Notes under the pieces: model-generated | Databases searched by the model: none | Told to the model about the DNA's origin: nothing | The model's input: the letters and a program-made list of their open reading frames with translations, nothing else | DNA from: Ruania zhangjianzhongii | Lineage (GTDB): Bacteria; Actinomycetota; Actinomycetes; Actinomycetales; Beutenbergiaceae | Direction of reading: 5' to 3' | NCBI RefSeq assembly: GCF_008000995.1 | Contig: NZ_CP042828.1 | Location: 1,612,001-1,676,000, forward strand | Length of the DNA stretch: 64,000 nt | Shown: one piece after another, positions 1 to 64,000 of the stretch | Position numbering within the stretch: the stretch's first letter is position 1 | Layout of the letters: each line of letters begins with the position of its first letter | Made by a program: the position numbers and the translations under genes

Positions 1-1
1 G

Positions 2-544
2 ATGAAGAAGATGCTCGAGATGATGCCCGGAATGGGGCAGATGCGTGAGCAGCTGGAGAACTTCGACGAGTCCGACGTCACCCGCATCGAGGCGATGGTG
101 CAGTCGATGACCCCGGCGGAGCGGGCGAACCCGAAGCTCATCAACGGCTCTCGTCGGTCCCGGATCGCCCGCGGCTCGGGCACTACCGTCAGTGAGATCA
201 ACGGGCTGCTCGAGCGGTTCGAGCACGCGAAGACGATGATGCGCTCGATGGCGCGCAACGGCGGCCAGATGCCGGGGATGGGTGGGTTGCCCGGGATGGG
301 CGGGATGCCCGGGGCCGGGAAGAAGTCCAAGGGCCGGATGGCACCGCCGAAGAAGACGAAGAAGGGCAAGTCCGGTAATCCAGCCAAGCGTGCCCAGCAG
401 GAGCGGGAGGCAGCCGAGCGCGCAGCGCGGGGCCCACAAGCGCCGAGTGGCTCCTCCTTCGGGGTGAGTCAGGACCCCGGTGATGTGGACCCGACGTCGC
501 TGGACCTGCCCGCCGGGTTCGAGAAGTTCCTCGGCCGCCGCTGA
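2..544 (+). CDS. ffh: Signal recognition particle protein Ffh, C-terminal part (cut by window edge)
   Basis: This is the last 180 residues of the SRP54-type GTPase that binds 4.5S RNA and signal peptides at the ribosome exit. What remains is the M domain. It starts in the Met-rich stretch KKMLEMMPGMGQM, continues through the conserved RNA-binding segment SRRSRIARGSG (about residues 50-60 of the fragment), and ends in a Met/Gly- and Lys-rich tail (MPGMGGLPGMGGMPG). The NG GTPase domain lies outside the window, so the true start is not visible. The amidohydrolase gene follows after 4 bp. The position upstream of rpsP-rimM-trmD matches the usual actinobacterial order, although an ABC operon is inserted here. 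Confidence 0.95.
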   Translation: MKKMLEMMPGMGQMREQLENFDESDVTRIEAMVQSMTPAERANPKLINGSRRSRIARGSGTTVSEINGLLERFEHAKTMMRSMARNGGQMPGMGGLPGMGGMPGAGKKSKGRMAPPKKTKKGKSGNPAKRAQQEREAAERAARGPQAPSGSSFGVSQDPGDVDPTSLDLPAGFEKFLGRR

Positions 545-548
545 CGCC

Positions 549-1682
549 GTGACCGACACGACCACCTGGCGTCTGACCGGCCACCTGTTGGTCGGCGATA
601 CCGGGGAGCGCGCCGGTGTGGCCGCAGGTGGTGGGGCCCTCGAGCGCCCAGAGGCTTGGGTGCACCGCGGACGGTGGACGTTCACCGACCCGGGGGTCGA
701 GGCTGTCACTGTGTCCGGGTACGTGCTGCCCGGGCTCGTGGACGTGCACTGCCACATCGGCCTGGGCGACCAGGGGCCGGTCGACCGGGAGACCTCGTTG
801 GCCCAGGCGAGAGCCGACCTGCAGGCCGGCACCCTGCTGGTGCGCGATGCCGGCTCGCCGGCGGACACCCGGTGGCTGGACGGACGCACCGATGCGCCCC
901 GGATCCTCCGGGCCGGTCACCATCTTGCCCGGCCGAAGCGGTACCTGCGCTACTACGCCCGAGAGCTCGACGAGGTCACCGACCTGCCGACCGCGATGGC
1001 CGAGGAGGCCGACCGTGGCGACGGTTGGGTGAAGATCGTCGGCGACTGGATCGACCGCGCCCGGGGTGGGGACAGTGTGCTGGAGCCGCTCTGGCCCACG
1101 GACCAGCTGCGTGCTGGGGTGGCCGCCGCGCACGAGCGGGGCGCCCGGGTCACCGTGCACACGTTCGAGACCGAAACCTCGGCGCAGATGCTCGACGCCG
1201 GTGTCGACTGCATCGAGCACGGTACCGGGATGACGGCCGAGCAGATCGAGCGCGCTGCAGCGGCCGCGATCCCGGTGGTGCCCACGTTGCTGCAGATCGC
1301 CCGGTTCGGTGCGATCGCGGACCAGGGGCGGGCCAAGTACCCGCGCTATGCGGAGCAGATGCGCACGATGCATGCTCGGCGCTACCAGCACGTGCGGGAC
1401 CTGCACGAGGCCGGTGTACCACTGCTGCTCGGCACCGATGCGGGCGGGACCATCCCACACGGTCTGATCGCCGCGGAGGCGGCCGAGCTGGTCCAGGCCG
1501 GTGTGCCGGCGGCCGACGTGGTGGCGGCGGCGAGCTGGCGGGCCCGGGACTACTTAGGGGTTCCGGGGATAGCCGAGGGAGCGATCGCGGACGCGGTGGT
1601 CTACGCCGACGACCCGCGGACCGACATCGGGGTGCTTGCCCACCCGGATGCAGTGATCCGCGCCGGTGTCCGGGTGCGCTGA
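549..1682 (+). CDS. Amidohydrolase family protein (imidazolonepropionase-like)
   Basis: A 377-residue metal-dependent hydrolase of the amidohydrolase superfamily. The visible metal-site signatures are VDVHCHIG (HxH on strand 1, near residue 64), a lysine in WVKIVGDW, the histidines in VTVHTFE and CIEHGTG, and the strand-8 aspartate in LLGTDAGG. The substrate cannot be read from the sequence; relatives act on cyclic amides or dipeptides. The GTG at 549 is chosen because it lies 4 bp after the ffh stop and gives the usual short beta-sandwich N-terminus; the same frame is open further upstream but only as a shadow of ffh. The last codons and stop are part of a 27-bp direct repeat. Confidence 0.85.
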   Translation: MTDTTTWRLTGHLLVGDTGERAGVAAGGGALERPEAWVHRGRWTFTDPGVEAVTVSGYVLPGLVDVHCHIGLGDQGPVDRETSLAQARADLQAGTLLVRDAGSPADTRWLDGRTDAPRILRAGHHLARPKRYLRYYARELDEVTDLPTAMAEEADRGDGWVKIVGDWIDRARGGDSVLEPLWPTDQLRAGVAAAHERGARVTVHTFETETSAQMLDAGVDCIEHGTGMTAEQIERAAAAAIPVVPTLLQIARFGAIADQGRAKYPRYAEQMRTMHARRYQHVRDLHEAGVPLLLGTDAGGTIPHGLIAAEAAELVQAGVPAADVVAAASWRARDYLGVPGIAEGAIADAVVYADDPRTDIGVLAHPDAVIRAGVRVR

Positions 1683-1739
1683 CCGGGTTCCCGCCCGTCG
1701 TCTCGCGCTGGTGCGCCGGTGTCCGGGTGCGCTGACCGG
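1660..1739 (+). repeat. 27-bp direct repeat spanning the amidohydrolase stop codon
   Basis: Bases 1660-1686 and 1713-1739 are identical over 27 bp. The first copy contains the last seven codons and the TGA of the amidohydrolase gene, so the second looks like a duplicated gene end. It is one of eleven such arrays at gene ends in this window. Confidence 0.9.
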
Positions 1740-1880
1740 ATCCTCGGCACCGGGGACTCCCGCATCACCCCCGCACGGCCGCCTCCGCGCGGATTCGATA
1801 TTTCCAACGCCCAGTAGTGCGCGCCGAGCACGGCACAGCGTGCCAGGTAACGCATGGATCGATTCACGCGGAAAAGAGGG

Positions 1881-1926
1881 TTGACCCGCCGTCAGTTCTA
1901 TGGTTCATTAGTCGAGTAATGAACCA
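1881..1926 (+). promoter_or_regulatory. Promoter and palindromic operator of the GntR/ABC operon
   Basis: The 260-bp gap 1683-1942 holds no gene. TTGACC at 1881-1886 is a plausible -35. A perfect inverted repeat follows, tggttcatta (1901-1910), spacer gtcgag, taatgaacca (1917-1926), covering the expected -10 region. Its position just upstream of a YtrA-type regulator suggests that the regulator binds here and represses its own operon. An AGGAGG-like ribosome binding site (ggaggt) lies at 1933-1938 before the ATG at 1943. Confidence 0.75.
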
Positions 1927-1942
1927 ATGAACGGAGGTCAGC

Positions 1943-2302
1943 ATGTTCGACGGGCGTGACCCGATCTACGTGCAGATCGCTGACCAGATCAGGGCCGACG
2001 TGATCGCCGGACGGCTCCGAGAGGAGGAGCAGGTGATGTCCACCACCCAGTACGCGCAGACGTTCCGGATCAACCCGGCCACTGCAGCCAAGGCATTCGC
2101 CGAGCTGGTCGACGACGGCGTGCTCTACAAGCGTCGCGGTGTCGGCATGTTCGTCGCATCGGGCGCCTACGACCGGCTGCGCGGCAGTGGTCGGAAGGAG
2201 TTCTTCACCGACCGGCTCGACCCGGTCCTGGCCGAAGCCCGCGACCTCGGGATCAGCACCGCCGAGATCCTCGCCCACATCAACGCCACGGAGGAGTCAT
2301 GA
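1943..2302 (+). CDS. GntR-family regulator, YtrA type
   Basis: A 119-residue transcription factor with an N-terminal winged helix (about residues 5-75; typical signatures PIYVQIADQI and NPATAAKAFAELVDDGVL) and only a short C-terminal dimerisation helix. This is the architecture of the small YtrA subfamily, which commonly controls ABC-transporter operons in response to cell-envelope stress. The stop overlaps the next gene's ATG (ATGA), so it is translationally coupled to the first ATPase. The start is backed by GGAGG at good spacing. The ligand is unknown. Confidence 0.9.
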   Translation: MFDGRDPIYVQIADQIRADVIAGRLREEEQVMSTTQYAQTFRINPATAAKAFAELVDDGVLYKRRGVGMFVASGAYDRLRGSGRKEFFTDRLDPVLAEARDLGISTAEILAHINATEES

Positions 2303-3201
2303 CCGCACCGAGTGCAGCACCGCTGGATGTCCAGCTGCGAAACGTGCGCGCCGACTACGGCTCGACCACCGCTCTGGACGGCGTGGACGTGAACATCCCG
2401 GCCGGAACGATCACCGGCCTGCTCGGCCGCAACGGGTCCGGCAAGACCACGATGCTCTCGCTGATCGCCTCGCTGCGCCGGCCCACTGCCGGCCAGGTGC
2501 TCGTCGGCGGCGAGGATCCGTTCGAGAACGAGACCCTGATGGAGCAGATCTCTCTGACCCGGGAGTCCGGCGATGTGCTCTCGGACGAGAGCCTCGCCGT
2601 CAACCTTCGTTATGCGGCCGACTCCCGCCCCAGCTGGCACGGCGATCTGGCGGGGCGGGCGCTGGAGATGTTCCAGCTGCACCCCAAGCGGGTGGTGCAG
2701 AAGCTCTCCCGCGGCCAACGGTCCGCCTTCGGTGCCGTGCTGGGCCTGGCTACCCGGGCGCCGGTCACCATGCTCGACGAGGTCTACCTCGGCATGGATG
2801 CACCCTCCCGATACGCCTTCTACGACCTGTTGCTGGAGGACTACCTTGCCTGCCCGCGCACGATCATTCTGTCCAGCCACCTGATCGTGGAGATCGAGCG
2901 GTTGCTGGAGCACGTGGTGATCCTCGACCGGGGCGGGGTCCTCGTAGCCGAGGAGTCCGAGAGCCTGCGGAGCCAAGGACTCCAGGTCACCGGCCGCAGC
3001 AGCGACCTGGACGCCCTCCTGGCTCGGCTGGACGGGATCACCATCCTCGCCACCCGGTCCCTCGGGCCCACCAGCCAGATCACGCTGACCGGAACCACCG
3101 AGCGGCTCCGGGCGGCCGAGACCGCAGTGCGCGCGGCAGGAATGGACGTCTCCGGCGTGAACCTGCAAGACCTCTTCGTCCACCTCACCGGGAGTTCCTG
3201 A
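2299..3201 (+). CDS. ABC transporter ATP-binding protein (YtrB-like)
   Basis: A 300-residue ABC ATPase. Walker A is GLLGRNGSGKTT (about residue 40), the signature is LSRGQRS, Walker B is VTMLDEVYLGMD and the H-loop is ILSSHLIVEIE. The degenerate signature (LSRGQ instead of LSGGQ) and the C-terminal regulatory domain of about 80 residues resemble ATPases partnered with YtrA-type regulators. It overlaps the GntR gene by 4 bp, and its TGA shares a base with the ATG of the following membrane protein, which is its likely partner. Confidence 0.88.
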   Translation: MTAPSAAPLDVQLRNVRADYGSTTALDGVDVNIPAGTITGLLGRNGSGKTTMLSLIASLRRPTAGQVLVGGEDPFENETLMEQISLTRESGDVLSDESLAVNLRYAADSRPSWHGDLAGRALEMFQLHPKRVVQKLSRGQRSAFGAVLGLATRAPVTMLDEVYLGMDAPSRYAFYDLLLEDYLACPRTIILSSHLIVEIERLLEHVVILDRGGVLVAEESESLRSQGLQVTGRSSDLDALLARLDGITILATRSLGPTSQITLTGTTERLRAAETAVRAAGMDVSGVNLQDLFVHLTGSS

Positions 3202-3989
3202 TGAAATCCGACACCGAAGCAGCACTGTCGGCGACCGTGGCCGGCGCGTACCGCTGGGCCGGCAGGCCCAACCCGCACCAGCGACAGTGGCGCCGCACCC
3301 TGCGATGGATGCTCGGCATGCAGGCCGTTCTCGGCTTGTGGTTCTGGGGGGTGATTCTTGTCAACGCCCTGATCGCCTACGTCGTGGCCGCGCAGTTCGG
3401 ACCGATGCAGGTTTCGATCTTCCAGTTCGTCACCCACGGTGCCCTCTGGTTCCCGTTCTCCATCATGATCATCACCTCGGCCGCCGCGATCACCACCCAC
3501 GTCGCCCAGGGCAGGACGCGGCGGTCGTTCATCCAGGCGGCCCTGCTCACCGTGCTCGCTGTGGCGGTCGTCTACGGCGTCCTGATGACAGTGGGTATGC
3601 ACCTCGAGGGTGCGCTGTACGAGTCGCTGGACTGGACCCAGGGGCATATCGCCGACGACACCTCGTCCACGCCACCGCTCACGCCGTGGCAGGAACCGCT
3701 CGGACTCACCCTGCTCACCTACATCACCCGGACCGGCGCCGGTGCGATGGCCGGTCTGCTGGTCGGAGTCAGCTACTACCGGTTCGGCGGCTGGCGCGGC
3801 ACCGGGCTGCTCATCCTCACTGCACTGCCCGCACTGGCAGCCCAGGAGTCCATCAGCGGCTTCTTCCGCGACTCCGTGAACAATCCGCTGCTCGTCAGCA
3901 GTGTCGTCTCACTGGTGCTGATCGGAGCCGGCGCCATCGCGTACTACCTGCTCACCCGCAACCTTTCCATCAACAATCCGAGGACCTGA
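3201..3989 (+). CDS. ABC transporter membrane subunit (hypothetical integral membrane protein)
   Basis: A 262-residue protein with about six hydrophobic segments: around residues 33-57, 70-92, 108-130, 170-190, 195-215 and 230-252. The basic N-terminus (RQWRRTLRWM) should be cytoplasmic. I do not recognise a named family. Its place between two ABC ATPase genes, with a stop-start overlap to the upstream one, makes it the permease partner of the 2299-3201 ATPase. The usual ABC-2 signature is not obvious. Confidence 0.75.
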   Translation: MKSDTEAALSATVAGAYRWAGRPNPHQRQWRRTLRWMLGMQAVLGLWFWGVILVNALIAYVVAAQFGPMQVSIFQFVTHGALWFPFSIMIITSAAAITTHVAQGRTRRSFIQAALLTVLAVAVVYGVLMTVGMHLEGALYESLDWTQGHIADDTSSTPPLTPWQEPLGLTLLTYITRTGAGAMAGLLVGVSYYRFGGWRGTGLLILTALPALAAQESISGFFRDSVNNPLLVSSVVSLVLIGAGAIAYYLLTRNLSINNPRT

Positions 3990-3990
3990 A

Positions 3991-4914
3991 ATGTCTGTGA
4001 TCGAAGCGCACCAGTTGCGCAAGACCTACGGCGACACCACCGCCGTCGACGACGTCAGCCTGACCCTGGAAGAAGGGCAGATCCTGGCTGTACTCGGCCC
4101 GAACGGTGCCGGGAAGACCACCACAGTGGAGATGATCGCCGGACTGCGTCAGGCCGACGCCGGCACGGTCCGCGTGCTCGGCCAGGATCCGCAGGCCCAC
4201 CCGGCCTCGATTCGCGAGCACGTGGGCATGCAGCTCCAGGCCGCTCACCTGCCGGCCCGGATCACCGTGGCCGAGGCCGTGGACCTGTACGGCTCGTTCT
4301 ACGCCGATCCCCGCGATACGACCGAGCTGCTGTCTCAGCTCGGGCTGGGGGACAAGGCCGGTACCGCGTTCAAGGAGCTGTCCGGGGGCCAGCAGCAGCG
4401 GCTGTCTATCGCCCTCGCGCTCGTCGGCCGGCCGCGGATCGCCATCCTGGACGAACTCACCACCGGTCTCGACCCACACGCCCGCCGCGAAGTGTGGGGA
4501 CTGATCGAATCTGTGCGGGACAGCGGGGTCAGCATCCTGCTGGTCACCCACTTCATGGACGAGGCCGAACGTCTCGCCGACCAGGTGGTCATCATCGACG
4601 AGGGCCGCGTCGTGGCCAGCGGATCCCCGACCGAGCTGACCGCGGCACTCGCTGAGGGCTATCAGTTCCAGATGCGCTTTGCCGAGGAGCTCCCTGCGGA
4701 GCTGGTCCAGAAGCTGCGCGACCTGGCCGAAGTGGACGAGCTCACCACCACTGGCGACCGATACCAGGTGACCGGACAGCGCGAGGTGCTGCCCGCCGTC
4801 GTCAGTGCCCTTTCCAGTGCAGGCGCCATCCCGACCGAGCTCAGCACGATCAACCACAACCTTGAGGACGTCTTCGTCCACACCACCACATCGCGCGAGG
4901 AGATCCGCTCATGA
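3991..4914 (+). CDS. ABC transporter ATP-binding protein, ABC-2 exporter type
   Basis: A 307-residue ATPase of the DrrA/CcmA-like class. Walker A is VLGPNGAGKTTT (about residues 34-45), the signature is LSGGQQQR, Walker B is IAILDELTTGLDP and the H-loop is LLVTHFMDEAE. The C-terminus NLEDVFVHTT is typical of drug or lipid exporter ATPases. Its stop overlaps the permease start (ATGA), so the two form an exporter pair. Substrate unknown. The operon therefore encodes two ATPase/permease pairs under one GntR regulator. Confidence 0.9.
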   Translation: MSVIEAHQLRKTYGDTTAVDDVSLTLEEGQILAVLGPNGAGKTTTVEMIAGLRQADAGTVRVLGQDPQAHPASIREHVGMQLQAAHLPARITVAEAVDLYGSFYADPRDTTELLSQLGLGDKAGTAFKELSGGQQQRLSIALALVGRPRIAILDELTTGLDPHARREVWGLIESVRDSGVSILLVTHFMDEAERLADQVVIIDEGRVVASGSPTELTAALAEGYQFQMRFAEELPAELVQKLRDLAEVDELTTTGDRYQVTGQREVLPAVVSALSSAGAIPTELSTINHNLEDVFVHTTTSREEIRS

Positions 4915-5681
4915 CTACTGCAGCCTTCATGCCCCGAGGGGTGGCGCCGCTGATCCGCAGCGAGGCACGGCTGTTCACCCGAGACTTCGGAAACGTGTTC
5001 TTCGTCCTGGCGTTCCCGGCCATCGTGCTGGTCGGTGTGGGCCTGGCGATCCCCGGGATGGACGAGGTGATCACCAACGGCCCCGCTACCGGACTGGCCA
5101 CGATCGTGGTGATGGTTCCGCCAGTGCTGGCTACCGCAATGGCTACTCCGGCGCTGACCACGATGCCCGGGATCATTGCCGGCTACCGGGAGCAGGGCGT
5201 GCTCACCCGGCTGTCGACCACCCCGATGCGCCCGTCCGGCGTTGTCCTCGCCCAGGTCCTCATCGGCGTGGTCTCCTTCGTGATCGCGACCATCCTGGCG
5301 CTGGTGGTGGGCTCGCTGGTGTTCGACATCGTGATGCCGGTCCGGCCCGGTCTCGTCGCGCTCAGCCTGGTGCTCGGCGCCGTTGCGATCTTCGCGGTCG
5401 GGATGATTATCGCCGCCCGGGCGTCCAAGGCATCGACCGCGCAGGGCATCGCGATGCTCGTGTTCTTCCCGATGCTGTTCTTCGCCGGGTTGTGGACGCC
5501 CGAGCCGATCATGCCCGATCTCATCGCGGACATCGCCGGCTGGACCCCGTTGGGCGCAGCGAGCCAGGCCATCTCGGCCGGCTGGCTGGGAGGCCCGATG
5601 CCCTGGCAACAACTGGCCGTGATGGTCGGCTACGCCGTGCTGAGCGCGGCGATCGCCGTGCGCTTCTTCCGCTGGAAGTGA
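4911..5681 (+). CDS. ABC-2 type transporter permease
   Basis: A 256-residue ABC-2 permease with six predicted membrane helices. The N-terminal cytoplasmic stretch (PLIRSEARLFTRDFGNVFF) precedes the first helix, and the family-typical late segment LFFAGLWTPEPIMPD lies near residue 185. It is translationally coupled to the ATPase at 3991 by a 4-bp overlap. It ends the operon; a 13-bp perfect hairpin begins 7 bp after the stop. Confidence 0.88.
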   Translation: MTTAAFMPRGVAPLIRSEARLFTRDFGNVFFVLAFPAIVLVGVGLAIPGMDEVITNGPATGLATIVVMVPPVLATAMATPALTTMPGIIAGYREQGVLTRLSTTPMRPSGVVLAQVLIGVVSFVIATILALVVGSLVFDIVMPVRPGLVALSLVLGAVAIFAVGMIIAARASKASTAQGIAMLVFFPMLFFAGLWTPEPIMPDLIADIAGWTPLGAASQAISAGWLGGPMPWQQLAVMVGYAVLSAAIAVRFFRWK

Positions 5682-5687
5682 GCGAAA

Positions 5688-5721
5688 GGCGGGCAACGTG
5701 TGCGAACCCACGTTGCCCGCC
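5688..5721 (+). terminator. Hairpin terminator after the ABC operon
   Basis: A perfect 13-bp stem, ggcgggcaacgtg at 5688-5700 pairing with 5709-5721, with an 8-nt loop. There is no T-run after it, which is usual for high-GC actinobacteria. It separates the ABC operon from the rpsP promoter. Confidence 0.75.
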
Positions 5722-5732
5722 GTCAGCGATGG

Positions 5733-5763
5733 TTGGGGTTCACGGCGACGATCTGGCAGAATA
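5733..5763 (+). promoter_or_regulatory. rpsP promoter
   Basis: TTGGGG (5733-5738), an 18-bp spacer and CAGAAT (5757-5762) inside tggcagaata. The same 10-mer occurs upstream of rplS (8574-8583). The leader from about 5770 to 5894 carries no ORF that looks real. The upstream open frame that continues into rpsP lacks S16 similarity before residue MAVKIRL. Confidence 0.6.
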
Positions 5764-5894
5764 TGCCTCTGTACTCAGCCTGGCTGGCCCCTCTCACCGG
5801 CCCGTGCTGTGCCCTCGGACCACCGACGGAGCCGAAGCCCCACCCGGCGCCGTGCGCGCGTCCACCTCAAAACAGCTCAGGAGTGTCCACCACA

Positions 5895-6404
5895 GTGGCA
5901 GTCAAGATTCGTCTCAAGCGCCTCGGCAAGGTCCGTGCGCCGTACTACCGTGTCGTCGTGGCCGACTCGCGCACCAAGCGTGATGGTCGGGTCATCGAGG
6001 AGATCGGCAAGTACCACCCCACCGAGGAGCCCTCGCTCATCGACATCAACGGCGAGCGGGCACGGTACTGGCTCGGCGTCGGCGCCCAGCCCAGCGAGCA
6101 GGTGCTCGCACTGTTGAAGGTCACCGGTGACTGGCAGGCCTTCAAGGGTCTGCCAGGCGCTGAGGGCACGCTGAAGTCGAAGGTGGTCAGCGAGGAAGGG
6201 GCCGCAGAGGCGGTCAAGGCTGCCGAAGCGGATGCCGAACTGCGCAAGGCCAAGGCTGCCGAGGCCAAGACGGCTGCTGAGGCGAAGAGCGCCGCGGACG
6301 CCAAGGCCGAGGAGAGCGCGGACGCGGAGGCGCAGACCTCCGACGCCGAGGCTCCGGAGGCAGAGGCCGCCCCGGACGCCGAGTCGAGCGAAACCTCTGA
6401 GTGA
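5895..6404 (+). CDS. rpsP: 30S ribosomal protein S16 with long acidic tail
   Basis: Ribosomal protein bS16, a 16S rRNA binder needed for 30S assembly. The core [20 protein letters not shown] and [12 protein letters not shown] occupies about the first 85 residues. It is followed by an Ala/Glu/Lys- and then Ala/Glu/Asp-rich tail that doubles the length to 169 residues, against about 80-90 for the core family; long tails are common in actinobacteria. GTG 5895 is chosen because it begins the conserved MAVKIRL; AGGAG lies 11 nt upstream. An in-frame GTG at 5883 is an alternative. The stop overlaps the khpA start (TGATG). Confidence 0.93.
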
Positions 6405-6643
6405 TGCTCGCTGACGCGCTGGAGCACCTGGTCCGCGGCATCGTCGACCACCCCGACGACGTACAGATCAAGTCGAAGTCGCTGCGCCGAGGAGACCTGC
6501 TCGAGGTCCGGGTCAACCCCAGCGACCTCGGCCGGGTGATCGGTCGCTCCGGGCGTACCGCGCGGGCGCTGCGCACCGTCGTGGGTGCGTTGGCGACCGA
6601 TGGTCCGGTGCGCGTGGACGTGGTGGACGTCGACCGGCGCTGA
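6404..6643 (+). CDS. khpA: KH-domain RNA-binding protein KhpA
   Basis: A 79-residue single KH domain. The GxxG loop is visible in RVIGRSGRTARALR, and the N-terminus LADALEHLVRGIVDHP is the family hallmark. KhpA works with KhpB/EloR in RNA binding that affects cell elongation in Gram-positives. The ATG at 6404 overlaps the rpsP stop; a GTG at 6401 is possible. The position between rpsP and rimM is standard in Gram-positive genomes. Confidence 0.92.
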   Translation: MLADALEHLVRGIVDHPDDVQIKSKSLRRGDLLEVRVNPSDLGRVIGRSGRTARALRTVVGALATDGPVRVDVVDVDRR

Positions 6644-6669
6644 CCGGCGAACCAAGAAATGACCGAACA

Positions 6670-6698
6670 CAGGCTCGCTCCCTGGGGGAGCGGGCCTG
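6670..6698 (+). terminator. GC-rich hairpin between khpA and rimM
   Basis: A 13-bp stem with a single T:G wobble and a 3-nt loop (6670-6682 with 6686-6698). It lies in the 86-bp gap before rimM in the same direction, so it may be a partial terminator or an attenuator rather than the end of the operon. Confidence 0.6.
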
Positions 6699-6729
6699 CG
6701 TTCGTTCGCGGCCAGAAGAGGGAGATCCG

Positions 6730-7299
6730 GTGACCGGACCCAGTGGTGACGACGAGCTCTACCTTCGCCTCGCCACCATCGGCGCGGCTCGTGGTCTGGC
6801 CGGGCAGGTACGCCTGCGCCTGCACACCGACGATCCGGAGTCCCGATTGGCTCCCGGCGCTGTGCTGACCACCGAGCCGGTCAGTTCCGGGCCGCTGGAG
6901 GTGACCGGTCTGCGCCGGATCCAGCAGCACTGGTACGCGTCTTTCGCCGGCGTCACCGACCGCACCGGTGCCGAGGGGCTGCGTGGGGTGGTGCTGCTCG
7001 CCCCGCCGGAGATCGGGGAGCCGGAGGCGTGGTACCCGCATGAGCTCGCCGGGCTGCGCGCTGAGCGCGCCGATGGCGCGGTCCTCGGCACGATCGACGG
7101 CGTGGAGCACCTTCCCGCCCAGGATGCGCTGGTCCTGCGCGAGGTAGGCGGCGGGCGCACCTTGGTGCCGTTCGTGACCGAGATCGTGCCGGTCGTGGAC
7201 GTGCCCGGTGGCCGGGTGGTGCTCGCGCCGCCGCCGGGACTGCTCGCCCAGGACGAAGAGCCTGGCGACGGCGACGATCAGTCGGGCGGGCAGTCATGA
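6730..7299 (+). CDS. rimM: 16S rRNA processing/maturation factor RimM
   Basis: A 189-residue 30S maturation factor that binds S19. The RimM N-domain ([20 protein letters not shown], residues 11-30) precedes a PRC-barrel-like C-domain (about 95-175; [22 protein letters not shown]). The GTG start at 6730 is preceded by a purine-rich site (gagggagatcc). The stop overlaps the trmD ATG (ATGA). The genes rpsP-khpA-rimM-trmD form one translation-linked cluster. Confidence 0.93.
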
Positions 7300-8552
7300 C
7301 CGGCCGGATCGACGTGCTGACGATCTTCCCCGGCTATCTTGCCCCACTCGAGCTCAGCCTGGTGGGCAAGGCGCGTGCCGCCGGCCTGCTCACCGTCGAC
7401 GTGCACGACCTGCGTACCTGGGCCAGTGATCGGCACCGCACTGTGGACGACACTCCGTTCGGTGGCGGCGCCGGCATGGTGATGCGCCCCGACGTGTGGG
7501 GCCTGGCACTCGACGAGGTGCTCAGCACCGGTGCGGACGTCAGCCAGACCGTGCTGATCCCGACTCCGGCCGGGGAGCCGTTCACCCAGGCGCTGGCCGA
7601 GGAGCTTGCCTTGCTGGTGTGCGCGGGCGGACAGCTCGCCCTGGCGTGCGGTCGCTATGAGGGCATCGATGCCCGGGTCGGTGAGCACTATGCCCGCGCC
7701 GGTGAGGTGAACGTGCGTGAGGTTTCTATCGGGGACTACGTCCTCAACGGGGGCGAGGTTGCCGCTCTGGTGATCATCGAGGCCGTGGCGCGGCTGATGC
7801 CCGGAGTGATCGGCAACCCGGACTCGCTGGTGGAGGAGTCGCACGGCTCCGCCGGTCTGCTGGAGTACCCGGTGTATACCAAGCCGCCGAGCTGGCGTGG
7901 TCAGGACGTTCCGGAGGTGCTGCTCTCCGGTGACCACGGCCGGATCGGCCGCTGGCGCCGCCGTCGGGCGGTCGACCGCACCGCCCAGCGTCGCCCGGAC
8001 CTGATCGAGGCTCTCGGCCCCGCACAGGTGCGCCCGGCGCGGGCGCTCGATGCCGAGGCGCTCGCTGAGGTGGCCGCCCGGACCTTCCCGCTCGCCTGCC
8101 CGCCGTCGGTCACTCCCACGGACGCGGCAGCGTTCGTGGCGGAGAACCTCAGCGCGGAGCAGTTCCGGCGCTACCTGCGCGACCGCCGTCGGCACGTGCT
8201 CGTGGCAGAGCTGGCCGGCGCCGTCGTCGGCTACACGCTGCTCGTGGTGGGTGCTCCCGAGAACGAGCGGGTCCGGGCGGCGGCGCCGGACGCCGGCGCC
8301 GAGCTGAGCAAGTGCTATGTGCTCGAGGACTTCCATGGCCAGGGTCTGGCCGCCCTGCTGCTCACCGAGACCCTTGCCCTGGCTGCCCGCAGCGGCCTGA
8401 CGGCCCTCTGGCTCGGGGTGAACCGGGCGAACGAGCGGGCACAGCGGTTTTACGGCAAGCATGGCTTCGAGCGGGTGGGGGAGCGGACGTTCACCGTGGG
8501 CACACGGACCGAGCACGACTACGTGATGGCCCACACACTCCGCTCGGCCTGA
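7296..8552 (+). CDS. trmD: tRNA (guanine37-N1)-methyltransferase TrmD fused to a GNAT acetyltransferase
   Basis: A 418-residue fusion. Residues 1-240 are a complete TrmD (SPOUT methyltransferase making m1G37): [48 protein letters not shown] and SLVEESH are all present. Residues 245-415 are a GNAT domain: [16 protein letters not shown], then [18 protein letters not shown] (acetyl-CoA loop) and [18 protein letters not shown]. No stop or frameshift lies between them; the frame is continuous with uniform codon use. Stand-alone TrmD is about 240-270 residues. The GNAT target is unknown. The start overlaps the rimM stop. Confidence 0.95.
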
Positions 8553-8583
8553 TTTCATCGGCCGGGGCTGCTGTGGCAGAATA
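8553..8583 (+). promoter_or_regulatory. rplS promoter
   Basis: TTTCAT (8553-8558), 18 bp, CAGAAT (8577-8582) within tggcagaata, the same element as at rpsP. Expected transcription start is near 8590, giving a leader of about 130 nt. Confidence 0.55.
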
Positions 8584-8589
8584 GGCCAG

Positions 8590-8719
8590 TCATGCCGGGC
8601 GCTCACCGCCTCTGCCACAGGGGAGCGGGATCCACTGCCCAGGGCGTGATCATCGACTCGGAGGCGGTTCGCCGCCCGGACAAGCGCGGGTGACCTGTGG
8701 CAGCCGCGGGAAGGTACCC
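8590..8719 (+). promoter_or_regulatory. Structured leader of rplS (candidate cis-regulatory RNA)
   Basis: In the expected leader, ctgccacag (8612-8620) can pair perfectly with ctgtggcag (8695-8703), closing a domain that ends 4 nt before the GGGAAGG ribosome binding site. Inside it, ggcgg (8663-8667) and ccgcc (8672-8676) form a hairpin with a TTCG loop. This could be an L19 autoregulatory site; that is inference. Confidence 0.45.
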
Positions 8720-9079
8720 ATGAACATCCTGGACAACGTCGACGCCGCATCGATCCGTGAGGACGTCCCCGACTTCCGGCCCGGCGACACCGTGAAGGTG
8801 CACGTGAAGGTCATCGAGGGCAACCGCTCCCGTATCCAGGTCTTCCAGGGTGTCGTTCTCGCCCGCTCCGGTGGTGGCGTCCGCGAGACCTTCACGGTCC
8901 GCAAGGCGTCCTTCGGCGTTGGTGTCGAGCGGACCTTCCCGCTGCACTCGCCGACGGTGGACCACATCGAGGTGGCCAGCCGCGGGGTCGTGCGCCGCGC
9001 CAAGCTGTACTACCTGCGCGACCGGCACGGTAAGGCCGCCAAGATCCGCGAGCGTCGCGAGACCAGTTCCGCGAAGTGA
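8720..9079 (+). CDS. rplS: 50S ribosomal protein L19
   Basis: Ribosomal protein bL19, at the 30S-50S interface; 119 residues, the normal length. Conserved segments are [41 protein letters not shown] and [13 protein letters not shown] 8720 follows GGGAAGG and gives the family N-terminus [19 protein letters not shown]. The frame is open upstream to 8690 but without similarity. It has its own promoter and a possibly structured leader. Confidence 0.96.
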
Positions 9080-9155
9080 CCTCCGGCCGGCGCCGCACTG
9101 GCGCTGACCGGCTAAGAGAAGCTGATGCGGGCCTGCGCGACGAGGACGGGGTGAC

Positions 9156-10019
9156 ATGGCGCCTGCCGACGAGAACGAGGACAGGCAGCCGGACCCGACG
9201 CGTCGCAGTGAGGACGAGGTGACCTCAGCGGGCAAGCACGCATCCGGGCGCGGGCGGGCGGGCGACGAGCACCGCGCTGCCGATGACTCCTCGCCCGCTG
9301 GCGGTGATGACTCCGGCGACAGCGCCGTGGCGGCGGAGGGCTCCGACCAGGACGGCAGGCGCCGGCATCCGGTGCGGGCGTTCCTGCGCGAGTCCGCGAT
9401 CGTGGTGGTCTCGGCGCTGATCCTGTCTCTGGTCATCAAGACGTTCCTCGCGCAGGCGTTCTTCATCCCGAGCGTGTCGATGGAACCGACTCTGATGGTC
9501 GGGGACCGGCTGGTGGTGAACAAGCTCGCCCCGCAGGTGATGGACCTGGAACGTGGTGACGTGGTGGTCTTCCTCGACCCCGGCGGCTGGTTGGACACCG
9601 AACCGCACGAGCTGAACGCTGCCGAGCAGGTGCTCACCTGGATCGGGCTGCTGCCCGAGCATGCCGATGAGCACGTGATCAAGCGGATCATTGGCACCGG
9701 TGGCGATCACGTGACCTGTTGCACCGACGAGGGGCTGATCTCGGTGAACGGCGAACCGATCACCGAGCCCTATGTGGTACCCGGTGCTGAGCCCAGTGAA
9801 CGAACCTTCGACGTGACGGTTCCGGAGGACCACCTGTTCGTGCTCGGCGACAACCGACCCCGCTCTGCGGATTCGCGCTACCACGCCGGGTCGGTGGGCG
9901 GAGGATTCGTGCCGGTGCGTAATGTGGTGGGCAGAGCATTTGTCATCACCTGGCCACTGGATCGCATCGAATGGTTGAGCAACCCCACCGACACGTTCGC
10001 CGACGTCCCCGACCCGTGA
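9156..10019 (+). CDS. lepB: Signal peptidase I
   Basis: A 287-residue type I signal peptidase that cleaves Sec and Tat signal peptides outside the membrane. After an acidic, disordered N-terminus of about 75 residues comes one membrane helix ([19 protein letters not shown]). The catalytic serine is in [10 protein letters not shown] and the catalytic lysine in [10 protein letters not shown]; the conserved box [16 protein letters not shown] is present. The stop overlaps the rnhB GTG (GTGA). Confidence 0.95.
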
Positions 10020-10762
10020 GGTCCTCCCCGCCCACCCGGATGTTGGAGCGCGAACTGCTCGGCGCCGGGCATCACCTGGTTGCCGGGATGGACGAGGTGG
10101 GCCGTGGTGCCCTGGCGGGTCCGGTGAGCGTGGGGGTAGCGGTGGTGGACGCCAGCACCGGCCGGATGCCCGCGGGACTGCGCGACTCCAAGCTGCTGCG
10201 GCCCGAGATGCGAGAGAAGCTGCAGGCACCGATCCGGCGCTGGTGCCTGGCCGGAGCGGTGGGCCATGCCCTCCCGGCCGAGATCGACCGGTTCGGCATC
10301 ATCGCAGCCCTGCGGCTCGCCGGAACTCGGGCACTGACCACACTGCGGGAGACCGGTGTGGTGCCCGACGTGGTCATTCTGGACGGTTCGCACGACTGGC
10401 TCACCCCACCAGGATCTCAGCCGGGACTGTCGACGACGGCGCCCGGCCTGTTCACCGATCACGCACCTCCCGTAGTACGAACCCAGGTGAAAGCGGACCT
10501 GCGCTGCGCAGTAGTGGCCGCGGCCAGCGTCCTGGCCAAGTGCGAACGGGACGCCATGATGGTCGCTCGGCACCCCGAGTACCCGGCGTTCGGCTGGCAG
10601 AACAACAAGGGCTACTCCGCCCCCGAGCATCTGGCCGCACTGCGGGAGCACGGCCCGTGCGAGGAGCACCGGCGCAGCTGGGCCCTGCCGACCGGCGAGG
10701 AGCCGATGGCGCAGGCGCTGTTCATCGAGGGTGAGCTCGCCGGCGGCACGCGGGCGCCCTAG
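10016..10762 (+). CDS. rnhB: Ribonuclease HII
   Basis: A 248-residue RNase HII that removes ribonucleotides from DNA hybrids. Motifs are [13 protein letters not shown] (catalytic Asp-Glu), LRDSKLL, the aspartate in [12 protein letters not shown] and [20 protein letters not shown] with its acidic residue. The C-terminal substrate-binding part is [21 protein letters not shown] 10016 is used because it overlaps the lepB stop; the same frame is open further upstream only inside lepB. Confidence 0.94.
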
Positions 10763-10796
10763 CCCCGACCTGCTGCCGGTACCTCCTTCGGCGGTG

Positions 10797-11114
10797 CATG
10801 ATGGAGGGGTGAGTAGCGAGGATCTGGAGAACTACGAGACCGATATGGAGCTCGCGTTGTACCGCGAGTACCGCGATGTGGTCAGCCTGTTCTCCTACGT
10901 GGTCGAGACCGAGCGCCGGTTCTACCTGGCCAACCACGTGGATCTGCAGGTGCGGTCCGCCGGCGGAGAAGTGTTCTTCGAGCTGACCCTCGCGGATGCC
11001 TGGGTATGGGACGTGTACCGGTCGGCCCGGTTCGTGAAGTCGGTGCGCGTGGTGACTTTCAAGGATGTGAACGTCGAGGAGCTCGCCAAGCCGGAGCTCG
11101 ACCTGCCCAGCTGA
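10797..11114 (+). CDS. DUF2469 family protein (start at GTG 10809; CATGAT -10 included)
   Basis: A 101-residue conserved actinobacterial protein of unknown function, start GTG 10809, sequence SSEDLENYETDMELALYREY and SLFSYVVETERRFYLANHVD. It regularly lies between rnhB and yraN. CATGAT (10797-10802) sits exactly 6 nt before the GTG, so the transcript is probably leaderless; ggaggg in the spacer could instead act as a ribosome binding site. Feature coordinates include the -10 hexamer. Confidence 0.88.
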   Translation, partial: HDGGVSSEDLENYETDMELALYREYRDVVSLFSYVVETERRFYLANHVDLQVRSAGGEVFFELTLADAWVWDVYRSARFVKSVRVVTFKDVNVEELAKPELDLPS

Positions 11115-11137
11115 CCTCCACCTCGGCGGCGGACCTC

Positions 11138-11157
11138 ACTTCCTGCCCCCAGGAAGT
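11138..11157 (+). terminator. Small hairpin after the DUF2469 gene
   Basis: acttcctg (11138-11145) and caggaagt (11150-11157) form an 8-bp stem with a 4-nt C loop, 24 bp after the stop codon. It is short, and degenerate repeats follow directly. Confidence 0.5.
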
Positions 11158-11164
11158 CGGGAAC

Positions 11165-11276
11165 GCCCGGTGACGCCGCGAAGGCCCGCTGAAGTCGTGA
11201 AGGCCTGCTGAAGTCACGAGTTCCCGTTGACGTCGTGAACGCCCGCTGAAGTCGCGAGCCTGCTGACGTCGCGAAA
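11165..11276 (+). repeat. Six degenerate 19-bp tandem repeats
   Basis: Units of 17-20 bp resembling gcccgctgaagtcgtgaa run from 11165 to 11276 (for example 11184-11202, 11203-11222, 11241-11257 and 11258-11276). The gap 11115-11407 carries no convincing gene. Confidence 0.8.
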
Positions 11277-11407
11277 GCCCGCGGGTGCGGCGCGTGACTG
11301 CCTGCCCACCGCGCGGGCGAGCGGTCGCGCTTGGTGAGGAACGCCGTCGTGCCACGTTTTCCACAGGGGGCCCTCCCTGGCTGACGGGAACAGGGTCGAT
11401 ACCCCCA

Positions 11408-11430
11408 GGATCACCACAGGAGGTGATCCG
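11408..11430 (+). promoter_or_regulatory. Hairpin that hides a perfect Shine-Dalgarno of yraN
   Basis: ggatcacc (11408-11415) pairs with ggtgatcc (11422-11429) across a 6-nt loop. The 12 bases 11418-11429 (aggaggtgatcc) are fully complementary to the 3' end of bacterial 16S rRNA, and the left arm is identical to that rRNA tail. The ATG follows at 11431. Confidence 0.7.
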
Positions 11431-11787
11431 ATGGCTGCGAAAGACGTCCTCGGCCGCACGGGCGAGGAGCTCGCCGGGCGCTGGCTGGAGCGTGCCGGGT
11501 GGGAGATCCTGGACCGGAACTGGCGCTGCCGCACCGGGGAGATCGATCTGGTCGCGCTCGACGGTGACGACCTGGTGGTCGTGGAGGTGAAGACCCGGCG
11601 CAGCCTGCGGCTCGGGCACCCGGCTGAGGCGGTGACCGCGCGCAAGCTGGCCCGGTTGCGGGTACTGGCAGGCCAGTGGCTCGCCGAGCACGACGTGCGC
11701 GCCGCCGGGCTTCGGGTGGACGTGATCGCCGTGTGGCTGCCCGATGACGGCCCCGCCCGGATCGACCACCGGCAGGGGGTGAGCTGA
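11431..11787 (+). CDS. YraN family endonuclease-like protein (UPF0102)
   Basis: A 118-residue protein with the restriction-endonuclease-like core: GRTGEELAGRWLERAGW, then RTGEIDLVALDGDDLVVVE and VKTRRS, giving the E-x-D...E-x-K pattern. The family is linked to DNA processing and recombination but its substrate is not established. It heads the yraN-comM-dprA cluster. Its ribosome binding site is an unusually perfect anti-16S match contained in a hairpin. Confidence 0.92.
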   Translation: MAAKDVLGRTGEELAGRWLERAGWEILDRNWRCRTGEIDLVALDGDDLVVVEVKTRRSLRLGHPAEAVTARKLARLRVLAGQWLAEHDVRAAGLRVDVIAVWLPDDGPARIDHRQGVS

Positions 11788-11788
11788 C

Positions 11789-13345
11789 ATGTCCGGTCAG
11801 CCGTTGCGGGCTGCCCGCACGCTCTCGGTGGCCATCGTCGGCCTGCAAGGGCAGGTGATGGAGGTGGAGACCGCTTTGCACCAGGGGCTGCCCGCGGTCC
11901 AGCTCATCGGGCTGCCGGACACGGCCGCGGCCGAGGCGCGCGAACGGGTCCGAGCCGCAGTGATCGCCACCGGGCTGACCTGGCCCAGTGTCCGCCTCGT
12001 GGTGAACCTGCGCCCCGCCGATCTGCGCAAATCCGGGTCCGGGTTCGACCTGGCCGTGGCAGTCGCGGTCCTTCGCGCCGCCGGACTGGCGCCGGCCCGG
12101 CGGTCCGAGCACCGGGTCCATCTGGGTGAGCTCGGGCTGGACGGTACCGTGCACCCGATCCGCGGTGTGCTGCCTGCCGTTGCGGCCGCAGTGGCTGCCG
12201 GGCATCCCGAGGTGGTGGTCCCGGCGGACAATGTGCCCGAGGCCGAGCTGGTGCCCGGCGCGCAGGTGACCGGAGTGCAGCACCTCAGCGAACTGGCCTT
12301 CGCCTACGGTGCGGAAGGGCTACGGAGGCTGCCGCCGGCACCGCTTGCCCGGGCTGAGGTCGCGGCCCTGCCCGAACCGGCAGCGAAGGACCTGGCCGAC
12401 GTGATCGGGCAGGAACAGGCCCGGCACGCGCTCGAGGTCGCCGCGGCCGGCGGGCACCACCTGTTCCTGAACGGACCACCCGGGGCCGGCAAGTCGATGC
12501 TCGCTGCCTGCCTTCCTGGATTGCTTCCAGATCTGGATGACGCAGCTGCCGTGGAGGTGACCACCGTGCACTCCGTGGCCGGCAGCTACCAGCCGACCAC
12601 TGGGTTGATCCGCCGGCCGCCGTACGAGGCACCCCACCACACCGCCAGTAAGGCCGCGATCATCGGCGGCGGGAGCCGGACGTTGCGACCTGGTGCAGTG
12701 GTGCGTGCCCATCGTGGCGTGCTGTTCCTGGACGAGGCCGCCGAATTTAGTCGCAGCGTGCTGGACACGCTGCGTCAGCCGGTGGAGGAAGGGCATGTGG
12801 TGCTGCAGCGAGCCAAGGAGACGGCGACCTACCCATGCCGGATCCAGCTCGTGCTGGCGGCGAACCCGTGCCCCTGCGGCTGGGCCACCGGGAAGGGCCT
12901 GCGCTGCCGGTGCAGCCCGAACGCGCTGCGGCTGTACCAGAACAAGCTGTCCGGTCCGCTGCTGGACCGGGTGGATATCCGCGTGGACGTCGCCTCGGTC
13001 ACCCGCACCCAGCTGCTCGGCGCCGCCACGGGGGAGTCCAGCGCCGCTGTTGCCGCCCGGGTCGCCGCGGCTCGTCAGGCACAGACGCGCCGGTGGGCGG
13101 ACACCCCCTGGCGGACCAATGCCGAGGTGGACGGACCCTGGTTGCGCGCCTATACCCGGCGGATCGATGACGCGTTGCTGGATCCGCTGCGGCGGCCCGG
13201 TGACACCTCGGAGCTGACCATGCGTGGTGTGGACCGGGTCGTGCGCGTCGCTTGGACGCTGGCAGATCTGCAGGGACTGGATCACCCCGGGCCGACGGAG
13301 ATCGGCGCGGCCCTCACCCTACGGAATCGAGACCTGCATGTCTGA
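11789..13345 (+). CDS. comM: YifB/ComM family Mg-chelatase-like AAA+ ATPase
   Basis: A 518-residue AAA+ protein. The N-terminal Lon-like domain (about 1-190; VMEVETALHQGLPAVQLIGL) precedes the ATPase with Walker A FLNGPPGAGKSML (about residue 230) and Walker B GVLFLDEAAEF. The zinc-ribbon-like segment ANPCPCGWATGKGLRCRC and a C-terminal helical domain follow. In naturally competent bacteria ComM helps branch migration of incoming DNA; in non-competent species the role is unclear. It overlaps dprA by 8 bp, supporting a joint DNA-uptake or recombination role. Confidence 0.93.
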   Translation: MSGQPLRAARTLSVAIVGLQGQVMEVETALHQGLPAVQLIGLPDTAAAEARERVRAAVIATGLTWPSVRLVVNLRPADLRKSGSGFDLAVAVAVLRAAGLAPARRSEHRVHLGELGLDGTVHPIRGVLPAVAAAVAAGHPEVVVPADNVPEAELVPGAQVTGVQHLSELAFAYGAEGLRRLPPAPLARAEVAALPEPAAKDLADVIGQEQARHALEVAAAGGHHLFLNGPPGAGKSMLAACLPGLLPDLDDAAAVEVTTVHSVAGSYQPTTGLIRRPPYEAPHHTASKAAIIGGGSRTLRPGAVVRAHRGVLFLDEAAEFSRSVLDTLRQPVEEGHVVLQRAKETATYPCRIQLVLAANPCPCGWATGKGLRCRCSPNALRLYQNKLSGPLLDRVDIRVDVASVTRTQLLGAATGESSAAVAARVAAARQAQTRRWADTPWRTNAEVDGPWLRAYTRRIDDALLDPLRRPGDTSELTMRGVDRVVRVAWTLADLQGLDHPGPTEIGAALTLRNRDLHV

Positions 13346-14501
13346 CCGGCTACCCTTCGACACCAGCGACGACCGGATGGCCCGTGCGGCCTGGTCGCGA
13401 ATCGCCGAACCGCGAGATGCGCAGGCCGGGGCTCTGGTCCAGGCGCTCGGCGCTGGGCCGGCACTGCAGTGGCTCGCCGCCGCTGCCCAGGCCTGGAGCG
13501 ACCCGCCGGTGCTCGCCCCCGGCGCCAGGTGGCACACGGCGGCCCAGCGGTGGATCCCGCGGTTGACCGGTCTCGACCTGCGCCGCGAGCTGGACGTGCT
13601 CGCCCGCCGGGGTGGCCGCGTGCTCATCCCCGACGACCCCGAGTGGCCAGCGGGGCTGGCAGACCTGGGCACCGACGCGCCACCGTGTCTGTGGCTGCTC
13701 GGCGATCCATCGGCACTGTCCCGGCCGGCGGTCGCGGTGGTCGGGTCCCGCGCCTGCAGCCCGTACGGGGCGGAGATCACCAACACGATGACCACAGAAC
13801 TTGCCGCCGACGGACTGGTGATCGTCTCCGGCGGTGCCTTCGGGGTCGATGCCGCCGCGCACCGAGCCACCCTCGCCGGCGACGGGGCGCCGGTCGCGGT
13901 GATGGCCGGTGGACTGGACCGGTTCTACCCGGTCGGTAATGCCGCTCTGCTCGCCGAGGTGGCCCAGTACGGTGCGGTGCTCAGCGAGGTACCTCCGGGC
14001 AGCTCACCGATGCGACAACGGTTCCTCTCCCGGAACCGGCTGATCGCGGCTCTGGCCGAGGTGACCGTGGTGGTGGAGGCGTCCTGGCGCTCTGGGGCGC
14101 TGAACACCGCGGGCCACGCCGCGGAGCTGGGCCGCACCGTGGCTGCCGTGCCCGGTCCGGTCACCTCCTCGACCTCCGCCGGCTGCCACCGGCTGATCCG
14201 AGAGGGAGCGGTGTGTGTGACCGACGCCGCGGAGGTGCTGGAGCTGGTCGGCCCGTGGGACGCAGCCGCCGGTGCGGGAGAGCCGCCGGTCGCTGCCGGT
14301 CTGCTCGACGGTCTGGGCCCTGGTCAGGCCCAGGTGCTGGACGCGATGCCGGCGCGGGCCGGAGTGGAACTCGCCGGACTGGTGCGCAGCAGCGGCGTCG
14401 GTGAACCGGAGGTGCGCTCCGCGCTGGGATTCCTCGAGCTCGCCGGCCGGGTGGAGCGCGACGGGGTGCGCTGGCGTCGTGCCCGAAAGCAGCGGACCTG
14501 A
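13338..14501 (+). CDS. dprA: DNA-processing protein DprA
   Basis: A 387-residue DprA, which loads RecA on single-stranded DNA during transformation. The Rossmann-like core is complete: VVGSRACSPYG, VSGGAFGVDAAAHRATL, GGLDRFYPVGNAALLAEV, FLSRNRLIAALAEVTVVVEA and GALNTAGHAAELGRTVAAVP. A C-terminal winged-helix-like part follows (about 320-380). ATG 13338 lies inside the end of comM and gives a normal length; the same frame upstream is a shadow of comM. Confidence 0.94.
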   Translation: MSDRLPFDTSDDRMARAAWSRIAEPRDAQAGALVQALGAGPALQWLAAAAQAWSDPPVLAPGARWHTAAQRWIPRLTGLDLRRELDVLARRGGRVLIPDDPEWPAGLADLGTDAPPCLWLLGDPSALSRPAVAVVGSRACSPYGAEITNTMTTELAADGLVIVSGGAFGVDAAAHRATLAGDGAPVAVMAGGLDRFYPVGNAALLAEVAQYGAVLSEVPPGSSPMRQRFLSRNRLIAALAEVTVVVEASWRSGALNTAGHAAELGRTVAAVPGPVTSSTSAGCHRLIREGAVCVTDAAEVLELVGPWDAAAGAGEPPVAAGLLDGLGPGQAQVLDAMPARAGVELAGLVRSSGVGEPEVRSALGFLELAGRVERDGVRWRRARKQRT

Positions 14502-14607
14502 CCGGGCCCGCAGCTGCCGACTGCCACCTACCCATCCCGAACGCTCTTCGGTGCGGTGTGGGCCGAGACGAAAGCTGCATCGCGGAGCGCTCGCGGATCG
14601 GGTGGAC

Positions 14608-15321
14608 CTACCGGGTGGTGTAGGCGCCGCCGTTGACATGAATGGTCTGGCCGGTGATCTGCCGGGCCTGTGCTGAGGCCAGGAACGCGACCGCTCCAGC
14701 GATGTCCGCAGGCCGGCCGGGTCGGCCCAGAGTGGTTCGCTCGACGAGCCTCGTGTGGCGCGCCTCGGGCAGCGGACCGCCGAACAGGTCGGTGCCCTCG
14801 GTGTAGCCGGGGGAGACCACGTTCGCAGTGATGTCCCGGGGGCCGAGACGCTCGGCCAGCCCGACGTTCCAGGCCTGGAGTGCCGCCTTGGCGACGGAGT
14901 AGGGGTTGCCGGCGTACTCGGCGCCGATCGAACCGATGCTCACCACGGAGCCGCCGGCACGCAGCCTGTCCTCCAGTGCGGTGACCAGCAGAGCGGCACC
15001 CACCAGATTGACATCGAGGTTGTGCCGCCAGGCCGCGGCGACGTCCGACAGCGGTGCCCCCGGCGCCGGGGTCGGCGCGGCGAAGGCGCCCGCATTGTTC
15101 ACCAGCACGTCCACGGCAGTGAGATGGTCACCCAGTGCGGCGACCGAGTCGACATCTGCCACGTCCAGACGAAGACCGCGGGCTCCCCACTCAGTTGCCT
15201 GCGGGCCGACCTTGGTGCTGCGGCTGGTGACCACGACCTCATAACCATCGGCGATGAGTTGCTCGGCAACAGCCCGTCCGATGCCGCGTGTCCCTCCGGT
15301 GACGAGCGCTGTCTTGTTCAT
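14608..15321 (-). CDS. Short-chain dehydrogenase/reductase
   Basis: A 237-residue classical SDR. NAD(P)-binding motif LVTGGTRGIGRAV (residues 6-18), NNAG (residues 95-98), catalytic Ser in VSIGSIGAEYAG and the Tyr/Lys pair in PYSVAKAAL. The arginine after the second strand (TSR) hints at NADP. Substrate unknown. It is transcribed away from the MarR gene, and the 56-bp intergenic region holds a perfect palindrome, so the MarR protein probably controls it. gggaggt precedes its ATG. The 106-bp gap to dprA (14502-14607) shows nothing notable. Confidence 0.9.
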   Translation of the reverse strand: MNKTALVTGGTRGIGRAVAEQLIADGYEVVVTSRSTKVGPQATEWGARGLRLDVADVDSVAALGDHLTAVDVLVNNAGAFAAPTPAPGAPLSDVAAAWRHNLDVNLVGAALLVTALEDRLRAGGSVVSIGSIGAEYAGNPYSVAKAALQAWNVGLAERLGPRDITANVVSPGYTEGTDLFGGPLPEARHTRLVERTTLGRPGRPADIAGAVAFLASAQARQITGQTIHVNGGAYTTR

Positions 15322-15343
15322 TGGCGCTACCTCCCGTACTCTC

Positions 15344-15357
15344 GTTTAGATCTAAAC
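15344..15357. promoter_or_regulatory. Palindromic operator between SDR and MarR genes
   Basis: gtttagatctaaac is a perfect 14-bp palindrome lying 22 bp from the SDR start and 20 bp from the MarR start. It is a likely binding site for the divergently encoded MarR protein, repressing both directions. Confidence 0.75.
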
Positions 15358-15377
15358 AGTGAGAGGAGTCAACCGCG

Positions 15378-15926
15378 ATGACAGCGCACGTGTCAAGAGG
15401 CGGCGACCAGGGGCGGAGCGGCGACCTGCAGCGGGCTCGCTCGGTGGCGACGGCGTGGCAGCGTGAGCTGCCCGATGTACCCACCCGATCGATCGCCCTG
15501 GTGTGGCTGGTGAAGGCGGTAGCGGTCGCCTTGCGTAACGGACGAGCCGGCCTCCTGGACCAGCTGGGTATCGATGCCGCCACGCTGGACCTGCTCAGTA
15601 CGCTGCGGCGCCGCGGAGAGCCGTACCGGCTGACTACCCGGCAGCTGGCGGAGCGGTGTCTGGTCAGCGCGGGGGCGATCTCCCAGCGGATCACCCGCGC
15701 CGAGCGGGATGGCTTGGTCCTTCGCAACCCAGGGGAGGGGCGCAGTGTCGAGGTTGCGCTGACCGAGAGGGGGCACCAGCTGGTTGAGCGCACCGCCGGC
15801 AAGGTGCTGGCCGCCGACGATGATGTCACCGCCGAGATCGGCGACGAGGACCTGGGCCGGCTGGAACAGCTGCTCAGCGCCTGGTTGGCCTCGATGAAGG
15901 AGTCTGGTGGCGCCGCTGGCTCGTGA
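15378..15926 (+). CDS. MarR-family transcriptional regulator
   Basis: A 182-residue winged-helix regulator. The DNA-binding part is about 70-140: YRLTTRQLAERCLVSAGAIS, then QRITRAERDGLVLRN and the wing EGRSVEVALTERG. Flanking helices should form the dimer. It is divergent from the SDR gene with a shared palindromic operator. GAGGAG lies at the right distance before ATG 15378. The inducer is unknown; SDR control suggests a small carbonyl or phenolic compound, which is inference. Confidence 0.88.
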   Translation: MTAHVSRGGDQGRSGDLQRARSVATAWQRELPDVPTRSIALVWLVKAVAVALRNGRAGLLDQLGIDAATLDLLSTLRRRGEPYRLTTRQLAERCLVSAGAISQRITRAERDGLVLRNPGEGRSVEVALTERGHQLVERTAGKVLAADDDVTAEIGDEDLGRLEQLLSAWLASMKESGGAAGS

Positions 15927-16009
15927 GTCTCGGGTCGACGGATGCTCGCCCATGCGGCGTGGATCGTCCGCGTGATCCGCGCCAGGATGCGTCCGCGCGG
16001 AGAGTGGCC

Positions 16010-16069
16010 GATCACCGCGCGCCGCGCCCGATCACCGCGCGCCGCGCCCGATCACCACGCGCCGCGCCC
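16010..16069 (+). repeat. Three 20-bp tandem repeats upstream of xerC
   Basis: gatcaccgcgcgccgcgccc at 16010-16029 and 16030-16049, with a third copy at 16050-16069 carrying one mismatch; a partial copy follows. The 195-bp gap 15927-16121 has no gene that I can support, although the xerC frame is open through it. Confidence 0.9.
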
Positions 16070-16121
16070 GATGCCCGCCCGCCTCGGCCGAACCGCGCGG
16101 CGATCGTGCCATTCTGATGTC

Positions 16122-17072
16122 ATGATCACCACCGAGCAGCAGCGCGACGCAGGCCTGCTCGATGCCTTCGCTAGCCACCTGGCGATCCAGCGTGGACTCT
16201 CCGAGCACACCGTGCGCGCCTACTGCGGCGACGTGCTCACCATGCTCGCTCTGCTCCCGCACGGCGCGGACGGAACCGATCCAGCCGATCTGTCGAGACT
16301 GTCACTGCCGGTGCTGCGGCAGTGGCTCGCCCAGGAGTCCGGCCGGGGGCTGTCCCGAGCCACGCTGGCGCGTCGGGTCGCGGCCGTGCGGTGCTTCACC
16401 GCCTGGGCCCAGCGCACCGACCGGATCGCCGCCGACCCCGGACAGCGCCTGCTCTCCCCGCGTCCGGGCAGCACAGTGCCGCAGGTGCTCAGTGCTGCTG
16501 AGGCAGCCGCGGTGATGGACGCGGCCCGCGACCGGATCGCCGCCGCGGACGAGACCGTCACCGCTGCCCGAGCCACCCGGGACTGGGCGGTGCTGGAGCT
16601 GCTCTACGCCACCGGGGTCCGAGTCTCCGAGCTGGTCGGTGCGGACGTGACCGACCTGAACCTGGGCGACCGGCTGCTGCGAGTCCTCGGGAAGGGGGAC
16701 AAGGAGCGGATGGTGCCATTCGGGCGCCCGGCGAGCACCGCCGTCGAGCGGTGGCTGGCTGTGCGGGAGCACCTGCTGGTCACCGGCCCTACCGATTCCG
16801 GTGCCCTCTTCCTCGGTAACCGCGGCGGCCGGCTCGGTGCGCGTCAGGTGCGCGACCTGGTGCACCGCACCACGGCACTTGCCGGGGTGCGTGACCTGGC
16901 ACCGCACGGACTCCGGCACTCCACCGCGACCCACCTGCTCGACGGCGGCTCGGACCTGCGCTCGGTCCAGGAGGTGCTCGGGCACGCATCGCTGTCCACC
17001 ACCCAGCGGTATACGCACGTCTCCACCGAACGGCTCCGGTCGGCGTTCGCCCAGGCGCATCCGCGCGCCTGA
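16122..17072 (+). CDS. xerC: Tyrosine recombinase XerC
   Basis: A 316-residue tyrosine recombinase, normal XerC length. The N-terminal SAM-like core-binding domain (about 5-95; FASHLAIQRGLSEHTVRAYC) precedes the catalytic domain with Arg in TGVRVSELVGADV, Lys in LGKGDKERMVPFG, His-x-x-Arg in HGLRHSTATHLLDGG and the His/Tyr pair in LGHASLSTTQRYTHV. Together with XerD it resolves chromosome dimers at dif. ATG 16122 is chosen because CATTCT (16110-16115) lies 6 nt upstream, as in a leaderless promoter, and upstream residues have no XerC similarity. Tandem repeats flank the gene on both sides. Confidence 0.93.
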   Translation: MITTEQQRDAGLLDAFASHLAIQRGLSEHTVRAYCGDVLTMLALLPHGADGTDPADLSRLSLPVLRQWLAQESGRGLSRATLARRVAAVRCFTAWAQRTDRIAADPGQRLLSPRPGSTVPQVLSAAEAAAVMDAARDRIAAADETVTAARATRDWAVLELLYATGVRVSELVGADVTDLNLGDRLLRVLGKGDKERMVPFGRPASTAVERWLAVREHLLVTGPTDSGALFLGNRGGRLGARQVRDLVHRTTALAGVRDLAPHGLRHSTATHLLDGGSDLRSVQEVLGHASLSTTQRYTHVSTERLRSAFAQAHPRA

Positions 17073-17084
17073 GCCCGCCGAACC

Positions 17085-17192
17085 GGGCAAGCAGCCTGAC
17101 CCCACTGGGCATGCAGCCGGACCGAACCGGGCATGCAGCCGGACCGAACCGGGCATGCAGCCGGACCGAACCGAGCATGCAGCCGGACAGGG
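17085..17192 (+). repeat. 22-bp tandem repeats after xerC
   Basis: About five units of 22 bp. 17107-17128, 17129-17150 and 17151-17172 are identical copies containing the palindrome gcatgc; 17085-17106 is a diverged unit and 17173-17192 a partial one. The array begins 12 bp after the xerC stop and ends 20 bp before the methyltransferase start. Confidence 0.92.
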
Positions 17193-17212
17193 GGTGTCCT
17201 ACGCTGAGGAGC

Positions 17213-18004
17213 ATGGCGACGATGCCCGCGTACTCCCCGGACGCCGCGGCCCGCTACGACCGTACGGCGGAGCCGCTGATGGTCCCGCTCGCGGCGGTAC
17301 TGGTGGATGCGGCCCAGGTACACCTCGAGGCTGCGGTGCTCGACGTCGTCTGCGGCCCCGGCTTTGCCGCCCGGATTGCCGCTGAGCGGGCCGGGCCGAT
17401 GGGCACTGTAGTGGGCGTGGACCCCGACCCGGCGATGTTGCAGGTCGCTTCTGGACACGGGGCGGGATACGCGATCGAGTGGCTGCAGGCGGAGCCGGAT
17501 AGCTTGCCGCTGGCCTCCGGCAGCCAGGACGTGGTGGTCAGTCTGCACGGGATGACCGCGCTGGCCGAACCTCGGCCGGCGCTCGGTGAAGCCTTGCGTG
17601 TGGTCCGCGAGGATGGCTCTTTCGCGGCCACAGTCTGGTCGCCGATCGAGGCCAACCCGTACCTGACAGCGCATGCACGCGCACTGACCGAACAAGGTTC
17701 GACCGGGGCCGTCGAGGTGCTTCGTGCGGCCACCGGATATGGTGCCGACGACCTGGTCGGGGATCTGCGGGCGGCAGGCTGGCACGAACCGGTCAGCCGC
17801 GAGGTCACATTGCGGATCCGGTTGGCCGGCACGATCGCCGCTGCCGCCGAGCGCCTCCGAGGGATGCCGTGGGGCGCCCGGCTCGATGCGGAGGAGGCGC
17901 TGGCAGCCGCACGCTCGATGTTGACGTCGCTGGTCGAGTTCGCCGAGGCCGACGGCTCCCTGGTGGTGCCGTTTCGCGCGCAGCTCGTGCACGCTTATCC
18001 CTGA
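17213..18004 (+). CDS. Class I SAM-dependent methyltransferase
   Basis: A 263-residue Rossmann methyltransferase of the UbiE/Methyltransf_11 type. Motif I is VLDVVCGPGFAARIAAE (about residue 43), with VVCGPG replacing the common DxGCGPG, followed by VVGVDPDPAMLQVA and the post-I acidic segment. Substrate unknown. ATG 17213 has TACGCT (17200-17205) 7 nt upstream and gagga in the spacer. The repeat-encoded residues upstream in the same frame are not counted as protein. It converges on the M23 gene with a 10-bp overlap. Confidence 0.85.
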   Translation: MATMPAYSPDAAARYDRTAEPLMVPLAAVLVDAAQVHLEAAVLDVVCGPGFAARIAAERAGPMGTVVGVDPDPAMLQVASGHGAGYAIEWLQAEPDSLPLASGSQDVVVSLHGMTALAEPRPALGEALRVVREDGSFAATVWSPIEANPYLTAHARALTEQGSTGAVEVLRAATGYGADDLVGDLRAAGWHEPVSREVTLRIRLAGTIAAAAERLRGMPWGARLDAEEALAAARSMLTSLVEFAEADGSLVVPFRAQLVHAYP

Positions 18005-18720
18005 GTCGGTGGATACAGTCGGATCACCACCTCCGCACCGAGAAGCAGCAGCGGATCCAGGTAGTCATCGCGACCGGTGCGCACACCCCAGTGCAGGCAG
18101 GTGCTTTCGCAGTGCGAGCCGGCATCGCTCAGCTGGCCGATCATGCTTCCCCGGTCGACGGCGTCTCCCGCCTGGACCGTGGGCGTGACCGGTTCGTAGG
18201 TGGTGCGCAGGCCGTCCGTGTGCTGGATCGAGACCACCGGGCGCCCGGCGACCATCCCAGCGAATGCCACCGTGCCCGGACCTGCCGCCCGCACGGTCGC
18301 GCCGGCCTCGGCGGCCAGATCCACACCGCGGTGCCCGGATAGCCAGGGCAGCGGCGGCGGGTCGAACCTGCGCAGCACTGCGGGTGCGCCGCCGTCGCCG
18401 GCCACTGGCCAGTCGTAGCCCGACTGGGAGGTGCTGATGTCGGTCGGCAGAGGTTCGGTGCTGAGCGGGCGGGTGGCGGGTGGTCCCGTGCTGAGTGGGC
18501 GCGTGCCCAGTGGGCCGGTGAGGAGTGGGCCGGTGTCGAGCGAGCCGGTGCCCCGTGCCCCGGCGGGCGCCAGGAGCAGTGGGCCGGGGGTCGGGGTGTT
18601 GGCCGGAGCTGCCCGTGCAGGCGCTATCCCGGCGAGTACCGCGAGGGCCAGCAGCAGTGCCGACAGCACTCGACAGCTGGTCCGTGGGGGTGGCCCGTGG
18701 CGTTGGGGAGGAGATCGCAT
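17995..18720 (-). CDS. M23 family metallopeptidase, secreted
   Basis: A 241-residue LytM-type zinc peptidase. An N-terminal signal-like segment (SALLLALAVLAGIAPARAAP, about 20-40) precedes a Pro/Thr/Gly linker with repeated TGPLxT-type units (about 45-95). The LytM domain carries GHRGVDLAAEAGATVRA (zinc His and Asp) and CLHWGVRTG (zinc His). In this position many relatives have HLH, but CLH is frequent in actinobacterial LytM proteins. It probably acts on peptidoglycan. ATG 18720 starts a short basic N-region before the signal segment; the frame is open further. Confidence 0.85.
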   Translation of the reverse strand: MRSPPQRHGPPPRTSCRVLSALLLALAVLAGIAPARAAPANTPTPGPLLLAPAGARGTGSLDTGPLLTGPLGTRPLSTGPPATRPLSTEPLPTDISTSQSGYDWPVAGDGGAPAVLRRFDPPPLPWLSGHRGVDLAAEAGATVRAAGPGTVAFAGMVAGRPVVSIQHTDGLRTTYEPVTPTVQAGDAVDRGSMIGQLSDAGSHCESTCLHWGVRTGRDDYLDPLLLLGAEVVIRLYPPTQG

Positions 18721-18814
18721 CAGGTCAGCACAGCACCTCCGCCCCCGGTCCGGCAGCGGCCAGCGAGGGGGTTGTGGACAAGCAGGCATCACGGACCGGC
18801 CCGCGCCGATCGGG

Positions 18815-19051
18815 TAGCATGTGCACTGCAGGTGGTGTGTCCGCAGGGCGCCCCACCTGACATCGCGTGCGCACCCCCGGGTTTGCCCGGGATCACGCGG
18901 CGAGGTCCGGCACTAGTTGTCGGTGCCGCGGATCATGCGCACTAGGCATGGGCCGTGCCGGAACGGGCGGCCCAGAACATCAACCAAATCCGCCCGCGCT
19001 GAGCCGTGGGCAGCAGATGTGTGGGCTTGCCCACACCAGGAAGGACGAGCC
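18815..19051 (+). promoter_or_regulatory. rpsB promoter and long structured leader
   Basis: TAGCAT (18815-18820) is a likely -10 for rpsB, giving a leader of about 225 nt without a gene. It contains a nested stem, cgcgtg (18864-18869) with cacgcg (18894-18899) enclosing cccggg pairs (18876-18881 with 18886-18891). A second hairpin, gtgtggg (19019-19025) with cccacac (19030-19036) and a CTTG loop, touches the AGGAAGG site (19038-19044). Autoregulation by S2 is possible but unproven. A closer promoter cannot be excluded. Confidence 0.45.
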
Positions 19052-20224
19052 ATGGCCGTCGTCACCATGCGCCAGCTCCTCGAGAGCGGCGTGCACTTCG
19101 GGCACCAGACCCGGCGTTGGAACCCGAAGATGAAGCGCTTCATCTTCACCGAGCGCAACGGCATCTACATCATCGACCTGCAGCAGTCGCTGCAGGACAT
19201 AGACCGTGCGTACGAGTTCGTCAAGGAGACCGTCGCGCACGGCGGCACCATCCTGTTCATCGGCACGAAGAAGCAGGCCCAGGAGGCCGTCGCCGAGCAG
19301 GCCACCCGCGTGGGCATGCCGTTCGTGAACCAGCGCTGGCTGGGTGGCATGCTGACCAACTTCGGCACTGTGAGCAAGCGCCTGCAGCGGCTCAAGGAGC
19401 TGGAGGAGGTCGACTTCGACGACGTCGCCGCCAGCGCCTTCACCAAGAAGGAGCTGCTGATGCAGCGCCGCGAGCGGGACAAGCTCGCCCGCACCCTGGG
19501 CGGTATCCGCGATATGGCCAAGCTGCCCTCCGCCGTCTGGGTGGTGGACACCAAGAAGGAGCACCTCGCCGTTGCCGAGGCCCGGAAGCTGAACATCCCG
19601 ATCGTGGCGATCTTGGACACCAACTGCGATCCGGACGAGGTCGACTACCCGATCCCGGGCAACGACGACGCCATCCGCGCTGTCGGTCTGCTCACCCGCG
19701 TGGTCGCCGACGGTGCTGCTGAGGGCTTGGTCGCCCGCCACGGTGGCGGCGACTCCGCCGGGAGCAGCGACGCCGAGCCGCTGGCCGAGTGGGAGCGCGA
19801 GCTGCTCGCCACCCACGAGGAGGAGAAGTCCGAGGCCCCGGCGGCCGAGGCCGCTGCTCCGACCGAGACGCCCGCTGCCGAGGCTGCTGCCGACGCAGCC
19901 GCCGAGGTCTCCCCGGCCACCGCCGACGCCCCAGCCGACGCTCCGGCTGCTGAGCCCGCTGCAGACGCCCCGGCCGCCGAAGCAGCTGCTGAGGCAGCTG
20001 CGGAGGCTCCGGTTGAGGCTGCGACCGAGGCTGCCACGGAAGCTCCGGCTGAGGACGCGACTGAGGCTGCCACGGAGGCCCCGGCTGAGGCTGCCACGGA
20101 AGCTCCGGTTGAGGCTGCCACGGAGGCCCCGGCTGAGGCTGCGACCGAGGCTGCCACGGAGGCCCCGGCTGAGGCTGCCACGGAGGCCCCGGCTGAGGAC
20201 TCCGGCGAGACCACGCAGGACTGA
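19052..20224 (+). CDS. rpsB: 30S ribosomal protein S2 with repetitive Ala/Glu-rich extension
   Basis: Ribosomal protein uS2; 390 residues against about 240-300 typically. Residues 1-250 are canonical ([51 protein letters not shown]). The C-terminal part of about 140 residues is made almost only of Ala, Glu, Pro, Thr and Asp, with near-repeats of EAATEAPA. The repeats are also tandem at DNA level (about 19980-20205). ATG 19052 follows AGGAAGG. tsf follows after 28 bp. Confidence 0.95.
19980..20205 (+). repeat. In-gene tandem repeats encoding the S2 tail
   Basis: Variants of gaggctgccacggaagctcc follow one another, with units of 24-36 bp always keeping the reading frame. The high identity of the copies suggests slippage or recombination, so tail length may vary between strains. 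Confidence 0.8.
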
Positions 20225-20252
20225 CCCACCCAGATCTTCGAGAGGATCATTG

Positions 20253-21092
20253 ATGGCGAACTACACCGCCGCTGACATCAAGGCGCTGCGCGAGCGCACC
20301 GGCGCCGGCATGCTCGACGTGAAGAAGGCCCTCGACGAGGCCGACGGCGATCAGACTAAGGCGCTGGAGATCATCCGGGTCAAGGGGCTGAAGGGCGTCA
20401 GCAAGCGCGAGGCCCGTGCGGCCTCCGATGGCCTGGTCGCCACCTCGATCAACGATGAGGGCGCCGGCCAGGTCGGCGTCCTGGTCGAGGTGAACTCCGA
20501 GACCGACTTCGTGGCGAAGAACGAGGTGTTCACGAGCCTGGCTGAGAAGGTCGTGGCCGCAGCCGCGGCCTCGGGCGCCACCGACGCCGAGCAGCTGCTC
20601 GCCGCCGAGGCCGACGGCGGGACCGTGGCCTCAATGGTCGAAGAGACCGCCGCCACTCTCGGTGAGAAGATCGTGGTCCGCCGCGTGGCTCGTGTCTCCG
20701 GTGAGAAGGTCAGCGAGTACCTGCACCGCACCAACAAGGACCTGCCCCCGCAGGTCGGCGTGCTGGTGGCCAGCGACGCCGCCGGAGCTGCCGTGGCCCG
20801 CGACGTGGCCATGCACATCGCGGCGTTCTCCCCGACGTACCTCTCCCGTGAGGACGTCCCGGCGGACAAGGTTGCCGACGAGCGCCGGATCGCCGAGGAG
20901 ACCGCACGGAACGAGAACAAGCCGGAGCAGGCTCTCCCGAAGATCATCGAGGGACGCCTGAACGGTTTCTTCAAGGAGGTCGCGCTGCTTGACCAGCCGT
21001 TCGCGAAGGACCCGAAGCAGACGGTCGGCCAGATCGTCGCCGCGACCGGTGGCACCCTCACCGGCTTCGCGCGGTTCCGCGTGGGCGCCTGA
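20253..21092 (+). CDS. tsf: Elongation factor Ts
   Basis: A 279-residue nucleotide-exchange factor for EF-Tu. The N-terminal UBA-like domain ADIKALRERTGAGMLDVKKA is followed by the core with NSETDFVAKNEVF and the C-terminal part AALVAS-type sheet (VGVLVASDAAG). ATG 20253 is preceded by GAGAGGA and gives MANYTAADIKAL. It forms an operon with rpsB and ends at a strong terminator. Confidence 0.96.
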   Translation: MANYTAADIKALRERTGAGMLDVKKALDEADGDQTKALEIIRVKGLKGVSKREARAASDGLVATSINDEGAGQVGVLVEVNSETDFVAKNEVFTSLAEKVVAAAAASGATDAEQLLAAEADGGTVASMVEETAATLGEKIVVRRVARVSGEKVSEYLHRTNKDLPPQVGVLVASDAAGAAVARDVAMHIAAFSPTYLSREDVPADKVADERRIAEETARNENKPEQALPKIIEGRLNGFFKEVALLDQPFAKDPKQTVGQIVAATGGTLTGFARFRVGA

Positions 21093-21108
21093 GGCGGAGG
21101 ACATCCCG

Positions 21109-21144
21109 GTGTGGCCCCGGTCCGCACGCGGACCGGGGCCACAC
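21109..21144 (+). terminator. Terminator of rpsB-tsf
   Basis: A perfect 16-bp stem (21109-21124 with 21129-21144) and a 4-nt loop, 17 bp after the tsf stop. No T-run. The rest of the gap to pyrH (21145-21238) must contain its promoter, but no clear -35/-10 pair stands out. Confidence 0.88.
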
Positions 21145-21238
21145 CCGTACCATCACCTCAGGGACCTGACCTGATCGGCCGGGACCACCGGGACACTCGC
21201 TACACACCTGCTGTCCGTACATCTCTGGGAGGAAGCCG

Positions 21239-21991
21239 ATGACCACCGCATCACCTGCCGCACGCCGCGTTCTGCTCAAGCTCTCCGGCGAGGTGTTCGG
21301 CGGTGGATCGGTCGGCCTGGACCCGGACATGGTCTCGGCGATCGCCAGAGAGATCGCCACCGCCGTGCACGACGGTATCCAGGTGGCGATCGTTGTCGGT
21401 GGCGGGAACTTCTTCCGTGGCGCCGAGCTGTCCCAGCGCGGACTGGACCGAGCCCGCGCCGACTACATGGGCATGCTCGGCACGGTGATGAACTGCCTGG
21501 CCCTACAAGACTTCCTGGAGAAGGCGTCGGTGAGCACCCGGGTGCAGACCGCCATCACCATGGGCCAGGTCGCCGAACCGTACATCCCGCTGCGTGCCAT
21601 CCGGCACCTGGAGAAGGGCCGCGCCGTGGTCTTCGGCGCCGGTGCGGGCATGCCGTACTTCTCCACCGACACGGTCGCGATCCAGCGCGCCCTGGAGACG
21701 CACTGCGAGGAGGTCCTGGTCGGTAAGAACGGTGTGGACGGCGTCTACACCGCCGATCCGCGCACCGACCCGACCGCGGTGCGCATCGACCACCTCACCT
21801 TCGACGAGGCGATCCAGAAGGACCTGCGGGTCGTCGACTCCACCGCCCTGGCCCTGTGCCGCGACAACCGGCTGACGATGCGGGTGTTCGGGATGGGCAC
21901 CCCCGGAAACGTCGCCGGTGCGCTCAAGGGTGAGAAGATCGGAACCATCGTGACGTCCGAGCCCGATCCCCAGACCAAGGAGCAAGCGTGA
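21239..21991 (+). CDS. pyrH: Uridylate kinase
   Basis: A 250-residue UMP kinase of the amino-acid-kinase fold, forming UDP. Signatures are [12 protein letters not shown] (phosphate loop), [13 protein letters not shown], the Asp-containing [15 protein letters not shown] and the nucleotide part [17 protein letters not shown] 21239 follows GGGAGGAAG. Its stop overlaps the frr GTG (GTGA), giving the classic pyrH-frr pair. Confidence 0.96.
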
Positions 21992-22545
21992 TCGACGAGA
22001 CCCTTCTCGAAGCCGAGGAGAAGATGGACAAGGCCGTCGAGGTGGCCCGCGAGGACTTCGCCGGGATCCGCTCCGGACGGGCGAACGCCGGCATGTTCGA
22101 GAAGATCGAGGTGGACTACTACGGCGCGCCCACACCACTGCAGCAGCTCGCCTCGGTCACCATCCAGGAAGCCCGGACCGTGCTGATCGGCCCCTACGAC
22201 AAGGGGGCGATGACCACGATCGAGAAGGCGCTGCGGGAGTCCGACCTGGGCGTCAACCCCGGGAACGACGGGAACGTGATCCGGGTGGTGCTGCCCACCC
22301 TGACCGAGGAGCGCCGCCGCGACTACGTCAAGCTTGCCAAGTCCAAGGGTGAGGACGCCAGGGTCGCGCTGCGCAACGTCCGCCGCCGGGCCAAAGAGGA
22401 GCTGGACCGGATCGCCAAGGACGGCGAGGCCGGCGAGGACGAGGTCGCTCGCGCCCAGTCTGAGCTGGACTCGCTGACCAAGAAGCACACCGACATCGTC
22501 GACGCGTTGCTCGCCGGCAAGGAGAAAGAGCTCCTCGAGGTCTGA
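21988..22545 (+). CDS. frr: Ribosome recycling factor
   Basis: A 185-residue RRF that splits post-termination ribosomes with EF-G; standard length. Conserved segments are [51 protein letters not shown] and [17 protein letters not shown]. The GTG start overlaps pyrH by 4 bp. cdsA begins 8 bp after its stop. Confidence 0.97.
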
Positions 22546-22552
22546 GGCGTCC

Positions 22553-23590
22553 ATGCCCGCTGACACCCCCACCTCCGAGCCGAGCCCCGAGGACGCCCCG
22601 TCGGCGACTTCGCGGCGGGCTCGGCGGACCGCTGAGCGGGCGGCCCAGCTGGAAGCCGAGCTGGCCGACCAGCCGGATTCGGTGACCACCGGTCAGCTGC
22701 CGATGGGCCAGGCCGAGCTACCCGCCTCACCTGTCGAGGAGCCTGAACCGCGCGATCTGTTGGCCGAACCCGAGCCTGCTTCCCGTGCCGGGCGGAACCT
22801 GCCGGTCGCGATCGGAGTCGGGCTGGGCCTCGGCGCAGTGCTGCTGGCCTCGCTGCTGATCCGCAAAGAAGTTTTCCTCGGCCTGGCGATCCTCGCTTGC
22901 GTCGGCGCGCTCTGGGAGCTGGACCGTAGCCTGCGCACCCGGGACATCCGGCTGCCGATGCTGCCGTTGGCGGTCGGCACTGTCGGCATGCTGGTCTCGG
23001 CCTACACCGCAGGGATCGAGGCCCTGCTGGTGGCCTTCGTCCTCACCGCGGGTGGGGTGTTCGTCTGGCGGGTGGTCGACGGCGGCGGCGTGGTGGCCCT
23101 GCGGGAGGCGACCACCGGCATCTTCGCCGCCGCCTATATCCCGTTCCTGGCCGGCTTCCTGACCATCATGCTCTCCGCCGACGACGGCGAGCTGCGGGTG
23201 CTGATGCTGATCGCACTGGTGGTCGCGAACGACACCGGCGGCTACACCGCGGGTGTGCTCTTCGGCCGGCACCCGATGGCGCCCACTGTCAGCCCGAAGA
23301 AGTCCTGGGAAGGGGCGATCGGCTCCCTGGTGCTCGCCGTGGCGGTGGGTGTGGGCTTCGCGCTCTGGGGGCTGGACCTGGACTGGTGGGCCGGCGCGGT
23401 GCTCGGGGTCGTGGCAGTGCTCGGCGCGATCATCGGCGATCTGGCCGAGTCTCTGCTCAAGCGTGACCTGGGCGTCAAGGACATGGGCACCCTGCTCCCC
23501 GGGCACGGCGGCATCCTGGACCGGGTGGACTCGATCCTGCTCGCCTCCCCGGTGGTGTTCGCAGTGATGCTCGTGCTGGCACCGACATGA
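22553..23590 (+). CDS. cdsA: Phosphatidate cytidylyltransferase
   Basis: A 345-residue integral membrane enzyme that makes CDP-diacylglycerol, the substrate of PgsA encoded near 59.6 kb. An acidic, polar N-terminus of about 85 residues precedes eight or so membrane helices. The family signature is [13 protein letters not shown] together with [19 protein letters not shown] near the C-terminus. It overlaps rlmN by 4 bp (ATGA). Confidence 0.94.
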
Positions 23591-24759
23591 GCGAGAATGG
23601 AGCCATCATGAGTTCCCAGCCCCAGGTCCTGCCCGGTCATGCCCCGGATGCCGAGTCGCGTCCGCAGCTCTCCTTCGCCGTCCCCCGCCGCGGGAAGCCG
23701 CCCCGACACTTGGCGGACCTCACCCTGGCTGAACGTATCGAGGTGCTCGGCGAGCTCGGCGAACCCGGCTACCGGGCCAAGCAGCTGTCCACGCACTACT
23801 TCGCTCGGCTCACCCGTGACCCGGAGCAGATGACCGACATTCCGGCCGCGTCCCGGCAGCAGATGTCCGATCTGCTGCTGCCCGACCTGCTCCACGAGGA
23901 CCGCCGGCTCACCGCCGATGATGGCGCCACGGTGAAGACGCTGTGGTCCCTGTTCGACGACGTCAAGGTCGAGTCGGTGCTGATGGCCTACCCCGGCCGG
24001 GCCACCCTGTGTGTCTCCAGCCAGGCCGGCTGTGGGATGGCCTGTCCGTTCTGTGCCACCGGGCAGATGGGCCTGACCCGGAACCTGTCCACCGCTGAGG
24101 TGATCGAGCAGGTCCGCCACGCCGCGGTGATGTGCGCCGGCGGCGAACTGGCCGGCGGCGAGCGCCGGTTGACCAACGTGGTGTTCATGGGCATGGGGGA
24201 GCCGTTGGCGAACCTGAAGACCGTGCTCGGTGCGGTGCGCCGGATGGTTGCACCGCCGCCGGAAGGCCTCGGGATGTCTGCCCGGCACATCACCGTCTCC
24301 ACGGTGGGCCTGGTGCCGGCGATCCGCCGGCTCACCACCGAGGGCATCCCGGTCACTTTGGCGCTGTCCCTGCACGCGCCGGACGATGAGCTGCGCTCCG
24401 AGTTGGTGCCGATCAACTCCCGCTGGTCGGTGGCCGAGGCGCTGGACGCCGCCCGCGCCTACTTCGAGGCCACCGGTCGACGGGTGAGCATCGAGTACGC
24501 GCTGATCAAGGACATGAACGACCATGGCTGGCGCGCCGACCTGCTCGCCGCTGAGCTGAACAAGCGCGGTAACGGCTGGGTGCACGTGAACCCCATCCCG
24601 CTGAACCCCACTCCGGGGTCGATCTGGACGGCGAGCGAGAAGCACGTCGAGGACGAGTTCGTGGCACGCTTACGTTCGGCGGGAATCCCCACCACAGTGC
24701 GGGATACTCGTGGTAGCGATATCGACGGTGCGTGCGGGCAGCTCGCCGCCCAGGAGTAA
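23587..24759 (+). CDS. rlmN: Dual-specificity rRNA/tRNA C2-adenosine methyltransferase RlmN
   Basis: A 390-residue radical SAM enzyme that methylates A2503 of 23S rRNA and A37 of some tRNAs. The iron-sulfur cysteines are in [17 protein letters not shown], the SAM region in [18 protein letters not shown], and the methyl-carrying cysteine in DIDGACGQL near the end. The N-terminal RlmN domain has [20 protein letters not shown]. The start overlaps the cdsA stop; ATG 23608 is an alternative. The last codons and stop are repeated three times in tandem. Confidence 0.95.
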
Positions 24760-24806
24760 CGCAGCAGACCAGGAGTAACGCAGCAGACCAGGAGTAACGC
24801 AGCAGA
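24750..24806 (+). repeat. Three 19-bp tandem repeats containing the rlmN stop codon
   Basis: ccaggagtaacgcagcaga at 24750-24768, 24769-24787 and 24788-24806, all identical. The first contains the final Glu codon and TAA of rlmN; the other two each carry the same GAGTAA. A fourth copy diverges after ccag. Confidence 0.95.
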
Positions 24807-24854
24807 CCAGCGGTGAAGCGGGCGAGGCGACGACGAGCGAGAGGAGGGCCGGCG

Positions 24855-25400
24855 ATGGCCGATCTGTTTCCCACAGTCAAGGGCTGGGGCAGCGGGTACG
24901 ACCGGGACGAGGTCGAGGACTTCTTCACGCGCGCGCGCAGCGCTTACGAGGACGGTACCGCCGAGCTCGACGGCGGCGATGTACGCACGGTGGCGTTCGA
25001 GCTGGACCGCGGTGGGTACGACCCGGCCGCCGTGGACGCAGCGCTGGACCGGCTGGAGGCCGCGTTCGTGCAACGTCGCCGCGCTGACCACATCGCTGCG
25101 CACGGGCAGGAGGACTGGATGGAGCAGGTCGCCGAACGCGCCACCACCCTCTACCCCCGGCTGGTGCGCCCCGCAGGAGAGCGGTTCGCCCCGCCCGAAC
25201 GCGGCCGTGGCTACCAGGCGACCGCCGTCGATGCGGTACTGGACAAGCTGGTGGACTACTTCGATACCGGCACGGCACTGACCGCCGGGCAGCTGCGCAA
25301 CGTCACCTTCCCCTCTGCCTCTCGCTCGCGCGCGTACGCCGAGGGCCCGGTGGATGCGTTCCTGGACCGGGCCGTGGACGTGCTGCTGGCCGTCGAATGA
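24855..25400 (+). CDS. DivIVA-domain-like protein
   Basis: A 181-residue protein with three repeats of the DivIVA N-terminal pattern: GYDRDEVEDFFTRARSAYE, GYDPAAVDAALDRLEAAFV and GYQATAVDAVLDKLVDYF, plus a weaker fourth (PVDAFLDRAVDVL). In full DivIVA/Wag31 this segment binds membrane and is followed by long coiled coils, which are missing here. Function unknown; a cell-pole or septum role is inference. GAGAGGAGGG precedes ATG 24855. Its stop overlaps the dxr start (ATGA). Confidence 0.8.
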   Translation: MADLFPTVKGWGSGYDRDEVEDFFTRARSAYEDGTAELDGGDVRTVAFELDRGGYDPAAVDAALDRLEAAFVQRRRADHIAAHGQEDWMEQVAERATTLYPRLVRPAGERFAPPERGRGYQATAVDAVLDKLVDYFDTGTALTAGQLRNVTFPSASRSRAYAEGPVDAFLDRAVDVLLAVE

Positions 25401-26605
25401 CCCGCAGGGTCACAGTCCTCGGGTCGACCGGATCGATCGGCACCCAGGCGATCGAGGTGATCACCGCCCACCCGGAAGCCTTCCGCGTCCAGGCGCTCGC
25501 CGCCGGTGGGTCGAACCCCGTGCTGCTCGCGCAGCAGGTGCTGCAGGTGGGAGCCGCTCGGGTCGCGATTGCCGACGACGGCGCGGTGCCGGCTTTTCGA
25601 GCCGCCCTCACCGAGGCTGCGGCCCGCGCCGGGAGCAGTGGGCGGCAGGTCGAGGTGCTCACCGGCGCTGCGGGGGTAGCCGAAGTGGCCGGTGATGGTG
25701 CCGATGTGGTGCTGAACGGCATCACCGGCAGCATCGGGCTGGCCCCGACGCTGGCCGCCCTGGCCGCCGGATCGGTGCTGGCCCTGGCGAACAAGGAATC
25801 GCTGATCGTCGGCGGCTCCCTGGTGACCCGCGCCGCGGCGCAGGGCCAGATCGTGCCGGTGGACTCCGAACACAGTGCGATCGCCCAGTGCCTGCGCGCC
25901 GGCAGCGCGGCTGAGGTCCGCCGTCTGGTGCTCACCGCCTCCGGCGGACCGTTCCGCGGCCGCAGCCGGGCCGAGCTGGCTGAGGTCACCCCTGCCGAGG
26001 CGCTGCGGCACCCGAACTTCGCGATGGGGCCGGTCGTCACCACCAACTCGGCCACGATGGTGAACAAGGGCTTGGAGGTGATCGAGGCGCACCTGCTCTT
26101 CGAGGTGCCCTTCAACGACATCGAGGTGGTGGTGCACCCCCAGCAGCAGATCCACTCGATGGTGGAGTTCCGCGACGGGTCGACCATCGCCCAGGCGGGG
26201 CCACCGCGGATGCTGGTGCCGATCGCCCTCGGCCTGTCCTGGCCGGAGCGGCTGACCGGTGTGGACACCCCGTGCGACTGGTCCCGTGCCAGCAGCTGGG
26301 AGTTCGCCCCACTCGACCACGAGGCCTTCCCCGCGGTCCGGCTGGCGGAGCGGGCCGGACGCGCTGGCGGTACCTTCCCTGCGGTGTACAACGCCGCCAA
26401 CGAAGTCTGTGTGGCAGCGTTCCACGCCGGCGAGCTGTCCTTTCCCGCGATCACCGATGTCCTCGCCCAGGTGGTGGACAGCCACGCCGGCACCGTCGGG
26501 GACCCGGTGCGCCGCACCGGAGCGGAGTTGACTCTGGCCGGGGTGCTCGCCGCGGACGGTTGGGCCCGCGAGCACGCGCAGCGTGCTGTCAGGAACGCGA
26601 CGTAG
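25397..26605 (+). CDS. dxr: 1-deoxy-D-xylulose 5-phosphate reductoisomerase
   Basis: A 402-residue MEP-pathway enzyme converting DXP to MEP with NADPH. The Rossmann motif VLGSTGSIGTQAIEV is at residues 7-21, ALANKESLIVGG and the metal/substrate site VPVDSEHSAIAQCL follow, then TASGGPFRG, HPNFAMGP and AANEVCVAAF. Coupled to the upstream gene by a 4-bp overlap; rseP follows after 12 bp. With ispG at 28.1 kb, two steps of isoprenoid synthesis lie in this region. Confidence 0.96.
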   Translation: MTRRVTVLGSTGSIGTQAIEVITAHPEAFRVQALAAGGSNPVLLAQQVLQVGAARVAIADDGAVPAFRAALTEAAARAGSSGRQVEVLTGAAGVAEVAGDGADVVLNGITGSIGLAPTLAALAAGSVLALANKESLIVGGSLVTRAAAQGQIVPVDSEHSAIAQCLRAGSAAEVRRLVLTASGGPFRGRSRAELAEVTPAEALRHPNFAMGPVVTTNSATMVNKGLEVIEAHLLFEVPFNDIEVVVHPQQQIHSMVEFRDGSTIAQAGPPRMLVPIALGLSWPERLTGVDTPCDWSRASSWEFAPLDHEAFPAVRLAERAGRAGGTFPAVYNAANEVCVAAFHAGELSFPAITDVLAQVVDSHAGTVGDPVRRTGAELTLAGVLAADGWAREHAQRAVRNAT

Positions 26606-26617
26606 TCTAGGGCGGTT

Positions 26618-27970
26618 ATGGACTTCTGGTTGGGTGTGCTGATCGTCGCGGTCGGATTGATCGTGTCCATCGCGCTGCACGAGCTCGGACATCTCGTGCC
26701 CGCGAAGCTGTTCAAGGTCAAGGTCTCCCAATACTTCGTCGGCTTCGGCAAGACGCTGTGGTCCACCCGTCGGGGCGGCACCGAGTACGGCATCAAGATG
26801 CTGCCCCTGGGCGGGTACGTGCGGATGATCGGGATGTTCCCGCCGGCCGAGGACACCCGCAGCGAGGACGCCCGCACCGAAGAACGGGTCCGGCGCACCG
26901 GTTTGCGCGGGATGGCCGCCTCGGTGATCGAGGACACCCGGGCCGCCTCCACCGCCGAGCTCACCGACGAGTTGCGTCCCGGGGACGGATACAAAGCTTT
27001 CTACGAGCTCACCACACCGCGCAAGCTGGCGGTGATGTTCGGCGGGCCGGTGGTGAACCTGATCATCTCCGCCGTGCTGTTCGCGATCATCCTCACCGGG
27101 TTCGGCCTGGCCACCCCGAGCAACCAGCTCGGGTCTGTGGCCGAGTGCGTGGTCCCGGCCACCGAGGAGCGGGACTGCACGGCCTCGGACCCCGCCTCAC
27201 CCGCTGCCGCGGCCGGACTGCAGCCGGGCGACCGGATCGTCTCCTGGAACGGGACGCCGGTGGACAGCTGGGCCGACGTCACCGCCGGGATCGAAGCGAC
27301 CGGAACCGACCCGGCCGAGGTAGAGGTACAGCGGGGCGAGGAGACGCTGACGCTGACCGTCACCCCGGAGCTGACCGAACGCCCGCAGGTCAGCGACGGT
27401 GAGTACGTGCTCGACGACGACGGTGCTCCGGTGCTCGCCGAACAGGCCTACGTGGGTATCGGTGCCACCTACGAGCTGTACCGCCAGCCGATCAGCGAGG
27501 TGCCCGCGTATGTGGGCAACGTGCTGGTCTCGACCTTCGAAGTCGTGCTCACCCTGCCGCAACGGTTGGTCTCGATCGCGCAGTCCACCTTCGGTGGTGG
27601 CGAGCGTGATCCCGGTGTGGTCGGCCTGATCGGGGTGGGCCGGTTCGCCGGGGAGATCACCTCGATCGACGCCGCCCAGTACGGGATGAAGGAACGGACC
27701 GCCGATCTGCTCTCCCTGGTCGCCTCGCTGAACATGGCGCTGTTCGTGTTCAACATGATCCCCTTGCTGCCGCTGGACGGTGGGCACGTCGCCGGCGCCT
27801 TGTTCGAGGGGGCCAGGCGTCGGCTGGCCCAGCTGTTCGGGCGCCCCGACCCCGGGCATGCGGATACGGCGAAGCTGATGCCACTGACCTATGTGGTGCT
27901 GGTGGTGCTGGTGGGGATGAGCCTGATGCTCGCGGTCGCGGACATCTTCAACCCCGTGACGCTGTTGTGA
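26618..27970 (+). CDS. RseP/Rip1-type site-2 protease (M50)
   Basis: A 450-residue intramembrane zinc protease. HELGH (residues 21-25) in the first membrane helix and NMIPLLPLDGGHV in a late helix provide zinc ligands. A PDZ domain lies at about 190-260 (AAGLQPGDRIVSWNGTPV). Four membrane helices are expected. Relatives cleave anti-sigma factors or other membrane substrates after a first cut. The gene sits downstream of dxr as in most bacteria. The stop is followed at once by degenerate repeats. Confidence 0.94.
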   Translation: MDFWLGVLIVAVGLIVSIALHELGHLVPAKLFKVKVSQYFVGFGKTLWSTRRGGTEYGIKMLPLGGYVRMIGMFPPAEDTRSEDARTEERVRRTGLRGMAASVIEDTRAASTAELTDELRPGDGYKAFYELTTPRKLAVMFGGPVVNLIISAVLFAIILTGFGLATPSNQLGSVAECVVPATEERDCTASDPASPAAAAGLQPGDRIVSWNGTPVDSWADVTAGIEATGTDPAEVEVQRGEETLTLTVTPELTERPQVSDGEYVLDDDGAPVLAEQAYVGIGATYELYRQPISEVPAYVGNVLVSTFEVVLTLPQRLVSIAQSTFGGGERDPGVVGLIGVGRFAGEITSIDAAQYGMKERTADLLSLVASLNMALFVFNMIPLLPLDGGHVAGALFEGARRRLAQLFGRPDPGHADTAKLMPLTYVVLVVLVGMSLMLAVADIFNPVTLL

Positions 27971-28045
27971 CCCCGATCTGACTAGACCCGATCTGTCTCG
28001 ACTTGATCTGACTGGACCCGATCTGACCTGATCTGACCTGACTTG
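27971..28045 (+). repeat. Degenerate ~15-bp repeats after the site-2 protease gene
   Basis: Variants of gacccgatctgact follow each other about five times from the base after the stop codon. The rest of the gap to 28117 contains the ispG -10 only. Confidence 0.75.
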
Positions 28046-28117
28046 ACGTGACCGTCTGGACCGAATCGACCGCCGACCGCCGCAGCGGTCGCGGCACCAG
28101 CGTGGGAGACTCGCCGT

Positions 28118-29281
28118 ATGAACGTTCCGGTGAACATGGGGATGCCGACCGTCAAGGAGGCTCCGCCGGTGCTGGCGCCGCGGCGCCGGACGCGCGCGAT
28201 CCGGGTCGGGTCCGTACCGGTCGGCGGGGACGCGCCGATCTCGGTGCAGTCGATGACTACCACCCCCACCAGCGACATCAACGCCACCTTGCAGCAGATC
28301 GCCGAGCTGACCGCCGCCGGCTGCGACATCGTCCGGGTGGCGGTTCCGACGGGCGACGATGCGGCCGCGCTGCCCGCGATCGCGGCCAAGTCGCAGATCC
28401 CGGTGATCGCCGACATTCACTTCCAGCCCCGGTACGTGTTCGCCGCGATCGACGCCGGCTGCGCTGCCGTGCGGGTCAACCCGGGCAACATCCGCAAGTT
28501 CGACGACCAGGTCAAGGAGATCGCTGCGGCGGCCGCAGCAGCCGACGTGTCGCTGCGGATCGGCGTGAACGCCGGTTCGCTCGACAAGCGCCTGCTGGAG
28601 AAGTACCAGAAGGCGACACCCGAAGCCCTGGTGGAGTCCGCCGTCTGGGAAGCCTCGTTGTTCGAGGAGCACGGCTTCCACGACTTCAAGATCTCCGTGA
28701 AGCACAACGACCCGGTGGTGATGGTGCGCGCCTACGAGCTGCTCGCCGAGGTCGGGGACTGGCCGCTGCACCTCGGGGTCACCGAAGCCGGCCCGGCGTT
28801 CCAGGGCACGATCAAGTCGGCGACGGCGTTCGGCGCCCTGCTCAGCCAAGGGATCGGTGACACCATCCGGGTCTCGCTGTCCGCGCCGCCGGTGGAGGAG
28901 GTGAAGGTCGGGCTGCAGATCCTGCAGTCGCTGAACCTGCGCGAGCGCAAGTTGGAGATCGTCTCCTGCCCCTCCTGCGGGCGCGCCCAGGTGGACGTGT
29001 ACACCCTCGCGGACGAGGTCACCGCCGGGCTGGAACACCTCACCGTGCCGCTTCGCGTGGCTGTGATGGGCTGTGTGGTGAACGGCCCCGGTGAGGCCCG
29101 GGAGGCAGACCTCGGCGTGGCCTCCGGCAACGGCAAGGGTCAGATCTTCGTCAAGGGCGAGGTGATCAAGACCGTCCCCGAGGCGGAGATCGTGACGACC
29201 CTGCTGGCTGAGGCGAACCGGATCGCCGAGCAGATGGGATCGGAGCAGGAATCCGGGCCGGTGGCGGTGACGGTCTCCTAG
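28118..29281 (+). CDS. ispG: 4-hydroxy-3-methylbut-2-en-1-yl diphosphate synthase
   Basis: A 387-residue [4Fe-4S] enzyme of the MEP pathway. The TIM-barrel part has [15 protein letters not shown] and [11 protein letters not shown]; the cluster ligands are in [11 protein letters not shown] and [12 protein letters not shown], and ENIGV-type metal contacts are replaced by [12 protein letters not shown] as in other high-GC bacteria. GAGACT (28106-28111) lies 6 nt before ATG 28118, suggesting a leaderless transcript separate from the site-2 protease gene. Confidence 0.96.
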
Positions 29282-29309
29282 GTGGGCCCAGGTGCGGCAC
29301 AATCGCATC

Positions 29310-30191
29310 ATGCCGTCGTGGCCCCGCCGTTCCCGGACCGCTCGCCCCGCCCCCGCGCTGGACGTGCGGGACGCGCGCGGGCTACCGACCGGCGACATCC
29401 GGGACTTCTGCCTCCAGGCACCGGTGGATGCGGCGCTGCTCGGTGAGCACGTCGAGGCGCTCGGCCGGTTCTCCTTCTACGGTGACCAGCTCTGGTGCCT
29501 GATGGCCGGCGGAAGCCTGCAGGGGCTGTGCTGGACCGGCGGGAACGTCGTGCCCTACCGGATGCCTCCGGGTGGTGCCGAGCTGGTGGCCGAACGGTTG
29601 CGAGCACGCCGGCGCCGATACTCCTCGATCGTCGGACCGGCTCAGGACGTGCTGCCGCTGTGGGAGCTGCTGGAAGCCGATGCGCCGCCGCCGCGGGAGG
29701 TGCGGGCCGATCAGCCGTCGTTGATCATCACCGGCGAGCCGCTGGTCGCCGCCGAAGCCCGGGTACGGCTCTCCGACCGCGCCGATCTGGATGTGCTGCT
29801 GCCTGCCTGTGTGGCGATGTTCACCGAAGAGGTGGGCTACTCCCCGATGGACGCCGGCAACGGTTATGAGCGGCGCGTGCGCACCCTGGTGGAATCCGGA
29901 CGCTCGTTGTCCTGGGTGGCGCAGACCGAGTACGGCAGGGAAGTCATCTTCAAGGCCGAGTTGGGCACAGTGGCCCTCGGCGTGACCCAGGTGCAGGGGG
30001 TCTGGGTGAACCCCCGCTACCGCGGTCGCGGGTACGCCGCAGCCGGGATGGCAGCAGTGGTCGAGTACGCCCAGCGGCATGTGGCACCAGTGGTCTCGTT
30101 GTACGTCAACGGCTACAACACCGCCGCGCTCGCGGTCTACCGGAAGGTCGGCTTCACCCAGGTGGGCACCTTCGCCACTGTCCTCTTCTAG
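29310..30191 (+). CDS. GNAT-family N-acetyltransferase (DUF4081-GNAT type)
   Basis: A 293-residue protein. The N-terminal half (about 35-130; RFSFYGDQLWCLMAGG) resembles the domain found before GNAT in a conserved actinobacterial family next to ispG. The C-terminal GNAT domain (about 140-293) has VQGVWVNPRYRGRGYAAAGM as acetyl-CoA loop and LYVNGYNTAALAVYRKVGF. Substrate unknown. ATG 29310 is preferred to GTG 29292 because CACAAT (29298-29303) ends 6 nt before it, a leaderless arrangement. Confidence 0.87.
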   Translation: MPSWPRRSRTARPAPALDVRDARGLPTGDIRDFCLQAPVDAALLGEHVEALGRFSFYGDQLWCLMAGGSLQGLCWTGGNVVPYRMPPGGAELVAERLRARRRRYSSIVGPAQDVLPLWELLEADAPPPREVRADQPSLIITGEPLVAAEARVRLSDRADLDVLLPACVAMFTEEVGYSPMDAGNGYERRVRTLVESGRSLSWVAQTEYGREVIFKAELGTVALGVTQVQGVWVNPRYRGRGYAAAGMAAVVEYAQRHVAPVVSLYVNGYNTAALAVYRKVGFTQVGTFATVLF

Positions 30192-30329
30192 CCTCCCGCC
30201 CCGCCCACCCCTCCAACCCTCCACCTGCCCACCCAACCCTCCGCCCACCCCCCGTCAGTTGAATCCATTCAGTCGTTACTTCTCGCGAGGAGTCGTGCTC
30301 CGGGGTATCGCCCCGGCGAAGCCGGTAAC

Positions 30330-30437
30330 GAACCGGCCGGTAGGGGAGCGGGCCACGCCACCGGCGGGTAGGGAGCGGGCCACGAACCGGCCGGTAGGGA
30401 GCGGGTCGCGACCGGGCTGCTGGGGGAGTGGGCGTGC
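30330..30437 (+). repeat. Four 26-27-bp tandem repeats between convergent genes
   Basis: Units gaaccggccggtaggggagc-like at 30330-30356, 30357-30383, 30384-30409 and 30410-30437, decreasing in identity. The gap 30192-30470 otherwise has a C-rich tract (30193-30255) and a small hairpin near 30300-30316; no gene. Confidence 0.85.
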
Positions 30438-30470
30438 GGCGGCAGGACGTGCGCGGGGATCCGGCCAGCC

Positions 30471-31349
30471 TCAGCGCAGCAGCCGGGACATCCGTCGGTC
30501 GGCGAGTAGCTTGCCACCGGTCTGACAGGTCGGGCAGTACTGCAGCGACGAGTCCGCGAAGGACACCTCCGCCACGGTGGCGGCACACACCGGACACTTC
30601 TGACCGGCGCGACCGTGCACCGCCATCCCCGCGCGCTTCGCATCCTTCAGCTCCGCCGCGGGCCGCCCGCTCGCTCCCTCGACCGCGGCGGCGAGCACGG
30701 TCTGGATCGACTCGTGCAGCCCGGCGACCTCCGTCTCGGACAGGGTGGCGCTGATCGCGAACGGACTCATCCGGGCGGCGTGCAGGATCTCGTCGCTGTA
30801 GGCGTTGCCGATCCCGGCGATCACCGACTGGTTCCGCAGCACTCCCTTCAGCTGGGTCCGCCGCGAGCCCAAGATCTCGCCGAGCAGGGCAGCGGTGAAC
30901 GACTCGTCGAGCGGATCAGGGCCGAGGCTAGCCACCATCGGCACCTGGGCCGGGTCGGTGACCAGATACACCGCCAGCTTCTTCCTCGTGCCGGCCTCCG
31001 TCAGGTCGAATCCGGAACCGTCGTCGAAGCCGACCCGAAGCGCGATCGGGGAGCGGCCGGGTCGTACCTGCGTCTTCGGCAACTCCTCGTACCAGCGCAA
31101 CCACCCGGCCCGGGCGAGGTGGAAGACCAGGTGGACTGCGCCGTCGCCGGACATCGGCCGCACCCTCAGATCCAGCCACTTACCGTGCCGAGCAGCCCCG
31201 GTGACCGTGCCGCCGAGCAGGTCCTCCAACGGTGGCTGGAAGGTCTTCAGCGCCTGGATCGAGGCCAACCGCGCCACGCTGATCCGCCGGCCGCTGGTGC
31301 GCGCCGCCAGGAAGTCCACCAGTCCCTGCACCTCGGGCATCTCCGGCAT
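30471..31349 (-). CDS. Fpg/Nei family DNA glycosylase
   Basis: A 292-residue base-excision glycosylase/AP lyase. After Met the catalytic Pro-Glu is present (MPEMPEVQGL). The helix-two-turn-helix segment is RNQSVIAGIGNAYSDEIL, and the zinc finger closes the protein (CPVC ... CPTC). It is closer to the actinobacterial Fpg-like group than to Nei at 61.4 kb. On the minus strand CACACT (plus-strand 31357-31362) lies 7 nt before ATG 31349, suggesting a leaderless transcript, divergent from proS. Confidence 0.92.
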   Translation of the reverse strand: MPEMPEVQGLVDFLAARTSGRRISVARLASIQALKTFQPPLEDLLGGTVTGAARHGKWLDLRVRPMSGDGAVHLVFHLARAGWLRWYEELPKTQVRPGRSPIALRVGFDDGSGFDLTEAGTRKKLAVYLVTDPAQVPMVASLGPDPLDESFTAALLGEILGSRRTQLKGVLRNQSVIAGIGNAYSDEILHAARMSPFAISATLSETEVAGLHESIQTVLAAAVEGASGRPAAELKDAKRAGMAVHGRAGQKCPVCAATVAEVSFADSSLQYCPTCQTGGKLLADRRMSRLLR

Positions 31350-31444
31350 GGCACCCAGTGTGCCGCGGGCACAGCCCGGCCGCCAGTGTCCTGGCCGCGG
31401 GCCATTCGGCGGAGGTCCCATCGGGTGGCCGATAGACTCGCCGG

Positions 31445-33229
31445 GTGCTGATGCGGATGTCGTCCCTGTTCCTGCGGACCCTACGAGAAGACCCGGCCGA
31501 TGCCGAGCTCCCCAGCCACCGCCTCCTGGTGCGCGCTGGATATATCCGGCGGGCGGCGCCGGGCATGTACAGCTGGCTGCCGCTCGGTCTGCGCGTGCTC
31601 AGCAAGATCGAGCAGATCGTGCGCGAGGAAATGACCGCTGCCGGCGCCCAGGAGGTGCACTTCCCGGCGCTGCTGCCGCGGGAGCCCTACGAGGCAACCG
31701 GCCGCTGGACTGACTACGGGCCGAACATCTTCCGGCTCAAGGACCGGCGGGAGAACGACTACCTGCTCGCGCCCACGCACGAGGAGCTGTTCACCCTGCT
31801 GGTCAAGGACCTGTACTCCTCGTACAAGGACCTGCCGCTGACCCTGTTCCAGATCCAGACCAAGTACCGCGACGAGGCTCGCCCTCGAGCCGGGCTGCTG
31901 CGCGGGCGCGAGTTCATCATGAAGGATGCGTACTCCTTCGACATCGACGACGCCGGGCTGGAGCGGTCCTACCAGGTGCAGCGGGACGCCTACGAGCGGA
32001 TCTTCACCCGGTTGGGCCTGGAGTACGTGATCGTGGCTGCCACCAGCGGAGCGATGGGTGGTTCGCTCTCCGAGGAGTTCCTGTTTCCGACGCTGTCGGG
32101 TGAGGACACGTTCGTGCGTTCCCCGGGGGGCTACGCCGCCAACATCGAGGCTGCCCAGTCTGCCGTTCCGGAGCCGATCGATTCGACGGGCCTGCCGCCC
32201 GCTGAGGTCCGGGACACCCCGGACTCCACCACCATCGAGGCACTGGTCGATCGCGCCAACGAGCTCTTCCCCCGCCCGGATCGTCCCTGGTCCGCGGCGG
32301 ACACCCTGAAGAACGTCGTGCTCGCGCTCCACCATGCAGACGGCAGCGAGGAACTGGTGGTCGTCGGGCTGCCGGGGGACCGTGACGTCGACCTGGACCG
32401 GCTCGCCGGCGCGCTCGAACCGACGACGGTGGCCGCCGCCACCGACGAGCAGATCACCGCCCGGCCGGAGCTGGTGAAGGGCTACATCGGCCCTGCCGTG
32501 GTCGGGCCGAACACAGCGGCCGGTGACGGTGAGGACCGCACCGCGCTGCGTTACCTGCTCGATCCTCGAGTGGTGCCCGGCACCAGCTGGGTCACCGGTG
32601 CGGACCGGGACGGCCAGCACGTCTTCGGCCTGGTCGCCGGCCGCGACTTCACTGCTGACGGCACCATCGAGGCAGCAGAAGTGCGCGCAGGGGATCCCGC
32701 ACCGGACGGTTCCGGGCCGCTGGAGCTGGCGCGCGGGATCGAGATGGGACACGTCTTCGCCCTGGGCCGCAAGTACGCCGAGGCGCTCGGCCTGACCGTG
32801 CTGGACGAGAACGGCAAGACGGCGACCGTCACCATGGGCTCCTACGGCATCGGCGTCTCCCGGGCGGTGGCCGCCGTGGCGGAGAACACCCTGGACGCCA
32901 AGGGGCTGGCCTGGCCGGTGAACCTGGCGCCGTATCAGGTACACCTGCTGGCCACCGGGAAGGATCCGGCGGTGTTCGCCACCGCCGAGCAGATCGCCGG
33001 TGAGCTGGACGCGGCCGGCATCGAGGTGCTCTACGACGACCGGAAGAAGGTCTCGGCAGGGGTGAAGTTTGCCGACGCCGAGCTGCTCGGGATGCCGTAT
33101 GCCCTGGTGGTCGGCCGGTCCCTGGCCGACGGTCTCGTGGAGATCCGCCACCGAGCCACGGCCGAGCGCGAAGAGATCGCTCCTGGTGTGGCCGCGGCGC
33201 GCGTGATCGACCTGGTCCAGGCCGGCTGA
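31445..33229 (+). CDS. proS: Prolyl-tRNA synthetase, bacterial type
   Basis: A 594-residue class II synthetase with the editing insertion. Motif 1/2 regions are [36 protein letters not shown] and [12 protein letters not shown]. The INS editing domain spans about 225-405. Motif 3 follows ([17 protein letters not shown]), then an anticodon-binding domain (about 490-590). GTG 31445 is chosen because TAGACT (31433-31438) lies 6 nt upstream; ATGs at 31451 and 31457 are alternatives. Confidence 0.96.
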
Positions 33230-33244
33230 GGGCACTCGCCCCCA

Positions 33245-33329
33245 GTCAGCCGGTCCGCAAGGTCAGCCGGTCTGCAAGGTCAGCCGGTCCGCAAGGTCAG
33301 CCGGTCCGCAAGGTCAGCCGGTCTGCAGG
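33245..33329. repeat. Five 17-bp tandem repeats between proS and the lipoprotein gene
   Basis: gtcagccggtccgcaag starts at 33245, 33262, 33279, 33296 and 33313, with copies differing at one T/C position. The last copy carries the end and TGA of the minus-strand lipoprotein gene, so the array consists of repeated gene ends. Confidence 0.95.
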
Positions 33330-34264
33330 CCCGGGAAAGCCTCGTCGGCGGGCGGGGGTGCGGCGGCCGCCGCGGCACGAGTCCAGGTGAGCAGGACGCT
33401 GCGGTCCCCGGCCGAGGCCGGTCCGATCAGTGTCAGCCAGGCGGGCACCAGCTGAGCCCGCCAGGTCCCGATCGTCTCGCTCAGGTCCTCGCCGACGGCG
33501 TAGCTCACCTGGCGTGGGTCATCGGCAGTGCCGTCGTAGCCGGCCAGGACCGCCACCTGCTCGGCCAGCGCCCGGCTTTGCTCCGCCCGGGCGACGGCCC
33601 GATCGCGTTCGTCGCCGCTGCCGCGCGCGGCCTGCACCTCGTAGGCGTAGCCGAGGGCGTCCAGGGTGCGGCACAGCGGCGCTGTCCCGGCATCGAGCTG
33701 CTCAGGCAGCGCGCCGTCCGGTTCCGGCGCGGCCGGCGCCTCGCTCCCGATCGTCTCGGCGAGGCGCACCAGCGCACCGTCCCGGTACACCGCGATGGAG
33801 CCCAGCAGCGTGGCCGTGTCCGGCTCCCAGAGCGGTTCGGCCAGAGCTTCCTGGACCTGCCCGGCAGCCTCGGTCAGCGCCGCCAGCACCTCCTCTCCGG
33901 TGGCGGTCGGTTCCGGTTCGGGGGTCGGGCTGGGATCGTCCGGGCGCGGCGGTGGGGTCCAGATGCCGCCGAGCGCCTCCAGATGCGCGGCCGAAGCATC
34001 CGCCAGCGCGAGGAGCTCCGCGCTCGCGTCCTCGCCACCCTCTTCGCCGGCTGCAGCTCTGGCCAGGGTGATGAGCGTCTCGGTGCTCTCCGCGAGCTCC
34101 GCGCGCACAGTTTCGGCGGCATCCGCAGTGGGCACCTCGGGAGGCGGGGAGTCCAGCCGCACCGAGCACCCGGTCAGCGCCAGGACGAGCAGGATCACGG
34201 TGACCAGACCTGCTGCGGGGGTGGTGACGGCCCGGGTGTGGCGGGTCGGAGCGGGAGAGTGCAC
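33314..34264 (-). CDS. Putative lipoprotein of unknown function
   Basis: A 316-residue exported protein. The N-terminus has arginines, a hydrophobic stretch and a lipobox ending in LALTGC, so it should be lipid-anchored after processing. A Pro/Glu-rich linker (about 105-130) precedes a helical C-terminal part (about 195-290) that resembles ferritin-like DUF4439 domains; this assignment is tentative. GTG 34264 is chosen because CACGAT (plus strand 34271-34276) lies 6 nt upstream on the minus strand. It diverges from rimP. Confidence 0.75.
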   Translation of the reverse strand: MHSPAPTRHTRAVTTPAAGLVTVILLVLALTGCSVRLDSPPPEVPTADAAETVRAELAESTETLITLARAAAGEEGGEDASAELLALADASAAHLEALGGIWTPPPRPDDPSPTPEPEPTATGEEVLAALTEAAGQVQEALAEPLWEPDTATLLGSIAVYRDGALVRLAETIGSEAPAAPEPDGALPEQLDAGTAPLCRTLDALGYAYEVQAARGSGDERDRAVARAEQSRALAEQVAVLAGYDGTADDPRQVSYAVGEDLSETIGTWRAQLVPAWLTLIGPASAGDRSVLLTWTRAAAAAAPPPADEAFPGLQTG

Positions 34265-34267
34265 GCG

Positions 34268-34297
34268 TTGATCGTGCCATGGACCGCGGCCTAGGCT
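34268..34297. promoter_or_regulatory. Overlapping divergent promoters of rimP and the lipoprotein gene
   Basis: For rimP: TTGATC (34268-34273), 18-bp spacer, TAGGCT (34292-34297). For the minus strand: CACGAT (plus-strand positions 34271-34276), 6 nt before GTG 34264. The rimP -35 and the opposite -10 occupy the same bases, so the two promoters should exclude each other. Confidence 0.6.
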
Positions 34298-34341
34298 GTG
34301 CAGCACGCGGTCAATCGACAACTGCACAAGGAGATCAAGCG

Positions 34342-34836
34342 ATGAGTCCGTCCCCCGGACCTGAAGCGCTCAGCGCGCAGGTGGAGGAGATCCTCGAGCC
34401 CGTGGTCGACACTGCCGGCCTGTACCTGGAGGGTGTGCGAGTCAGTGGTGCCTCCAGCCGCCGCCTGGTGCGCGTGACCGTGGACCTGCCCGATGGGCCG
34501 GGCGGTGTCAGTTCCGACCAGCTCGCCGACGTCTCCCGCGCCGTGTCCGGGCGGCTGGACGATGCTGAGGACCTGTTGACCGGTTCCTACCTGCTGGAGG
34601 TCTCCACGCCCGGGGTGAGCCGTCGGCTGGAGAACGCCCGCCACTTCCGCCGCGCGCAGGGGCGGTTGGTGACGATCACCACAAAGTCCGGGACGAGCTC
34701 CGGACGAGTGCGTGAGGTCACCGAGTCCGAGGTGGTGCTGGCGCAGGAATCGGGTAGCGTCAGCGTGCCGCTGTCAGAGGTGGTGCGAGGCCGGATCGAC
34801 GTGGAGCTCAAACCCGTCGACGACGCCCAGGACTGA
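34342..34836 (+). CDS. rimP: Ribosome maturation factor RimP
   Basis: A 164-residue protein for 30S maturation. N-terminal alpha/beta domain ([39 protein letters not shown]), conserved [15 protein letters not shown] at about residue 90, and an SH3-like C-terminal domain. AAGGAGA lies 8 nt before ATG 34342; the frame is open upstream through the promoter. First gene of the rimP-nusA transcription unit. Confidence 0.94.
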
Positions 34837-34847
34837 GAGGAATCGTC

Positions 34848-35870
34848 ATGGACATCGACATGACCACGCTGCGGATGATCGAGCAGGAGCGCGACATCCC
34901 CCTGGACACGCTGGTCGGGGCGATCGAACAGGCGCTGCTCTCCGCCTACCACCGCACCGACGGTGCCTACACCCACGCTCGGGTCGAGCTCGACCGGGGC
35001 AGCGGGCATGTCAGCGTCTATGCCCGGGAGGTGCTCGTCGACGGAGACGAAGAGGCCTCACCGGAGCTCGGACCGGAGTTCGACGACACACCGGCCGACT
35101 TCGGCCGGATCGCGACCGCGACCGCGCGGCAGGTGATCCTGCAGCGGCTTCGCGACGCCGAGGACGATCAGGTGCTCGGCCAGTACCGCGGCAAGCAGGA
35201 CGAGGTGGTCGCCGGGGTGATCCAGCAGGGTCCGGACCCGCGGGTGGTGCTGATCGACCTCGGTGAGGTGGAGGCGGTGCTGCCCGCACACGAGCAGGTG
35301 CCGACCGAGACCTACACCCATGGTGAGCGGATCCGCGCCTACGTACTCGATGTCGCCCGCGGTGCGAAGGGTCCGAGTATCACGGTCTCGCGCACCCACC
35401 CGAACCTGGTGCGCCGGCTGTTCGCCCTCGAGGTCCCGGAGGTCGCCGACGGCAGCGTGGAGATCACCGCGCTCGCTCGTGAGGCCGGGCACCGGACCAA
35501 GATGGCAGTGCGCTCGACGGTCGCCGGTCTGGGGGCCAAGGGGGCGTGCATCGGGCCGATGGGCCAGCGCGTGCGCGCGGTGATGGCTGAGCTGCGCGGG
35601 GAGAAGATCGACATCGTCGACCACAGCGAGGACCCGGCCACGTTCGTGGCCAACGCACTGTCCCCGGCGCGGGTGGCCAGCGTGCAGGTCGTCGACGAGG
35701 CGTCGCGCTCCGCGCGGGTGATCGTGCCCGACTACCAGCTCTCGCTGGCGATCGGCAAAGAAGGCCAGAACGCCCGCCTGGCCGCGCGGTTGACCGGGTG
35801 GCGTATCGATATCCGCCCGGACACCGCCGTCGACGAACCTGTGATCAGCCCGGCCGCACCGGAGGAGTAA
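34848..35870 (+). CDS. nusA: Transcription termination/antitermination factor NusA
   Basis: A 340-residue NusA. N-terminal RNA polymerase-binding domain (about 1-105), S1 domain (about 110-175), KH1 ([20 protein letters not shown], about 225-245) and KH2 ([19 protein letters not shown], near 300-318). It lacks the C-terminal acidic repeats of enterobacteria, as usual for actinobacteria. It lies 11 bp after rimP. Confidence 0.96.
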
Positions 35871-35918
35871 GCAGGCACACGGTGCCGACACGGGCGGGTG
35901 CGGCCAGTCGCCGAGTAG

Positions 35919-35924
35919 TATAGT
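35919..35924 (+). promoter_or_regulatory. Likely -10 of the ylxR-infB unit
   Basis: TATAGT is the best -10 hexamer in the 134-bp gap between nusA and ylxR. A matching -35 is not clear (cagtcg lies near the expected place). It would start transcription near 35931, with a leader of about 75 nt. Confidence 0.5.
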
Positions 35925-36004
35925 TTCCCGTTGGGTCACCTGCCCCAAGCATCCCGCCACGGATCCCGGTCCGTGGTGCGCCCTGGAGTCGACGAGAGAT
36001 CGCA

Positions 36005-36343
36005 GTGATGACGAGCTCCGCCTCAGTTCCGGTGCGTACCTGTGTGGGATGCCGGGCTCGAGACCCGAGGTCCAGCCTGGTACGCCTCGTGGTGGATCGG
36101 ACGGCTGCGGCACCCGCCGTGATCGTCGATCCTCACACGAGCGCCCCGGGCCGGGGAGCGTGGGTGCATCCGCAGCCGCACTGCCTGGATCACGCCATCA
36201 CCCGCCGGGCCCTGGCCCGGGCACTACGAGTTCCGACTACGGTCGGGTACGCAGCGGTGGTGGAGTGGTTCGACCAGAACACCACGCATGAACGTTGGTC
36301 ATCGAACAAGAGAGCGGGTCAGAAGCCGATGGGCACCCGATGA
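36005..36343 (+). CDS. ylxR: YlxR family RNA-binding/regulatory protein
   Basis: A 112-residue DUF448 protein. The hallmark VPVRTCVGCRARDPRSSLVR is at the N-terminus, and GRGAWVHPQPHCLDHAITRR follows. YlxR binds nucleic acid and has been linked to transcription regulation and RNase P in Firmicutes. The start may be GTG 36005 or ATG 36008. infB follows after 69 bp. The C-terminal 20 or so residues are less conserved. Confidence 0.9.
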   Translation: MMTSSASVPVRTCVGCRARDPRSSLVRLVVDRTAAAPAVIVDPHTSAPGRGAWVHPQPHCLDHAITRRALARALRVPTTVGYAAVVEWFDQNTTHERWSSNKRAGQKPMGTR

Positions 36344-36381
36344 GCACCCTGCGATGAACACGCACCACTAAGACGGTCCTC

Positions 36382-36406
36382 CCTGCCTCGGGATGGCCGA
36401 GACAGG
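36382..36406 (+). promoter_or_regulatory. Hairpin at the infB ribosome binding site
   Basis: cctgcctcgg (36382-36391) pairs with ccgagacagg (36397-36406), with one C/A mismatch and a 5-nt loop. The right arm ends in the CAGG that begins the infB Shine-Dalgarno (caggagag), so folding would limit initiation at GTG 36413. Confidence 0.5.
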
Positions 36407-36412
36407 AGAGTT

Positions 36413-39283
36413 GTGGCAAAAGTCCGCGTCCATGAGCTCGCGAAGGAGCTTGGACTCGACAGCAAGACCGTGATGGCGAAGCTGAACGAACTCGGTGAGT
36501 TCGTGAAGTCTGCGTCATCGACCATCGAACCGCCGGTGCAGCGCCGCCTTCGGGAGGCGTTCCCAGCGAAGCCAGAGCAGGAGGCTCCGGCCGAGCCGGC
36601 GGCAAAGAAGAAGCCTGCGGCACCGAAGAAGCCCTCGAGTGGCGAGGCGAAGCCTGCGGCCGTCCCGGCCGAGCCCCGCGCCGCGGAGCCTGCTGCGCCG
36701 ACCCCGGCGCCGAAGGCCCCGGAGCCAGCAGCTGAGCCGACCCCGCCCACCCCGGCGGCTCCGGCCGAGCCGGCGGCACCCGCGGCACCCGCGGCACCGG
36801 CGGCCGAGGCCGAGTCCGCCCCCGAAGCAGACCGGCCGACCCCGGCCGCACCCAAGCCGGGCGCACGACCCGGTCCACGGCCCGGAAGTGGCCGTCCCGG
36901 GAACAACCCGTTCGCCTCCTCCCAGGGCATGCCTCGGCCCGGTGCACCGCGCCCCGGTCAGGGCCGTGGCGGCCAGGGCCGGCAGGGTGGCGGTGGTCCG
37001 CGTCCGGGGAACAACCCGTTCGCCCCCGCTCAGGGCATGCCGCGCCCCGGCAGCCCGCGTCCGGGCGGTCCGACCCGCAGCGGATCCGGCGGCGGGCAGC
37101 GTCACGGTGGCGGCGAGGGTCGTAGCACTGATGAGGCGCGCCCCGGTGGCGTGCGCCCGTCTCCCGGGATGATGCCCGGTCGCAGCTCGGTCGGTCGACC
37201 CGGCGCCCCCACCCGCGGTGGTGGCGGTGGCGGCGGTGGCCGAGGCGGTGGCCGCGGTGGCGGTCCCGGCGGCGGTGGCGGCGGCGGTGGCTTCGGTCCG
37301 CGTCCCGGTGGCGGCTTCGGTGGCCGCGGGGGTCGCGGTGGCCGCGGCAGCACCCAGGGTGCGTTCGGTCGCGCCGGTGGCCGTCCGGTCCGTGGGCGCA
37401 AGTCCAAGCGGGCGAAGCGGCAGGAGTTCGAGCGCCAGTCTGCGCCGTCGCTCGGCGGCGTGCAGGTACCTCGCGGTGACGGCACCACGTCTATCCGGAT
37501 CCGCGCCGGCGCATCGCTGGCCGACTTCGCCGATCGGATCGATGCCGACCCAGCAAGCCTGGTGACCGTGCTGTTCCATCTCGGTGAGATGGCCACGGCC
37601 ACCCAGTCCCTGGACGAAGACACCTTCCAGACGTTGGGCGCCGAGCTCGGCTACCTGATCGAGATCGTCTCGCCGGAGGAGGAGGACCGCGAGCTGCTGG
37701 AGTCCTTCGACATCGACCTGGCCGCCGAGGAGGCGGGCGAGTCCGAGGAGGACCTCGCCCCGCGTCCGCCGGTGGTGACCGTGATGGGTCACGTCGACCA
37801 CGGTAAGACCCGACTGCTGGACGCGATCCGCAGCACGGACGTGGTGGCCGATGAAGCCGGGGGGATCACCCAGCACATCGGCGCCTACCAGGTGCGTACC
37901 GAGCACGAGGACGTCGACCGTGCCATCACCTTCATCGACACCCCCGGTCACGAGGCGTTCACCGCCATGCGTGCCCGTGGTGCCGACGTCACCGACATTG
38001 CGATCCTCGTGGTCGCTGCCGATGACGGTGTGATGCCGCAGACGATCGAAGCGCTGAACCACGCACAGTCGGCGAACGTGCCGATCGTGGTCGCGGTGAA
38101 CAAGGTGGACAAGCCGGACTCCAACCCGGACAAGATCCGCCAGCAGCTCACCGAGTACAACCTGGTGGCCGAGGAGTACGGCGGCGAGACGATGTTCGTG
38201 AACGTCTCGGCGACCCAGCGCTCCGGTATCGAAGAGCTCCTCGAGGCCGTGCTGCTCACCGCAGACGCCGCGCTGGAGCTGCGGGCCAACCCGGGGAAGG
38301 ACGCACGTGGTGTGGCGATCGAGGCGAACCTGGACAAGGGCCGGGGTGCGGTAGCAACCGTCCTGGTCCAGTCCGGCACCCTGGCTGTCGGGGACTCGAT
38401 CGTCGCCGGGACCGCCCACGGGCGGGTTCGGGCCATGTTCGACGAACACGGTGAGAACGTCGCCGAGGCGGGCCCGGCCCGGCCGGTCCAGGTGCTCGGG
38501 CTCACCTCCGTGCCCCGCGCCGGTGACACCTTCCTGGTGGCGCCCGACGACCGAACCGCCCGGCAGATCGCCGACAAGCGCGAGGCCGCCGAGCGTGCCG
38601 CGACCCTGGCCAAGCGCCGGAAGCGGATCTCGCTGGAGGAGTTCACCCAGGCGCTCGAGCAGGGCAAGGTCGAGACCCTCAACCTGGTCCTCAAGGGCGA
38701 CGTGTCCGGTGCCGTGGAGGCACTGGAGGACGCGCTGCTCAAGATCGATGTGGGCGACGAGGTCGACCTGCGGATCATCCACCGTGGTGTCGGTGCGATC
38801 ACGCAGAACGACGTCAACCTCGCCACTGTCGACAACGCGGTGATCATCGGCTTCAACGTGCGTCCTGCCGAGCGGGTCACCGAGATCGCCGACCGCGAGG
38901 GTGTGGAGATCAAGTACTACTCGGTCATCTACGCCGCGATCGAGGAGGTGGAGAGCGCGCTCAAGGGCATGCTCAAGCCGGAGTTCGAGGAGGTCCAGCT
39001 GGGCACGGCGGAGATCCGCCAGGTGTTCCGGTCCTCCAAGTTCGGCAACATCGCCGGCTCGATCGTCCGTTCCGGCACCATCCGCCGGAACAGCAAGGCA
39101 CGCTTGCTGCGCGACGGCGTGGTGATTGCCGACGATCTGTCCGTCTCCTCGCTGCGGCGGGAGAAGGACGACGTCGTCGAGGTCCGCGAGGGCTTCGAGT
39201 GCGGTATCGGCCTGGGCCACCGGGACGTTGCCGAGGGCGATGTCATCGAGACGTTCGAGATGCGCGAGAAGCCGCGCGACTGA
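36413..39283 (+). CDS. infB: Translation initiation factor IF-2
   Basis: A 956-residue GTPase that brings initiator tRNA to the 30S. Residues 1-50 are the IF2N fold ([20 protein letters not shown]). Residues about 55-330 form a low-complexity linker, first Ala/Pro/Glu-rich, then Gly/Arg/Pro-rich. The G domain has [19 protein letters not shown] (G1), [11 protein letters not shown] (G3) and [11 protein letters not shown] (G4), followed by domains II-IV. GTG 36413 yields MAKVRVHEL. The antisense strand is open over most of its length because of the codon bias. Confidence 0.97.
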
Positions 39284-39294
39284 TCGTCGCCACG

Positions 39295-39350
39295 CAGCCG
39301 ACGGCGTCGGGAGCAGCACCTGCAGGTGTGCTCCCGACCGCCGTCGGCTG
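39295..39350 (+). terminator. Long terminator hairpin after infB
   Basis: An almost perfect stem of about 27 bp: cagccgacggc (39295-39305) with gccgtcggctg (39340-39350), continued by gtcgggagca with tgctcccgac and inner pairs, with two single-base bulges. cacaat (39352-39357) directly after it could be the -10 of an rbfA promoter. Confidence 0.85.
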
Positions 39351-39427
39351 GCACAATCACGACCAGCGGCGCCCACTCGGGCGCCGCATCCGGCGGCCTG
39401 ACCGCCACCAGGACAGAAGGACTTCCC

Positions 39428-39901
39428 ATGGCTGACAGCCCGCGCGCTCGCAAGCTGGCCGATGCGATCCAGCAGATCGTGGCCACCATGCTCGACACCA
39501 GGATCAAGGACCCGCGCCTCGGCTTCGTCACCGTGACCGACGTCCGGGTGACCGGGGACCTGCAGCACGCCACCGTCTTCTACACCGTGCTCGGAGACGA
39601 CGAGGAGCGCGCCTCCTCGGCCGCAGCGCTGGCTTCGGCCAAGGGCTTGATCCGTTCCGAGGTGGGCAAGCGGACCGGGGTGCGGCTGACCCCCACGCTG
39701 GAGTTCGTCCCGGACGCGCTCCCGGAGACTGCCGCCCACCTCGAGGACGCGCTGCGCCGGGCCGCAGCCGACGATGCTGCCCTGGCCGCCAAACGCCAGG
39801 GTGCTGCCTACGCCGGCGACGCCGACCCGTACCGAGCACCCGCCGAGGACACCGACGCTGCCGAGGACGCCGACGCCGGCGATGACCCGCAGCAACGCTG
39901 A
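39428..39901 (+). CDS. rbfA: Ribosome-binding factor A
   Basis: A 157-residue 30S maturation factor with a KH-like fold: [52 protein letters not shown] and [15 protein letters not shown]. The last 35 residues form an acidic tail. AGAAGGA lies before ATG 39428. The end overlaps truB by 20 bp. Confidence 0.94.
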
Positions 39902-40802
39902 GCCGGTCGGCGACGGGCTGGTCCTGGTGGACAAGCCCGCCGAGTGGACCAGCCATGACGTCGTCGCCCGGATGCGCCGGCTGGCCGGGACCCGCAAGAT
40001 CGGGCACGCGGGCACCCTGGACCCGATGGCGACCGGGCTGCTCGTGCTCGGGGTGAACCGCGCCACCCGGCTGCTCACCTACCTGGTCGGTGCGGACAAG
40101 GAGTACACCGCCACCGTGCGGCTGGGCCAGGACACGGTGACCGACGACGCCGAGGGCGAGATCACCCGCTCCCCAGGTGCTGCGCACCCGGGTGAGCTGA
40201 CCACCCGGCTGCCCGCCGCCGTCCTCGGCCTGACCGGCACGATCGACCAGGTGCCCAGTGCGGTCAGCGCGATCAAGGTGAACGGACAGCGCTCCTACGC
40301 CCGCGTGCGCGCCGGGCAGGAGGTCGCCCTGACTGCCCGGCAGATCACTGTGCATACCTTCGAGGTCACCGGCTCCCGGCCGGCGGTGGCCGACGACGGC
40401 ACTGCGGTGCTCGACCTGGACGTGCGCGTGGAGTGCTCGTCCGGCACCTATGTGCGGGCGCTGGCCCGCGACCTCGGTGCGGAGCTGGGCACCGGCGGCC
40501 ATCTCACCGCACTGCGGCGCCACCGGGTGGGACCGTTCGACCTCCAAGGCGCACACACGCTGACCGAGCTCGCTGAACGGGTCGACCTGCTCAGCGTCAC
40601 CGACGCGCTCCGGGCACGGTTCCCGGCCCGTGAGCTGACTGCCGCCGAGGCGCGCGCGGTGCGGTACGGGCAGAAGCTCGACGCCACCGGAAGCTCCGGC
40701 GTGATCGCCGCGTTCGACCCGGACGGACACGGCATCGCCCTGCTCACCGACAATGACGCCGGCAACCTTGCCCGGCCGGTGCTCGTGCTGGACCCGGCCT
40801 GA
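39882..40802 (+). CDS. truB: tRNA pseudouridine55 synthase
   Basis: A 306-residue pseudouridine synthase. The catalytic aspartate is D47 in [35 protein letters not shown] precedes it, and [17 protein letters not shown] and [15 protein letters not shown] follow. A PUA-like tail closes the protein. ATG 39882 lies within the end of rbfA and gives a normal N-terminus. Confidence 0.95.
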
Positions 40803-40858
40803 TGACCGGCGGCGCGCGCATTTCCCCCGAGCCGGGCCCTGGTGGCACGCTGGGGCCT

Positions 40859-41839
40859 GTGCAGCGCTGGTACGGAATCGAGCAGGTCCCTGCCGACCTG
40901 CCCGGCAGTGTGGTCACCATCGGAAACTTCGACGGCGTTCACCTGGGTCATCAGGCCGTCCTCGCCCAGGTGGTCGCCGCCGCGGGTAGCCTCGCCGTCC
41001 CGGCCGTGGCCCTGACGTTCGACCCGCACCCGGCGCAGGTGCATCGGCCAGGATCGGCACCCGAGCTGCTCACCGGACTGACCGATCGGCTCGACCTGCT
41101 CGCGGCGACCGGTATCGACGCCACCTGCGTGATCGCCTACTCCGAGGAGTTCGCCGCGCAGAGTCCGGAGGAGTTCGTCCGCCGCTATCTGGTGGATGCA
41201 CTCGCGGTGCGGGCCGTGGTGGTGGGTGAGGACGTCCGTTTCGGTGCCGGGAACGCGGGGGACCGGGTCACGATGACCGAGCTCGGCCGGCGCTGGGGTT
41301 TCGAGGTGCAGATCGCTCACGACGTGGTCGCTGACGGGCAGCGCCGGTGGTCCTCCACCTGGGTGCGCGAGCTGCTCGCCGCGGGCGACTGTGCCGGCGC
41401 GACCCAGGTGCTCGGCCGACCGCACCGGATGCGCGGGCGGGTGGTGCACGGCGAGGCCCGCGGGCGGCTGCTCGGCTTCCCGACGGCGAACCTCGCCACC
41501 AGTGCCACCGGCACCATTCCCGCCGACGGCGTGTACGCGGGCTGGCTGCTGCGCACCCCCGGGCCCGGTGAGCAACGGATGCCAGCGGCGATCTCCATCG
41601 GCACCAACCCGACCTTCGACGGACAGGTGCGGCAGGTGGAGGCGCATGTGCTCGGCCGCAGCGACCTGGACCTGTACGGCGAGGACGTCGTGGTCGAATT
41701 CGTTCGCCGGCTGCGGCCCACGCTGCGCTTCGACGGGATCGACCCGCTGGTGGCTCAGATGCGTCAGGACGTCCTGGAGGCCGCTGACGCACTCGGCGTC
41801 GACCGGCCCGAGCTGCTGCCAGCGCTCAAGCAGCCCTGA
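40859..41839 (+). CDS. ribF: Bifunctional riboflavin kinase/FAD synthetase
   Basis: A 326-residue RibF making FMN and FAD. The N-terminal FAD-synthetase domain has VVTIGNFDGVHLGHQAVL and TFDPHPAQVHRP; the C-terminal flavokinase domain has GFPTANLATS and GTNPTFDGQVRQVEAHVL. GTG 40859 is chosen because it gives the usual start QRWYGIEQVP and because CACGCT (40846-40851) lies 7 nt upstream. An upstream ATG at 40802 would overlap the truB stop and add 19 unconserved residues. Confidence 0.93.
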   Translation: MQRWYGIEQVPADLPGSVVTIGNFDGVHLGHQAVLAQVVAAAGSLAVPAVALTFDPHPAQVHRPGSAPELLTGLTDRLDLLAATGIDATCVIAYSEEFAAQSPEEFVRRYLVDALAVRAVVVGEDVRFGAGNAGDRVTMTELGRRWGFEVQIAHDVVADGQRRWSSTWVRELLAAGDCAGATQVLGRPHRMRGRVVHGEARGRLLGFPTANLATSATGTIPADGVYAGWLLRTPGPGEQRMPAAISIGTNPTFDGQVRQVEAHVLGRSDLDLYGEDVVVEFVRRLRPTLRFDGIDPLVAQMRQDVLEAADALGVDRPELLPALKQP

Positions 41840-41909
41840 CCGGGCTGCAGCGTGCGGCCGCGACCGAGGTCACACCAGGGCGCCGTAGGGGTCGAGGCCC
41901 CGCAGGTGG

Positions 41910-41915
41910 TAGCCT
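41910..41915 (+). promoter_or_regulatory. Likely -10 of rpsO
   Basis: TAGCCT in ggtagcctggag. The leader of about 80 nt up to the TTG at 42003 includes the GAAGGAGAA ribosome binding site. No clear -35. Confidence 0.5.
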
Positions 41916-42002
41916 GGAGAAGCCGTCAGATCGGCCGCGGATGCCTCATGCCCGGGTGGACATGCCCCGGAGCTCCGCGCAACAACCATTGAAGGAGAAC
42001 CG

Positions 42003-42272
42003 TTGGCTCTGGAGCCGGAAGTCAAGAAGCAGATCATTGCCGAGTACGCCACGACCGAGGGCGACACCGGTTCCCCCGAAGTTCAGGTTGCTCTGCTCAC
42101 CCGCCGCATCAAGGACCTGACCGAGCACTTCAAGGAGCACACCCACGACCACCACTCGCGTCGTGGTCTGCTGCTCCTGGTCGGCCAGCGCCGTCGGCTG
42201 CTCGGCTACCTGCGGGAGACCGACATCAACCGCTACCGCGCACTGATCGAGCGTCTCGGCCTGCGCCGCTGA
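42003..42272 (+). CDS. rpsO: 30S ribosomal protein S15
   Basis: An 89-residue uS15, exact family length. Key segments are [40 protein letters not shown]-type sequence (here [18 protein letters not shown]) and [15 protein letters not shown]. The start is TTG 42003, supported by AAGGAGAA at 41993-42000 and the family N-terminus [11 protein letters not shown] terminator hairpin follows and pnp is next, the standard pair. Confidence 0.96.
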
Positions 42273-42280
42273 CCTGATCG

Positions 42281-42309
42281 CCGGCTCGGACCCGTGGGGT
42301 CCGGGCCGG
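42281..42309 (+). terminator. Hairpin after rpsO
   Basis: A 13-bp stem (42281-42293 with 42297-42309) with one T:G pair and a 3-nt loop, 8 bp after the stop. The shape matches the khpA-rimM hairpin. Confidence 0.75.
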
Positions 42310-42479
42310 TTCGTCGTGCGGGGTGCGCCCGCACCACAACTTCATCCGACAACTACATATCGTCACCAACCACAGCCGCGGGAGCCGATGGTCCTCGGTA
42401 GTGGCTTCCGGACCTGCCGGTCCGTGGGCCTCGATCGATGACCGCCGGACCGTGGCGCGATCACCTAAGGAGGGCACCC
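42310..42479 (+). other. Leader region of pnp
   Basis: 170 bp between the rpsO terminator and pnp. It is AT-richer around 42340-42375 (acaacttcatccgacaac, tacatatcgtcac), which may hold the promoter and processing sites. AAGGAGGG (42468-42475) is the ribosome binding site. No gene seen. Confidence 0.5.
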
Positions 42480-44696
42480 GTGGAGGGTCCCGAGATCAAG
42501 TTCGCCGAGGCCGTTATCGACAACGGTTCCTTCGGCACCCGCACCGTCCGCTTCGAGACCGGCCGGATCGCCAAGCAGGCCTCCGGCTCGGCCGTCGCCT
42601 ACCTGGACGAGGACACGATGGTCCTGTCCACCACCACTGCCGGGAAGCACCCGAAGGACCACTTCGACTTCTTCCCGCTCACCGTGGACGTGGAGGAGCG
42701 CCAGTACGCCGCTGGGAAGATCCCCGGCTCGTTCTTCCGCCGCGAAGGCCGTCCGTCCACCGAGGCGATCCTGGCCTGCCGGCTGATCGACCGCCCGCTG
42801 CGCCCGCTGTTCGTCAAGGGACTGCGCAACGAGGTGCAGGTGGTGGAGACCGTCCTGGCCATCCACCCCGACGACGCCTACGACGTGCTCGCCATGAACG
42901 GCGCGTCCATCTCCACCCAGATCTCCGGCCTGCCGTTCTCCGGCCCGGTCGGGGCCACCCGCATCGCGCTGGTGGACGGGCAGTGGATCGCCTTCCCGCG
43001 TTACAGCGAGCTCGAGCGCGCCGTGTTCGCCATGGTGGTGGCCGGCCGCGTGGTCACCACGGACGACGGCACCGAGGACGTCGCGATCGCGATGATCGAG
43101 GCCGAGGCCACCGATAACTCCTGGACCCTGATCAAGGACCAGGGCGTCGGCGCTCCCACCGAAGAGGTGGTCGCCCAGGGCCTGGAGGAGTCCAAGAAGT
43201 TCATCCGTGTGCTGGTCGAGGCGCAGCGTTCCCTCGCCGCCCAGGCCGCTAAGGACGTCCAGGAGTTCCCGGTCTTCCCGGAGTACGCCGAGGACGCCTA
43301 CGGCGCTGTCGAGTCCGACGTCGCCGACAAGCTGGCCGAGGCACTGTCCATCGCCGGCAAGGCCGAGCGCGAGTCCCGGATGGACGAGATCAAGGACCAG
43401 ATGCTCGGCGCGCTCCAGGACGGCTTCGACGGCCGGGAGAAGGAACTGTCGGCTGCTTACCGTGCGGTCACCAAGAAGCTCATCCGCAAGCGCATCCTCA
43501 CCGACTCCTTCCGGATCGACGGCCGTGGCCTGCGGGACATCCGCCCGCTGTCCGCCGAGGTGGAGGTTCTTCCCCGGGTGCACGGCTCGGCGCTGTTCGA
43601 GCGCGGCGAGACCCAGATCCTGGGCGTGACCACGCTGAACATGCTCAAGATGGAGCAGCAGCTGGACACCCTCTCCCCGCAGACCCGCAAGCGGTACATG
43701 CACAACTACAACTTCCCGCCCTACTCCACCGGTGAGACCGGCCGGGTGGGTAGCCCGAAGCGCCGCGAGATCGGCCACGGGGCGCTTGCCGAGCGGGCCA
43801 TCGTCCCGGTGCTGCCCGGCCGCGAGGAGTTCCCCTACGCGATCCGCCAGGTCTCTGAGGCACTCGGCTCGAACGGGTCCACCTCGATGGGCTCGGTGTG
43901 CGCATCCACCCTGTCGATGCTGAACGCCGGTGTGCCGCTGCGCGCCCCGGTCGCCGGTATCGCGATGGGTCTGGTCTCCGACACCATCGACGGGAAGACC
44001 GAGTACGCGGCACTGACCGACATCCTGGGCGCCGAGGACGCCTTCGGCGACATGGACTTCAAGGTCGCCGGTACGCGCGAGTTCATCACGGCGATCCAGC
44101 TCGACACCAAGCTCGACGGGATCCCGGCGCACGTGCTCACCAGCGCGCTCACCCAGGCCCGCGAGGCCCGGCTGCACATCCTGGACGTGATGGCCTCCGC
44201 CATCGACACCCCGGACGAGATGGCACCGACCGCACCGCGAGTGATCACCGTGCAGGTCCCGGTCGCCAAGATCGGTGAGGTCATCGGCCCGAAGGGCAAG
44301 ATGATCAACCAGATCCAGGAGGACACCGGCGCCGACATCTCGATCGAGGACGACGGCACCGTGTTCATCGGCGCAACCGACGGCCCCTCCGCCGAGGCAG
44401 CGCGGCAGGCGATCAACGCGATCGCCAACCCGCAGATGCCCGAGGTGGGGGAGCGGTTCATCGGCACCGTCGTGAAGATCATGTCCTTCGGTGCGTTCGT
44501 GTCCCTGTCCCCGGGCAAGGACGGTCTGCTGCACATCTCCCAGATCCGCAAGCTGGTCGGTGGCAAGCGGATCGAGAGTGTGGAGGACGTGCTCTCCGTC
44601 GGTCAGAAGATCGAGGTGGAGCTCGCCGAGATCGATGACCGCGGCAAGCTCTCGTTGCACGCGATCAGCGAAGAGCCGGCGACCTCGGACGACTGA
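42480..44696 (+). CDS. pnp: Polyribonucleotide nucleotidyltransferase (PNPase)
   Basis: A 738-residue exoribonuclease of the degradosome. Two RNase PH domains are visible ([40 protein letters not shown] and [16 protein letters not shown]), then KH ([19 protein letters not shown]) and S1 ([20 protein letters not shown]). The GTG start at 42480 follows AAGGAGGG; the frame is open 42 nt further. The M16 gene begins 6 bp after the stop, so the two are probably cotranscribed. Confidence 0.97.
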
Positions 44697-44702
44697 GCTC
44701 AG

Positions 44703-46063
44703 GTGCCACAGCTGCCGTTGGGCCCGGCGGGAACGCCGGGTGTAGAAGTACGGGTCGAGACCGGTGCGGGCGCCCAGGTGCGCCGCTCGGTGCTGCCCGG
44801 CGGCATCCGAGTGCTGACCGAGGCGATGCCCGGTCAGCGCTCGGCCACTTTCGGCGCCTGGGTGGCCGTCGGCTCACGAGATGAGACCGACGGCCACCAC
44901 GGCTCCACCCACTTCCTCGAGCACCTGTTGTTCAAGGGCACGCCCACCCGGGACGCGATGGCGATCGCCTCCGCGTTCGACGCCGTAGGCGGGGAGGCGA
45001 ACGCCGCCACCGGCAAGGAACACACCTGCTACTACGCGCGGGTACTGGACGCCGACCTGCCGATGGCCACCGAGGTGATCGTCGACATGGTGACCTCCGC
45101 CCTCCTCGACGAGGGTGAATTCGCCAGCGAACGCGAGGTCATCCTCGAAGAGTTGGCGATGACCGAGGACGACCCCGCGGACGTCGCCTACGAACGGTTC
45201 GCCGGCCAGGTGTTCGGCCAGCACCCGCTGGGGCGTCCGATCGGAGGTACCCCGGCAACGATCGGGGCCGTCCCACGCGACGCCGTCTACGAGCACTATC
45301 AGCGCGTGTACACACCGGCCGAGCTGGTGGTCACCGCCGCCGGCGGGGTGGACCACGACGCACTCTGCGAGCAGGTGCTGGCCGGAGTGGCGCGTGGCGG
45401 CTGGTCACTGGAGACGAGCGCCGTTCCGGCGGCGCGCCGCGCGACCGGTGAGGCGTTCACCTCCCGGGTGGCAGCCGTTCCGGGGATGCCCACCGAGGCG
45501 AGTGCCCTCACCGTGCACCGCAGCACCGAGCAGGCGAACGTTCTGCTCGGCGGGTTCGGTCCGGCCGGCAACGACGAGCGTCGATTCACGCTGACCGTGC
45601 TGAACGCCGTCCTCGGCGGCTCGATGAGCTCGCGGCTGTTCCAGGAGGTGCGGGAGAAGCGCGGCCTGGCTTACGCCGTCTACTCCTTCGGCTCGACGTT
45701 CGCCGACGCCGGGATGTTCGGTCTGTACGCCGGCTGCGCACCGGGGAAGGTCACCCAGGTGGTGGAGCTGCTCGACGAGCAGTGGCGGCTGTTGGCCACC
45801 GAGCCGATCAGCTCCGACGAGCTGGAGCGCGGCATCGGTCAGATGCGCGGCGCCCTGGTGCTCGGCCTGGAGGACACCAGCTCCCGGATGTCCCGGCTCG
45901 GTCGCAGCGAGATCACCACAGGGGAGTTCCTCACCCTGGACGAGACGCTGGCGCGGCTACGTGCCGTCACCGCTGAGGATGTGCGTGCACTGGCCGCCGA
46001 CCTGTACGGCCAGCCCCGGCATCTGACCGTGGTCGGTCCGTTCGAGACGGACGTCGCCGCCAC

Positions 46064-46082
<19 letters not shown>
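44703..46082 (+). CDS. M16 family zinc metallopeptidase
   Basis: A 459-residue processing-peptidase-like protein. The inverted zinc motif is HFLEH (in GSTHFLEHLLFKGTPTRDA), with the distal glutamate in EREVILEELAM. The second half is the inactive M16 repeat (RGLAYAVYSFGSTFAD). The family usually follows pnp in Gram-positives. GTG 44703 lies close behind pnp; no clear Shine-Dalgarno. Its stop lies in an imperfect 55-bp tandem duplication. Confidence 0.93.
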
Positions 46083-46941
<859 letters not shown>

Positions 46942-46997
46942 GCCGGCCCGCCGCCGCCGCGGGTGAACTGACTCCCGCGACCGGATCGCCCGGAGGT

Positions 46998-47651
46998 TCA
47001 GCTCTTCGACGGCTCCGGAGCGGGCACGTGGTTCTGCTCCGCGGTCGCCCGGGCATGCGCAGCGCGCTCGGCCTGGGTCAGCGACATCTTGTCGATCCAC
47101 GCCAGGGCGATGGCGGAGAGGATGAAGGCGAGGTGGATGAGGGTCTGCCACATCATCGTGCTGGACTCCATCGACTCGGAGTTGATGAAGGTGCGCAGCA
47201 GGTGGATCGAGGAGATCCCGATGATCGACATCGCCAGCTTGGTCTTGAGCACGTTGGCGTTCACGTGGGAGAGCCACTCCGGCTGGTCCGGGTGATCATT
47301 CAGACGAATCCGGGACACGAACGTCTCGTACCCGCCGATGATCACCATGATCAGCAGGTTGGAGATCATCACCACGTCCACCAGGCCGAGGACGAACAAC
47401 ATCGTCTGCGCCTCGCTGCTCATATCGGCGTAGTCCGGAGGCAGGTGTGAGACGTCGCCGAGCACCGTGTAGCCGACGAGGTGCCAGAGCTCCTTGACGA
47501 ACTGCCAGACGTAGACCCCCTGGGCCACGATCAGTCCGAGGTACAGCGGCACTTGCAGCCACCGGGAGAGGAAGATCAGGTGCCCCAAGGGCGAAGCGCC
47601 GGGGTGACGGCGTGCGGAGGAGACGGTCGAGTCGGTCGAGTGCTCGGACAA
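46998..47651 (-). CDS. YqhA/UPF0114-type integral membrane protein
   Basis: About 217 residues with four hydrophobic segments: [40 protein letters not shown], a third around [14 protein letters not shown] and a fourth around [16 protein letters not shown]. The family is widespread and functionally uncharacterised. The start is uncertain: TTG 47651 has GAAAGG 7 nt upstream and a leader hairpin further up; GTG 47717 would overlap that hairpin. Confidence 0.8.
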
Positions 47652-47704
47652 CCGAGTGCCTTTCGAAGATGCGACAGGGACTGACTCGCACCGCCGGGTG
47701 ACAG

Positions 47705-47741
47705 GGCCGCTGCCCACCGACAGCGGCCGGGCGTCAGAGTA
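47705..47741 (-). promoter_or_regulatory. Promoter -10 and leader hairpin of the YqhA-type gene
   Basis: On the minus strand TACTCT (47736-47741) is a likely -10. The expected transcript begins with an 8-bp perfect stem, 47721-47728 with 47705-47712. This supports a start codon downstream of the hairpin (TTG 47651). Confidence 0.45.
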
Positions 47742-47779
47742 TCAAGCCGTCGCGGTGGCCGGAGTCAGCGGCGCCAGGC

Positions 47780-47814
47780 GGCCAACAGCGTGGCCAGCGG
47801 CCTGGCCAACAGCG
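47780..47814. repeat. Short direct repeat near the GNAT gene end
   Basis: ggccaacagcg occurs at 47780-47790 and 47804-47814 with a related ggccagcgg between; period 24 bp. The remaining gap 47742-47860 shows no gene. Confidence 0.65.
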
Positions 47815-47860
47815 GGGGCGTCCGACCGTCGCGGGGCTCGAACGTCTCCGGGCGAAGAGT

Positions 47861-48409
47861 TCAGGAGAGCACAGCGGAGAACGCCAGCTCGTTCACCTGG
47901 GTCCCGGCCACATCGAGCACGCGGCGGATCCCGAGCGGCTCCAAGCCGGCGGTGGACAGGAACGCCGCGCGGACGTCGTCGCCCTCGATCGCCCAGGCAC
48001 GCACATGGCTGGCGTTAGTGGCCCGGAGGAGATCGGTGCAGGCCGCCAGCAGCCGGGAGCCGTGCCCCTCGCGGGCGCTGGCCGGATCCACCTCGAGAGC
48101 CACGATCTCCCCGGTCTCCTGCGTCTGTGGCGCGGGGGCCAGTGCTGCGAAGCCGACCACCTCCGGGCCGTGGCAGGCGGTGAGCATCCGGTGCTTGGCT
48201 GAGGGCGGCGAGGAGATCGCGGTCCGCCAGGCAGCGGCGAACTGCTCGGCGTCCAGACCGTCGAGAGCTGCTGCGGGCAGCACTCCGGCGAGTCCGGTGC
48301 GCCAGGAGGCCACCTGGATCCTGCCCAGGTGACGTGCATCCTCGGCGAGGGACGGACGCACCGAGACATCCGCCGTCAACCCGTGCGCGTGTCCGTGGTG
48401 CTCAGCCAT
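47861..48409 (-). CDS. GNAT-family N-acetyltransferase
   Basis: A 182-residue single GNAT domain. N-terminal VSVRPSLAEDARHLGRIQVA, then IVALEVDPASAREGHGSRLL (acetyl-CoA loop, Arg-Gly-rich) and VRAWAIEGDDVRAAFLSTAGL. Substrate unknown. On the minus strand TAGGCT (plus 48417-48422) lies 7 nt before the ATG at 48409, suggesting leaderless transcription, divergent from dapA. The gap 48410-48574 holds only the promoters. Confidence 0.86.
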   Translation of the reverse strand: MAEHHGHAHGLTADVSVRPSLAEDARHLGRIQVASWRTGLAGVLPAAALDGLDAEQFAAAWRTAISSPPSAKHRMLTACHGPEVVGFAALAPAPQTQETGEIVALEVDPASAREGHGSRLLAACTDLLRATNASHVRAWAIEGDDVRAAFLSTAGLEPLGIRRVLDVAGTQVNELAFSAVLS

Positions 48410-48574
48410 GCTCGCCAGCCTAGGCGATCAGCACGCGCGCCCCGCGCACCTGGCGGTCGCCCGCCGCCCAGTGCACCTGCCCGCTGTCCGGCGCATGGAC
48501 TGTGAGCGTGCTCGCAGGTCCAACCGGTGCGCCCAGGCCACCGTCGAGCGGTGCTTCGCGGTAACGTCATCCCC

Positions 48575-49495
48575 ATGTCCATCATGCCGTCGCATCCTCC
48601 GCGCACCTTCGGTTCCGTCAGTGTGGCTATGGTCACGCCGATGAAGCCCGGCGGGAAGCTCGACATCCCCGCAGCCCAGCGGCTCGCGCGGCACCTGGTG
48701 GACTCCGGTGCCGACTCCCTGGTGCTCTCCGGCACCACCGGCGAGTCGCCGACCACGCACCAGCCGGAGAAGGACGAGCTGGTCACCGCCGTGGTGGAGG
48801 CGGTGGGCGAGGAGGCGATGATCATCGCCGGCGCCGGCTCCAACGACACCGCGCACGCCACCCGGATCGCCACTGCGGCCGAACGCACCGGCGCCCACGG
48901 AATCCTGGTGCTCACCCCGTACTACAACCGCCCGTCCCAGGAGGGCGTCTACCGGCACATCCGTACTGTGGTCGAGGCCACCAGCCTGCCCGCGATGATC
49001 TACGACATCCCGGGCCGGACCGGAGTAGCGGTCGGGGACGAGATTCTCGACCGGTTCGCCGAGCACCCGCAGATCCATGCGGTCAAGGACGCGACCGGAA
49101 ACGTCGCCCAAGGCTTCGACCGGATGCGCCGCACCGGGCTGGAGTTCTACTCCGGGGACGACAACCTCAATCTGGCCTGGCTGGTGCACGGTGCCTCGGG
49201 TGTGGTCTCCGTGGTCGGTCACGTGGAGGTGGCCCGGTACGCTCAGATGGTCGCCGCCGTGGATGCCGGCGATCTGTTCGGTGCACGCGACCTCTCCGCC
49301 CAGCTCGCCCCCGTGGTGGAGGCACTCATGGGCACCGGGCAGGGCGCGGTGATGGCCAAGGCCGCGCTGCAGCTGCAGGGCCACCTGGAGCACCGCAGCG
49401 TCCGCTCGCCGTTGGTCGAGGCCAACGACGCCGAGCTGGCCGACCTGCGCACCGCCCTGATCTTGCACGGACTACTGAAGGACACCGATCGATGA
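48575..49495 (+). CDS. dapA: 4-hydroxy-tetrahydrodipicolinate synthase
   Basis: A 306-residue TIM-barrel aldolase. Signatures are GTTGESPTTHQPEKDELV, LVLTPYYNRPSQEGVYRH (active-site Tyr) and the Schiff-base lysine in IHAVKDATGNVA. TAACGT (48562-48567) lies 7 nt before ATG 48575, which decides the start over an upstream in-frame codon. It overlaps rnj by 4 bp (ATGA), a conserved pair in actinobacteria. Confidence 0.96.
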   Translation: MSIMPSHPPRTFGSVSVAMVTPMKPGGKLDIPAAQRLARHLVDSGADSLVLSGTTGESPTTHQPEKDELVTAVVEAVGEEAMIIAGAGSNDTAHATRIATAAERTGAHGILVLTPYYNRPSQEGVYRHIRTVVEATSLPAMIYDIPGRTGVAVGDEILDRFAEHPQIHAVKDATGNVAQGFDRMRRTGLEFYSGDDNLNLAWLVHGASGVVSVVGHVEVARYAQMVAAVDAGDLFGARDLSAQLAPVVEALMGTGQGAVMAKAALQLQGHLEHRSVRSPLVEANDAELADLRTALILHGLLKDTDR

Positions 49496-51177
49496 GTCAC
49501 CCGCACCCCGAGCTCGACCTGCCCGCACCGCTGGCCCCTGGCGCACTGCGGATCGTTCCGCTCGGCGGGCTCGGCGAAGTCGGCCGGAACATGGCGGTCC
49601 TGGAGTTCGGCGGCAAGCTGCTGATCATCGACTGCGGCGTGCTGTTCCCTGAGGACAGCCAGCCCGGCGTGGACCTGATCCTGCCCGACTTCAGCTACAT
49701 CGAGGACCGGATGGACCAGGTGGAGGCGATCGTGCTCACCCACGGGCACGAGGACCACATCGGCGCCGTGCCGTATCTGCTCCGGCTCCGCCGGGACGTG
49801 CCGATCGTCGGCTCGAAGCTGTCCCTGGCGTTCCTGGCCGCCAAGCTGAAGGAGCACCGGATCACTCCCGAACTGCGCGAAGTGGCCGAGGAGCAGCGGC
49901 TCAGCATGGGCCCCTTCGATCTGGAGTTCGTGGCGGTGAACCACTCCATCCCGGACGCGCTCGCCGTGATGGTGCGCACTCCGGCCGGTTCGGTGCTGCA
50001 CACCGGTGACTTCAAGATGGACCAGCTGCCCCTGGACTCGCGGATCACCGATCTGCGCGCCTTCGCCCGGCTGGGCGAGGAGGGCGTGGATCTGTTCATG
50101 ACCGACTCCACGAACGCCGAGGTACCCGGGTTCACCACCTCGGAGCGGGACATCGGCCCGGTGCTGGACTCGGTGTTCGGCCAGGCTGACGGCCGGATCG
50201 TGGTGGCTTCGTTCTCCTCGCACGTGCACCGGGTGCAGCAGGTGCTCGACGCCGCGCACGCCCACGGACGCCGGGTGGCGCTGGTGGGCCGCTCCATGGT
50301 GCGGAACATGACCATCGCCAGCGAGCTGGGCTACCTGAACGTGCCTGATGGCGTGCTGATCGACATCAAGAAGATCGGCGACGTGCCCGAGGACCGGATG
50401 GTGCTGATGTGCACCGGGTCCCAGGGTGAGCCGATGGCGGCGCTGTCCCGGATCGCCAACCGGGACCACCGGGTGAGCGTGGGCCCGGGGGACACGGTGA
50501 TCCTGGCCTCGTCGCTGATTCCCGGGAACGAGAACGCCGTCTTCCGGATCATCAACGGGCTGATCCGCCTGGGTGCGAAGGTGGTGCACCAGGCCAATGC
50601 CCGGGTGCACGTCTCCGGGCACGCCTCCGCCGGTGAGCTGCTGTACGTGTACAACATCGTCCGTCCCCGCAATGTGATGCCGGTGCACGGCGAGATCCGG
50701 CACCTGGTGGCGAATGGCGCCCTGGCGGTCAAGACCGGCGTGTCGCCGGAGCGGGTGGTGCTCGCCGAGGACGGCGTGGTGGTGGATCTGGTCGACGGCC
50801 GGGCCCGGATCGCCGGTGCCGTGCCCTGCGGGTACGTCTACGTGGACGGGTCCTCCGTGGGCGGAGTGACCGATGCCGAGCTGAAGGACCGGAGAATCCT
50901 CGGCGAGGAGGGCTTCATCACCATCTTTGCGGTGGTGGACTCCTCCAGCGGCCAGGTGGTCGCCGGACCTCACCTGCAGGCCAGGGGAGTGGCCGAGGGT
51001 GAGGACCGGCTGGCGATGATCGTCCCGGAGATCACCAAGGCGCTCACCGAGGCCGCCGCCGGTGGGAACGCCGACGTGCACCAGCTGCAGCAGGTGATCC
51101 GCCGGGTGGTCGGCCGGTTCGCCTCCAGCAAGCTGCGCCGCCGCCCGATGATCATCCCAGTGGTGGTGGAGTCCTGA
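49492..51177 (+). CDS. rnj: Ribonuclease J
   Basis: A 561-residue metallo-beta-lactamase/beta-CASP ribonuclease with 5'-3' exo- and endonuclease activity. The metal motif is LTHGHEDHIGAVPYLL (about residue 82), with further ligands in VNHSIPDALA, VLHTGDFKMDQ and STNAEVPG. The beta-CASP part has FSSHVHRVQQVLDAA and HVSGHASAGEL. Its 3' end overlaps the convergent TetR gene by 26 bp. Confidence 0.96.
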   Translation: MSHPHPELDLPAPLAPGALRIVPLGGLGEVGRNMAVLEFGGKLLIIDCGVLFPEDSQPGVDLILPDFSYIEDRMDQVEAIVLTHGHEDHIGAVPYLLRLRRDVPIVGSKLSLAFLAAKLKEHRITPELREVAEEQRLSMGPFDLEFVAVNHSIPDALAVMVRTPAGSVLHTGDFKMDQLPLDSRITDLRAFARLGEEGVDLFMTDSTNAEVPGFTTSERDIGPVLDSVFGQADGRIVVASFSSHVHRVQQVLDAAHAHGRRVALVGRSMVRNMTIASELGYLNVPDGVLIDIKKIGDVPEDRMVLMCTGSQGEPMAALSRIANRDHRVSVGPGDTVILASSLIPGNENAVFRIINGLIRLGAKVVHQANARVHVSGHASAGELLYVYNIVRPRNVMPVHGEIRHLVANGALAVKTGVSPERVVLAEDGVVVDLVDGRARIAGAVPCGYVYVDGSSVGGVTDAELKDRRILGEEGFITIFAVVDSSSGQVVAGPHLQARGVAEGEDRLAMIVPEITKALTEAAAGGNADVHQLQQVIRRVVGRFASSKLRRRPMIIPVVVES

Positions 51178-51721
51178 GCATCCGCCGGTAGCGGGCCGCG
51201 CGTTCGGCCTCCGAGCCCGGCAGCAGGCCGCCCAGCTCCAGGCTGACCAGTCCGTGCACCAGGCCCCAGGCGCGTACGGCCTGGTCCTCCACCTGTTCCT
51301 CGGGTGCTGTCGGCATCAGGCGTGCGACGGCGGAGCGCAGGATGGCAAACGTCGGTTCCGTCAGGCTGGCCGCACCTGTGCGCAGGCCCGATGCGGAGAA
51401 CATCACCCGGTAGAAGTGCGGGTTGGCCAGGGCACTGGCCCGGTAGGCCATGCCGAGCGCGGTCAGGTCGGTGCCAGCATCGCCGGTGCGGCCGACCGCG
51501 TCCAGGTGCGCCGCGAACCGGGCCAGCCCCTCCGCCACGACGGCGTCCACCACCTGGGCACGTCCGCCGAACAGGGTGTAGATCGCGGCAGTGGTGGTAT
51601 CGGCGCGGGCGGCGAGGGTGCGTACCGAGAGGGCGTCGGCACCGTCGGTGGAGATCAGCTCGGAGGCGAGGTTCAGCAGGCGCCGGTGGAGGGCGTCGTC
51701 GTACTGGCGAGGTCGGGCCAT
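51152..51721 (-). CDS. TetR/AcrR-family regulator
   Basis: A 189-residue regulator. The HTH is at about 25-50 (LSVRTLAARADTTTAAIYTLF), followed by the WHG-like C-terminal ligand domain (ANPHFYRVMFSASG). On the minus strand TAGACT (plus 51728-51733) lies 6 nt before the ATG at 51721. It diverges from the membrane-protein gene at 51833, whose promoter region has an inverted repeat that this protein may bind. Confidence 0.9.
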   Translation of the reverse strand: MARPRQYDDALHRRLLNLASELISTDGADALSVRTLAARADTTTAAIYTLFGGRAQVVDAVVAEGLARFAAHLDAVGRTGDAGTDLTALGMAYRASALANPHFYRVMFSASGLRTGAASLTEPTFAILRSAVARLMPTAPEEQVEDQAVRAWGLVHGLVSLELGGLLPGSEAERAARYRRMLRTPPPLG

Positions 51722-51738
51722 ACCCGGAGTCTAAAGCC

Positions 51739-51778
51739 TTGACAGCAGTTTCCACACACTGTTTGCTAACAGCGTTAG
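51739..51778 (+). promoter_or_regulatory. Promoter with TetR-type operator for the 51833 gene
   Basis: TTGACA (51739-51744), 17-bp spacer, TTTGCT (51762-51767) as a weak -10. The inverted repeat ctaac-agc-gttag (51766-51778) overlaps the -10, as expected for repression by the divergent TetR protein. Confidence 0.6.
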
Positions 51779-51832
51779 TATTGGTGAGCACGTTTCCGGG
51801 GCACAGCCTTCGGAGCAGGTGAGGAGAAGGTC

Positions 51833-52243
51833 ATGATCGAGTTGTCCCAGTCCGCCCACATGACGGCAGGCATCGTGCTCCTCGCCGCTGTGACCGTGAC
51901 GTCTGGGGGAGCCTTCCTGGCCAAGGTCGCCACCGGCGGCGTCCCTGCCACGGATTTCCAGCGGTCCTTCTACCGGGCGGGGCACGGCCATGCGGGCATC
52001 CTGATCATTTTCGGTCTGGTCTGCCTGCTGCTCGCCGAGGCGACGGCGTTGACCGGGTTTGCGCGCTGGCTCGCCGCCACCGGGGTACTCGTCTCGGCGA
52101 TCGTGCTCCCCGCCGGTTTCTTTTTGTCCGCGATCGGCAAGGGTCGTACCCGGCCGAACCGCGCGATCGTGCTGGTTTGGGCCGGTGGTGCGGTGCTGGT
52201 GGCCGGGCTGGTCACACTTGCGGTCGGGCTGCTCCTGGGCTGA
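51833..52243 (+). CDS. Small integral membrane protein, TetR-linked
   Basis: 136 residues, four predicted membrane helices (about 10-28, 47-68, 72-95 and 110-134), with a polar loop ATGGVPATDFQRSFYRAGHG between the first two. I do not recognise the family. The divergent TetR gene and operator suggest a regulated efflux or stress role, which is inference. GGAGAAGG lies before ATG 51833. Confidence 0.8.
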   Translation: MIELSQSAHMTAGIVLLAAVTVTSGGAFLAKVATGGVPATDFQRSFYRAGHGHAGILIIFGLVCLLLAEATALTGFARWLAATGVLVSAIVLPAGFFLSAIGKGRTRPNRAIVLVWAGGAVLVAGLVTLAVGLLLG

Positions 52244-52257
52244 TCGGGGCGCGCAGG

Positions 52258-52440
52258 TCACAGGTGGGTGACGGGCCAGCCCATACCGCGGCGGTCCCCG
52301 GGGTGCTGTGCCATGGCTGGTGCGAACTGATCGACGACCTGACACTCGACCAGCTGGTTGCCGACCGTGAGCGGTCCGAAGCGGTGTGCGCGACCTCCAT
52401 CGACGCCGAGAACTCCGTCGATCAGCAGTAGATTCCGCAT
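52258..52440 (-). CDS. Possible small ORF (doubtful)
   Basis: In the 306-bp gap 52244-52549 an open frame of 60 residues runs on the minus strand (MRNLLLIDGVLGVDGGRAHR at the N-terminus). Third positions are mostly G/C, but there is no clear ribosome binding site and I recognise no family. It may be a degraded gene or chance. The ftsK ribosome binding site (gaggaggg, 52532-52539) lies at the end of the gap. Confidence 0.2.
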   Translation of the reverse strand: MRNLLLIDGVLGVDGGRAHRFGPLTVGNQLVECQVVDQFAPAMAQHPGDRRGMGWPVTHL

Positions 52441-52549
52441 GATCTCGGTCCAGAGGCGTGTTCCTGCGCGCCTCGGAGCCCGCTGTCTGGTTGAGTAGCG
52501 ACGAACAGGCTTGTCTCGGCACGCCTGAGCGAGGAGGGACAAGAACATC

Positions 52550-55198
52550 ATGGCGACCCGTACGACTTCCCCCGGACGGTCCGCCGCACCAGGACGAAAG
52601 AAGAACGCGCCGGCGAAGTCCAGCGCGGCCCGGGCGAAGAATTCCAAGCCCGCCGGCCGCAGCCAGCAGACCCGCCCGGCGCTGCCGATCCGGATCCTGC
52701 GCGGCCTGTGGATGGGTGTGGCGCACGTGATCGGTGGCACAGCGCGTTCGATCGGCTCCGGTGCCCGTGGCCTGGACCCCGCGCACCGGCGCGACGGCCT
52801 GGCGTTCCTGTTGCTTGCGCTCGCGGTGATCGTGGCGGTGCGGGAGTGGTTCGGGCTGTCCGGATCGGCCGGTGACATCGTGCATGCGGCGGCCGCCGGT
52901 GGCGTGGGCGTGCTCGCTGTGGCGATCCCGCTGATCCTGCTGTTCCTGGCGGTCCGGCTGATGCGCCACCCGGAGCGCGGTGAGGTGAACGGCCGTATCT
53001 CGATCGGCCTGACCGCGATCGTGGTGGCCGTCTGCGGCCTCATCCAGGTGGCTTCCGGTCTGCCTTCCCCGCCGGACTGGGCAGCGGTGTTCGGCGCCGG
53101 CGGCCTGATCGGCTTCGTGGCCGCCAATCCGCTCTCGGCGGCACTGACCGAATGGGTCACCATCCCGCTGATGGTGCTGCTCGGCTTCTTCGGCATCCTG
53201 GTGGTCACCGCCACCCCGGTGGCGGCGATCCCGCGCCGCATTCGCCAGGGGATCGATTGGATCACCGGCAATGACGTCGGCGCCGGCGAGCCGGCGGATG
53301 AGGCGCCCGCCCGTTCCCGCGGCGCGCGAAAGGTCAGCAAGAGGGGCGACACCCAGGCGATCGAACCGGGCGACTTCCACGGTGACGAAGCGTTCGAGCA
53401 GGCGGCCGAGCTGGCCGCGGCGGAGGCCGCAGCGGGCGGCGCGTCCGTGGCTGACTTCGCCGAGACTGGCGACGGCGCACCGTTCGCGGGTGAGGAAGGG
53501 CCGGCTGCCGAGGTGGCCGGGGAGAACACCGAGGACCTGCAGGCGCCGCCCACACAGGCGTTGCCCAAGCGGGCCGAGCAGCTGGTGCTAGACCCCGGCA
53601 TGACCTACACCCTGCCCGAGGACGACGCCCTGATCGCGGGGCCGCCGCACAAGACCCGCTCCGCAGTGAACGACCGGGTGGTCGAAGCGCTGACCACTGT
53701 GCTCACCGACTTCGGCGTGAACGCCGAGGTCACCGGATTCACCCGTGGGCCTACAGTGACGCGGTACGAGGTGGAGCTCGGCGCCGGGGTCAAGGTGGAG
53801 CGCGTCACCGCGCTGAGCAAGAACATCGCCTACGCGGTGGCATCGGCGGATGTGCGCATCCTGTCTCCGATCCCGGGCAAGAAGGCGATCGGTATCGAGA
53901 TTCCGAACGCCGACCGGGAGACCGTGGCCCTCGGTGACGTGCTCCGGTCCGGACCGGCGCGTCGCAACGAGCACCCGATGGTGATCGGTGTGGGCAAGGA
54001 CGTCGAGGGTGGCTACGTGGTCGCCAACCTGGCGAAGATGCCGCACATCCTGGTGGCCGGTGCCACCGGGGCCGGTAAGTCCTCGTTCGTGAACTCGATG
54101 ATCACCTCGATCATGATGCGCGCCACCCCCGAGGAGGTGCGGATGGTGCTGGTCGACCCCAAGCGGGTGGAATTGACCATCTACGAAGGCATCCCGCACC
54201 TGATCACCCCGATCATCACCAACCCGAAGAAGGCCGCGGAGGCCCTGGACTGGGTGGTGCGGGAGATGGACAACCGCTACGACGACCTGGCCACCTACGG
54301 CTTCAAGCACATCGACGACTTCAACAAGGCGGCACGGGTCGGCAAGCTCACCCCGCCGCCGGGGAGCGAACGCAAGCTGGCGCCGTACCCCTACCTGCTG
54401 GTGATCGTCGACGAGCTGGCGGACCTGATGATGGTGGCCCCACGGGACGTGGAGGCCTCGATCCAACGGATCACCCAGCTCGCCCGCGCCGCGGGCATCC
54501 ACCTGGTGCTCGCCACCCAGCGGCCGAGTGTGGACGTGGTCACCGGTCTGATCAAGGCGAACGTGCCGTCCAGGCTGGCGTTCGCCACCAGTTCGTTGGC
54601 CGACTCCCGCGTGGTCCTGGACCAGCCGGGTGCGGAGAAGCTGATCGGTCAGGGTGACGCTCTGTTCCTGCCGATGGGTGCCTCCAAGCCGATGCGGGTG
54701 CAGGGTGCCTGGGTCGGGGAGTCCGAGATCCACACCGTCGTCGACCACGTGAAGGGCCAGCTGAAGCCGAACTATCGCGAGGACGTGATCGTCCCGGTGG
54801 CGAAGAAGCAGGTGGACGAGGACATCGGCGACGACCTCGACCTGCTGCTGCAGGCGGCGGAGCTGGTGATCACCAGCCAGTTCGGCTCCACCTCGATGCT
54901 GCAGCGCAAGCTCCGGGTCGGGTTCGCGAAGGCGGGCCGGCTGATGGACCTGCTGGAGTCCCGGGAGATCGTCGGCCCGTCCGAGGGCTCCAAGGCCCGC
55001 GACGTGATGATCCAGCCGGACGATCTGCCGGGCACGCTGGCGATGCTGCGCGGGGAGTCCCCGCCGGCTCCGGCCGGGGATGCCGGCGCCCCGGTGTACG
55101 ACGCTGCCGGGAACGACGCCGGCGCGGGCTACCCAGCCGACGACTATGCCGACGAGAGCGAGTCCGAGGACGCCTGGGAGCTCACCGACCACCGCTGA
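52550..55198 (+). CDS. ftsK: DNA translocase FtsK
   Basis: An 882-residue septal DNA pump. A basic N-terminus (about 1-45) precedes four membrane helices (about 80-235), an acidic linker (about 250-345) and the motor: the alpha/beta part [20 protein letters not shown], Walker [18 protein letters not shown], Walker [16 protein letters not shown] and [20 protein letters not shown]. The C-terminal gamma domain (about 770-840; [20 protein letters not shown]) reads KOPS sites. Its usual partner, XerC, lies at 16.1 kb. Confidence 0.96.
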
Positions 55199-55276
55199 GC
55201 GTCACGTCGGCTTCCGTCCGGAAGGACTCATCAAAGCGCGTGTCTTGGTCGGCTGGCGGTTCATCGCCCGGTTCCG

Positions 55277-55305
55277 CTGACAAGTGCGCTCCCGCCTGTT
55301 ACGTT
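55277..55305 (+). promoter_or_regulatory. Promoter of the bacteriocin-like cassette
   Basis: CTGACA (55277-55282), a 17-bp spacer and TACGTT (55300-55305). Expected start near 55312, then GGGGGAGG before ATG 55344. The gap 55199-55343 also has a weak hairpin, cttcc-gtcc-ggaag (55211-55224), perhaps the ftsK terminator. Confidence 0.6.
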
Positions 55306-55343
55306 CGACGCACGAAGTCCAGAACGTACCGGGGGAGGTACCG

Positions 55344-55478
55344 ATGTACTATCTACTGTTTGACTCCAGCTGTGCTGGTTGCTCTGAGTTGGCTGCCATG
55401 TGTCGAGATGCGAGCCACGGCGACATTGAAGCTCGGTCGCTGTATGATCCGCGGAATAGCAGTCTAATAGCAGTCTAA
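55344..55478 (+). CDS. DCC/thioredoxin-like fragment, cut off by an 11-bp duplication
   Basis: A 44-residue reading frame starting MYYLLFDSSCAGCSELAAMC. DSSCAGC resembles the DxxCxxC redox motif of DCC-type (DUF393) thiol oxidoreductases, but the domain is too short to be complete. GGGGGAGG stands before the ATG. The frame ends at TAA 55476-55478 within a tandem repeat, and the stop shares its last base with the ATG of the next gene (TAATG). Removing one 11-bp copy makes it continuous with that gene (…NSSL-MAVDQ…), whose first 50 or so residues read like the rest of the domain. It is therefore either a broken N-terminus or a coupled mini-gene. Confidence 0.6.
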   Translation: MYYLLFDSSCAGCSELAAMCRDASHGDIEARSLYDPRNSSLIAV

Positions 55479-55487
55479 TGGCAGTCG
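55455..55487 (+). repeat. 11-bp tandem duplication causing a frame break
   Basis: aatagcagtct at 55455-55465 and 55466-55476, then the variant aatggcagtcg at 55477-55487. The copy number decides whether the two ORFs of the cassette are one or two. Confidence 0.92.
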
Positions 55488-56458
55488 ATCAACTTCGTGC
55501 CGACGAGCCCATACTAGTTGACTCGACGAATGTGGGCCTGCCGCGATCCTATCGCGGATTGCCTATGTTGATGCGTCTTATTGGGATTGTTGGACCCGCG
55601 AACGGCTTCGCGATTTATCGACGAGCACGCGAACTATCAGATTCAACTTCGCCGATTCGTGATCTCTTGTCCCGACGTTCTCTCATCAAAGGTACAGCTG
55701 TCGCTGGAGCTGCTGGCCTCAACGTGGCGTTCGGCGCTTCCGCCGCCTTCGGAACTGTGGACGGCGAGTCGCGTCCTTCTGATGTGATGTCTGGCTTCAC
55801 GTCCGACGCCGCGGTGCAACGACTCATCGAGTTCGCGGCTCAGCTTGGGTTAGTAGCGGATGCAGCTGGGAGTCCGGTCGCCCCTATTCCGGAGGTGGAA
55901 CGCGAGGGTTCCCGCGCTTTCGCGGTCACCTTGCTCCTTCTGGACCAGGGTGGCAATGTGGGAGGCTTCATTTCTGGTGTCACGAGTGAAGGCGGCGTCC
56001 AGCGCTTACAAATGGGCCACAAGCACCACGAGACCTCGCGTTTGGACTTCTTCTCAGTCATCGATGGCGAAGTTGCGCAAGACAATGTCACCGTATGGAG
56101 CAGTTCTGATACCTCGAGGGTGGCTGAGACCCTTGAAGGTCAATTCATCATGGAGGTCGATGAAGCAGCGTTCGAGGAACTGCTCGACAGTGACACATTG
56201 ACACAACAAGGCGCTTTAGCCGCCTATGGGAACGGGCGCACGGTGGCCCCTGCGTGGACTATGAGTTGTAGCGATTGCCGCTACTGGGTCGGTGCGATTT
56301 GCTCGGTAGGGTGTTCACTCGGTGGTGCGTTGGTCGTTGCACTCCTCTGTGGACCAGCCGCGCCGGTATGCATCGCGATTGCGACAGCGGCCTACGCGAT
56401 CGCTTGCTACGGCACAGGTCCTATAAGTGTTGATGCACGATGCAAGGCGTACTGCTGA
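55478..56458 (+). CDS. Tat-signal protein with halocin C8-like cysteine-rich C-terminus (bacteriocin precursor candidate)
   Basis: 326 residues. Residues 1-55 resemble the second half of a thioredoxin-like domain. A twin-arginine signal follows, SRRSLIKGTAVAGAAGLNVA (RR at 66-67, hydrophobic to about 92). Residues about 93-255 are a soluble pro-region. The last 67 residues carry nine cysteines: CSDCRYWVGAICSVGCSLGG, then a hydrophobic stretch with three more, and CYGTGPISVDARCKAYC. The spacing C-x2-C-x7-C-x3-C with GCS..GG matches halocin C8 as I remember it. In halocin C8 the precursor is Tat-exported and the pro-part acts as immunity protein. Codon use is AT-richer than in neighbours (about half G+C in one line counted). 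No Shine-Dalgarno at ATG 55478; translation would depend on coupling. A non-toxic secreted protein cannot be excluded. Confidence 0.7.
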   Translation: MAVDQLRADEPILVDSTNVGLPRSYRGLPMLMRLIGIVGPANGFAIYRRARELSDSTSPIRDLLSRRSLIKGTAVAGAAGLNVAFGASAAFGTVDGESRPSDVMSGFTSDAAVQRLIEFAAQLGLVADAAGSPVAPIPEVEREGSRAFAVTLLLLDQGGNVGGFISGVTSEGGVQRLQMGHKHHETSRLDFFSVIDGEVAQDNVTVWSSSDTSRVAETLEGQFIMEVDEAAFEELLDSDTLTQQGALAAYGNGRTVAPAWTMSCSDCRYWVGAICSVGCSLGGALVVALLCGPAAPVCIAIATAAYAIACYGTGPISVDARCKAYC

Positions 56459-56461
56459 TCG

Positions 56462-56614
56462 ATGATTCTCACCGGATTTTGCTTCCTAGCCGTTGGTGGA
56501 GTGCTGGCGCTATTGTCGCGCAGCAGGAAGAGCCTGTATAAGTGGACAAGCGGCGCCCTGATCTTCGCTGGGGTTGGTCTAGTCGTGTTGATCATCGGAT
56601 TCTTGTTACGGTGA
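56462..56614 (+). CDS. 50-residue two-helix membrane peptide (immunity candidate)
   Basis: An ORF starting 3 bp after the bacteriocin-like gene. Helix one is ILTGFCFLAVGGVLALL (residues 2-18), the loop SRSRKSLYKWTS is basic, and helix two is GALIFAGVGLVVLIIGFLL (31-49). This is a hairpin with a positively charged cytoplasmic turn. Such small membrane proteins next to bacteriocin genes often give self-protection; here that is inferred from position and shape only. Codon use is as AT-rich as in the upstream gene. The gap 56615-56737 after it shows no gene. Confidence 0.65.
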   Translation: MILTGFCFLAVGGVLALLSRSRKSLYKWTSGALIFAGVGLVVLIIGFLLR

Positions 56615-56737
56615 GAAACATGAATGTTCGCCGGGAGCAGCGCAGTACGGCGGTGTAGGCGTGCCAGGACCATCTCGAGTGAGTTCGTACATCATGCGAC
56701 TCGGTGGCGCCCTGGGTCCAAGATCCACCGGCTGGGC

Positions 56738-57715
56738 TCAGACGGCGGCGAGCACCTCGCGCTCGAGGCGCTGGTAGGAGGTCTCCATTCCGTCGGTCAT
56801 GCCGGTGGCCAGCACCATGTCGCGCACCTCAGCGCTCGGATAGGTGATGACCTGGATGAGCAGCGTGCCGCCGTCGACGGCGGAGAGCGTGAGGTCGTTC
56901 CGGACCGGCTCGCCCGCCATGCCGATCATCGCCTCGGTGGTGACCTCGCGGTACGGAGCCTGAGCCGAGACCAGCTCACCGGTGAAGCCGAAGCCGGGCG
57001 CGCCGTCGTCAGACTCCCACTCGTACCGGTAGGACTCCCCGACGGCGGTGGCCACCTCACAGACGGTCATCCGCCAGCCGTCCGGACCGAGCATCCACCG
57101 CTTCAGCAGTTCTGGCTCGTGGTGGGCACGCCAGACCTGGTCCACCGTGCCGCGGATCACCCGGGAGACACGCACCTGCGTGTCAGAGAGGATCTGGGCC
57201 GCGACCGTGCGGTCCGCGGCGAATGAGGAGAGGTCGGCCAGTACCGTGTCCATCTGGCCGAGAGCTTGGGTCATCCCCTCCGGTGTGCCCATGGCGACCA
57301 GCTGCTCCAGGTCCGCCAGGGTGGCAAAGTGGCTCACCGCGGTGAAGGAGGAGCCCGCATCGAGGTCGGCGAACGTGACGGTGATCCGGGTGTGCGGCAA
57401 CGAGTCGTTGACCGTGCCGTCCTCGTGCGCGAAGCCTTCGATGATCTCGAACGCGCGACCCGCATCGACCGAGAGGAACTCCCAGTAGCCGTGGGCGCGG
57501 CTCCCGTCCGGGCCGGTCATGAAGTAGTCCGAGCGTCCGCCCGGGAAGGTCTCGTGCCGGATGAACGTCGCCGGCCAGGTGGGTGGGCCCCAGAACTGCT
57601 CCAGCTGCCGCGGGTCGAGCCAGGCCTCCCAGAGCCTGGTCCGGCTCGCCGCACACTCACCGACGATGGTGAGGGTGAGTGCTTCCGGGTCTTGGTGCAC
57701 GTCGGTGATCGGCAT
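56738..57715 (-). CDS. Tandem SRPBCC (AHSA1-like) domain protein
   Basis: A 325-residue protein with two AHSA1/START-type domains: residues about 15-155 (ASRTRLWEAWLDPRQLEQFW, then FADLDAGSSFTAV) and about 170-325 (GTVDQVWRAHHEPELLKRWM). Such domains bind hydrophobic ligands; genes paired with an ArsR regulator are common in actinobacteria, function unknown. ATG 57715 follows AAGGAG. It starts 4 bp after the ArsR stop, so both are one operon. Confidence 0.9.
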   Translation of the reverse strand: MPITDVHQDPEALTLTIVGECAASRTRLWEAWLDPRQLEQFWGPPTWPATFIRHETFPGGRSDYFMTGPDGSRAHGYWEFLSVDAGRAFEIIEGFAHEDGTVNDSLPHTRITVTFADLDAGSSFTAVSHFATLADLEQLVAMGTPEGMTQALGQMDTVLADLSSFAADRTVAAQILSDTQVRVSRVIRGTVDQVWRAHHEPELLKRWMLGPDGWRMTVCEVATAVGESYRYEWESDDGAPGFGFTGELVSAQAPYREVTTEAMIGMAGEPVRNDLTLSAVDGGTLLIQVITYPSAEVRDMVLATGMTDGMETSYQRLEREVLAAV

Positions 57716-57719
57716 CGGT

Positions 57720-58061
57720 CTACTCCTTCGGATCGTGGGCAAGCAGGTCATCGAGCTGACGACCACGCTCTCGCCAGAGGCCTTCGAGCTGGGTGAGCAG
57801 CACGCGGGCTCGGGCGAGACGTTCGGGGTCGCCGCGGACGAGACGTTCCCGCCCCCGACGCTCCTTGGTCACCAGACCCGCCTCCTGCAGCATCGCCACA
57901 TGCTTCTGTACTGCGGCGAAGGACATGTCGTAGTAGCTCGCCAGAGTGCTGACCGATGCCTCGCCCGCGAGGGTGCGGCGCAGGATGTCCCGTCGCGTCC
58001 CATCCGCCAGCGCACGGAAGAGGCGATCGATCTCGACTTCGGAGAACTGATCTACAACCAT
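57720..58061 (-). CDS. ArsR-family regulator
   Basis: A 113-residue winged-helix protein: LFRALADGTRRDILRRTLAG, then SVSTLASYYDMSFAAVQKHV as recognition helix, and GLVTKERRGRERLV as wing. No metal-binding cysteines are seen, so it belongs to the SRPBCC-linked group that does not sense metals. An inverted repeat overlaps its own start codon, indicating autoregulation. Confidence 0.92.
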   Translation of the reverse strand: MVVDQFSEVEIDRLFRALADGTRRDILRRTLAGEASVSTLASYYDMSFAAVQKHVAMLQEAGLVTKERRGRERLVRGDPERLARARVLLTQLEGLWRERGRQLDDLLAHDPKE

Positions 58062-58070
58062 TAGGTTGTA
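58053..58070 (-). promoter_or_regulatory. Operator overlapping the ArsR start codon
   Basis: tacaacc-atta-ggttgta, with perfect 7-bp arms (58053-58059, 58064-58070), covers the start codon (58059-58061). Likely self-repression of the ArsR-SRPBCC operon. Confidence 0.65.
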
Positions 58071-58188
58071 TGTTATGGGATGGCGGGGTGCTGGTCAAGG
58101 GGGAGAGCGCCGGGTGTGCATGATCGCCGATTCGGCAGTGCGCCCGCCCCGTCGATACCGCAGAGCACGACCACGCGTAGGAAGTATC

Positions 58189-58206
58189 GCGTGAATGGAT
58201 TCACGC
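58189..58206. promoter_or_regulatory. Inverted repeat between ArsR and CapA-like genes
   Basis: gcgtgaat (58189-58196) and attcacgc (58199-58206) form an 8-bp inverted repeat with a 2-bp centre. It lies 34 bp beyond the end of the CapA-like gene and may be a terminator or a protein site. The gap 58062-58239 has no gene. Confidence 0.4.
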
Positions 58207-58239
58207 CGGCAGGGCAGACACAGGGTGGCCAGGCCCGCG

Positions 58240-59550
58240 CTAGGACCGGGGGGTGACCTCGGCCGCATCGCCGGTGGGCTCCGGCGCCTCGGTACGCTCG
58301 GCGAAGTCAGCCCCTGAGGACTCCGCCATCACTTCCTGCACCCCGTCCATCCGGGACTCAAGTGTGCTGTTGTCCAGCTCGAGGCCGTCCGGCCGCTCGC
58401 CACCGAGCAGGTCGGCCAGCGGATAGACCACCTGACCACCGACGCGGTCCACGGTCATCGCCGTCCACTCCAGGCCGGTCACCCGGGCCGGACCTTCCAC
58501 CGGCTTGACCACAGTGGCGGTCATGAACAGCCCGGTTCCGGTCTGCGGGACGCAGCACTTGTCGTCCTGGTTGGAGATGAAGTTCCCCAACGAGTAGGCG
58601 ACCCACATCCCCTCCCCGTCCGGACCGCCGTCGAGCAGGGCGAACGGCTGCGGTACGTGCGGATGGTTGCCGATGATCAGGTCCACCTGGCCGGATTCGG
58701 CGAGCGCTTCGGCGAGCTCGGTCTGATCCTCGTTCGGGTAGCTCTGATACTCCACCCCCCAGTGCAGGGTGGCCACCACCAGGTCCGCACCGCCGTCCCG
58801 TGCGGCGCTGGCCTGCTCGATCAGCGTGTCGGCATCGAGGAGGCTCACCGACCACGGGGCATCGTCGGGGATCGGGAGCCCGTTGGTGCCGTAGGTGCCG
58901 CCGATCTGCGCCACGGTGATCTCCTGACCCCCGCGCTCAAGCTGGTACAACTGCGGTGCGTCGGCCTCCTCCTGGCTGCGCGCCGTGCCGACATGCCCGA
59001 GCCCGACGTCGTCGAAGACGTCCAGGGTGTAGGCGAGGTTGTCCTCACCGCGGTCCAAGGAGTGGTTCGTGCCGGTGGAGCAGCCGTCCCAGCCCAGGTC
59101 CGCCAGATTTTGTGGCAGCTGGTCCGGGGCGCCGAACAGTGGGTAGCCGGTGGGCTCCTCCTCGGGCAGCGAGAGTGGCACCTCCAAATTGCACAGTGCC
59201 AGGTCTACCCCTTCGCTCCAGTCCTGGGTGGCTGCCAGCATCGGGGTGAAGTCGTAACCGTCGTCCGTGCGCGATTCCTCGATCGGGGTGTCGTGCGGGA
59301 GTACGTCGCCTGCGGCGCCGATGGTGAAGGTTGCTTCCTCCTGCTCCGGCTCCGACGGCGTGGGGCTGCGTTCGTCGCTCGGCTGATCGGCCGGGTCGGT
59401 CGCCGTGGCCGTGTCCTCTGGCGGGCCATCGGTGCTGGTGGCGGGGTCCCAGGGTCGGGTGAAGAACAGCACCATCGCCACCACCAGCACGATCGTGAGA
59501 GCGGTCAGGGCAGCAGGAAGCACCCAGCGTTGCTGGGGGGAAGACGCCAT
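58240..59550 (-). CDS. CapA family protein
   Basis: A 436-residue protein of the CapA/PgsA metallophosphatase-like family. An N-terminal membrane anchor (VLPAALTALTIVLVVAMVLF, about 10-29) and an acidic Thr/Pro/Glu linker precede the domain with FTIGAAGDVLPHD, NLEVPLSLPEEE, TGTNHSLDRGEDN, VVATLHWGVEYQ and IIGNHPHVPQPF plus YSLGNFISNQ. In Bacillus CapA supports poly-gamma-glutamate export, but no cap operon is present here, so the role is open. TACAGT lies 8 nt before the ATG at 59550. Confidence 0.9.
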   Translation of the reverse strand: MASSPQQRWVLPAALTALTIVLVVAMVLFFTRPWDPATSTDGPPEDTATATDPADQPSDERSPTPSEPEQEEATFTIGAAGDVLPHDTPIEESRTDDGYDFTPMLAATQDWSEGVDLALCNLEVPLSLPEEEPTGYPLFGAPDQLPQNLADLGWDGCSTGTNHSLDRGEDNLAYTLDVFDDVGLGHVGTARSQEEADAPQLYQLERGGQEITVAQIGGTYGTNGLPIPDDAPWSVSLLDADTLIEQASAARDGGADLVVATLHWGVEYQSYPNEDQTELAEALAESGQVDLIIGNHPHVPQPFALLDGGPDGEGMWVAYSLGNFISNQDDKCCVPQTGTGLFMTATVVKPVEGPARVTGLEWTAMTVDRVGGQVVYPLADLLGGERPDGLELDNSTLESRMDGVQEVMAESSGADFAERTEAPEPTGDAAEVTPRS

Positions 59551-59603
59551 GGAACTGCACTGTAGCGCCGTCGGCTGGACCCTCCGTCCCCTACCCTGGA
59601 GAC

Positions 59604-60230
59604 GTGTCGAGCAACTCGGAGTCCCCGGCCCACCAACCCGCCAGCGCGGAGGGTCAATCGATCGCGCCGGTGTGGAACCTGCCGAACGTGCTCACTATGC
59701 TGCGCATCGCCTTGGTGCCCGTGTTCGTGGTGCTGCTCTGGCAGGACAGCACCGCCACCGCACTGGCCGCGCTCGCGGTGTTCCTCATCGCCGCCGCGAC
59801 CGACAAGCTCGACGGTACGATCGCCCGCCGTCGCGGCATCGTGACCAACTTCGGCAAGATCGCCGACCCTTTTGCGGACAAGCTGCTCACCGGTGCGGCG
59901 ATGGTGGTGCTCTCCGTCCTGGGTGTGATGCCGTGGTGGGCCACGATCCTCATCCTCATCCGGGAGATCGGGATCACCGTGCTCCGGTTCGTGATGGTGC
60001 GCCGGTCGGTGATCGCCGCATCCAACGGCGGCAAGCTGAAGACGGTGCTGCAGATCGTGTTCCTGTCGATGATGATGCTGCCGGCCGTTGACCTGGTCGG
60101 CTCTCCGCTGGGCGACTGGTGGGAGACGACCGCCTACGTGATCATGCTGCTCGCGACCGCAGTCACCGTGGTCACCGGTCTGGACTACTGCTGGCGCGCC
60201 TGGCGGATCACGCGCGACCAGAAGCAGTGA
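59604..60230 (+). CDS. pgsA: CDP-diacylglycerol-glycerol-3-phosphate 3-phosphatidyltransferase
   Basis: A 208-residue CDP-alcohol phosphatidyltransferase making phosphatidylglycerol phosphate. The family motif D-G-x2-A-R-x8-G-x3-D-x3-D is visible in LDGTIARRRGIVTNFGKIAD and PFADK. Several membrane helices follow (ATILILIREIGITVL, TAYVIMLLATAVTVVTGL). TACCCT (59592-59597) lies 6 nt before GTG 59604. Its stop overlaps the cinA GTG. Confidence 0.94.
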   Translation: MSSNSESPAHQPASAEGQSIAPVWNLPNVLTMLRIALVPVFVVLLWQDSTATALAALAVFLIAAATDKLDGTIARRRGIVTNFGKIADPFADKLLTGAAMVVLSVLGVMPWWATILILIREIGITVLRFVMVRRSVIAASNGGKLKTVLQIVFLSMMMLPAVDLVGSPLGDWWETTAYVIMLLATAVTVVTGLDYCWRAWRITRDQKQ

Positions 60231-60691
60231 CCACCGGCGTCGCCGCGCAGGTGATCATGCGGCTGCGCAGCAGCCGGCTGACCCTCGCGGTGGCGGAATC
60301 GCTCACCGGCGGCCTGCTCGGTGCCGAGCTCGTCGCGGTGCCGGGCGCGTCAGCAGTCTTCCGTGGTGGCGCACTCACTTATGCCACCGATAGCAAGGCT
60401 GAGGTGCTTGGCGTAGATGCGGAACTGCTCGCCAGCTCCGGTCCGGTGCATCCGCAGGTGGCCGTGCAGATGGCCGACGGCGCCCGGTCGCTTTTCGGCG
60501 CCGACCTCGCCCTGGCCACCACGGGTGTGGCCGGCCCGGGCCCGGCGGATGGGCATCCCGCCGGCACCGTGTACGTCGCGTGCACCGGGCAGGGGCGCTC
60601 GCCTCAGGTGCGCTGGCACCTGCTGGCCGGGGGGCGCCCGGCGGTGCGCGCAGCCGCAGTGCAACTGGCGCTGGCGCTGCTGCTCGACTGA
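60227..60691 (+). CDS. CinA C-terminal-type nicotinamide-nucleotide amidohydrolase
   Basis: A 154-residue PncC/CinA-C domain: LAVAESLTGGLLGAELVAVP, GGALTYATDSKAEVLGVD, and TGVAGPGPADGHPAGTVYVA. It should deamidate NMN, though the usual N-terminal CinA domain is absent. GTG 60227 overlaps the pgsA stop (GTGA). The pgsA-cinA-clgR order is typical of actinobacteria. Confidence 0.93.
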   Translation: MTTGVAAQVIMRLRSSRLTLAVAESLTGGLLGAELVAVPGASAVFRGGALTYATDSKAEVLGVDAELLASSGPVHPQVAVQMADGARSLFGADLALATTGVAGPGPADGHPAGTVYVACTGQGRSPQVRWHLLAGGRPAVRAAAVQLALALLLD

Positions 60692-60982
60692 CCGATCGAG
60701 CCCGATTCGAACACGCTCGGCGCATCCGAACGCGCTGATAGGGGTGTTCGTATGGGCTACCAGTGTTCCCATGCGCGCGAGTGCGGGTGAGAATGAGGGC
60801 AGGTATGGGTGAGCCTGCGGGGAGGTGCCGGTGAATGTGGCGCAGTTCACGTGCGGAACAGAACGCAGGGCTGACGCGTTGGGGGGAGTAATGATGCAGA
60901 CACGTTCGCCGAAGACGCCCCGGGTGGCGACCGGGCCCCGCAGTGGATGGTCGTCGACCCGGCCACCACGCGATACCAAGCG

Positions 60983-61010
60983 CGCACCTGTCGGTGCGGC
61001 AAGGTACGGT
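60983..61010 (+). promoter_or_regulatory. clgR promoter with palindromic operator
   Basis: cgcacc-tgtc-ggtgcg (60983-60998), perfect 6-bp arms, lies upstream of TACGGT (61005-61010). It resembles the CGC-N-GCG type of ClgR sites and suggests autoregulation. The 364-bp gap 60692-61055 otherwise shows partial repeats (gtgttcg at 60746, gtgttcc at 60763) and no gene that I can support. Confidence 0.5.
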
Positions 61011-61055
61011 AGGAGTACAGCAGTCGAAGGCAGCATGCGAGAGGAGGGACGCACC

Positions 61056-61367
61056 ATGGTGGTACTACGGCGCGAGATCGGTGACGTCCTTCGTGGCGCT
61101 CGCCAGGGGCAGGGACGCACGCTGCGCGAGGTCTCCTCAGCAGCGCGAGTGTCCCTCGGTTACCTCTCCGAGGTGGAACGTGGGCAGAAGGAGGCCTCTT
61201 CGGAGTTGCTCTCCTCGATCTGCACCGCACTGAGCATCCCGATGTCAGTGGTGCTGCGCGAGGTCTCCGACCGGGTCGCGCTCGCCGAAGGGGTGGCCAT
61301 CCCGGACACCATTCCGGCGGACTTCATCAACCAGTTCGGTCACGACGAGGACCTCGCCGCGGTCTGA
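61056..61367 (+). CDS. clgR: XRE-family regulator, ClgR type
   Basis: A 103-residue regulator. The helix-turn-helix is [20 protein letters not shown] followed by [17 protein letters not shown], the ClgR signature region. In actinobacteria ClgR activates clp protease and other stress genes. GAGAGGAGGG lies before ATG 61056; the frame is open upstream without similarity. Context downstream of pgsA-cinA supports the name. Confidence 0.9.
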
Positions 61368-61397
61368 CGAACCAGGTGGCTTGACCGCAGGCTCTCG

Positions 61398-61434
61398 GTC
61401 GGCTGACGCGCTCAGTGTCGGCTGAGGCGCTCAG
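61398..61434. repeat. Two 18-bp repeats at the nei gene end
   Basis: gtcggctgacgcgctcag (61398-61415) and gtcggctgaggcgctcag (61417-61434) differ at one base. The second contains the TGA of the minus-strand nei gene. Confidence 0.88.
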
Positions 61435-62222
61435 CCCGGCTGGCATGCGGGACAGTGGAACGCGGGCCGTTCCATGGCCGACGGCCCGATCGAGGCCATG
61501 GCAATCGGCGTCCCGCAGCGAGCACAGGCCAGTCCCTCCCGGCCGTGCACGTGCGTGCTCTGCTCCCGGCTGCCGGTGGCGGTGAGGGTGGGAGCGTCGG
61601 CCGAACGGCGCATCAGCGCCGCCGCCGTGGCGTACAGCGCACGCGCGTCCGGCACCAGCTCCACCATCCGCCACGGACTGATCTGGTGCCGCCAGAGGGT
61701 CTCGGCCAGATAGATCGTGCCGATCCCGGCCGCCACCGACTGGTCCAGCAACACCTCGCCCGCCGGGCGGCCCCTCGACCGCGTGAAGTTCGCCGCCGCG
61801 AGATCGAGGGCGGCGTCCAGCGCCTCACCCTGAGCCATCAGGTTCGGGCCCAGGTGGCTCAACAGGCGTGCCTCGTCCCGCGTGCGCAGCACGGTGAGCA
61901 TGCCCAGCTGCTCACCCACACAGGTCCACTGCTGGGTCGCCAGGACGGCCCGCACCCTCGGTTGCCGCAGCGGTTCCGGCGGGGTCCGGGTGGTTCGAGC
62001 GCGCCACACGCCGTCCATCCGCATATGCGTGTGCAGCGTGCGGCCATCGTCGAACCGGGTGAGCAGATGTTTGCCGTAGCTCACCGTGCCGGTGCTGCGG
62101 CGACCGGTGAAGTCCGCCCCGGCGGCTTCGGGCCAGCGCAGGTCGGAACGGACCAGCACCTGATCGGCCAGGCTGCGGGTGAGCAGCCGCGCCAGCCGAG
62201 CCAGCACGTCACCTTCGGGCAC
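61431..62222 (-). CDS. nei: Endonuclease VIII (Nei-type) DNA glycosylase
   Basis: A 263-residue glycosylase of the actinobacterial Nei group. The N-terminus PEGDVLARLARLL provides Pro2 and Glu3; the H2TH segment is LLDQSVAAGIGTIYLAETLW; the zinc finger is CARCGTPI ... CPAC. GTG 62222 is the start (VPEGD), 3 bp after the lhr stop, forming the usual lhr-nei pair. It is the second Fpg/Nei protein in the window. Confidence 0.93.
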   Translation of the reverse strand: MPEGDVLARLARLLTRSLADQVLVRSDLRWPEAAGADFTGRRSTGTVSYGKHLLTRFDDGRTLHTHMRMDGVWRARTTRTPPEPLRQPRVRAVLATQQWTCVGEQLGMLTVLRTRDEARLLSHLGPNLMAQGEALDAALDLAAANFTRSRGRPAGEVLLDQSVAAGIGTIYLAETLWRHQISPWRMVELVPDARALYATAAALMRRSADAPTLTATGSREQSTHVHGREGLACARCGTPIAMASIGPSAMERPAFHCPACQPG

Positions 62223-62225
62223 CGC

Positions 62226-64000
62226 TCACCGCCTCGGGATCCGCAACCCGCTCGGTGCGGCGATGAAGCCGGCTTCGGTCAGCGCCGCCGCCGTTGCCGA
62301 GGTGCTGCCCAGCGCGCGCTGCCCGTCGATCCGGGTCACGGTGAACCGGCCCAGCGCACCGCTGCCGGCCACCGCCACCAGCTCGGCCGCGGCGGCGGCT
62401 AACGGCTCCGGCTCGGCGGTGAACGCGAGCACCGAGCGGGCGCCGCGCTCGAGGTAGAGCACCAGTTGCCCGCCGACCAGCACCACGCTCGCGCCCACTT
62501 TGCGCCCGGGCCGGTGGCCGGTCGCCTCTCCCGCCACGGAGACTGGATCCGGCCAGCCCAGCGCCGCGCCGTAGGGGTTGGCCGGGTCGGTGGCGGCCAG
62601 CAGCAGGGAACCCGCACCATCGGGCTCGGCGGCGCGGAGCGCATCCACCGCATCCGGAAGTGCGAACAGCGCCCCGCCCAGGCCTTCCACGAAATACCCG
62701 CGCCGCACCTGCCCGGACTCCTCCAGCTGGCCGAGTACCCGGTAGGCGGTGGAGAAGCCGCCGGGCAGGCGATCGGCCGCACTGCCACGGGTGACCAGGC
62801 CATCCCGGTCGATCAGCGCCAGCGCCGCCATCGTCGCCCGCCGGCCCGGTTCGCTGCGCGCCCGCACCAGCGACCAGCGACCCAATGCCTCGTCCGGTAT
62901 GGAGCGCGCCGCACGCGCCCCACCCGCACGCAGCCCACCTGCACCCGCACCACCCGCACTCGCAGCTGAGATCATCGGCGCCCCCTGGTCCAGACTCGCC
63001 CCACGTAGCGCCAGGGCCCGCAACGAACGGCCCCGAGGCCGCGCCCGCCGGCGAGCGTTCGTCCCCGGGCGCGGGCGCGCCCCCAACCGGGCCCGTAACG
63101 GCGTGAGCGTGTCATTGGTGACCAGCCCGGCCCAGACGGTCTCCCACAGCGCATCCAGCAGCTCCGATTCTGACGGCGCCTGCTCACCGAGCTGCTCCAC
63201 CACACCGGCGGCCAGGTCCCGGAAGAACACCCCGCCACCACCGGCGAGCACCTCCAGCACGGCTGCCGGTACGGGCCCGGTGACCTCCTCCGGTTCCGGT
63301 GCCAGATCTGCGACCGCTTCGGCCGGCAGCAGCGCGACCAGGCCGTCGTTGCCCGGTCCGCCACCGGCCCCGACCCAGATCACCTCACCGGAGCTGGTCA
63401 GCTCATCGAGCATCTCCGGGGTGTAGTCCCGCACCCGCGCCGGCAGCACCATCGACTCCCACGCCGAGGCGGCCACGCCCGCCCCGGCGAGCTGGTCGAT
63501 CACCGCGAGTACGCCGTCGACCCCGCGCAGCGCCCGCACCTGGTGCCACCGCGGCAGGTAGACCGCGAGCTGTTCACCCGGGACCGCCTCCACCTCAGCG
63601 CGCAGCGCCGCCAACGAACGGCGCCGGATCCGGCGCAGCACGTCCGCATCGCAGTAGTCCGGACCGGGCAACTGCGCGCTAGCCGGGGTGTGGGCCTGCG
63701 CGGGGCGAAGCGTTCCGGCGGCGAGCACCGCGCGGCTGGTCAGATCGTCCAGCACTGGAGCCACCGCGCCGATTCCGAGGCCGTAGTGGCCGGCGAGCTC
63801 CTGCGCGCGGAACGGGCCGTGCGTGCGGGAGTACCGGCGGACCAGGTCCACCAGCGCGGACGGCACCGGCTCCAGCAGCTCCTCGGGCAGCCCCGGCGGC
63901 AGCGCCACGCCGAGCCCGTCCCGCAACCGGGCCGCGTCCTCCACTACTGCCCACCGTGCCTGGCCGCCGACCCGAACCTCGATCACCCGTCGTGCGGTCT
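62226..64000 (-). CDS. lhr: Lhr-type ATP-dependent helicase, C-terminal part (cut by window edge)
   Basis: About 590 residues of a very large helicase (Lhr proteins are about 1500 residues). The visible part begins RVGGQARWAVVEDAARLRDG, typical after the helicase core, continues with winged-helix-like repeats (LVRRYSRTHGPFRAQELAGH) and ends with GSTSATAAALTEAGFIAAPS. The motor domains lie beyond 64000, so no Walker motifs can be shown. A Gly/Ala/Arg-rich segment (about residues 325-380) is less conserved. Lhr with Nei points to DNA repair. Confidence 0.9.
   Translation of the reverse strand, partial: TARRVIEVRVGGQARWAVVEDAARLRDGLGVALPPGLPEELLEPVPSALVDLVRRYSRTHGPFRAQELAGHYGLGIGAVAPVLDDLTSRAVLAAGTLRPAQAHTPASAQLPGPDYCDADVLRRIRRRSLAALRAEVEAVPGEQLAVYLPRWHQVRALRGVDGVLAVIDQLAGAGVAASAWESMVLPARVRDYTPEMLDELTSSGEVIWVGAGGGPGNDGLVALLPAEAVADLAPEPEEVTGPVPAAVLEVLAGGGGVFFRDLAAGVVEQLGEQAPSESELLDALWETVWAGLVTNDTLTPLRARLGARPRPGTNARRRARPRGRSLRALALRGASLDQGAPMISAASAGGAGAGGLRAGGARAARSIPDEALGRWSLVRARSEPGRRATMAALALIDRDGLVTRGSAADRLPGGFSTAYRVLGQLEESGQVRRGYFVEGLGGALFALPDAVDALRAAEPDGAGSLLLAATDPANPYGAALGWPDPVSVAGEATGHRPGRKVGASVVLVGGQLVLYLERGARSVLAFTAEPEPLAAAAAELVAVAGSGALGRFTVTRIDGQRALGSTSATAAALTEAGFIAAPSGLRIPRR

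What the first reader, a model, noticed from the sequence alone, without database searches (positions are those of the whole stretch)
55277..56614. Halocin C8-like bacteriocin cassette in an actinobacterium
Seen: a promoter, a CxxC redox-like mini-ORF, a 326-residue protein with SRRSLIK Tat signal and a nine-cysteine C-terminal segment, and a 50-residue membrane hairpin, all within 1.3 kb of AT-richer DNA between ftsK and pgsA. Known: haloarchaeal halocin C8 is Tat-exported with an N-terminal immunity part and a cysteine-rich mature peptide. Inferred: this is a bacterial relative with its own redox and immunity partners.
Basis: partly seen in the sequence, partly recalled or inferred. Interest (0 to 1): 0.9.

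Follow-up and report, generated by a model that had tools for sequence, protein, structure and literature searches.

The report
Split Tat-exported halocin-like bacteriocin precursor
An actinobacterium carries an inserted gene whose relatives appear to encode one self-contained antimicrobial precursor (a disulfide-handling domain, an export signal and a cysteine-rich peptide in one chain), but here the first domain is split over two reading frames.

Summary
The three ORFs are real, but the CxxC mini-ORF is not a partner gene. A profile of 16 related N-terminal domains (window left out) matches the mini-ORF at positions 3-39 and the start of the 326-aa ORF at 51-95. One thioredoxin/DCC1-like domain is thus split over two frames; the break lies at an 11-nt tandem repeat. 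In most relatives opened (Actinomycetota, Thermomicrobium, Chloroflexi) this domain starts a single protein: CxxC domain, internal Tat signal, pro-region, cysteine-rich core. Cores differ; some are fulvocin C-related. The window core is the one most like halocin C8: same first four-cysteine spacing and TIGR04449 14.1 bits, but the cut-off is 24. A small membrane ORF follows, as in 7 of 14 precursors against 4 of 100 other genes. None of seven genus mates has the cassette at this place; the closest shows an empty site. Best reading: an acquired, probably damaged copy of a modular Tat bacteriocin precursor whose fused redox domain would form disulfides before export. The mechanism is inferred. 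NCBI already models bacterial halocin C8-like proteins; nine paper searches showed no description of the redox fusion.

The parts
55277..55305 (+). promoter-like CTGACA-17-TACGTT pair
   Evidence: read; not listed by the consensus scan; unproven
55331..55338 (+). Shine-Dalgarno-like GGGGGAGG before the mini-ORF start
   Evidence: sequence; no such motif seen by eye before 55478
55344..55478 (+). first half of a thioredoxin/DCC1-like CxxC domain (44-aa frame)
   Evidence: matches positions 3-39 of profile A9, 36.2 bits, 0 of 5000 shuffles reach it; 45-50% identical to the L037 N-terminus
55455..55476 (+). two perfect 11-nt direct copies at the frame break
   Evidence: one of 17 perfect tandem duplications of period 8-20 in the window
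55478..56458 (+). 326-aa ORF: second half of CxxC domain, Tat signal, pro-region, cysteine-rich core
55496..55633 (+). second half of the thioredoxin/DCC1-like domain (residues 7-52)
   Evidence: matches positions 51-95 of profile A9, 15.9 bits, 0 of 5000 shuffles reach it; seen again at E 0.275
55667..55747 (+). Tat signal (about residues 64-90)
   Evidence: PF10518 20.3 bits, E 5e-4, residues 64-81, cut-off 22.7
55748..56260 (+). pro-region, no family match
   Evidence: similarity to the archaeal halocin pro-region not separable from chance (2 of 200 shuffles reach it)
56261..56455 (+). halocin C8-like cysteine-rich core, 9 Cys, spacing 2-7-3-11-6-11-11-3
56462..56614 (+). 50-aa ORF with two hydrophobic segments, candidate immunity or accessory protein, starts 3 nt after the precursor stop
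55199..56734 (.). stretch absent from the closest relative (48 nt there)

Best explanation
It is an acquired, split copy of a modular bacteriocin precursor. In unbroken relatives one protein carries, in order, a thioredoxin/DCC1-like CxxC domain, an internal Tat signal, a pro-region and a C-terminal cysteine-rich core (shown by sequence). The inferred mechanism: the CxxC domain stays in the cytoplasm and forms or isomerises the disulfides of the core; Tat, which takes folded proteins, then exports pro-region plus core; proteolysis frees the core, which attacks competitors, probably at the membrane; the small membrane protein encoded directly downstream, or the pro-region as in halocin C8, protects the producer. 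In the window the core is halocin C8-like, and the CxxC domain is broken between two frames at an 11-nt tandem repeat, so this copy probably does not make the fused enzyme.
For: Both halves of the domain are present and adjacent. Single-frame relatives with CxxC domain, RR Tat-like motif and Cys-rich end: L037, L042, L058/L096, L061, L062, L082, L084, L097. A model of the domain (L097 with three relatives, pLDDT 83.0, pTM 0.73) has the thioredoxin order of strands and helices, with the CxxC at the start of the first helix; Foldseek lists mostly thioredoxin-fold proteins, best a thioredoxin at E 6e-3. By sequence 28 of the 34 PDB matches of the domain profile are thioredoxins (best E 0.0094), with CxxC and the conserved proline in register. 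DCC1-like PF04134 matches 5 of 16 members. The same domain sits on fulvocin C-related bacteriocins. Core similarity to halocin C8. Shine-Dalgarno seen at 55344 only. Small membrane ORF downstream in 7 of 14 precursors against 4 of 100 other genes, p 2e-5. TatC in the genome. Empty site in the closest relative.
Against: No experiment. The halocin match is below the curated cut-off; pairwise, two of three archaeal sequences (713 and 665 of 5000 Cys-fixed shuffles reach the score) and the bacterial halocin-like L008 (224 of 3000) are not clearly above chance. The second half of the core spaces its cysteines differently (9 Cys, not 10). In the fold search no match reaches E 0.001 and the TM-scores are low (0.29-0.45 on the query among the 50 listed). 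The model of the 326-aa protein failed (pLDDT 35.6). Tat signals normally sit at the N-terminus (recalled); an internal one after about 100 residues is unusual. L040 and L055 have the CxxC domain but no Tat-like motif. 7 of 14 precursors have no small membrane ORF within 150 nt.
Confidence: 0.6

Rival explanations
1. Working split gene: the 44-aa frame and the 326-aa frame overlap (TAATG) and are translated in tandem, giving two polypeptides that reassemble, or only the Tat-exported half is needed.
For: Stop/start overlap and close coupling of the third ORF. In L098 (Chloroflexi) the whole CxxC domain and the Tat-core part lie in different frames.
Against: In the window the break falls inside the domain, between profile positions 39 and 51, not between domain and Tat signal; no Shine-Dalgarno is seen before 55478.
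Confidence: 0.22
2. One reading: three separate genes, namely a redox helper, a halocin C8-like precursor and an immunity hairpin.
For: Three ORFs in a row; halocin-like core.
Against: The mini-ORF is a truncated domain whose other half begins the next ORF; single-chain relatives.
Confidence: 0.1
3. The core is a cysteine-rich peptide of another type, and its likeness to halocin C8 is convergence of Cys-rich, glycine- and alanine-rich helices.
For: Sub-threshold score; uneven pairwise tests; four cores of the same precursor family scanned alone do not match TIGR04449 nor the archaeal profile; its second half aligns with the L037 core, though not above shuffles (806 of 3000).
Against: Identical first four-Cys spacing 2-7-3 in the three archaeal sequences compared; against the archaeal HMM and profile, Cys-fixed shuffles rarely or never reach the score.
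Confidence: 0.25
4. The frame break is an assembly or sequencing error and the gene is whole.
For: Only one sequence of this locus is held.
Against: The genome is in 2 contigs and scored 100% complete; an 11-nt tandem copy is not a typical homopolymer error (recalled). Other tandem duplications of this size occur in the window.
Confidence: 0.15

Closest known systems
Halocin C8 precursor / TIGR04449 halocin_C8_dom (haloarchaea)
   Same: Tat signal, long pro-region, C-terminal cysteine-rich core with the same first four-Cys spacing, and a small 2-TM ORF directly after it in two of the loci
   Different: Below the TIGR04449 cut-off; 9 Cys and different spacing in the second half; the archaeal proteins read show no CxxC domain
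TIGR04450 Gpos_C8_like and NF040679 halocin C8 precursor-like proteins
   Same: Show that bacterial halocin C8-like precursors are already catalogued. L008 of the same class matches NF040679 at 75 bits (cut-off 200) and TIGR04449 at 23.6 bits (cut-off 24); it was over that cut-off, 28.7 bits,
   Different: The window protein does not match TIGR04450 or NF040679
NF033852 bacteriocin fulvocin C-related proteins
   Same: L040 and L055 carry the same N-terminal CxxC domain and match NF033852 at 74 bits, cut-off 35; 5 of 14 plasmid records matched by L037 are annotated so under the match
   Different: Different core; the window protein does not match NF033852
DCC1-like thiol-disulfide oxidoreductases (PF04134) and thioredoxins
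   Same: CxxC, conserved proline, register and predicted fold order
   Different: Fused in front of a Tat signal and peptide core; below the Pfam cut-off

Membership tests
halocin C8-like (TIGR04449) | score at or above the curated cut-off of 24 bits | tested here: not met
   14.1 bits for residues 262-326; no match with the whole protein nor in the own genome
halocin C8-like (TIGR04449) | Tat signal ahead of a pro-region and C-terminal Cys-rich core | tested here: met
   motif and order read from the sequence; profile PF10518 20.3 bits, E 5e-4, a little below its cut-off of 22.7
halocin C8-like (TIGR04449) | Cys pattern of the core | tested here: inconclusive
   first four Cys 2-7-3 identical; later spacing and number (9 against 10) differ
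halocin C8-like (TIGR04449) | pro-region acts as immunity protein | not testable with these tools
   function untestable; by sequence 2 of 200 shuffles reach the pro-region score
halocin C8-like (TIGR04449) | antimicrobial activity | not testable with these tools
   needs an assay
fused CxxC-Tat-Cys-rich precursors (described here) | N-terminal thioredoxin/DCC1-like domain | tested here: met
   both halves match profile A9, but in two frames
fused CxxC-Tat-Cys-rich precursors (described here) | single open frame | tested here: not met
   frame break at the 11-nt repeat, 55455-55478
DCC1-like PF04134 | score above gathering cut-off 27.8 | tested here: not met
   no match for the window pieces; best relative 22.3 bits
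thioredoxin fold | thioredoxin-like arrangement of the N-terminal domain | tested here: inconclusive
   model of relatives only; right element order and mostly thioredoxin-fold matches, but E above 0.001 and low TM-scores
NF033852 fulvocin C-related | score above cut-off 35 | tested here: not met
   no match for the window protein or core
TIGR04450 Gpos_C8_like | score above cut-off 27 | tested here: not met
   no match

The most novel reading that the evidence does not exclude
There is an undescribed, widespread class of 'fold-then-export' bacteriocin precursors in which a thioredoxin-like enzyme, a Tat signal and an exchangeable cysteine-rich core are one polypeptide. The enzyme installs the disulfides in the cytoplasm of the producer, so that Tat can export an already folded peptide, and is removed with the signal. 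The window is a halocin C8-type member caught in the act of losing its enzyme frame.
Probability: 0.4. Interest if true: 0.8.

Novelty: new variant of a known kind. Interest (0 to 1): 0.6.

Why it matters
Tat exports folded proteins, so a disulfide-rich peptide sent through it must form its disulfides in a reducing cytoplasm. A redox domain built into the precursor would be a self-contained answer, could be tested directly, and could be a general handle for producing cysteine-rich antimicrobial peptides. It also links fulvocin C-related and halocin C8-like bacteriocins of bacteria through one shared N-terminal module that sits in front of very different cores.

Tried and rejected
Direct relatives of the whole 326-aa protein: none confirmed. 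Class: 6 of 394 genomes with a match, one of them the own genome; of the five others only L003 was opened and looked like chance; L004-L007, E 5e-4 to 8e-4 in the Tat/pro stretch, were not opened. Family: 8 of 24 genomes at E up to 1, own included; of the nine other places L016, L017 and L018 were opened and rejected, six (L010-L015) were not opened. Also none in genome contigs, viral contigs, plasmids (one weak place, E 0.3, not opened, core, none, DNA, none) or phages (core only). TIGR04449 in the class: 2 of 394 genomes; L008 is kept, L009 looked by eye like a wrong hit. TIGR04450 in the phylum: 0 of 396.

Mini-ORF search: 20 of 325 genomes at E up to 0.1, own included, 21 places. I opened 11 (L037-L040, L042, L044, L048, L049, L053-L055) and kept five (L037, L040, L042, L049, L055); nine were not opened. 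Profile A2 in the order: 24 of 396 genomes at E up to 0.01, own included. I opened 13 places; 7 (L057-L063) have the domain in an open frame, the other six looked like chance or ordinary DCC-type proteins; ten were not opened. A2 contains G030, so that hit is by construction. Plasmid records matched by L037 (14 records): 7 opened (two of them through hits); L085 looked like chance. Left out of A9: L049 (much like L040 and L055), L081 (domain looks incomplete), L083 (domain lies largely ahead of the annotated CDS). L098 and L099 are in A9 although their genes have frame breaks later on.

The 14 precursors of the downstream-ORF count leave out L040, L055, L059, L060, L083, L086, L087, L099 and L103; L101 and L102 are close kin, so not independent; L098 has a 93-aa hydrophobic ORF but further than 150 nt away, and L091 one that overlaps; neither is counted. 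PDB sequence search of the window protein and core: nothing credible. PHROGs: nothing credible. The 326-aa structure model was uninformative. Profile comparison of mixed relatives with the archaeal proteins gave nothing; the signal is in the window core alone. The shuffle tests on the core are post hoc: the likeness was seen before it was tested. In one search some archaeal targets were cut too short; one search repeats three with the whole domain.

Full report
What is in the sequence. The stretch 55277-56614 holds three ORFs on the + strand: 44 aa (55344-55478), 326 aa (55478-56458) and 50 aa (56462-56614). The first has a clear Shine-Dalgarno-like stretch, the second starts inside a TAATG stop/start overlap with none seen, and the third starts 3 nt after the second stops. 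The ORFs have GC3 of 0.48-0.68, against 0.87-0.90 in three neighbouring genes.

Insertion. None of the seven other held genomes of the genus has the cassette at this place: tblastn of its three ORFs (E up to 1e-3) against about 6 kb after ftsK finds none, while ftsK and pgsA match in all seven. In the closest (L029, ftsK end 90% identical) ftsK is followed by 48 nt where the window has about 1536 nt, 55199-56734. Elsewhere in the family only weak, mostly Tat-stretch matches to the 326-aa protein were listed; three of nine were opened and rejected. Profile A2 finds nothing in the seven genus mates at E up to 0.01.

The mini-ORF is half a domain. A search with the 44 aa alone found L037 in the same order (E 1.1e-5), where it is the start of one 302-aa protein: CxxC domain, RRTFLM Tat signal, pro-region, 8-Cys C-terminus. 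More single-chain members came: L042, L058/L096 (Haematomicrobium sanguinis), L061, L062, L097 (Chloroflexi MAG), and on plasmids L084 (Thermomicrobium roseum) and L082 (Rubrobacter radiotolerans). L086 and L087 (Streptomyces plasmids) have a lysine variant, RK, of the Tat motif (read by eye) and 8-Cys cores of nearly the same spacing; the record names L087 'bacteriocin fulvocin C-related protein'. L040 and L055 have the CxxC domain and an NF033852 fulvocin C-related part at 74 bits, cut-off 35, but their RR pairs are not Tat-like. L059 and L060 have the domain and a Tat-like motif but no Cys-rich end. A profile of 16 such domains, window left out (A9), matches the mini-ORF over positions 3-39 (36.2 bits) and the start of the 326-aa ORF over 51-95 (15.9 bits); 0 of 5000 shuffles reach either. 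Run over the whole genome at E up to 1 it lists just these two pieces, side by side, at E 6.7e-8 and 0.275. The break coincides with two perfect 11-nt direct copies; such duplications are not rare in the window (17 of period 8-20).

What the domain is. Against PDB sequences the profile lists 34 at E up to 10; 28 are named thioredoxin, best E 0.0094, with the CxxC and the 'PTL' proline in register. In Pfam, DCC1-like PF04134 matches 5 of 16 members, best 22.3 bits, cut-off 27.8. A model of the L097 domain with three relatives reaches pLDDT 83.0 and pTM 0.73 (two of five models are good, the other three 45-53): strand, helix starting at the CxxC, strand, helix, two strands with the conserved proline just before the first, helix, helix. 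Foldseek lists 670 matches at E up to 10, none at 0.001; best is a Thermus thioredoxin (E 6e-3, TM 0.36), and the listed top 50 are mostly thioredoxins, protein disulfide isomerases, KaiB-like and glutathione transferase entries (thioredoxin-fold by recall). A thiol-disulfide oxidoreductase fold is therefore likely but not proven, and the window's own split copy was not modelled as a domain.

What the core is. Residues 262-326 match one NCBIfam family, TIGR04449, at 14.1 bits (E 0.073, cut-off 24). I fetched archaeal halocin C8-like proteins. In the three complete ones the first four cysteines have the same 2-7-3 spacing as the window; two of the three are close kin. Against an HMM of these three the core scores 9.8 bits; 19 of 10000 Cys-fixed shuffles and 2 of 10000 free shuffles reach that. 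By hhalign the core alone scores 41.9 and 0 of 200 Cys-fixed shuffles reach it; the pro-region alone 19.6, 2 of 200 reach it; the two together 46.3, 1 of 200. Pairwise the result is uneven: Haloferax lucentense 30 of 5000 Cys-fixed shuffles, the other two 713 and 665 of 5000; bacterial L008 224 of 3000. Of the relatives, the cores of L037, L096, L097 and L098 scanned alone, and L061, L062, L082 and L084 scanned whole, do not match TIGR04449, nor does the L042 core; five relatives do not match the archaeal profile. So the window is the halocin-like member, among those compared, of a family with exchangeable cores. It has 9 Cys, an odd number; of the other 13 non-archaeal cores listed, 12 have even numbers and one (L082) has 11.

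The third ORF. A small ORF with a hydrophobic segment lies within 150 nt downstream of 7 of 14 precursor genes (window, L082, L084, L095, L097, L101, L102) against 4 of 100 other genes in the same sequences (Fisher p 2e-5, which treats related loci as independent). Two of the seven are archaeal halocin-like loci with a 68-aa two-helix protein 20-25 nt downstream. It is a reasonable immunity or accessory candidate, nothing more.

Mechanism. Halocin C8 is exported by Tat as a 283-aa precursor and matures to an immunity peptide and a 76-aa peptide (PMC11509114, passages seen). The host has TatC. That Tat takes folded proteins is stated in abstract starts listed (PMC6350376, PMC10924467). From this I infer that the N-terminal CxxC domain prepares the disulfides before export. 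Shown: the order of parts, the split in the window, the difference from genus mates. Inferred: the redox role, its place in the cell, processing, killing, immunity.

Novelty. Bacterial halocin C8-like proteins are already modelled by NCBI (TIGR04450, NF040679), and L008 in the same class resembles them: NF040679 75 bits (cut-off 200), TIGR04449 23.6 bits and 28.7, over the cut-off of 24. I found no paper on the CxxC-Tat-core fusion in nine searches (listings and abstract starts, plus passages of two papers); most subscription papers are not held, and one article on archaeal antimicrobials that I looked for was not held.

Frame breaks elsewhere. In L098 the CxxC domain and the Tat-core part lie in different frames, and in L099 the Cys-rich part lies in another frame than the rest (both drafts). 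In Halobacterium NRC-34001 the halocin-like CDS is short and followed by an ISH30 transposase. Decay of these genes may be common.

The scores of L008 were completed with their cut-offs, the uneven pairwise controls and the unopened loci were added, a habitat that no call supports was removed, and a model and fold search of the domain were added.

Noticed in passing
L033 (genus mate) 811-2514, minus strand: In one genus mate the ftsK-CapA gap holds a long minus-strand ORF that looks like a flavin-dependent monooxygenase (label recalled) instead of SRPBCC/ArsR, and L030 has no CapA match; the stretch after ftsK looks like a spot of gene turnover.
   Followed up: partly
L082 2567-3964 and L084 1-1675: S8 family serine peptidases are annotated a few genes upstream of the Rubrobacter and Thermomicrobium precursors; possible maturation proteases.
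   Followed up: no
L084 5030-8037: Five small proteins in a row follow the Thermomicrobium precursor; by eye all look like membrane proteins, and the first two pass the hydropathy test (the others were not tested).
   Followed up: no
L103 2389-4712: Halocin C8-like CDS shortened next to an ISH30 transposase on a Halobacterium salinarum plasmid.
   Followed up: no
L008 1507-2274: A halocin C8-like precursor of the same class (NF040679 75 bits, cut-off 200) with a 36-aa one-helix ORF 7 nt downstream and, further on, an ORF that looks like a transposase (by eye).
   Followed up: partly
L099 5001-6100: Fodinicola feengrottensis CxxC-Tat protein whose Cys-rich part lies in another frame; could be a draft error.
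   Followed up: partly
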